Shown here one piece after another: positions 1 through 25,357 of a DNA stretch of 25,357 bases. Origin of the DNA: a virus; the IMG/VR virus record IMGVR_UViG_3300042881_002013, positions 1-25,357 of that record; one strand, 5' to 3'. The notes under the pieces are model-generated. The model ran no database searches. It saw only the letters and a list, made by a program, of their open reading frames with translations, and had not been told where the DNA came from. A program made the translations under genes and the position numbers. Position 1 is the stretch's first letter, and every line of letters starts with the position of its first letter.

Positions 1-1
1 G

Positions 2-175
2 GTTGGCCACATAATGGTCAACCATCCTACCAAAGATAAAGGTCAGTGGGATACAATAGATCTTACTGCAAAAGGTAGAGCTAAGACTGTTAAACAAGGA
101 GTAGCCGCTACAAAGAAATGGCATAAAGATAACCCGGACTATAAATATAAAGGTAAGAAAAATGGCAGGAAATAG
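2..175 (+). CDS. Partial small basic protein, 5' end outside window
   Basis: An open frame enters from the left edge and ends at TAG 173-175, giving 57 visible residues. The tail is lysine-rich and contains WDTIDLTAKGRAKTVKQG followed by KWHKDNPDYKYKGKK. An in-frame ATG at 14-16 could be the start, but the frame is open upstream, so the true start is unknown. It overlaps the next gene by 14 bases, which suggests translational coupling in the same operon. I do not recognise the family. The basic, low-hydrophobicity composition matches the small virion-type proteins that follow. Confidence 0.5.
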   Translation, partial: VGHIMVNHPTKDKGQWDTIDLTAKGRAKTVKQGVAATKKWHKDNPDYKYKGKKNGRK

Positions 176-674
176 AGCACAACAAGCAGCAATAGCTATC
201 TCAATGAAGAAAGCTGGTAAAAAACCTAAAATGCAAGATGGTGGTGATACTACTATTTCTGTAAAAAAAGTTTCTGTAAATGATCCTTATGAAGTTTCTA
301 AAAGAAAATTAGCAATAGATAAACTTACAGCTACTAAGAAAAAAGATTTAGCATTAGCATCTGCAAAGTTAAAACTTAAAAAAACTGCTAAGATGAAAAC
401 TGGTGGTTCTACTCCAGCTTGGACAAGATCTGAAGGTAAAAACAAAACCGGTGGGCTTAATGCTAAAGGTGTTGCTTCATATAGAAGAGAGAATCCTGGA
501 AGTAAATTACAAATGGCTGTGACTACTAAACCTTCTAAATTAAAACCTGGAAGTAAAGATGCTAAGCGTAGAAAAAGTTTTTGTGCAAGAATGTCTGGGA
601 TGCCTGGACCTATGAAGGATGAAAAAGGAAGACCTACAAGAAAGGCTCTTTCACTTAGAAAATGGAACTGTTAA
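162..674 (+). CDS. Small basic Gly-Gly-motif virion-type protein with C-terminal Cys module
   Basis: 170 residues, strongly basic and without membrane segments. Three Gly-Gly motifs are visible (KMQDGGD, KMKTGGS, NKTGGL). The stretch KMQDGGDTTISVKKVSVNDPYE is closely matched by the gene at 1930, so the two are paralogous over about 35 residues. The C-terminus has a compact module bounded by C141 and C170 (SFCARMSGMPGPMKDEKGR, ending LRKWNC). I recall similar Cys-bounded modules in small proteins of uncultured marine phages, but cannot name a family with certainty. The start at 162 follows an A-rich leader and overlaps the upstream gene. The position next to other Gly-Gly proteins and head-tail genes suggests a minor or packaged virion protein; this is inference. 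Confidence 0.65.
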   Translation: MAGNRAQQAAIAISMKKAGKKPKMQDGGDTTISVKKVSVNDPYEVSKRKLAIDKLTATKKKDLALASAKLKLKKTAKMKTGGSTPAWTRSEGKNKTGGLNAKGVASYRRENPGSKLQMAVTTKPSKLKPGSKDAKRRKSFCARMSGMPGPMKDEKGRPTRKALSLRKWNC

Positions 675-686
675 ATTATATATAAA

Positions 687-1112
687 ATGAAAACTTGTAA
701 AACTGGATGCGGCAAAATGAAAGCCGGAGGATCTATAAAGAAATTAGCCAAAGGTGGTCAAGCTTTGAATAAAGCTAAAGGCTTTGCTAAACCACAAACA
801 GGTGGAGATAATGTATCTAAGAATATATTTGGTGTACCTAATGCTGGACCTACTGGTCCAAACCGTACTGGTACATATGACTACAAAAAAGGTGGAGCAA
901 CTAAAGCTAAATTTGGTGCATCTACTCCAGTAAAAGAATCTTGTAAAAAAGGTATGGTTAGAGGTGCTGATGGTAAGTGTGTAATGTCTAGACCTAAGTT
1001 TAAATCAGGAGGTTTTCCAGATTTAAATAAAGATGGTAAAATCACTAAAGCTGATATTCTTAAAGGTAGAGGGGTTATTAAAAAAATGGGCGGCTCAACT
1101 AAAAGAAAATAG
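687..1112 (+). CDS. Gly-Gly-motif basic protein with one EF-hand-like calcium loop
   Basis: 141 residues, very rich in Lys and Gly. Six Gly-Gly motifs occur: MKAGGS, LAKGGQ, PQTGGD, YKKGGA, FKSGGF, KKMGGS. Residues 112-123 read DLNKDGKITKAD, a match to the canonical EF-hand/dockerin calcium loop (D1, N3, D5, G6, I8, D12), directly followed by a short helix-like segment. Two Cys-containing motifs are at the N-terminus (CKTGCGKMK) and the middle (SCKKGMVRGADGKCV). It starts 12 bases after the preceding stop and ends in GGSTKRK. No enzyme domain is seen. A small virion protein that is calcium-stabilised or processed at Gly-Gly sites is a reasonable guess, not shown. Confidence 0.65.
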   Translation: MKTCKTGCGKMKAGGSIKKLAKGGQALNKAKGFAKPQTGGDNVSKNIFGVPNAGPTGPNRTGTYDYKKGGATKAKFGASTPVKESCKKGMVRGADGKCVMSRPKFKSGGFPDLNKDGKITKADILKGRGVIKKMGGSTKRK

Positions 1113-1114
1113 TC

Positions 1115-1297
1115 ATGGCAACCAAAAAGAAGTCAGATAAAAACTGGATACAAAAAGCTACAGCCTCTATTAAACGTAGAGGTACTGAAGGTAAGTGTAC
1201 AGGATCTAAATTTGGAAGTTCTAGTTGTCCTCCAGGAAGTAAAAGATACAATCTTGCAAAAGTTTTTAAAGGGATTGCAAAAGCAAAGAAAAAATAG
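1115..1297 (+). CDS. 60-residue lysine-rich protein with Cys pair
   Basis: A tiny basic protein starting two bases after the preceding stop. It contains NWIQKATASIKRRGTEGKC and then FGSSSCPPGSKRYNLAKVF, with two cysteines and a basic C-terminus (KAKKK). The pattern Trp-Ile-Gln-Lys-Ala near the N-terminus followed by a Cys pair resembles very small proteins I have seen in phage structural clusters, but I cannot name the family. High Lys/Arg content would allow binding to DNA or to an acidic partner protein. The tight operon position supports it being real despite its size. Confidence 0.6.
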   Translation: MATKKKSDKNWIQKATASIKRRGTEGKCTGSKFGSSSCPPGSKRYNLAKVFKGIAKAKKK

Positions 1298-1300
1298 TAA

Positions 1301-1927
1301 ATGTATAAACTTCTTGAAAAAAATTGTGTATATTGTAATATAACATTTTTAGGTTCAAAACATAGAAAATACTGTGGATATAAATGTTCTAAAAATGCTA
1401 GAAAAAAAAGAGTTAATTTAATTTGTCAAAGTTGTAATAAAGAATTTGAAGTTCAAGAGTGGTCTAAAAATTCTAAGTATTGTAGTAAAAAATGCAAAGT
1501 TAAAAGTCAGTCTTCTGACATAATTAATATAACTTGTGATTATTGTAATAATCAATTTAAAAGAAAAGAATTTAGAACAAAAATGGGAAAACATAATTTC
1601 TGTTCTAAAGATTGTTCTAATAAATTTAATACAGGAAGTAATCATTATGAATGGAAAGAATATTTACATGACAAAAATATAAAACTTGCACTTAAACAAT
1701 GGAGTTTAAAAATTAAAGAAAGAGATTGTTATACATGTCAGTTATGTGGAGAAACAAATAAAAATATTTTAGAATCACATCATATGAAACATAGAAGTAC
1801 ATTTCCCGAATTACAATTTGATTTTAATAATGGAATAACTCTTTGTTTAAGTTGTCATGCATTACAACATGTAAATGATCCTAAAGCTTTAAGATTAATA
1901 AACCATAAAATTGCTAAAAACAGATAA
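1301..1927 (+). CDS. HNH endonuclease with N-terminal zinc-finger repeats (homing type)
   Basis: 208 residues. The C-terminal third carries an HNH nuclease signature: C146-x2-C149, H160-H161, NNGITLCLSCH (N176/N177, C182, C185, H186) and H190, i.e. a zinc-stabilised beta-beta-alpha-metal fold that cuts DNA. Before it are three Cys repeats of the form CxxC...CxxxC (around residues 9-29, 42-65, 79-105), likely zinc-binding DNA-recognition modules. It is inserted with 2-3 base gaps between small Gly-Gly genes and has no obvious virion role, which is typical of free-standing phage homing endonucleases. The nuclease assignment is secure; the mobile (homing) role is inferred from context. Confidence 0.88.
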   Translation: MYKLLEKNCVYCNITFLGSKHRKYCGYKCSKNARKKRVNLICQSCNKEFEVQEWSKNSKYCSKKCKVKSQSSDIINITCDYCNNQFKRKEFRTKMGKHNFCSKDCSNKFNTGSNHYEWKEYLHDKNIKLALKQWSLKIKERDCYTCQLCGETNKNILESHHMKHRSTFPELQFDFNNGITLCLSCHALQHVNDPKALRLINHKIAKNR

Positions 1928-1929
1928 TA

Positions 1930-2217
1930 ATGAAAAAGACAAATAAAGTTCATCCTATTACAGCATTTAGAAAAGCTAATGAAGCTAGACAAAAAATAGT
2001 TAAGTCTTCAATGACCAAAATGCAAAAGGGTGGAGATATAACCATAGATAAAATTTCAATTTCTCCTAATGATCCATATGAAAAAGAAATGAAATTGAAT
2101 AAGTTAAAAATGCTTAAATTAGGAAATGAAAAGCAATTAAAAAAAGCTAAAGAAATGTTTAAAACTGCAAAAAATAAAAATGATTATACTGCAGCAAAAA
2201 AACAGCAACTAATTTAA
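1930..2217 (+). CDS. Small Gly-Gly-motif protein, paralogue of the gene at 162
   Basis: 95 residues, basic and predicted largely helical in its C-terminal half. The central stretch MQKGGDITIDKISISPNDPY matches MQDGGDTTISVKKVSVNDPY of the protein encoded from 162, and both are followed by Lys/Leu-rich helix. This copy lacks the C-terminal Cys module and is much shorter. The paralogues now flank the EF-hand gene, the 60-residue gene and the HNH gene. Function unknown; same proposed class as the other Gly-Gly proteins. Confidence 0.62.
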   Translation: MKKTNKVHPITAFRKANEARQKIVKSSMTKMQKGGDITIDKISISPNDPYEKEMKLNKLKMLKLGNEKQLKKAKEMFKTAKNKNDYTAAKKQQLI

Positions 2218-2236
2218 AATCATATAAATAATAATA

Positions 2237-2935
2237 ATGCTTAATAGTGCTATTACCATAAAAATAAAACAACGGATCAATAAGCTTGATAGTCAAGACT
2301 ATGATAACTTAGAGTGTTGGCAAATTGTTGAAGCATTTAACAAAGCACAAGTTGAATGGACTAGAAGACAATTACATGGTAGCAATCAAGTAAGAGAAGG
2401 TGATGAACAGTCAACCCGCAGAAAAGATGATTTACAAGCTTTATTAATTACAAATACATTAACTACTGCAGATAAAGAATATTATTATAAAGGAAATATT
2501 CCTCAAGATTATTTGCAGTGGAAAAGAGTAGATGTCTTTGCACAAAAAGATTGTTGTGATAAAAGACGTATGACAGTGTATTTAGCAGAAGAAGGAAACC
2601 TTAATCAACTTCTCAGAGATAAATCTAAACAACCTAGTTTTGAATGGGCAGAAACATTTGCTACTTTAAAAAACGGAGAAGTAAATGTATATACTAATGG
2701 AGAGTTTGATATAGAAAAAATTGAACTTACTTATTATAGACAACCTGTAAAAATTCAAATAGAAGGCTGTGTAGATCCTTATACTAATACTGCTTCTCCA
2801 ACAAATGTAGAATGTGAATTTAAAGATGATATAATAGAAGTAATAATAGATGAGGCTGTAAGTATTCTAGCCGGAGACATAGAGTCTGGAAACCAATTCT
2901 CTAGAGGAACAGATACAGCTGAACGTAACAACTAA
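2237..2935 (+). CDS. Probable head-tail adaptor / connector ring protein
   Basis: 232 residues. The N-terminal helical part (INKLDSQDYDNLECWQIVEA, FNKAQVEWTRRQL) is followed by a mixed beta region and a helical C-terminus with KDDIIEVIIDEAVSILAGD and ending ESGNQFSRGTDTAERNN. An N-terminal helical bundle with a conserved NKAQ..W.R element and a terminal helix with a polar Gln/Asn-rich tail is the layout I associate with adaptor or ring proteins of Bacteroidota phages. It lies just upstream of the Dps-like gene and the abundant structural protein. A role below the portal is inferred; sequence alone does not prove it. Confidence 0.5.
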   Translation: MLNSAITIKIKQRINKLDSQDYDNLECWQIVEAFNKAQVEWTRRQLHGSNQVREGDEQSTRRKDDLQALLITNTLTTADKEYYYKGNIPQDYLQWKRVDVFAQKDCCDKRRMTVYLAEEGNLNQLLRDKSKQPSFEWAETFATLKNGEVNVYTNGEFDIEKIELTYYRQPVKIQIEGCVDPYTNTASPTNVECEFKDDIIEVIIDEAVSILAGDIESGNQFSRGTDTAERNN

Positions 2936-2940
2936 TAAAA

Positions 2941-3393
2941 ATGGAAAAACCTAGATTATTAAAAAGAGATGCTGCATCTTCTGCATCATACTCAAAAGTT
3001 CCAGCAGGAGACTCTGTAGATACTATGACAGCTGCATGTGTATCAGAATTAATGTGTGCTGCTACTAGTTTTCATAAATTACATTTAAAAGTAACTGGTG
3101 CTGGATCATATGCAGCTCATAAAGCCCTTAATGAATTATATGATGCTCTTCCTGGACATGCTGATGATTTAGCAGAAGGATATCAAGGAGCTGCAGAAAA
3201 ATTGCTCAGCTATTCTGAAACATCTCCAAGAATATTAAATTCGGTAGATGATGCATTAGGATACATTAGAGAAATAGGAGAAATGGTAAATAAGCTACAA
3301 GCTAAAATGCCATATACTGAGATAGTAAATGACTTAGATACAATCAAGTCTACACTGAACTCAACTAAATACAAATTACTTTTCTTAAAATAA
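2941..3393 (+). CDS. Ferritin-like / Dps-like protein
   Basis: 150 residues, almost entirely helical in character. H48, H60, D75 and E79 reproduce the Dps ferroxidase pattern H-x11-H-x14-D-x3-E exactly, in the context SFHKLHLKVTGAGSYAAHKA and ALPGHADDLAEGYQGAAEK. In Dps these residues sit on helices A and B and bind iron at the dimer interface of a 12-subunit cage that protects DNA. The protein is slightly shorter than cellular Dps (about 160-180 residues). I recall a related phage family of unknown function (DUF5856), which this could belong to. It starts five bases after the upstream stop. Iron oxidation, DNA protection or a purely structural use of the four-helix bundle are all possible. 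Confidence 0.7.
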   Translation: MEKPRLLKRDAASSASYSKVPAGDSVDTMTAACVSELMCAATSFHKLHLKVTGAGSYAAHKALNELYDALPGHADDLAEGYQGAAEKLLSYSETSPRILNSVDDALGYIREIGEMVNKLQAKMPYTEIVNDLDTIKSTLNSTKYKLLFLK

Positions 3394-3422
3394 TTTGGAT
3401 ATTTAAAAAAAGTTTACTATAT

Positions 3423-3440
3423 TATAGTATATTTATTTAT
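3423..3440 (+). promoter_or_regulatory. TAGTATATT promoter-like motif upstream of the abundant structural gene
   Basis: The sequence TATAGTATATTTATTTAT lies in the 65-base gap before 3459. The core TAGTATATT (3425-3433) also occurs before the genes at 8061, 10946 and 20132. The ATG is 25 bases downstream of the core, leaving room for a short leader. Promoter function is inferred from recurrence and position. Confidence 0.5.
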
Positions 3441-3458
3441 TAACTAAAACAAAAAACA

Positions 3459-4748
3459 ATGGCTTATTTTAATCACGCATTCCAGAAAGTGTTTGTTGGA
3501 ACCGAAAATTTCAATACAAGCAAAACTGGAAAATTAGGTTCACCTGGAAATATTCTTTCCGGTGGAGAAATTGGATTTGTAGATCCAAAATCTTGGGACT
3601 TAGTTGCTGAAGCACCTACTAACTGCTGTCCTTTAGTACTTGCTGCAGGTTCAATTTATCAAAATGATAAAATTGGTCCTTTTCATGGAGGATACCAAGA
3701 GTCTAACAAATCTAAGGTAATCAACCCTAAGTATGTTAGTCAATTCTATCGTGTATTACCATGTCAACCACAAAATGAAGTGGTACATATTGGTAATACT
3801 GAATTTATAGGACAATTAGGATGTTGTAAAAAATACTTCTGTGGTGAGACTTACACATTACGTGTTGATATTAAAGGTTCTCCTGCATTAAGATTATTAG
3901 ACCACAACTCTTATATTATTGCTTCTGCATATGGTGGATGTTGTCCAGAAGGTTCAATTGCTCCAGTAGAAATTGATCCAACAATCATCTTTATTCAATG
4001 GGCTGAGGCAATTGTAAGATACCCTGTTATCTCTCCATTCTTGTCAGTAGCTGTTATTGACCAAGAGGGTACTCCTTGGTATGCTCCAGGAACTGATGCT
4101 GCTTTTTTAGCTCTATTTGAGGCTAATACTTGGGATAACTATGTATCTCCAGGATATGATGAAGAAAACTGTTTAGCAGGAATTCAATTAGTTGGTGCTT
4201 ATGTAGATACTAAATTTCAAAACTGTACATTCCAATTGACTGACTTCTATGAAGTTGAACCAGTTAGAATCTATGCTTCTGAAGTTGACCTTAACGGTGA
4301 TCCATGTTTATTTAATGGAACATGTGTTAACAAAATATGTGAAGGAAGACAAGCAATGGGTCTTGGAGAATCAGTTGCACGTGATGTAATTTTATCTGAG
4401 CAATACAGACAAAACTTCTTCCACAGTGACCTCCGTATCCGTGAAATCACTCAAGGAGCTAGTGTATTTAATTACATTGACCGTAATAGTTTGTATGTAA
4501 GATACTACATTTTACATAATGTTCCACGTTTCAATAATCCAACTAGTACATTTGATAATGACCAATACTTGTTAGAGATTATTACAAGTGAAAGTGTTGG
4601 TACTGATCTTCTAGAATTTGTTGAAGCATGGTTAGGAAATTGCAATTCAGGATGTGATTTAGAATTACAAACTGTAGGTTGTGGTCAGACATGTGATTCT
4701 GAAGATTATTATCCATACCCTGGTGGACCTATTGGACCATTAGTATAA
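3459..4748 (+). CDS. Abundant virion structural protein (major capsid or major tail protein, unresolved)
   Basis: 429 residues, with no enzyme motif or membrane segment. Recognisable stretches are GPFHGGYQESNKSKVINPKY, TYTLRVDIKGSPALRLLDHN and LRIREITQGASVFNYIDRN. Cysteines are frequent, including three CC pairs and a C-terminal GCDLELQTVGCGQTCDSE. Several signs point to very high expression: its own promoter-like motif upstream, a strong terminator downstream, and codon use unlike its neighbours (Arg often CGT rather than AGA; more TTC, TAC and AAC). This fits the major capsid protein or the major tail protein. Its place after an adaptor-type gene slightly favours a tail role, but a crAss-like podovirus would have no tail tube, so I leave it open. 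Confidence 0.6.
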   Translation: MAYFNHAFQKVFVGTENFNTSKTGKLGSPGNILSGGEIGFVDPKSWDLVAEAPTNCCPLVLAAGSIYQNDKIGPFHGGYQESNKSKVINPKYVSQFYRVLPCQPQNEVVHIGNTEFIGQLGCCKKYFCGETYTLRVDIKGSPALRLLDHNSYIIASAYGGCCPEGSIAPVEIDPTIIFIQWAEAIVRYPVISPFLSVAVIDQEGTPWYAPGTDAAFLALFEANTWDNYVSPGYDEENCLAGIQLVGAYVDTKFQNCTFQLTDFYEVEPVRIYASEVDLNGDPCLFNGTCVNKICEGRQAMGLGESVARDVILSEQYRQNFFHSDLRIREITQGASVFNYIDRNSLYVRYYILHNVPRFNNPTSTFDNDQYLLEIITSESVGTDLLEFVEAWLGNCNSGCDLELQTVGCGQTCDSEDYYPYPGGPIGPLV

Positions 4749-4770
4749 TCTTATAAACTAAAAACAACTA

Positions 4771-4804
4771 AGGGGAGCTGAGTTTCATACTCCTCCCCTT
4801 TTTT
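4771..4804 (+). terminator. Strong intrinsic terminator
   Basis: AGGGGAG (4771-4777) pairs with CTCCCCT (4793-4799). After a 2-base bulge, GAGT (4780-4783) pairs with ACTC (4789-4792) around the loop TTCAT. A run of six T follows (4799-4804). It sits 22 bases after the stop of the abundant structural gene and should end or strongly reduce its transcript. Confidence 0.88.
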
Positions 4805-4815
4805 ATTATTTCACT

Positions 4816-5358
4816 ATGGCTAATCATATACTAAGTTTAGAGGTACCAACTGTAATGAACTCATGTATCTTAAAGATATTTGATACAAGTGTTTATGTTG
4901 ATTCAATTCCGGTAACTTGCCCTACATTAAATATAACAGTACCCGGATTTGGATATTCAGTACAGTTAGAAACTACAGAAGATTTTGTAGATACAATAAC
5001 AGCTTGTGACTTACAGTTACAAACAACAGATTGCGGTACAGTTAATGTAGACATTCCTGATGGTATATACATTATTAAATACAGTGTATCACCTAATGAT
5101 ATAGTATATGTAGAGTATAATCATATGAGAATTACACAAGCATTAAACAAATACTACAATGTATTATGTGATGTAGATGCAGCTGCTTGTGATCCTCCTA
5201 CTAAAATAAAACAAAAACTTGAAGATTTAAGATTAATTTATATGTATCTTCAAGCTGCAAAAGCTAAAGTAGAATATTGTCATGAGCCGCAGAAAGGTAT
5301 GAGCTTATACAATTATGCTCTTAAGCTTTTAAACAAAATGACTTGTACAAACTGTTAA
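4816..5358 (+). CDS. Structural protein, beta-rich N-terminus and helical C-terminus
   Basis: 180 residues. Roughly the first 100 look like a beta-sandwich (alternating hydrophobics, LNITVPGFGYSVQLETT, VDIPDGIYIIKYSVS), and the rest is helical (KIKQKLEDLRLIYMYLQAAK), ending in CTNC. It has nine or so cysteines, in line with its neighbours. No signal peptide or transmembrane helix is seen. It is the first gene after the terminator and precedes the fibre genes, so a tail-tip or fibre-attachment role is plausible. I do not recognise a named family. Confidence 0.55.
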   Translation: MANHILSLEVPTVMNSCILKIFDTSVYVDSIPVTCPTLNITVPGFGYSVQLETTEDFVDTITACDLQLQTTDCGTVNVDIPDGIYIIKYSVSPNDIVYVEYNHMRITQALNKYYNVLCDVDAAACDPPTKIKQKLEDLRLIYMYLQAAKAKVEYCHEPQKGMSLYNYALKLLNKMTCTNC

Positions 5359-5379
5359 ACATTTAAAAACCAACAACTT

Positions 5380-5586
5380 ATGTCTAAATGTGCAAATTGC
5401 GGAGCAGCTATAACTTGCGGATGTCAGAAAAGAACACTACCAGATGGTAAAAGCGGATGCAGTAGCTGTGTTAATAGAGTAAATAAAAAACCAGTAGTAG
5501 AAACAAAAAAACCAGAAACTCCAACTACTAAAAGAGTTTGGGGACCTGATAGATATAAAAACTTAGAAAAATTTACTAAAAAATAA
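5380..5586 (+). CDS. Small zinc-ribbon-like protein
   Basis: 68 residues. The N-terminal half has a zinc-ribbon-like cysteine arrangement: C4-x2-C7, C13, C15 and C27-x2-C30 (KCANCGAAITCGCQ, GKSGCSSCV). A Lys/Pro/Thr linker and a short helix (RVWGPDRYKNLEKFTKK) follow. Its stop codon overlaps the start of the next gene (TAATG). A similar Cys cluster begins the protein at 9861 (CKKCGCEDKF), which suggests a shared metal-binding element in the fibre region. Function unknown. Confidence 0.6.
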   Translation: MSKCANCGAAITCGCQKRTLPDGKSGCSSCVNRVNKKPVVETKKPETPTTKRVWGPDRYKNLEKFTKK

Positions 5587-8042
5587 TGCCAAGTACATTC
5601 TATACTCTTAATGATTGTTGTACTAATCAACCTGCTACCGTATTTCAGATTCTTGGTAACCCTAATTCTGCAATTTTATATTTAGAATATGAAGGGTCAG
5701 AGACTCCTTCTCCTAGTGACATTGGTAATAATATAATATCTGAATTATGTTCTGAAGCTCTTGGTCCTTCGGGGTGTTTATCTGTATGTGTTAGAGTTGT
5801 GCAAGTTTCAGAACCAATACCTTCTCCAGATGTATATATTGAAGACTGGTATAAAGTAATTTATCAGATTACTACTGTTCCAACATGTGCTGAATGTCAA
5901 GAATGTCCTCCAAAGTGTTATACTTTAACAGACTGTAATGATCCTGATAATATTATAAAAAGTAAGTCAGCATCATTAGCACAATATGCGTTTAACAATT
6001 CTATTGTAAAAATAAATGGGTATGATGAATGTTGGTCAATAACTTTTGAAACAGACCCTTGTGGAATACCTATTTGCGGTAAGAATTATGAAGGATATGG
6101 TTATTTGTATAACTGGTATGCACTATTTGGAGCTGGGGCTCAAACTAACGGTGGTAGAAATCCTGGAGGTATTGTAAATACAAATCAACCATATAGCGAT
6201 GACAGAAATGAATGGTTTGTTCCAGATGATGAAGATTGGTTAGATTTAAAAAATTATTTAGGTGGTAATGATATTGCTGGTGGAAAACTAAAAACTACTT
6301 GTACTGCTCCATTTACTGATAATAATGGACTTTGGGATTCACCAAATGAAGGAGCGACTAATGAAGTAAATTGGGCTGGTATTCCAGGTGGATTCCGTGA
6401 TACCAATGGATTGTTTTTAAACAGAGGTAGTTACGGTTTTTATTGGAGTGCTTATCAAACTAATACCAGTAATGGTGTAAGGTTTTACTTGGAATATGAT
6501 AGCAGTGATCTAAAAGTAGCTTCAAATAATAAAGATACTGGAGCCTCTATTAGGTTAGTAAGACGAGCAATAGATGATGAGTTGTTATTACCTGATGGAA
6601 CAACAAGTAATGATACTTCAGCTTTACCAGAGTATATAGGAAACTCAAGATCATATATCACTGTAAAAATTGGAAATCAAGTTTGGACAGCACAAAACTT
6701 AATTGAAACTCAATATAATAATGGAGCTTCAATTCCTCTAGTAACAAATGCTACAACATGGGCAGGATTGACAACAGGTGCTAGATGTTCTTATAATAAC
6801 GGAACCATAACACCGGATCAAGGTCAAATAGAACTTTGCGGAGATACTCCATCTCCTCCTCCACCACCTGCAGCAGCAGTTGCTGCTAAACTATTACTTA
6901 CAAGTTCAGAAGAAGAGTTTTGTCCATGTGAAATTCCGGTAACAGTAGTAGAGGCATTTGAAAATTGTCAAGACTGTTTACCTGTTATAGCATATAAATT
7001 CACTAATTGTGATAATAAGGGAATAGTAAAATATAGTACTGAAGACTTTTCAGAATATATAGGAAAAACAGTAAAGCTTAATTGTGGAAACTGTTGGTCT
7101 GTAACTCAAATAAATTATACTCCCCCATCTACTCAATCAATAACTGTTGAGTATGCATTCAATTCGTGCAGCACATGTAAAAAAACATACTATAAATTAA
7201 CTAGTTGTTCAGATCCTGAAGAAATACTTTACACATATTCAGATATAGATATACCTCCAAAACCTCCCATAGGATGTACTGATTGTGTTCACATTTCATT
7301 TACTTATAATGGGGTAGATTATGAGTATGAAGTTCCTGTTTTTAATAATCCAAATAATGATATTTCTTATTTTATATTCTCTATTAATTTTACTATAGAT
7401 ATAGTACTTAATGGAGGCATATGGAAATTAATTATAACTAGACGTTTAGATCCTACGGTCATAGAGTCAGATACTGAAGAAGCTGTTTATACTATTGAAA
7501 GTGAATTACCATGTCCATTTTTTGAAAATTGGATTTTTGATAGTGGTGAGCTTGAAGTAGAAAATTTAGTTACTGATGCATGTACTTTACCTGATCCTGT
7601 AATTAGTATTAAAGGTTTCTCAGGTTGTTTTAAAGTAGAAAAGACAAATCAACCTGTTAATCCAACTATAGTAAAACAATTAGAAAAGTATGATAGTTGT
7701 GAGGACTGTCCAGTTGCACCAGAACCAGAACCAGAACCGTTACCAAAAAGAAAAGTAAAACCTGGATACTCAACACCAGCATGTGATATAGAAAAGTATG
7801 AGAAGATAACATGTAAGTCATCTGAGATTTATTATAAACAAGTAATGAGGATTAGATATGGCATATCAAATTGTTGTCCTGATGAAGATGATAAATGGAT
7901 TATTAAGAAAGAACTTATTGATCTTGATGCATTAAGAGATCCTGAGTATGTATGTCAACCTGTAACAACTTGTTGCGGGCAAACAATAAATACATGTGGA
8001 TGCAATTGTAATCAAACACTTAAAACTTGTAATTCTCAATAA
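5586..8042 (+). CDS. Large cysteine-rich tail-fibre/adhesin protein with FISUMP-type domain
   Basis: 818 residues. A repeated module of the form YxLTxCxDPxxI ... CWSxT occurs near residues 5-50 (diverged), 111-150, 469-508 and 535 onward; for example CYTLTDCNDPDNII, YKFTNCDNKGIV and YYKLTSCSDPEEIL. Residues about 170-328 match the second half of the Fibrobacter major paralogous (FISUMP) domain: YGYLYNWYALFGAG, EWFVPDDEDWLDLKNYLGG, FYWSAY and IRLVRR. Residues about 352-410 match its first half (VKIGNQVWTAQNL, YNNGASIPLV, LTTGARCSYNNG), so the halves appear in reverse order. Pro-rich linkers (SPPPPPAAA, APEPEPEPLP) separate blocks, and the C-terminus is Cys-rich (CCGQT, CGCNCNQT). Extended, modular and next to a C-type-lectin-like fibre, it is probably a host-recognition or fibre-anchoring protein. 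Confidence 0.7.
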   Translation: MPSTFYTLNDCCTNQPATVFQILGNPNSAILYLEYEGSETPSPSDIGNNIISELCSEALGPSGCLSVCVRVVQVSEPIPSPDVYIEDWYKVIYQITTVPTCAECQECPPKCYTLTDCNDPDNIIKSKSASLAQYAFNNSIVKINGYDECWSITFETDPCGIPICGKNYEGYGYLYNWYALFGAGAQTNGGRNPGGIVNTNQPYSDDRNEWFVPDDEDWLDLKNYLGGNDIAGGKLKTTCTAPFTDNNGLWDSPNEGATNEVNWAGIPGGFRDTNGLFLNRGSYGFYWSAYQTNTSNGVRFYLEYDSSDLKVASNNKDTGASIRLVRRAIDDELLLPDGTTSNDTSALPEYIGNSRSYITVKIGNQVWTAQNLIETQYNNGASIPLVTNATTWAGLTTGARCSYNNGTITPDQGQIELCGDTPSPPPPPAAAVAAKLLLTSSEEEFCPCEIPVTVVEAFENCQDCLPVIAYKFTNCDNKGIVKYSTEDFSEYIGKTVKLNCGNCWSVTQINYTPPSTQSITVEYAFNSCSTCKKTYYKLTSCSDPEEILYTYSDIDIPPKPPIGCTDCVHISFTYNGVDYEYEVPVFNNPNNDISYFIFSINFTIDIVLNGGIWKLIITRRLDPTVIESDTEEAVYTIESELPCPFFENWIFDSGELEVENLVTDACTLPDPVISIKGFSGCFKVEKTNQPVNPTIVKQLEKYDSCEDCPVAPEPEPEPLPKRKVKPGYSTPACDIEKYEKITCKSSEIYYKQVMRIRYGISNCCPDEDDKWIIKKELIDLDALRDPEYVCQPVTTCCGQTINTCGCNCNQTLKTCNSQ

Positions 8043-8060
8043 TAATTAGTATATTATAAT
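8043..8060 (+). promoter_or_regulatory. TAGTATATT motif abutting the start of the variable fibre gene
   Basis: TAATTAGTATATTATAAT occupies the 18-base gap between two genes. The core (8047-8055) ends five bases before the ATG at 8061. If it is a promoter, the transcript would be leaderless or nearly so. No better start lies downstream, because the N-terminal Cys-containing module is shared with the protein at 9861. Confidence 0.4.
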
Positions 8061-9857
8061 ATGAAACCTTTAAACTTAGATAATAAACCTTGTAGCCCAA
8101 TATCAAGTAATTGTGTGATATGGCAAGGTCCCAATCTAGATTGTATCAAGTTATGTACAGGAGATACAGTATCTAATGTTGTAGCTACTTTGGCTACAGA
8201 ACTTTGTACAATATTAGATGAGTTAAAAGTAAGCAACTATGATTTATCTGCTTTTGGGCTATCATCTTCATCATTAAATTTTGAAGAACTAGTTCAGTTT
8301 CTTATTGATAAAGTATCTGAGCTTAATGATATTAACTCAGGTAATGGGGGATCAGGATCAGGATCAGGATCTGAATGTCCTGATTGTGTAGTATCTGTAG
8401 CTCCATGTTTGATTACAGGTGGTCAAACTACCATGCAATTACTTGATTATGTTCAAATGATTGCAAATAGAATATGTACTATAATAAGTAGCACACAAGA
8501 TATAGATCAGGAAATAACTATTATTAATTCTACACTATCGGATTTACAATTTCAAATAGATAACTTACCAGGCTATACATTACCTAATATTCCAGTAGAC
8601 TGTATATTATCAGGAAATCAAAGAATTGATGTAGTTCTTAATGCATTAATGAATGATGATACATTGGGTTATTGTCGTTTATTAAGTGCAACTGGTACTC
8701 CTATAAATATTAATACTGCTGTATTATCACAATGTATTTCAGATACAGCTCAACCATTAGCAGCATTACCGGCAGTAAATACATTTAGTGCATATTATTC
8801 AAGTTCATGGGTTAACGCATCAGCATTGAATGCAGCACCAACTGTATCAAACGCAATTAAAAATATTTGGGTAGCTATTTGTGATATTTATAATTATTCA
8901 TCTGATTTTCCTGTAACTGTTGTAGCACAAGGTAGTGGAATTACAGTTACACCAACTACTGTTGGAAATGTTACAACATATACTGTTGCAAGTTCAGGTT
9001 CAGGATCTGGAGTTACATTATCTGATGCTGGTACTACTATACATGAATCATTAGTAAATACTGGAACTGGTCCAGCTCTAGCTACTAAAGGATTAAAAGC
9101 TGGTTCTAACATTTCATTATCTTCAACTGCTACTGATATTACTATTACAAATACAGCACCTAATGTTGCTCAAAATCTCTGGGCAACTATTACTGCTACA
9201 ACGGGTAGTACAACTGCAAACTCAACTACAGATACATTATCAGTAGTTGGAGCTGGAGGTATTACTACTTCTATTGCAGGAGATACACTAACTATTACAG
9301 GATCAGGAGGCGGTGGTGGTGGTTCATTTACTTATGAAATAGGACAACATGTTTCATCTAGAGGAGGAGTTATTGCTCATAGATGGTTATCAACAACATC
9401 TCTTGGAACTCCAACATCCGGAACTGTTGAGAATTACTTAGTTGTAGATACTCAAGATAGACCTTCTGCTACTTGGGGATTAGATACTACAAATGTTCCA
9501 AACTGTGAAAGTACCTGGGACGGACAAGCAAATACAACAGCGATGATGACAGCTGGTGCAGCAGTAGGCACAGCTGCTCAATTATGTGACTCTAGTACCA
9601 ATAATGGTTTTACTGATTGGTATCTTCCTGCTATTGATGAGCTGTCTAAAATATTTCATAATAGATGGGAAATTGCACAAGGACTAATAGCTGCAAGTGG
9701 GACCCAATTTGATACTACGGCCTACTATTGGAGTAGTACTGAGTACGTCCCCACCGGCGCGTGGAGCTTCTACTTCAACTTTGGGACTGTCTACAGCACC
9801 GGCGGTAAGACCAACCCATATCATGTGCGTGCAGTAAGAAGATTTTCAATACCATAA
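8061..9857 (+). CDS. Tail fibre / receptor-binding protein with DGR-type variable C-terminus
   Basis: 598 residues. The N-terminal module (about 1-96; CSPISSNCVIWQGPNLDCI) resembles that of the next gene and probably anchors the fibre. A Gly-Ser linker (97-104) leads to a helical segment (DIDQEITIINSTLSDLQFQI) and then beta repeats typical of trimeric phage fibres (GITVTPTTVGNVTTYTV, GITTSIAGDTLTITG). A poly-Gly linker at about 414-421 precedes the C-terminal domain, residues 422-598. This has GFTDWYLPAIDEL (516-528), YYWSSTEY (555-562) and VRAVRRF (589-595), i.e. a DUF1566/C-type-lectin-like fold as found in DGR target proteins. Codons 561-585 are GC-rich and full of NNC codons, unlike the rest of the gene. 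The likely role is host-receptor binding at the fibre tip, with tropism diversified by a DGR encoded elsewhere. Confidence 0.8.
   Translation: MKPLNLDNKPCSPISSNCVIWQGPNLDCIKLCTGDTVSNVVATLATELCTILDELKVSNYDLSAFGLSSSSLNFEELVQFLIDKVSELNDINSGNGGSGSGSGSECPDCVVSVAPCLITGGQTTMQLLDYVQMIANRICTIISSTQDIDQEITIINSTLSDLQFQIDNLPGYTLPNIPVDCILSGNQRIDVVLNALMNDDTLGYCRLLSATGTPININTAVLSQCISDTAQPLAALPAVNTFSAYYSSSWVNASALNAAPTVSNAIKNIWVAICDIYNYSSDFPVTVVAQGSGITVTPTTVGNVTTYTVASSGSGSGVTLSDAGTTIHESLVNTGTGPALATKGLKAGSNISLSSTATDITITNTAPNVAQNLWATITATTGSTTANSTTDTLSVVGAGGITTSIAGDTLTITGSGGGGGGSFTYEIGQHVSSRGGVIAHRWLSTTSLGTPTSGTVENYLVVDTQDRPSATWGLDTTNVPNCESTWDGQANTTAMMTAGAAVGTAAQLCDSSTNNGFTDWYLPAIDELSKIFHNRWEIAQGLIAASGTQFDTTAYYWSSTEYVPTGAWSFYFNFGTVYSTGGKTNPYHVRAVRRFSIP
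8349..8372 (+). repeat. GGATCA tandem repeat encoding a Gly-Ser linker
   Basis: Three copies of GGATCA followed by GGATCT encode residues 97-104 (GSGSGSGS) of the variable fibre. It separates the N-terminal anchoring module from the shaft. A similar Gly-Ser stretch recurs near 8996-9010 and a poly-Gly linker near 9300-9326. Confidence 0.85.
9720..9842 (+). other. Putative DGR variable region (VR) in the fibre C-terminus
   Basis: From 9741 to 9815, 44 of 75 bases are G or C (59%), against about 30% around it, and 17 of 25 codons end in C (TAC, GTC, CCC, ACC, GGC, AGC, TTC and so on). This is what adenine-specific mutagenesis of a template rich in AAC codons produces: the first two bases vary and the third stays C. 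Fixed positions such as YYWSS, A-W (567-568), K583 and VRAVRRF flank the variable residues, as in known DGR targets with C-type-lectin folds. The template repeat and reverse transcriptase are not in the window. Exact VR borders cannot be set without the template. Confidence 0.75.
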
Positions 9858-9860
9858 AAA

Positions 9861-10814
9861 ATGGCAACAACAAATAATAAATGTAAAAAATGTGGATGTG
9901 AGGATAAGTTTATGACTAGTCCTGCACCATGCCCTACACCTGAAGGGTGTCCGGATCCAGTATCTTGTTCAGAGACAATAGATGCTAACTGTGTTTTATA
10001 TACAGGAGAACCGCTTCAATGTAATGGTGAAATTATATTGGATACAGGAACATCCTTAAATGAGGCTATTGTAAATCTAATTGAATACATACAAAATATT
10101 AATCATGTTGTATGTGGTACAGCTTGTGAAAATGCATATGATTATATGACAGGATATGCACTTTCTAATGCAACTGAAGAACTTCCTCCACAAGCTGTAT
10201 TGGATCTATTACTACTTAAAGGTTTAATATTACCATCAGAAAACAATAGTATTTGCTGCCCGGTTTGTGGACCTTATGTATTAGCCTCTGTTGAGACATA
10301 TCTAAAGTTTGCTGAAGCAGTAGGTAGAACACAATCTGTAGATCCTGAAAACCAATGTGAGTCAAGTTTAAATAATGACTGTTGTACAAATGTTTTTGCA
10401 AGTGTAGAAACATATTTAAAATATGCAGAAGCTGTAGGATGTGCACAGAGTCCTCCAACAAATAACTGTGAAGGTTGTAATAATGGTTTTACAGAAGAAC
10501 TTCAAACATTAATAGACTCAGATTCTGATCCTAATTTTGAAGATAGACTACTTGATAAAGGAGTAGTTGAGTCAGGTAGTTTAAATATTGATCTGACATC
10601 AAATATCTCTAATTTACAAGCTTTAGTATATGCAATGTTTGATGCTCAAGAAGGAACCAATATTGAAACAGTTCCGGAAATTGTAGATAGAATACTTGAT
10701 AGAGGAATTGTATTAAGTTGTGTTAAAGGACAGTTAGTTTTGTCTTCTGTAGAAGCTTGGTTAAAGTACGCAGAAGCAGTTGGTCTTACATGTGCTGCTG
10801 CTGTTCCAGCATAA
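9861..10814 (+). CDS. Cysteine-rich fibre-associated protein with three SVExxLKYAEAVG repeats
   Basis: 317 residues. It opens with a compact Cys cluster (CKKCGCEDKF) and a Cys/Pro segment (CPTPEGCPDPVSC), then a module SETIDANCVLYTGEPLQCNG like the N-terminus of the preceding fibre (NCVIWQG...LDC). Three copies of a 15-residue repeat follow at 141-155 (LASVETYLKFAEAVG), 179-193 (FASVETYLKYAEAVG) and 294-308 (LSSVEAWLKYAEAVG). Between them are paired helical elements (NGFTEELQTLIDSDSDPNFE, VPEIVDRILDRGIV). It starts three bases after the variable fibre and ends before a terminator. The shared N-terminal module suggests it assembles at the same site as the fibre, perhaps as a chaperone, adaptor or second short fibre. 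Function unproven. Confidence 0.62.
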   Translation: MATTNNKCKKCGCEDKFMTSPAPCPTPEGCPDPVSCSETIDANCVLYTGEPLQCNGEIILDTGTSLNEAIVNLIEYIQNINHVVCGTACENAYDYMTGYALSNATEELPPQAVLDLLLLKGLILPSENNSICCPVCGPYVLASVETYLKFAEAVGRTQSVDPENQCESSLNNDCCTNVFASVETYLKYAEAVGCAQSPPTNNCEGCNNGFTEELQTLIDSDSDPNFEDRLLDKGVVESGSLNIDLTSNISNLQALVYAMFDAQEGTNIETVPEIVDRILDRGIVLSCVKGQLVLSSVEAWLKYAEAVGLTCAAAVPA

Positions 10815-10865
10815 AAAAAAAATAAAAAAAGTTGCAGGTTTGTTGGTTTCTGTGACAACAAAGGC

Positions 10866-10898
10866 AAAGCCCTCACACTTGTGGGGGTTTTGTTTTTT
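10866..10898 (+). terminator. Intrinsic terminator closing the fibre operon
   Basis: AAAGCCCTCAC (10866-10876) pairs with GTGGGGGTTTT (10881-10891) with two G-T wobbles around the loop ACTT. A T-rich tract GTTTTTT follows. It lies about 50 bases after the stop at 10814, beyond an A-rich stretch at 10811-10830. Confidence 0.85.
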
Positions 10899-10921
10899 AC
10901 TTACATTTGTTAAAGTCATTT

Positions 10922-10942
10922 ATTTTTAGTATATTAATATAT
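10922..10942 (+). promoter_or_regulatory. TAGTATATT promoter-like motif at head of the tail-ring operon
   Basis: ATTTTTAGTATATTAATATAT carries the core at 10927-10935, directly after the terminator at 10866 and ten bases before the ATG at 10946. Terminator then motif then gene is the arrangement expected for a new transcription unit. Confidence 0.55.
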
Positions 10943-10945
10943 AGT

Positions 10946-11527
10946 ATGAAGGAAATTAAAAAACCTGATATTAAAGGACCAAGGTATAGACCTGAAGTCC
11001 ACAATATAATGAACAAAAAGTTCTTTGATAGTTTTAGACAGAAGTATCCTAAGTATAAAAATCTTAATGATGCTGACTTAAAGAAAATTGGTAAAGCTTT
11101 TAACAGACTTGTATTTCAAACTGTAATAGATACAAGAGATGGGGTGCAGTTACCTGAGTCAATAGGTTGGTTATTTGTAGGAACATGTCAGCAAAGTAAA
11201 AAGTATAATATTGACTTTGCTAAGTCCCATCAATACGGAGTAACAGTTTCAAATAAAAACTGGGCAACTGATGGAAAACTTGCAAAGATTTTTTATACAA
11301 ATCATGCACCAAAAATTCGGATAAAGAATAGAGAGTTCTGGAAATTCATAGCATGTAGAGAATTTAAAAGATCTGTTGCAAAAGCATATCCTGAAAATTG
11401 GCAAATGTATATTGTAGCTGATCCAAAAATAAAGATTGAACATGCATATAATAACTTAAGATACAAAGAGTTTAAAGCTAAGCAAACAGCAAAAGCATTA
11501 GAAACATATAATGAATTTGACTTATGA
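10946..11527 (+). CDS. IHF/HU-like protein of phage tail module (tentative)
   Basis: 193 residues from the ATG at 10946. An in-frame ATG at 10907 would extend it by 13 residues, but that start lies upstream of the promoter-like motif, so I prefer 10946. The middle reads LKKIGKAFNRLVFQTVIDTR then DGVQLPESIGWLFVGTC, a helical pair followed by a G-x-V-x-LP-x-x-x-G beta element as in IHF/HU proteins. The C-terminal half (REFWKFIACREFKRSV, EHAYNNLRYKEFKAKQ) is an extra helical region, making it longer than HU (about 90 residues). crAss-like phages are known to carry an IHF-like gene beside the P22-gp4/gp10-like tail genes, as here. It ends overlapping the next start (ATGA). Confidence 0.5.
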   Translation: MKEIKKPDIKGPRYRPEVHNIMNKKFFDSFRQKYPKYKNLNDADLKKIGKAFNRLVFQTVIDTRDGVQLPESIGWLFVGTCQQSKKYNIDFAKSHQYGVTVSNKNWATDGKLAKIFYTNHAPKIRIKNREFWKFIACREFKRSVAKAYPENWQMYIVADPKIKIEHAYNNLRYKEFKAKQTAKALETYNEFDL

Positions 11528-12186
11528 CAAGTATAGGGGAAGCCATATCAAGAGTAAGAAATACACTCAAAGCTGTTAAGGAAGATCCTTTCTTAACTGA
11601 TAGAACAATATATTTTTCTCTTCAGAAATATGCTCAATCTCTTATGAAAAGAGAAGACAATCAATTTAGATTAATGAAGATGAGTCAAATATTTCAAGTG
11701 CTTCCTTATATTGAACTTATTGATGTTGATAAAGTAGAAGCAGGTTGCATAGGTGTTTACTCAGAATGTTATTTTAAAAGATCTAAGGATAAACTTCCTA
11801 GCATACTTAATGGTATGTTTGGTCCTATTATCCGTACAGTATCTTCTATAGATGGATCTATTGAAATGTTTAGAACAGATCCAGGTACTTGGATATCTAT
11901 GACAAAATCAACTACGTTCAAATATAATAAGAGACCTTACTTTTGGTATCTTAATGGTTACTTATATGCACCAAATGTTGATTGGGATGCGGTAAGGATG
12001 GAAGCTATATTTGAAAACAATACAGAAAAATGTGATACAGATGTTTGTGAAATACAACAGGACAGACCATTAAATATTCCTGACTATTTATTTTCTGAGA
12101 TAGAACAGTATGTAGTAAAAGAATTAACCATGACTATGCAGATTCCAACTGACGGGCCTGATGATAGTCAAAATGCACTTAGATAA
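11524..12186 (+). CDS. Tail ring / head-tail adaptor protein (crAss-like)
   Basis: 220 residues. The helical start SIGEAISRVRNTLKAVKEDP, DRTIYFSLQKYAQSLMKRED is followed by a beta-rich centre and ends in a helix with a loose tail (SEIEQYVVKELTMTMQIPTD). The element 'V-R-N-x-L-K-A-x-x-x-D-x-x-L-T-D-R' followed by a long helix is what I associate with a conserved ring/adaptor protein of crAss-like phages, encoded just upstream of the muzzle protein. It overlaps both neighbours (ATGA and TAATG), so the three gene products are probably made together and assemble in one complex. Exact ring identity is uncertain. Confidence 0.6.
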   Translation: MTSIGEAISRVRNTLKAVKEDPFLTDRTIYFSLQKYAQSLMKREDNQFRLMKMSQIFQVLPYIELIDVDKVEAGCIGVYSECYFKRSKDKLPSILNGMFGPIIRTVSSIDGSIEMFRTDPGTWISMTKSTTFKYNKRPYFWYLNGYLYAPNVDWDAVRMEAIFENNTEKCDTDVCEIQQDRPLNIPDYLFSEIEQYVVKELTMTMQIPTDGPDDSQNALR

Positions 12187-13226
12187 TGTCTTATAACTAT
12201 ACACTCCGCTACCGTACGTTTGATCAGTTACTTGAAGATGTAACAATAGATCTGAATACCTTTGCTCTAGAAAATATGATAGAGCCTCAGCAGTTAATTA
12301 AACTTGCTAAGAAATTAAACTATGACTTAGGTTTAAGAATAAATCAAACTAGAGAAACAATATTAGAAGTATGTCATGGTAGAGTACAACTTCCTGATAA
12401 TTTTTATACATTTAATTTTGCTTCTATTTGCGGAGAATTTACAGATCAAGTTGGATACAATATGGGAGGTACTAATATTCAAGAAGTACCTTATTATGAA
12501 ACTCCTAGTACAGTAAACACTTGTTCTCCAATTAGTGTTAATTGTAGAACTTGTAACTCTAACCCATGCAATCAAACAGCAGCATGTGATCTTAATCATC
12601 CTATAGTAGATCCTATACCTACAGAGTATGATCCTAATAATCCTTACGGTAATACATGTATTCCTCCAAGGGTGTTTATGAATTGTAAAGGAGAAAAATA
12701 TGAATTAATACAAGTAATAAACCCGTCACTTACAAGAGTATATAGAGAATTGATTCCATTAAGAATGAAAGAGAATCAAAATATACATTGTGATTGTCCA
12801 AATCTTTATTACAATACGCCAAATGAAGGATGGCTTGAAAACGGTTATCTCTTTACTACATTTGATACAGGCAAAGTATATTTAAACTATCAGGGTCTTA
12901 TGGAAGATGAACAAGGTAACTTATTAGTTCCTGATCATGATCTTCTTAATGAGTATTATGAATATGCACTTAAACAAAGAATACTTGAAAATTTATTTTT
13001 AAATGGAGAGGATGTTGCACAAAGAATGCAGTTAATAGAAGCTAAACTTAAAGCTGCTAGAAATAATGCTCTTAGTTTAGTTAATACACCTAACTTCAAA
13101 GAAATGGAAAAACTTTGGTGGACAAATAGAAAAGCACAGTATGCTAAGTATTATAATATGTTTAAATCATATGCACCAACAAGTGGATTTTTTAATAGAC
13201 GTGACGGTTATAATAGAGTTATATAA
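12186..13226 (+). CDS. Second tail ring protein, partner of the muzzle-like protein
   Basis: 346 residues. The N-terminus (TFDQLLEDVTIDLNTFALEN, IEPQQLIKLAKKLNYDLGLR, LEVCHGRVQLPDNFYTFNFA) matches the pattern of a crAss-like ring/collar structural protein. A Cys-rich insertion (about residues 109-135: TCSPISVNCRTCNSNPCNQ) is unusual and could bind metal or form disulfides. The C-terminal part is helical (EYYEYALKQRILENLFLNGE, LIEAKLKAARNNALSLVN) and ends GFFNRRDGYNRVI. It lies two bases before the muzzle-like gene. A role in connecting the portal/adaptor stack to the tail nozzle is inferred from order and architecture. Confidence 0.6.
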   Translation: MSYNYTLRYRTFDQLLEDVTIDLNTFALENMIEPQQLIKLAKKLNYDLGLRINQTRETILEVCHGRVQLPDNFYTFNFASICGEFTDQVGYNMGGTNIQEVPYYETPSTVNTCSPISVNCRTCNSNPCNQTAACDLNHPIVDPIPTEYDPNNPYGNTCIPPRVFMNCKGEKYELIQVINPSLTRVYRELIPLRMKENQNIHCDCPNLYYNTPNEGWLENGYLFTTFDTGKVYLNYQGLMEDEQGNLLVPDHDLLNEYYEYALKQRILENLFLNGEDVAQRMQLIEAKLKAARNNALSLVNTPNFKEMEKLWWTNRKAQYAKYYNMFKSYAPTSGFFNRRDGYNRVI

Positions 13227-13228
13227 CT

Positions 13229-16200
13229 ATGGCAAAAGATATTCAAAGTACAACTACAGTTATAAGTAAAGGTTTTACAAAGGGTCTTAATAAAGATTCT
13301 GATCCATCTTTTGTTCAAGATGGTATGTGGACACATGCACGTAATGCTATAAACAATACAGAAGAAGGTAACTTAGGTACATTATCAAATGAAGATGCAA
13401 ACTTTTTATGTATTACTGCTGGATCAACTATGCCAGCTACTGCATTAAAAAAATATATTATAGGTGCTATTCAATTATTTTCTGATAAGTGGATTATCTT
13501 TACAGCAGGACATAAGCTTAATGGTCTTTCAGTATCTTCTGAGATTGGATTATTTGAAGCAGATGTATGTTTGTATAAACCTATAGTACAAGATCCTTGT
13601 TTAAATTTTGATAAAAGATATCTTATCTCAGGGTCATCTAGAGAAAAAGAAGATTGTACTTGGCAAGTATATTGGGCTGATGGTAATAATCCTGATAGAT
13701 ATTTAAACATCGGAGATCCACAAACTTGGCCTAAACCTCCATATGTATGGTTAGGTCAATCAAATATTAATTATTACTCAGATGGTATTAATGAACTCTT
13801 GTGGCCAGGAGTTGCTTGGAATGAAGATGAAAGTATAGTCAATGATTGTATATTTATAGATTATCTACCTTCTTTAGACTGTAATAAAATAAGACTTGCA
13901 AGATTAATGAAAACACCATCTCTTAAAGTTACTTTAGGTAATCAAGGTGGAACTTTAAGAAATGGAACTTACTTTGCAACTTTAGCATATAGTATTAAAG
14001 GTCAAATAGTTTCAAACTATTTTTCTCCAAGTAATACACAACCTATTTGGTTTCCAAATGATTTACAAGGTTCACTTATTATTGATATAGAAGCTGATAG
14101 TGAAAACTTTGATGAATTTATTTTGGTAATAGTACAGAATATAAATCAAGGAACTGTTGCAAAACAAATTGGAACATATTCTACTAAAACTACTAGAGTT
14201 GCATTAGATCAAATAAAAGAAGACTTAATATCAGTACCATTAAATTTTTTACAATTACAAAATCCTGTATTTGAAAAGTCAGATCAAATAACTGAAGTAA
14301 ATAACTATTTACTGCGTATAGGTCCTACATCTAAATTTGATTTTAATTATCAACCTTTAGCAAATCTTATTAAAACCAAATGGGCTTCTGTTGAATACTC
14401 ATCAGACTATTATGTAAAAGGTGGTAATAAAGGAAGTTATCTAAGAGATGAAGTATATTGTTTCTTTATCCGTTGGGTGTATGATACGGGAGATAAATCT
14501 TCTTCATATCATATTCCTGGAAGAGCTCCAAGAAATTATCCTGATGGTAGTGCTACATTTGAAAACTCAACAGATACTAGTGCAAATGCATTAACATCTA
14601 ATGATAAAATATTTGAAACATTTAATACCGGAGTTGTTACATCATATACAAATACTACATTAGATGATGGAGGTGTAGTAATTGGAACAGGTGATATGGG
14701 ATATTGGGAATCAACTGAAAAATATCCTGATGATAGACCTGATATATACAATGCAAGTTTTCATTGTTGGACAGGTAAATACCAACAGAGTGATTTGAGT
14801 TGGGACTTATGTGGAAAACCAATTAGGCATCATAAGTTTCCAGATAACATGTCAGATACAAGTAGTCAAAGTGTTACAAATCATTTTAAACCAAACCCTT
14901 CTCAAAATCCTAATCCACTTAGGATAAGGTTAATGGGAGTATTCTTTGAAAATATTTTATATCCAAAAGATAATGAAGGTAATGACATACCTGGAATAGT
15001 TGGGTATGAAATATTAAGAGGTTCTAGAGAAGGTAATAAATCTATTATTGCAAAAGGTATGTTAAATAATTTTAGGACATACCAACTAAAAGGTCAGATA
15101 GTAAATAATGCAAGTCCCGTTACAGGTATTTATGCTAATTATCCTTTTAACACTATTAATGGATTTTATAATCAAGGTTCCGGAAGTGATCATGATAGAC
15201 CTTTTATGGATCCGTATATTAAAATTGTTGATCCAACTAATAGTTCAAATGTATTAGATCAAAAAGTTCCTATTGATGTAGTTAGTTTTCATTCTCCGGA
15301 TACCATGTTTAATACTCCGTTTCTTTCAAATACAGAGTTAAAACTATATGGGTACTTTAGAGGTAAATCAACTCAACAATTTATAGAACCTAATAAACAT
15401 CCTCAACATAAGTTACTAAGTGATTTTTGTGTTATAGTATTTTCAATTGCTGGACTTATAGAAGCTATAACATCTATGAGAGGTAGAATTACTATCAATT
15501 CAGCAACTGCAAATGGTGGAGCTTTTGTTAGTGGACCTGTAAGTGGAGATGGTGCATTTGCTGCTCAGATTATAGCTGGTACTACTTTAGCAACAGCAAC
15601 TAGTACATATAATATAGCATTAGAAACTTATTTTGCAAACGGACTTACTGTAATTGCAGATACTTTTTCAATGGCATTTGCAGGAGTAACACCATTTTTT
15701 ACAGCTATACAGACAGCTTATGACTCTGCAGTTAATATAGCAGCTGTTACAGGTGCAGTAGCTCCACGAGCAACTGAGTATACATACACACTACCTGACT
15801 GGGCATACTTAGATCCTGTAAATAGAGTATTAGGTGCACTAAATCAATTAGCATTTTATTTTAGCGAAGGTGCAAGAGCTGCCTTAGCTATCATAAGAGC
15901 ATTAATACCATATGATCAAGTTGCATTACAAATGATTGCACACGGTTTCTATGATGATATGAAAAGAAACAATGCTGCCAATGGTTTATTTAGATTTAAA
16001 GCAGAAGATAGTTTTTATATAAGAGGTAATATTCAACAAATGCCTGTATATACAGATTATAACGGATCTCAAATAAGTTATAGTATTAACAATTTAAACA
16101 GATCTGATGCAGTTGTTATTAGGACAAAGGCCGGACCAAACTATGGAGGTCCATATGTTAATGGATCAATCGGTCCTGATTATATTACTGAACCTACTGG

Positions 16201-18727
16201 GGTTGGATATGTTGATCAATCATTAACAACTATCGGTAGAATTCAACAAAATGGTAAGGTTAATCCATATAATTTATCTGTAAGTCCAGCTAATCAAAAT
16301 CTTGATCCAAGTTTTACTGAAACTGATAGACCTTTTAATGCTCCAATAGCTAGTCATTATGCAGGTGTTAAAGTAAGAATTAGAAATCAATATGGACAGT
16401 TACAAGGAATAAAACAAATTGTAATTACACCATCTGAACAGAAAATTGACTATGCAAGTTTACCAGATTCAGTTAATGGTGATACAGAATGTAATGCATG
16501 TAATACTAATAAAAAACTTAAAGTTATTTCAAAAACAAATGTTTTCTTTGGAGGAGATACGTTTGTAAATAGATATACAGAAAAGAATACAATGTTCTTT
16601 TTCTATGATTGGTTATTTGGTCAGCCAGATGGTTTTGAATATAATTATTTGTTAAAACAAATGATACCGCAACCAAGGTTTTGGTTAAACAGTCAAGATT
16701 ATGATGTTTCTGATCTTACACCTGACTTTTCATCATCATCATCAACACCTGGTACAGGAAACATGCCAACTGATTTTTACAATTTAGATTACTTTAATAA
16801 AAGAAATTTATTACCAGATCAATATTGGAGTTATTCATCAGATAATCCTGTAAATGGTTATCCTGGATTATTTAGAGCTAAAAATGCTAAATTTTACTTA
16901 GCATGTTCATCAGTAAGAGATTTCTTTGTAGAATCAGAAGTACTTGTTGATTTTAGAATAGCAGGTGATTATGAATGGGAAAAACATTATAACCCATATA
17001 ACTATACTGATTTATTTAGAATGTTTGATATTGATCCTCAAAATATAACTAGAGGTAACTGGTATAGATATGATTATTCACTTAGTATAACTAAATTGTA
17101 TAATCAATATTTTTCATCTGGAGCATTACAAAGCACATATTATAATCCACTAGTATCTAAACTTTGTTATACTTATCTTCCAGATAGAATATATTATTCA
17201 TTACAACAACAAGATGAGTCATTCAAAGATAGTTGGTTTATATTTCTTCCTAATAACTATAGAGAGTTTAAGTCACAAATTTCAGGGGTTAAGTCTATAA
17301 ACAAATCAGGTATATTTATTACTTTCAAAAATGATAGTCCTCAAATGTTCCAAGGTGTTGATACACTTAATACAGATCTTGGTACTAAGATTACTATAGG
17401 TGACGGAGGTTTATTTAGTCAACCAGGACAAGCAGTAACAAATGCTGATAAACCATATGAGTATGGTTCTTCTCAGTCTAGACTTGCTGTTATATCAACT
17501 CCTGCAGGATTATTCTTTGCATCACAAAACCAAGGTAAAATATTTAGTTACTCTGGAGGATTAAAAGAAATTTCTCAAGTAGGTATGAAATGGTGGTTTG
17601 CATTATTTTTAAAATATAAGTTAACACAACATTTTCCAAATTATGAATGGCAAGATAATCCTATAGCTGGTATTGGTATTCAATCAGTATATGATAATGA
17701 AAACTCTATATTATATTTCTGTAAAAAAGATTATGACTTAAGACCGGAGCTAGAAGGAAGAGTTAAATATATTCCTTTGGTGAAAGAATGTTATATAGAT
17801 TCAAATGGTGTTGCTATTCAAAAAGGTACAGGAGATTATTTTACATTAGATAATTCAGGATCATATATGATTGGTGATCCAAAATTATTTATCTCTGCTT
17901 CATGGACAATAAGTTATGACCCTAAAAATGAGTTTTGGATTAGCTTTCATGATTGGCATCCTGATTTAGTTATACCTGCAAAAACAGTATTCTTTACAAC
18001 TAAAGAAAATACAGTATGGAAACATAACTTTACTTGTAAACAATACTGTAATTACTATGGAGTTGATTATCCTTTTGAGATTGAGTTTCCAGTATCAACA
18101 GGTCAATCAGTAACTACATTAAAATCTATTGATTATATACTTGAGTCATATGTAACAGCTGATAATTGTATTGATGATTTTCATGTATTAGATCATAATT
18201 TTGATAATGCTGTAATATATAATTCAGAACAGGTTTCAGGCTATCTTAACTTAAATATATTTCCTAAGAATAATATTTCTTTAAGTTTACAATATCCTAA
18301 GTTTAATCAGAATATTCCAATGATTTTCACAAATCCAGTAAATGGTCAAGCTGAATTTATAAATACACCTGGATTTGATATATTATTTTCTAAAGAAGAA
18401 AACAAATACAGATTTAATCAGTTTTGGGATATTACTAAAGATAGAGGAGAGTTTCCTATTGGGGCGGGTTATCCTCCACAAGGTCCATTAGTTCCAAATA
18501 CAACAAAATTATTTGGAACATATCCACAACAAACAATATGGAATACAAATCCTGACGGATACACTAGACAATTAAATTTTGATAATATTGATTTTGCTAA
18601 ACCTTTATTACAAAGAAAAAAGTTTAGACATTATTTGAATTTTGTTGCTTTAAGAAAAGAAGTATCAGGAAATGTAAATATGATAGTTAAAAATGTAAAT
18701 AGTAAAAACCAATTGTCCCCTAGGTAA
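13229..18727 (+). CDS. Giant tail nozzle protein, muzzle / P22 gp10-like
   Basis: 1832 residues, the largest gene in the window. The N-terminus, FTKGLNKDSDPSFVQDGMW then THARNAINNTEEGNLGTLSN, is the signature I associate with phage tail 'stabilization' or P22 gp10-like proteins, which form the muzzle in crAss-like phages. Most of the chain looks beta-rich with many Tyr/Asn/Asp residues. Residues about 732-845 differ: Ala/Gly/Thr-rich and hydrophobic (FCVIVFSIAGLIEAITSM, FAAQIIAGTTLATATSTY), likely helices that could line or plug the channel or meet the membrane. A short Ser run (SSSSSTPGTG) is near residue 1170. It follows two ring-type genes and its stop overlaps the lysozyme gene. It probably forms the DNA exit tube of the short tail. 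Confidence 0.72.
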   Translation: MAKDIQSTTTVISKGFTKGLNKDSDPSFVQDGMWTHARNAINNTEEGNLGTLSNEDANFLCITAGSTMPATALKKYIIGAIQLFSDKWIIFTAGHKLNGLSVSSEIGLFEADVCLYKPIVQDPCLNFDKRYLISGSSREKEDCTWQVYWADGNNPDRYLNIGDPQTWPKPPYVWLGQSNINYYSDGINELLWPGVAWNEDESIVNDCIFIDYLPSLDCNKIRLARLMKTPSLKVTLGNQGGTLRNGTYFATLAYSIKGQIVSNYFSPSNTQPIWFPNDLQGSLIIDIEADSENFDEFILVIVQNINQGTVAKQIGTYSTKTTRVALDQIKEDLISVPLNFLQLQNPVFEKSDQITEVNNYLLRIGPTSKFDFNYQPLANLIKTKWASVEYSSDYYVKGGNKGSYLRDEVYCFFIRWVYDTGDKSSSYHIPGRAPRNYPDGSATFENSTDTSANALTSNDKIFETFNTGVVTSYTNTTLDDGGVVIGTGDMGYWESTEKYPDDRPDIYNASFHCWTGKYQQSDLSWDLCGKPIRHHKFPDNMSDTSSQSVTNHFKPNPSQNPNPLRIRLMGVFFENILYPKDNEGNDIPGIVGYEILRGSREGNKSIIAKGMLNNFRTYQLKGQIVNNASPVTGIYANYPFNTINGFYNQGSGSDHDRPFMDPYIKIVDPTNSSNVLDQKVPIDVVSFHSPDTMFNTPFLSNTELKLYGYFRGKSTQQFIEPNKHPQHKLLSDFCVIVFSIAGLIEAITSMRGRITINSATANGGAFVSGPVSGDGAFAAQIIAGTTLATATSTYNIALETYFANGLTVIADTFSMAFAGVTPFFTAIQTAYDSAVNIAAVTGAVAPRATEYTYTLPDWAYLDPVNRVLGALNQLAFYFSEGARAALAIIRALIPYDQVALQMIAHGFYDDMKRNNAANGLFRFKAEDSFYIRGNIQQMPVYTDYNGSQISYSINNLNRSDAVVIRTKAGPNYGGPYVNGSIGPDYITEPTGVGYVDQSLTTIGRIQQNGKVNPYNLSVSPANQNLDPSFTETDRPFNAPIASHYAGVKVRIRNQYGQLQGIKQIVITPSEQKIDYASLPDSVNGDTECNACNTNKKLKVISKTNVFFGGDTFVNRYTEKNTMFFFYDWLFGQPDGFEYNYLLKQMIPQPRFWLNSQDYDVSDLTPDFSSSSSTPGTGNMPTDFYNLDYFNKRNLLPDQYWSYSSDNPVNGYPGLFRAKNAKFYLACSSVRDFFVESEVLVDFRIAGDYEWEKHYNPYNYTDLFRMFDIDPQNITRGNWYRYDYSLSITKLYNQYFSSGALQSTYYNPLVSKLCYTYLPDRIYYSLQQQDESFKDSWFIFLPNNYREFKSQISGVKSINKSGIFITFKNDSPQMFQGVDTLNTDLGTKITIGDGGLFSQPGQAVTNADKPYEYGSSQSRLAVISTPAGLFFASQNQGKIFSYSGGLKEISQVGMKWWFALFLKYKLTQHFPNYEWQDNPIAGIGIQSVYDNENSILYFCKKDYDLRPELEGRVKYIPLVKECYIDSNGVAIQKGTGDYFTLDNSGSYMIGDPKLFISASWTISYDPKNEFWISFHDWHPDLVIPAKTVFFTTKENTVWKHNFTCKQYCNYYGVDYPFEIEFPVSTGQSVTTLKSIDYILESYVTADNCIDDFHVLDHNFDNAVIYNSEQVSGYLNLNIFPKNNISLSLQYPKFNQNIPMIFTNPVNGQAEFINTPGFDILFSKEENKYRFNQFWDITKDRGEFPIGAGYPPQGPLVPNTTKLFGTYPQQTIWNTNPDGYTRQLNFDNIDFAKPLLQRKKFRHYLNFVALRKEVSGNVNMIVKNVNSKNQLSPR

Positions 18728-20073
18728 TGAGTAACAAAAGAGCACTGCAGAAAGCAACTAAGGAGTTAACTAAAGCTAAAGCTCCTAGTAAGTCAAGAGA
18801 TATTATATATGATCCTAGAGGTCAATGGGAACATCCTGGAGAACCAACAAGAATACCAGGTGGTGATATAACTATGCAAGGAGTACCGTATCCTGTATTA
18901 GCACAACCTAATGTAGGACAACCGCAAATGATGTATCCTGAACAAGACTATGTATTTCCTGAAGCAGACTATGTTGATGAATATCCTCAGATGAAAAAAG
19001 GAGGTTTAAAGAAAGGTAAATATTCTAAGAGCTTGATGGCTATTAATAAACTATTTGCAAAGCATGATCTTTTTAAAAAACCTAAAAAGTATAAAATATT
19101 TGATCCTAATGCTAAAGAATATGCTAAAGGAGGATCAAATAAAGATATAGCAATTATAGAGAATCCTGAAGACTTAGATCCTAAGTCATTAAAAAAATAT
19201 CTTAAAGATTTAAAAAAATTAGAAAACTCAGTAAAAGCTGGATATAAAAAAGGAAAGTGGTATCCTCATGCTAGTTTTGAAGGAGGCAGTGATACTATTG
19301 CATATGGTCATAAACTTATGCCAGGTGAAGATTATTCAAGAGGTATATCAGAAGAAAAAGCCGATGCTTTACAAAAAAAGGATGTACTAGAAAAACAAAA
19401 AGTAGCTGAATCTTTTGTAGATAAAAAATATGGACCAGGTACATATGATAGTCTTCCGCAGAATAGTCAAATGCTATTACTAGACTATACTTATAATGGA
19501 GTAATAAATAAGTTTCCATCATTTGTAGAACATGTTGTAGAAGGTAATAAAGAAGGAATGCTTAAAGAATATGAAAGAGGTAGCAAAGGTAGACCATTAA
19601 AGGAAAGAAATGAATGGGCTAAAAATGTTATAAACACAACTGACTTTAGTAAACCTGAGAAAACAATATCTAATACAAATAATGTAAATCAACAAACTGT
19701 TCCTGCTCTTTATGATCATGTTATACAAAAAATGACTCCATTTCAGTATGGTGGATATTTACAAAAAGCAGAGTATGGAATGCCTTTAGGTGCTGGAGTC
19801 TCTCAGAACTTTATTGGTAACAGAGATGACTTTAAAGTAGGTGGTATACCTAATCTACCATTAAGAGATAATAGAGTTAACTATGATGCATATGTAAACA
19901 GGTTTGAACCTAAAGATGAATATGAAGATGGAGGGTATATTTCAGAAGATATCTCTGTACCTTCATTAAACCAAATGCAAAAAGGTGGTGATGCTAAGTA
20001 TGTTGATACTGAATTAACAGATGCAGAAATTCAAGATCTTGTAGATGACGGGTATATTGTTGAGTTGCTATAA
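18727..20073 (+). CDS. Virion-associated lysozyme (GH24-like) with Gly-Gly-motif arms
   Basis: 448 residues. The central domain (about 160-310) has YPHASFEGGSDTIAYGHKLM (residues 179-198), with E185 as candidate catalytic acid and T190-x2-Y193-G-H195, followed by a helical domain (LPQNSQMLLLDYTYNG, FPSFVEHVVEG). This is the arrangement of a phage muramidase family related to T4 lysozyme, which cleaves peptidoglycan glycan strands. The flanking arms are low complexity and carry Gly-Gly motifs MKKGGL, YAKGGS, FQYGGY, FKVGGI, YEDGGY and MQKGGD. The C-terminus LTDAEIQDLVDDGYIVELL resembles that of the next protein. No signal peptide or holin partner is present, so a virion enzyme used at entry is more likely than a lysis endolysin. 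Confidence 0.75.
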   Translation: MSNKRALQKATKELTKAKAPSKSRDIIYDPRGQWEHPGEPTRIPGGDITMQGVPYPVLAQPNVGQPQMMYPEQDYVFPEADYVDEYPQMKKGGLKKGKYSKSLMAINKLFAKHDLFKKPKKYKIFDPNAKEYAKGGSNKDIAIIENPEDLDPKSLKKYLKDLKKLENSVKAGYKKGKWYPHASFEGGSDTIAYGHKLMPGEDYSRGISEEKADALQKKDVLEKQKVAESFVDKKYGPGTYDSLPQNSQMLLLDYTYNGVINKFPSFVEHVVEGNKEGMLKEYERGSKGRPLKERNEWAKNVINTTDFSKPEKTISNTNNVNQQTVPALYDHVIQKMTPFQYGGYLQKAEYGMPLGAGVSQNFIGNRDDFKVGGIPNLPLRDNRVNYDAYVNRFEPKDEYEDGGYISEDISVPSLNQMQKGGDAKYVDTELTDAEIQDLVDDGYIVELL

Positions 20074-20094
20074 ACTTTATAAGTTTAATAATTT
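20071..20094 (+). terminator. Weak AT-rich hairpin, possible terminator
   Basis: TAAACTT (20071-20077, including the stop codon) pairs with AAGTTTA (20081-20087) around TAT, followed by an A/T stretch. The stem has only one G-C pair, so termination would be inefficient. It directly precedes a promoter-like motif, which makes a unit boundary plausible. Confidence 0.35.
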
Positions 20095-20100
20095 ATTTTA

Positions 20101-20120
20101 ATTTTAGTATATTTATATAT
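20101..20120 (+). promoter_or_regulatory. TAGTATATT promoter-like motif before the large Gly-Gly protein
   Basis: ATTTTAGTATATTTATATAT has its core at 20105-20113, 18 bases before the ATG at 20132. Together with the sites at 3423, 8043 and 10922 it defines the consensus TTTAGTATATTWAT. The 58-base gap between genes is large for this window, as expected for a control site. Confidence 0.55.
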
Positions 20121-20131
20121 TAAGCTATTAC

Positions 20132-23100
20132 ATGAAAAAGAAAGTAAGAATTTATAGAGCTCCAGATGGTCAAGGAGCTGTTCTTAATAAAACAGCAAAG
20201 TTTTTAAGAAAAGCTCAGGAAGGTGGTATGCCTGATCCTAGTGCTATTGGATATCCCGGAGCGCAACAAGAACAAGGACAAATATCAGAAGATCAAATTG
20301 CACAAAGTATTATTGCAGATATATCTAATGGTAGACCAAAAGAAGAAACTGTAGTAAGATTAGTACAAGTATTAGGACAAGATCCTATGGTTGCAAGTCA
20401 GTACTATGATCAAATTTATGCATCACTTGAATCTCGCAATGAAGAAGAAGAGGAAGAAGCAGATGAAGATTCTGAATCTGAACCTGTAAAAGAAGAGATT
20501 GCATTAAATGAGGTACAAGAAGAAATAGATGAAGATTTTTATGGTGATGACACTAATAATGATATAGCAAATGACATAGCAGCAGAAGATTTTGAAGATT
20601 ATGATGATGATGATCAGGTTGCTTCAGATATTATTATGCAGTTTGGTGGTGTTTCACCTGTGATTGTACCTATAAGACAAGAAGGTGGAGAATCTTATCC
20701 AATTCAGTTTCCTGGTATTGAAGCATACTTACCATCTAATATGGCAGAAATGTTAAGTGGAGAAGTAGATCCACTTACTGGTCAAGCATGGTCTCCGCAA
20801 GCAGAAGAACAAGCTGCAGTTGCTCCGGATGATGAAGTACAAACAGAATTTAGAAATGGTGGGCAGTACAAAAAAAATAAAAGATCTTATGTAAACTCTG
20901 TTATGAAGCTTGTTAAAAAGCAGATGGGTGGAGAAGACAAAGAAGAAGAAGAAATTAAAAAAAGTGATACAGATCCCAGAGGAGAAGATCTTAGAAAACA
21001 AAGATTAAATGCTTTTTTAGGAGTTGTAAAAAAAGAATCTAGTTTAGCTAAAGCTAAAGAACAAGCTGAACAACAGTTTGATCAAATGATGCAGCAGCAA
21101 CAAATGATGCAACAGCAGTATCCTATGCAACAACCAATGGAACCACCTATGGCTCAGTTTGGTATGCAAATGAGAAGAGGTTTATTTGGTAGACCTAGAA
21201 TGCCTAGAGGATTTGGATATGGTATGCCTATTAGTAAAATAGATGTAAGAAGAACAGGAATCTTTGGTAGACCAAAAGAATATACTATGGAATTTGGAAT
21301 GCCTGGAAATATGTCTGGGTTTGCTTTACCTGGTTATGGTCCTGGTTTCTATGGCTATGGTCAAACAACTACAATTAAAAAAGGTAAGTCAAAAGGTAGA
21401 ATCATTACTGAAACTGTAGCTAGTACAGTAAATAATAAATCTATAAAAGAAGTAGCAGATAAAACAAATTCTAATGCTGCAAATACTTCTGCACAAAATT
21501 GGGATAAAGATAATAATGGTATACCAGATAGTATCCAAGCTAAACAGTTAGAAGCATCACCAAATACAACTACTACAACTAGTTGGATTACAGATCCTAT
21601 TGGAACTGCTATAAATGCATCTAAGTCAGCAGCTAATAATGTACAATCAAGTAATCCTTCAACTCCTGGTACTACAGCTAATAATATTCAAGTTAATACA
21701 GCTGAGTCAAATAAGAGAAAAAGTGTTAAAGTAAATAATGAAGCAACAGATGCTGTAGTTAATAACAGTAATGCTAAAAGAAATGCAACTAAACAAGCAC
21801 AGGTAGTTGGTGCTAGTATTGCACCTGATATATCTACTTATTCAAAAAAACAAAAAGTAAAAAAAGATAAATGGGGTAGACCAGAAGGTAGTAAATGGTA
21901 TGGCTTTGATCCAGTAAAGAAAAAGTATGTACAAGGGTCTAAATCTAAAAATTTAATAAACTTAAATCCAATTACAATTAGACCTTTTTCTGCAAAAGAT
22001 GTTGTTCCTTTTGGATACCAAGAAGGAGGTTTAATAGATAGTCCTATGCCAGATCAGTTTGGCAATCTTCAACAGTTTGTATATGGTGGTAATGATGAAT
22101 ACATTACTCAAGCTGATATAGATGATGTGTATTCTAAAGATACATCTGATCCATATTTTGCTATGGGTGGTCTTACTACTTATAAAACTAAAGGAGAAGT
22201 AAATGAAAATCAATGTCTTCCAGGAGCTACTAATTGTTTTCCAAGTAAAGAACAAAGAAAAGCTAATGAAGAAACTCAGAAAAAAGAAGAAGCTCAACAA
22301 AATGATCCATTTGAAATTTATAGAAAAAAAGTAGGTGACTATTATAAAATGAGCTTAAGAGATGACTTATCTGCTAAAGAACTATTTGAAATGGGTCAAA
22401 AAGCAGGTATAGGATTTGGTGATGATAAGAAGACTACAACTACTACTACAAAAAAGAAAACTATAACTCCACAATTTAATCCTTATGCTAATGTTGGATA
22501 TGGAGGTTATAATGTTTTTGGTAATTTATTTCCAGCTAATATTGCTTCTTATCAAGGTTCTTGGGCTAAAATGAAAAGAGGTCCTTATAATAAGGCTACA
22601 GGTGAAATGTTACAAGGATATGGTTTTGGTCCAAATACACAAATAAAATCTATTGATGTAACTAAAACTGGATTGTTTGGAAGACCTAAAAAGTTTACTG
22701 TTAATTTTACTAATCCAGAAATGGATCCGAGAAAGCAAAATTTAATCACTCTTCCTGAACAAAATAAAGATGCTGAATCTAAATCAGAAAAACAATCTAG
22801 TGTTTATTCAAACACTGAAGGGTTAAAAGGAAAGACTAAAAGAAAAATTAAAAGAGCTGAAAGAAAAACTGCTAGAGAAATTGCAAGAGGAGAAGAAAAA
22901 CAATATGGCGGAGACCTAAGTAGTTTTACTGGAGCAATGCAACAGTTTCCAAATGGTGGATCACCTGTAACTTTTACTAATAATCCTGCACTAGCAGGTA
23001 TGTCTAATGTAGATATGATTTCTCTTAATGAAGGTATACCAGGTTTAAAACAATCTTCTTTTTGGGGTGATCAAGCTAGCTTTAATGCTCCTGCTCCAGT

Positions 23101-23581
23101 AAATCCACAAAAACAACCTGAAGAGATTAAAACAGATCCAAATCAAATATCAAGTGATCAAGCTAAAAAAGAACTTCAAGCTACACCAGGTGATTATTCA
23201 GCAGACTTTAAAGTTAAAAATTCTTATCAACTTGATCCACAAGGTACTATTAATACAGTAAATGCAGCTGTAACTGGAGTAGCAGGTATGATTGATAGAT
23301 TTAAAAACAAAAAGAGAAATGCTAAGATGTATGAAAATCTTACAGCTGATAATCTTTATGCTTCTGATCCGAGTAGAGACCGTGGAGACTATGACACTAA
23401 CACAGGACTTTATAGACCAGATCAACAAGGAGCTGTTCATACAAGTAGATCTGCACAATATGGTGGTTCATTATATCAAGATGGTGGTTTCTATGATGAA
23501 GAAGATGATGATGTAGCATATATGACTGAAGATCAAATTAAACAATTCTTAGCCAATGGCGGAGAAATAGAATATTTATAA
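20132..23581 (+). CDS. Large low-complexity Gly-Gly-motif virion protein, possible ejected cargo
   Basis: 1149 residues, with no enzyme domain recognised. In order: a basic start (KKKVRIYRAPDGQGAVLNKT); a very acidic stretch at about 105-165 (EEEEEADEDSESE, DYDDDD); a Gln/Met-rich segment near 315-345 (MMQQQQMMQQQYPMQQP); a calcium-loop-like DKDNNGIPDSIQ at 458-469; Asn/Thr-rich spacers; and a basic segment KTKRKIKRAERKTAREIARG. A module IDVxxTGxFGRPKxxTxxF occurs twice, near residues 367 and 838. Fourteen Gly-Gly motifs are spread along the chain (QEGGM, QFGGV, QMGGE, VYGGN, AMGGL and others). It ends MTEDQIKQFLANGGEIEYL, like the lysozyme gene before it. Unfolded, charged and encoded after the tail nozzle, it could be a protein packaged in the head and ejected with DNA; that is inference. 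Confidence 0.6.
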   Translation: MKKKVRIYRAPDGQGAVLNKTAKFLRKAQEGGMPDPSAIGYPGAQQEQGQISEDQIAQSIIADISNGRPKEETVVRLVQVLGQDPMVASQYYDQIYASLESRNEEEEEEADEDSESEPVKEEIALNEVQEEIDEDFYGDDTNNDIANDIAAEDFEDYDDDDQVASDIIMQFGGVSPVIVPIRQEGGESYPIQFPGIEAYLPSNMAEMLSGEVDPLTGQAWSPQAEEQAAVAPDDEVQTEFRNGGQYKKNKRSYVNSVMKLVKKQMGGEDKEEEEIKKSDTDPRGEDLRKQRLNAFLGVVKKESSLAKAKEQAEQQFDQMMQQQQMMQQQYPMQQPMEPPMAQFGMQMRRGLFGRPRMPRGFGYGMPISKIDVRRTGIFGRPKEYTMEFGMPGNMSGFALPGYGPGFYGYGQTTTIKKGKSKGRIITETVASTVNNKSIKEVADKTNSNAANTSAQNWDKDNNGIPDSIQAKQLEASPNTTTTTSWITDPIGTAINASKSAANNVQSSNPSTPGTTANNIQVNTAESNKRKSVKVNNEATDAVVNNSNAKRNATKQAQVVGASIAPDISTYSKKQKVKKDKWGRPEGSKWYGFDPVKKKYVQGSKSKNLINLNPITIRPFSAKDVVPFGYQEGGLIDSPMPDQFGNLQQFVYGGNDEYITQADIDDVYSKDTSDPYFAMGGLTTYKTKGEVNENQCLPGATNCFPSKEQRKANEETQKKEEAQQNDPFEIYRKKVGDYYKMSLRDDLSAKELFEMGQKAGIGFGDDKKTTTTTTKKKTITPQFNPYANVGYGGYNVFGNLFPANIASYQGSWAKMKRGPYNKATGEMLQGYGFGPNTQIKSIDVTKTGLFGRPKKFTVNFTNPEMDPRKQNLITLPEQNKDAESKSEKQSSVYSNTEGLKGKTKRKIKRAERKTAREIARGEEKQYGGDLSSFTGAMQQFPNGGSPVTFTNNPALAGMSNVDMISLNEGIPGLKQSSFWGDQASFNAPAPVNPQKQPEEIKTDPNQISSDQAKKELQATPGDYSADFKVKNSYQLDPQGTINTVNAAVTGVAGMIDRFKNKKRNAKMYENLTADNLYASDPSRDRGDYDTNTGLYRPDQQGAVHTSRSAQYGGSLYQDGGFYDEEDDDVAYMTEDQIKQFLANGGEIEYL

Positions 23582-23590
23582 TTTTACATT

Positions 23591-25357
23591 ATGTTTTACA
23601 AAGTAAGAATTAAAAAACAACCTAAAGCCAGAACTGGATATCAAGTTCAAGGAGGTTTAGTTAATGATGTACCTGCAATGGGGGGTAGAGATTATAATGC
23701 TTATATTGGGGCTCCTGATATGAAAGTAAATAGAACTCTCACAGCTGTACCTAGAGAAGTAGCTAATCTTGAAGCGGAAGGTGGAGAAACAGTAATGGGT
23801 AACATTGATGGTAGTAATATTCCATCTTTCTATACTATAAAAGGACCAAGACACTCTAGTGGTGGAGTTCCTTTAAATCTTCCAGATGATAGTTTTATAT
23901 TTAGTGATACTAAATCTATGAAGATTACAGATCCTACATTAATAAAAATGTTTGGTTTGTCTACTAAAAAAGGTGGTTATACTCCAGCAGAAATGTCAAA
24001 AAAATATGACATTAATAAATATAGACAAACACTTCAGGATCCGGATACTGATAAAATAGCTAGAAAAACAGCAGAGATAATGATTAAAAATGCTGTAATG
24101 AAACTAGGTGCTTTAGCTTTAGCTCAAGAAGGTAAGAAAGGATTTCCTCAAGGTATTCCAGAAATTGCTAAACCTTATATGGAAGCAAATAAAATTGCTG
24201 AAGAAGATTTAGTGCCAAAACAAGAAATTCCACAACAAAGAAAACCGGAAGATCAAATGTCTCAAGGTGAAGAAGGTGTAGGACCAGAGCAGGAAATGCC
24301 AATGAATATGCCTGATGGTTCACCTATTGCCATGCCAGAAGAAATGCCACAAGCTAGTCCTGAAGAAATGATGCAGGCACCAATGGCCCAATATGGTATG
24401 TCTATGGGTGGGTATGATTTACCTTGGGCAAGTGCAATACCAATGGCTCAAGGTGGTATGGAAATTAATGTAATTGATAGAGAAGGGAATCAAGTATTAC
24501 CTACAGATAACTATATGCCGCCAAGTGTTCCTACAAAACCAGATCTTAGTAATTGGGATTCTATGGAAGAGCTTGAAAAGTTTAATATAATACATAGAAT
24601 GAAAGCTACTCCTCAGATGTTTACACCTGAAGAGCTAGAAATGTATAGTCCTTCTAATGAAATTCCTGCAGATGTAATTGAAAGAATGCAAAGCTTAAGT
24701 ACAGATCCTATACCAGCAATACCTGATAATGCTTATGGTGGTTTGTATAGATTTATTGGCGGTGGTGTTCCTACATATCAAGGTGGTGGTGGAAAAACAA
24801 GATCAAAAACTAAAGAAGAATTAGAAAAAGAAGTTGCAGCAAATAAAGTAAAACCACAGAAAACTAAAACACTTCCAGATGGAACAATTGAAATTACCAG
24901 AGCTGATGGTACAAAAGTTTATGCTAAAGGTAGTGTAAGTGAAAAAGAAGATCTTAGTGGTGTCAAACCTAAAAAAGTTACTCAGTTTGCTACAGATCAA
25001 GTAAAGTATAAAAAAGGTATTTGTGCAAGAATAAAAAGAGAAGGTGTAAGTTTAGAACGTGCTCAGGCATTAGGCTGGTTTCATCCATCACAAAAAGCAA
25101 ATTTTGCAGGATGTGTTGATCAATCAAAGGTAAATGCTAAAACAGATACAACAGAGCTTTTTGAACTTGAAGAAGAACAAAAAACACCAGAACCTACACC
25201 AGAACCTACACCAGAACCTACACCAGAAGCAACACCAGAAGCAACACCAGAAGCAACACCAGAAACTAAAAAGAAATGTGAATGTAAAGATCCTAAAACA
25301 GGTGAAACTAAAACATTTGAGATAAATAAAGATGAAGAGTGTGTATGTGATGAGGAA
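23591..25357 (+). CDS. Gly-Gly-motif virion-type protein, truncated by window end
   Basis: Open from ATG 23591 to the last base, 589 complete codons with no stop. The N-terminal part has a recognisable, probably folded domain: AVPREVANLEAEGGETVMG, GPRHSSGGVPLNLPDDSFIF (from residue 85), and a helical stretch KIARKTAEIMIKNAVMKLGA. Pro/Met/Gln-rich spacers follow. Ten Gly-Gly motifs are visible (VQGGL, AMGGR, KKGGY, AQGGM, AYGGL and others). A Cys-bounded module at C478-C508 (ICARIKREGVSLERAQ, GWFHPSQKANFAGC) resembles in layout the C-terminus of the protein at 162. A TPEP/TPEA repeat (from residue 532) leads to a Cys-rich end (KKCECKDPKTGE, CVCDEE). It starts nine bases after the preceding gene. 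Likely a structural or ejected virion protein; no catalytic motif was seen. Confidence 0.65.
   Translation, partial: MFYKVRIKKQPKARTGYQVQGGLVNDVPAMGGRDYNAYIGAPDMKVNRTLTAVPREVANLEAEGGETVMGNIDGSNIPSFYTIKGPRHSSGGVPLNLPDDSFIFSDTKSMKITDPTLIKMFGLSTKKGGYTPAEMSKKYDINKYRQTLQDPDTDKIARKTAEIMIKNAVMKLGALALAQEGKKGFPQGIPEIAKPYMEANKIAEEDLVPKQEIPQQRKPEDQMSQGEEGVGPEQEMPMNMPDGSPIAMPEEMPQASPEEMMQAPMAQYGMSMGGYDLPWASAIPMAQGGMEINVIDREGNQVLPTDNYMPPSVPTKPDLSNWDSMEELEKFNIIHRMKATPQMFTPEELEMYSPSNEIPADVIERMQSLSTDPIPAIPDNAYGGLYRFIGGGVPTYQGGGGKTRSKTKEELEKEVAANKVKPQKTKTLPDGTIEITRADGTKVYAKGSVSEKEDLSGVKPKKVTQFATDQVKYKKGICARIKREGVSLERAQALGWFHPSQKANFAGCVDQSKVNAKTDTTELFELEEEQKTPEPTPEPTPEPTPEATPEATPEATPETKKKCECKDPKTGETKTFEINKDEECVCDEE
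25184..25267 (+). repeat. 12-base tandem repeat encoding TPEP/TPEA
   Basis: Seven in-frame units: three ACACCAGAACCT, three ACACCAGAAGCA, one ACACCAGAAACT. They encode (TPEP)3(TPEA)3TPET, an extended, negatively charged linker between the Cys-bounded module and the Cys-rich tail. The near identity of units suggests recent expansion and probable length variation between strains. Confidence 0.9.

What the first reader, a model, noticed from the sequence alone, without database searches (positions are those of the whole stretch)
9720..9842. DGR-type hypervariable region in a phage fibre, with no reverse transcriptase in view
The last 45 codons of the fibre gene switch abruptly from AT-rich phage codon use to a GC-rich, NNC-dominated stretch (44/75 G+C; 17/25 codons ending in C at 9741-9815). 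It sits between conserved YYWSS and VRAVRRF. This is the footprint left by adenine mutagenesis of an AAC-rich template in a C-type-lectin-like DGR target. The phage would diversify its receptor-binding tip from a template and reverse transcriptase located outside this window, or from a host or co-resident element in trans.
Basis: partly seen in the sequence, partly recalled or inferred. Interest (0 to 1): 0.87.

Follow-up and report, generated by a model that had tools for sequence, protein, structure and literature searches.

The report
Phage fibre tip rewritten by host retroelement
The end of this lake-type crAss-like phage fibre gene is a mutagenised copy of a template that was found only in bacterial chromosomes, never in viral contigs, so such phages appear to vary their binding proteins with a mutation machine that belongs to their bacterial hosts.

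Summary
At 9741-9815, 17 of 25 codons end in C, against 6% over the window. The stretch is a diversity-generating-retroelement (DGR) variable repeat (VR), 9729-9835, in an Lcl_C tip domain of a crAss-like phage fibre.
An actual template was found. A chromosomal DGR in a Chitinophagaceae MAG (L095: target, Avd, TR, RT) has a TR that matches the window VR at 57 of 62 non-adenine sites but only 22 of 42 adenine sites. Across 19 distinct phage VRs with this backbone, mismatches are 202/437 at TR adenines and 16/760 elsewhere; nine VRs have none elsewhere.
Template and enzyme are missing from the phages. No such TR was found in 2.9 million viral contigs, and no RT in any VR-bearing viral contig, including one of 296 kb. 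Two sibling contigs (L162, L164) differ at 0.8% of sites outside the VR but at 20/42 TR-adenine and 1/62 other VR sites.
Best reading: a host DGR writes these phage VRs in trans. In the window phage itself the VR may now be idle (identical assemblies, five non-adenine changes, no hairpin). An RT elsewhere in its unseen genome is not excluded.

The parts
8061..9857 (+). fibre gene, 598 aa; its first ~300 aa are shared with 115-117 kb crAss-like relatives, its C-terminal tip is not
   Evidence: ORF; tblastn of the fibre into G003/G004/G020/G029 matches only aa 1-309 plus short pieces
9513..9839 (+). Lcl_C (PF07603, formerly DUF1566) tip domain, the same domain as the bacterial DGR targets
   Evidence: Pfam E 1.9e-13; bacterial targets in L095, L115, L096, L097 are also PF07603; alignment A1
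9729..9835 (+). variable repeat (VR): mutagenised copy of a TGGAGTAGTACGGAG...TATGTGCGTGCGGT template; one codon longer than the L095 TR
9741..9815 (+).
   Evidence: 17/25 NNC, 44/75 G+C; binomial P 1e-15
9822..9835 (+). IMH-like 3' end of the VR (CATGTGCGTGCAGT; L095 TR has TATGTGCGTGCGGT, two mismatches)
   Evidence: direct comparison

Best explanation
The last ~107 nt of the fibre's tip domain are a DGR variable repeat whose template, reverse transcriptase and Avd are not encoded by the phage but by a chromosomal DGR of its Bacteroidota host. During infection the host DGR would make adenine-mutagenised cDNA from its TR. That cDNA would replace the homologous VR in the incoming phage genome, as it does in the host's own Lcl_C proteins, so the phage gets new receptor-binding variants without carrying the machinery. 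Shown: the VR/TR relationship with adenine specificity; lack of TR and RT on the VR-bearing viral contigs searched; complete DGRs with this kind of TR on bacterial chromosomes; VR turnover confined to template adenines between near-identical RT-less contigs of a sister lineage. Inferred: that retrohoming in trans, rather than recombination with a host VR, does the writing; that the host of this phage carries such a DGR; that the varied residues bind a receptor; that the window's own VR is still a live target.
For: (1) Template: the L095 TR lies beside a bAvd/DivGenRetAVD-like protein and an RVT_1 protein. Against it the window VR mismatches 20/42 adenines and 5/62 other sites; phage VRs L093 and L111 mismatch 20 and 15 of 42 and 0/62. 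(2) Pooled: 19 distinct phage VRs, 202/437 versus 16/760; using only sites left free by the search pattern, 202/380 versus 16/380, p 3e-56. The effect holds within codon positions 1-2 (122/269 versus 4/193) and shows at position 3 where the TR has A. (3) The match is at DNA level: the window shares only this ~54-126 bp block with L085, L087, L088 and L093. (4) No TR: exact TR pattern 0 hits in all viral contigs; a looser one hit only one more VR type and two unrelated sequences; adenine-tolerant scans of VR-bearing contigs (296, 120, 79, 69, 60, 47, 39.5 kb and smaller) found none, while the same scan found the L095 TR. (5) No RT in those contigs nor in crAss-like relatives of 106-122 kb, except distant G036. 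(6) Turnover: L162 vs L164 differ at 37/4789 sites outside the VR, 20/42 TR-adenine sites, 1/62 others. (7) Precedent: an RT/TR/avd-deleted BPP-1 phage switches tropism when the DGR is supplied in trans by a plasmid in the host (PMC3240598).
Against: The window record is a fragment (about 29 kb with G001), and no VR-bearing contig is proven complete. Phage VRs lack the hairpin expected after the VR (mean rank 0.49 against random positions), whereas three bacterial VRs share CCGCGAAGCGG; the hairpin matters for efficiency (PMC3240598, PMC12875486). The window VR has five non-adenine differences and a codon insertion relative to L095, so its true template is a variant or the copy is drifting. 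Several near-identical contig pairs have identical VRs, so rewriting is not frequent. Only two TR-bearing bacterial genomes were found, the L095 contig is 4.5 kb, and three of the four MAGs with this VR backbone show no matching TR. No host assignment was made.
Confidence: 0.62

Rival explanations
1. Ordinary DGR in cis: the phage carries its own TR and RT elsewhere in its ~85-90 kb of unseen genome, as crAssphage LMMB and zeta crAss-like phages do.
For: The record is an incomplete linear fragment. Crassvirales DGRs exist in cis (PMC7290462, PMC12386605). One distant relative, G036, has an RT (L077), though no AAC-rich repeat was seen in the 3.6 kb around it.
Against: Cis DGRs normally sit beside the target; here 13 kb upstream (with G001) and 15 kb downstream hold none. 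No TR of this type in any viral contig against 29 VR-bearing contigs. No RT in VR-bearing contigs up to 296 kb or in relatives of 106-122 kb.
Confidence: 0.15
2. Recombination capture: the host DGR diversifies only the host's own VRs, and phages pick up finished host VR cassettes by homologous recombination across the conserved block ends.
For: The same backbone is found as VRs in four Bacteroidota MAGs. Phage VRs lack the retrohoming hairpin. Tip domains are swapped between phages (L111 and L075 share 516 bp at 73%).
Against: No phage VR here equals a bacterial VR, though few bacterial VRs are known. The L162/L164 exchange ends close to the VR borders with 99% identical flanks on both sides.
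Confidence: 0.15
3. Fossil: the window's VR was written long ago and is now a fixed, slowly drifting receptor-binding tip. This overlaps with the best explanation, which concerns where the VR came from.
For: Two assemblies have identical VRs; five non-adenine differences, mostly towards A/T, and IMH mismatches; no hairpin. Many crAssphage genomes of genus I have a VR but no TR (80 with VRs, 30 with TRs; PMC7290462).
Against: Sibling lineages show recent turnover. The two assemblies are nearly the same strain (5 differences in 16 kb), so they would not reveal slow diversification.
Confidence: 0.35
4. No mutagenesis: GC-rich coding bias or convergent Lcl_C protein sequence.
For: WSSTE...VRAVR is a common Lcl_C motif.
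Against: Identity is at DNA level, at synonymous sites, in phages of 30-34% G+C; variation follows template adenines, including at third positions.
Confidence: 0.01

Closest known systems
BPP-1 phage DGR with avd/TR/brt supplied in trans (BPP-1 delta-ATR plus donor plasmid; PMC3240598)
   Same: An RT-less phage VR is diversified at template adenines by a DGR resident in the infected cell; the target is a receptor-binding protein
   Different: That is a laboratory construct; here the arrangement appears natural, in several phage lineages, with the host chromosome as source; phage targets here lack the hairpin
crAssphage LMMB and other Crassvirales DGRs (PMC7290462, PMC12386605)
   Same: Crassvirales fibre with a C-terminal VR; many relatives have a VR but no RT or TR
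   Different: Those cassettes are TG-VR-TR-RT in cis, and RT-less members were read as degraded cassettes; here no TR or RT was found on any VR-bearing contig, and the matching TR is bacterial
Chromosomal Bacteroidota DGRs of L095 and L115 (target with Lcl_C, bAvd, TR, RT)
   Same: Same domain; L095 has the same VR/TR backbone at DNA level
   Different: Bacterial targets, hairpin after the VR, RT and Avd in cis
Remote-target DGRs of bacteria (VR far from RT; noted as undetected in the survey PMC8144416)
   Same: VR separated from TR/RT
   Different: Here VR and TR/RT lie in different organisms' genomes

Membership tests
DGR target gene / variable repeat | VR at the 3' end of an ORF, in a C-type-lectin-like domain | tested here: met
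   Last 43 codons of the fibre; Lcl_C PF07603. The fold itself was not confirmed: AlphaFold model pLDDT 46
DGR target gene / variable repeat | A TR whose differences from the VR fall at TR adenines | tested here: met
   Against the bacterial L095 TR: 20/42 A versus 5/62 non-A for the window; 202/437 versus 16/760 over 19 phage VRs. The TR is not in the phage's own record
DGR target gene / variable repeat | IMH element at the VR 3' end | tested here: inconclusive
   14-nt TATGTGCGTGCGGT shared by TR and most VRs; window copy has two mismatches
DGR target gene / variable repeat | Hairpin/cruciform just after the VR | tested here: not met
   Window: best stem 4 bp, no better than random; phage VRs overall at random rank
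DGR target gene / variable repeat | Population variation confined to template-A sites | tested here: inconclusive
   Met in sister lineage L162/L164/L093; window and G001 identical
Complete phage-encoded (cis) DGR | RT and TR in the same genome | tested here: not met
   None in the window, G001 or other VR-bearing contigs; the genome is incomplete, so the test covers only what is held
Crassvirales | crAss-like muzzle protein | tested here: met
   ORF 13229-18727 matches PF25731 crAss_MUZ, E 1.7e-29
Host DGR acting in trans on a phage | Host of this phage carries the matching TR and RT | not testable with these tools
   No host assignment; matching DGRs found in two Bacteroidota MAGs only

The most novel reading that the evidence does not exclude
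Several unrelated lineages of Bacteroidota phages (crAss-like and larger ones) carry RT-less VR 'landing pads' and exploit their hosts' chromosomal DGRs to diversify receptor-binding and other proteins in trans: a shared, host-borne mutagenesis service used by viruses.
Probability: 0.55. Interest if true: 0.9.

Novelty: new variant of a known kind. Interest (0 to 1): 0.77.

Why it matters
DGR surveys start from a reverse transcriptase and search its neighbourhood, so a phage that borrows a host DGR is invisible to them (the authors of PMC8144416 state that remote targets are missed). If right, phages gain targeted hypermutation of binding proteins without carrying the machinery, host DGRs have a cost as well as a benefit, and phage host-range evolution depends on which hosts a phage has passed through. 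It is directly testable with reads, closed genomes and a two-plasmid retrohoming assay.

Tried and rejected
Relatives by protein in annotated phage records: one weak hit only; the TR as DNA in phage and plasmid records: none. AlphaFold model of the tip: pLDDT 46, not used; PDB sequence hits 8q4e and 4eps not interpreted. Weak tblastn hits of the RT in G883 and G889 were inspected and set aside as chance: the ORF has no RT match and reads like a glycosyltransferase by eye. L112 and L113 matched the loose TR pattern but are unrelated. Near-identical contig pairs L085/L086, L111/L114 and L075/L090 say little about turnover, as their VR surroundings are identical. Broad sampling of Bacteroidota for the TR found one extra genome, G658. 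The first patterns required GAGTAC and so could not match the L095 TR (GAGAAC); this was corrected. RVT_1 searches of the other MAGs found DGR-like loci with different templates or RTs of unclear type.

Full report
WHAT IS THERE. The window is a whole virus record of 25,357 bases, a linear fragment. ORF 13229-18727 is a crAss-like muzzle protein (PF25731, E 1.7e-29), so this is a crAss-like phage. The fibre ORF 8061-9857 ends in an Lcl_C domain (PF07603, aa 485-593). A second assembly, G001, is 99.97% identical over 16,106 bp and has the same VR.

THE SHARED BLOCK. A pattern that fixes the backbone and leaves the first two bases of the variable codons free hit ten viral contigs; a broader one hit 29. 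Apart from L075/L090 (a crAss-like relative) and L111/L114 (which share part of the tip domain), the first-found contigs L085, L087, L088 and L093 share no DNA similarity with the window except this block of 54-126 bp. Genes holding the block differ: fibre C-termini (window, L075), separate Lcl_C proteins of 204-217 aa (L085, L111), and small proteins of 81-116 aa (L088, L093). Phage hallmarks were confirmed for several: terminase, DNA polymerase and ribonucleotide reductase in G069; terminase and portal in G066; terminase and portal in the 296 kb contig G889. L093, L162 and L164 are one lineage; L093 and L162 carry helicase or primase genes. Relatives of the L093 helicase (60% identity) include L211 and L212, which lie on the same contigs as the muzzle relatives L022 and L023, so this lineage appears to be crAss-like too.

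THE TEMPLATE. A scan of genome contigs found the same backbone in four Bacteroidota MAGs. One of them, L095 (Chitinophagaceae), has a whole DGR: Lcl_C target 799-1764 with VR, Avd 1823-2167 (bAvd over Pfam's cut-off; below NCBIfam's cut-off for DivGenRetAVD), TR at 2289, RT 2458-3726. Its own VR differs from its TR at 20 sites, all TR adenines. A second DGR of the same make-up, with different synonymous codons, lies beside housekeeping genes such as groEL in a genome drawn from the order of L097's MAG (G658, L115). Against the L095 TR, phage VRs L093 and L111 match at all 62 non-adenine sites while differing at 20 and 15 of 42 adenines; the window differs at 20/42 and 5/62. Over 19 distinct phage VRs (63-nt part without indels) the counts are 202/437 and 16/760. 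Because the search pattern itself fixed some sites, the fair comparison is on free sites only: 202/380 versus 16/380, p 3e-56. Codon position does not explain it: within positions 1-2, 122/269 versus 4/193, and third positions vary more where the TR has A (3/6 versus 11/219, small numbers). The tests treat sites and sequences as independent, which is only approximate.

NO TEMPLATE OR ENZYME IN THE PHAGES. The TR core pattern has no hit in 2.9 million viral contigs; a looser one gave only L111/L114, which is a VR, and two unrelated sequences. RVT_1 searches found no RT in the VR-bearing viral contigs nor in crAss-like relatives of 106-122 kb, with one exception, the distant G036. Adenine-tolerant scans for a TR and tblastn with the L095/L115 RT and Avd found nothing credible in VR-bearing contigs of 296, 120, 79, 69, 60, 47 and 39.5 kb and smaller, while the positive control found the L095 TR at once. 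One relative without the VR, G029 (114,922 bp), has terminal repeats, suggesting a complete genome, and no RT. None of the VR-bearing contigs is proven complete.

TURNOVER. The strongest single observation is the pair L162/L164: 37 differences in 4,789 aligned sites outside the VR, but 20 of 42 TR-adenine sites differ inside it and 1 of 62 others. L093 against L164 gives 186/4774, 19/42 and 0/62. More distant pairs (L085/L163, L093/L167) show the same contrast. So in contigs without an RT the VR has been rewritten recently at template adenines. Other close pairs (L153/L158 at 2.6% divergence, L111/L114 at 0.5%) have identical VRs, so this is occasional.

MECHANISM. Retrohoming in trans is established in the laboratory: a BPP-1 phage lacking avd, TR and RT switches tropism when a host plasmid supplies them (PMC3240598), and the BPP-1 DGR works between plasmids in E. 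coli, with the hairpin helpful but not strictly required (PMC12875486). The natural counterpart would be a host chromosomal DGR rewriting a phage VR during infection. The alternative of recombination with finished host VRs cannot be excluded; it too needs the host DGR. Against direct retrohoming, phage VRs have no hairpin above chance, while three bacterial VRs share CCGCGAAGCGG. Summed over both routes, I put about 0.75-0.8 on an off-genome DGR as the author of this VR.

THE WINDOW ITSELF. Five non-adenine differences from L095, four of them towards A or T, one extra codon, two mismatches in the IMH-like end, no hairpin and two identical assemblies suggest that this copy is either served by a variant template or is drifting after older activity. 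Its nearest full-length relatives share the first ~300 residues of the fibre but not this tip, so the tip looks like an exchanged module.

LITERATURE. Crassvirales DGRs in cis are known. In one genus, 80 genomes had VRs but only 30 had TRs, read as cassette decay, and the authors left open whether the DGRs came from the host (PMC7290462). The global survey states that it cannot see remote targets (PMC8144416). In the searches made here no paper was found that reports natural host-encoded DGRs diversifying phage genes; the library is partial.

Noticed in passing
window 5586-8042 (+): A second protein of the same cluster carries a Fib_succ_major (PF09603) domain ending in YWSA...IRLVRR, a domain type also seen in a DGR template (L101), but without NNC bias (4/40).
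   Followed up: partly
window 9861-10814 (+): The protein after the fibre has three imperfect repeats of the type ASVETYLKYAEAVG in a cysteine-rich setting.
   Followed up: no
window 1301-1927 (+): HNH endonuclease ORF (PF01844) between small genes, perhaps a homing endonuclease.
   Followed up: no
L088 about 8540 and 8879; L180 about 6482: A second VR-like backbone (TGGAGTTCTACGGAG...GCGTGG..CAG..TTC) occurs 340 bp from the first in phage G069 and alone in L180: a possible second template family used by RT-less phages.
   Followed up: no
L093, L162, L164 (VR in a small protein near helicase/primase genes): In this lineage the diversified protein lies near replication genes, not in a tail fibre, so the target may not be a receptor-binding protein.
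   Followed up: partly
L094, L096, L097: Three MAGs carry chromosomal VRs of this backbone without a matching TR in the assembly; L097's MAG has another DGR with a Fib_succ-like TR (L101), L094's MAG one with a different kind of template (L103).
   Followed up: partly
L077 (G036, 129 kb crAss-like relative, 126608-127174): The only RT found among the crAss-like relatives; no AAC-rich repeat seen within the 3.6 kb held around it.
   Followed up: partly
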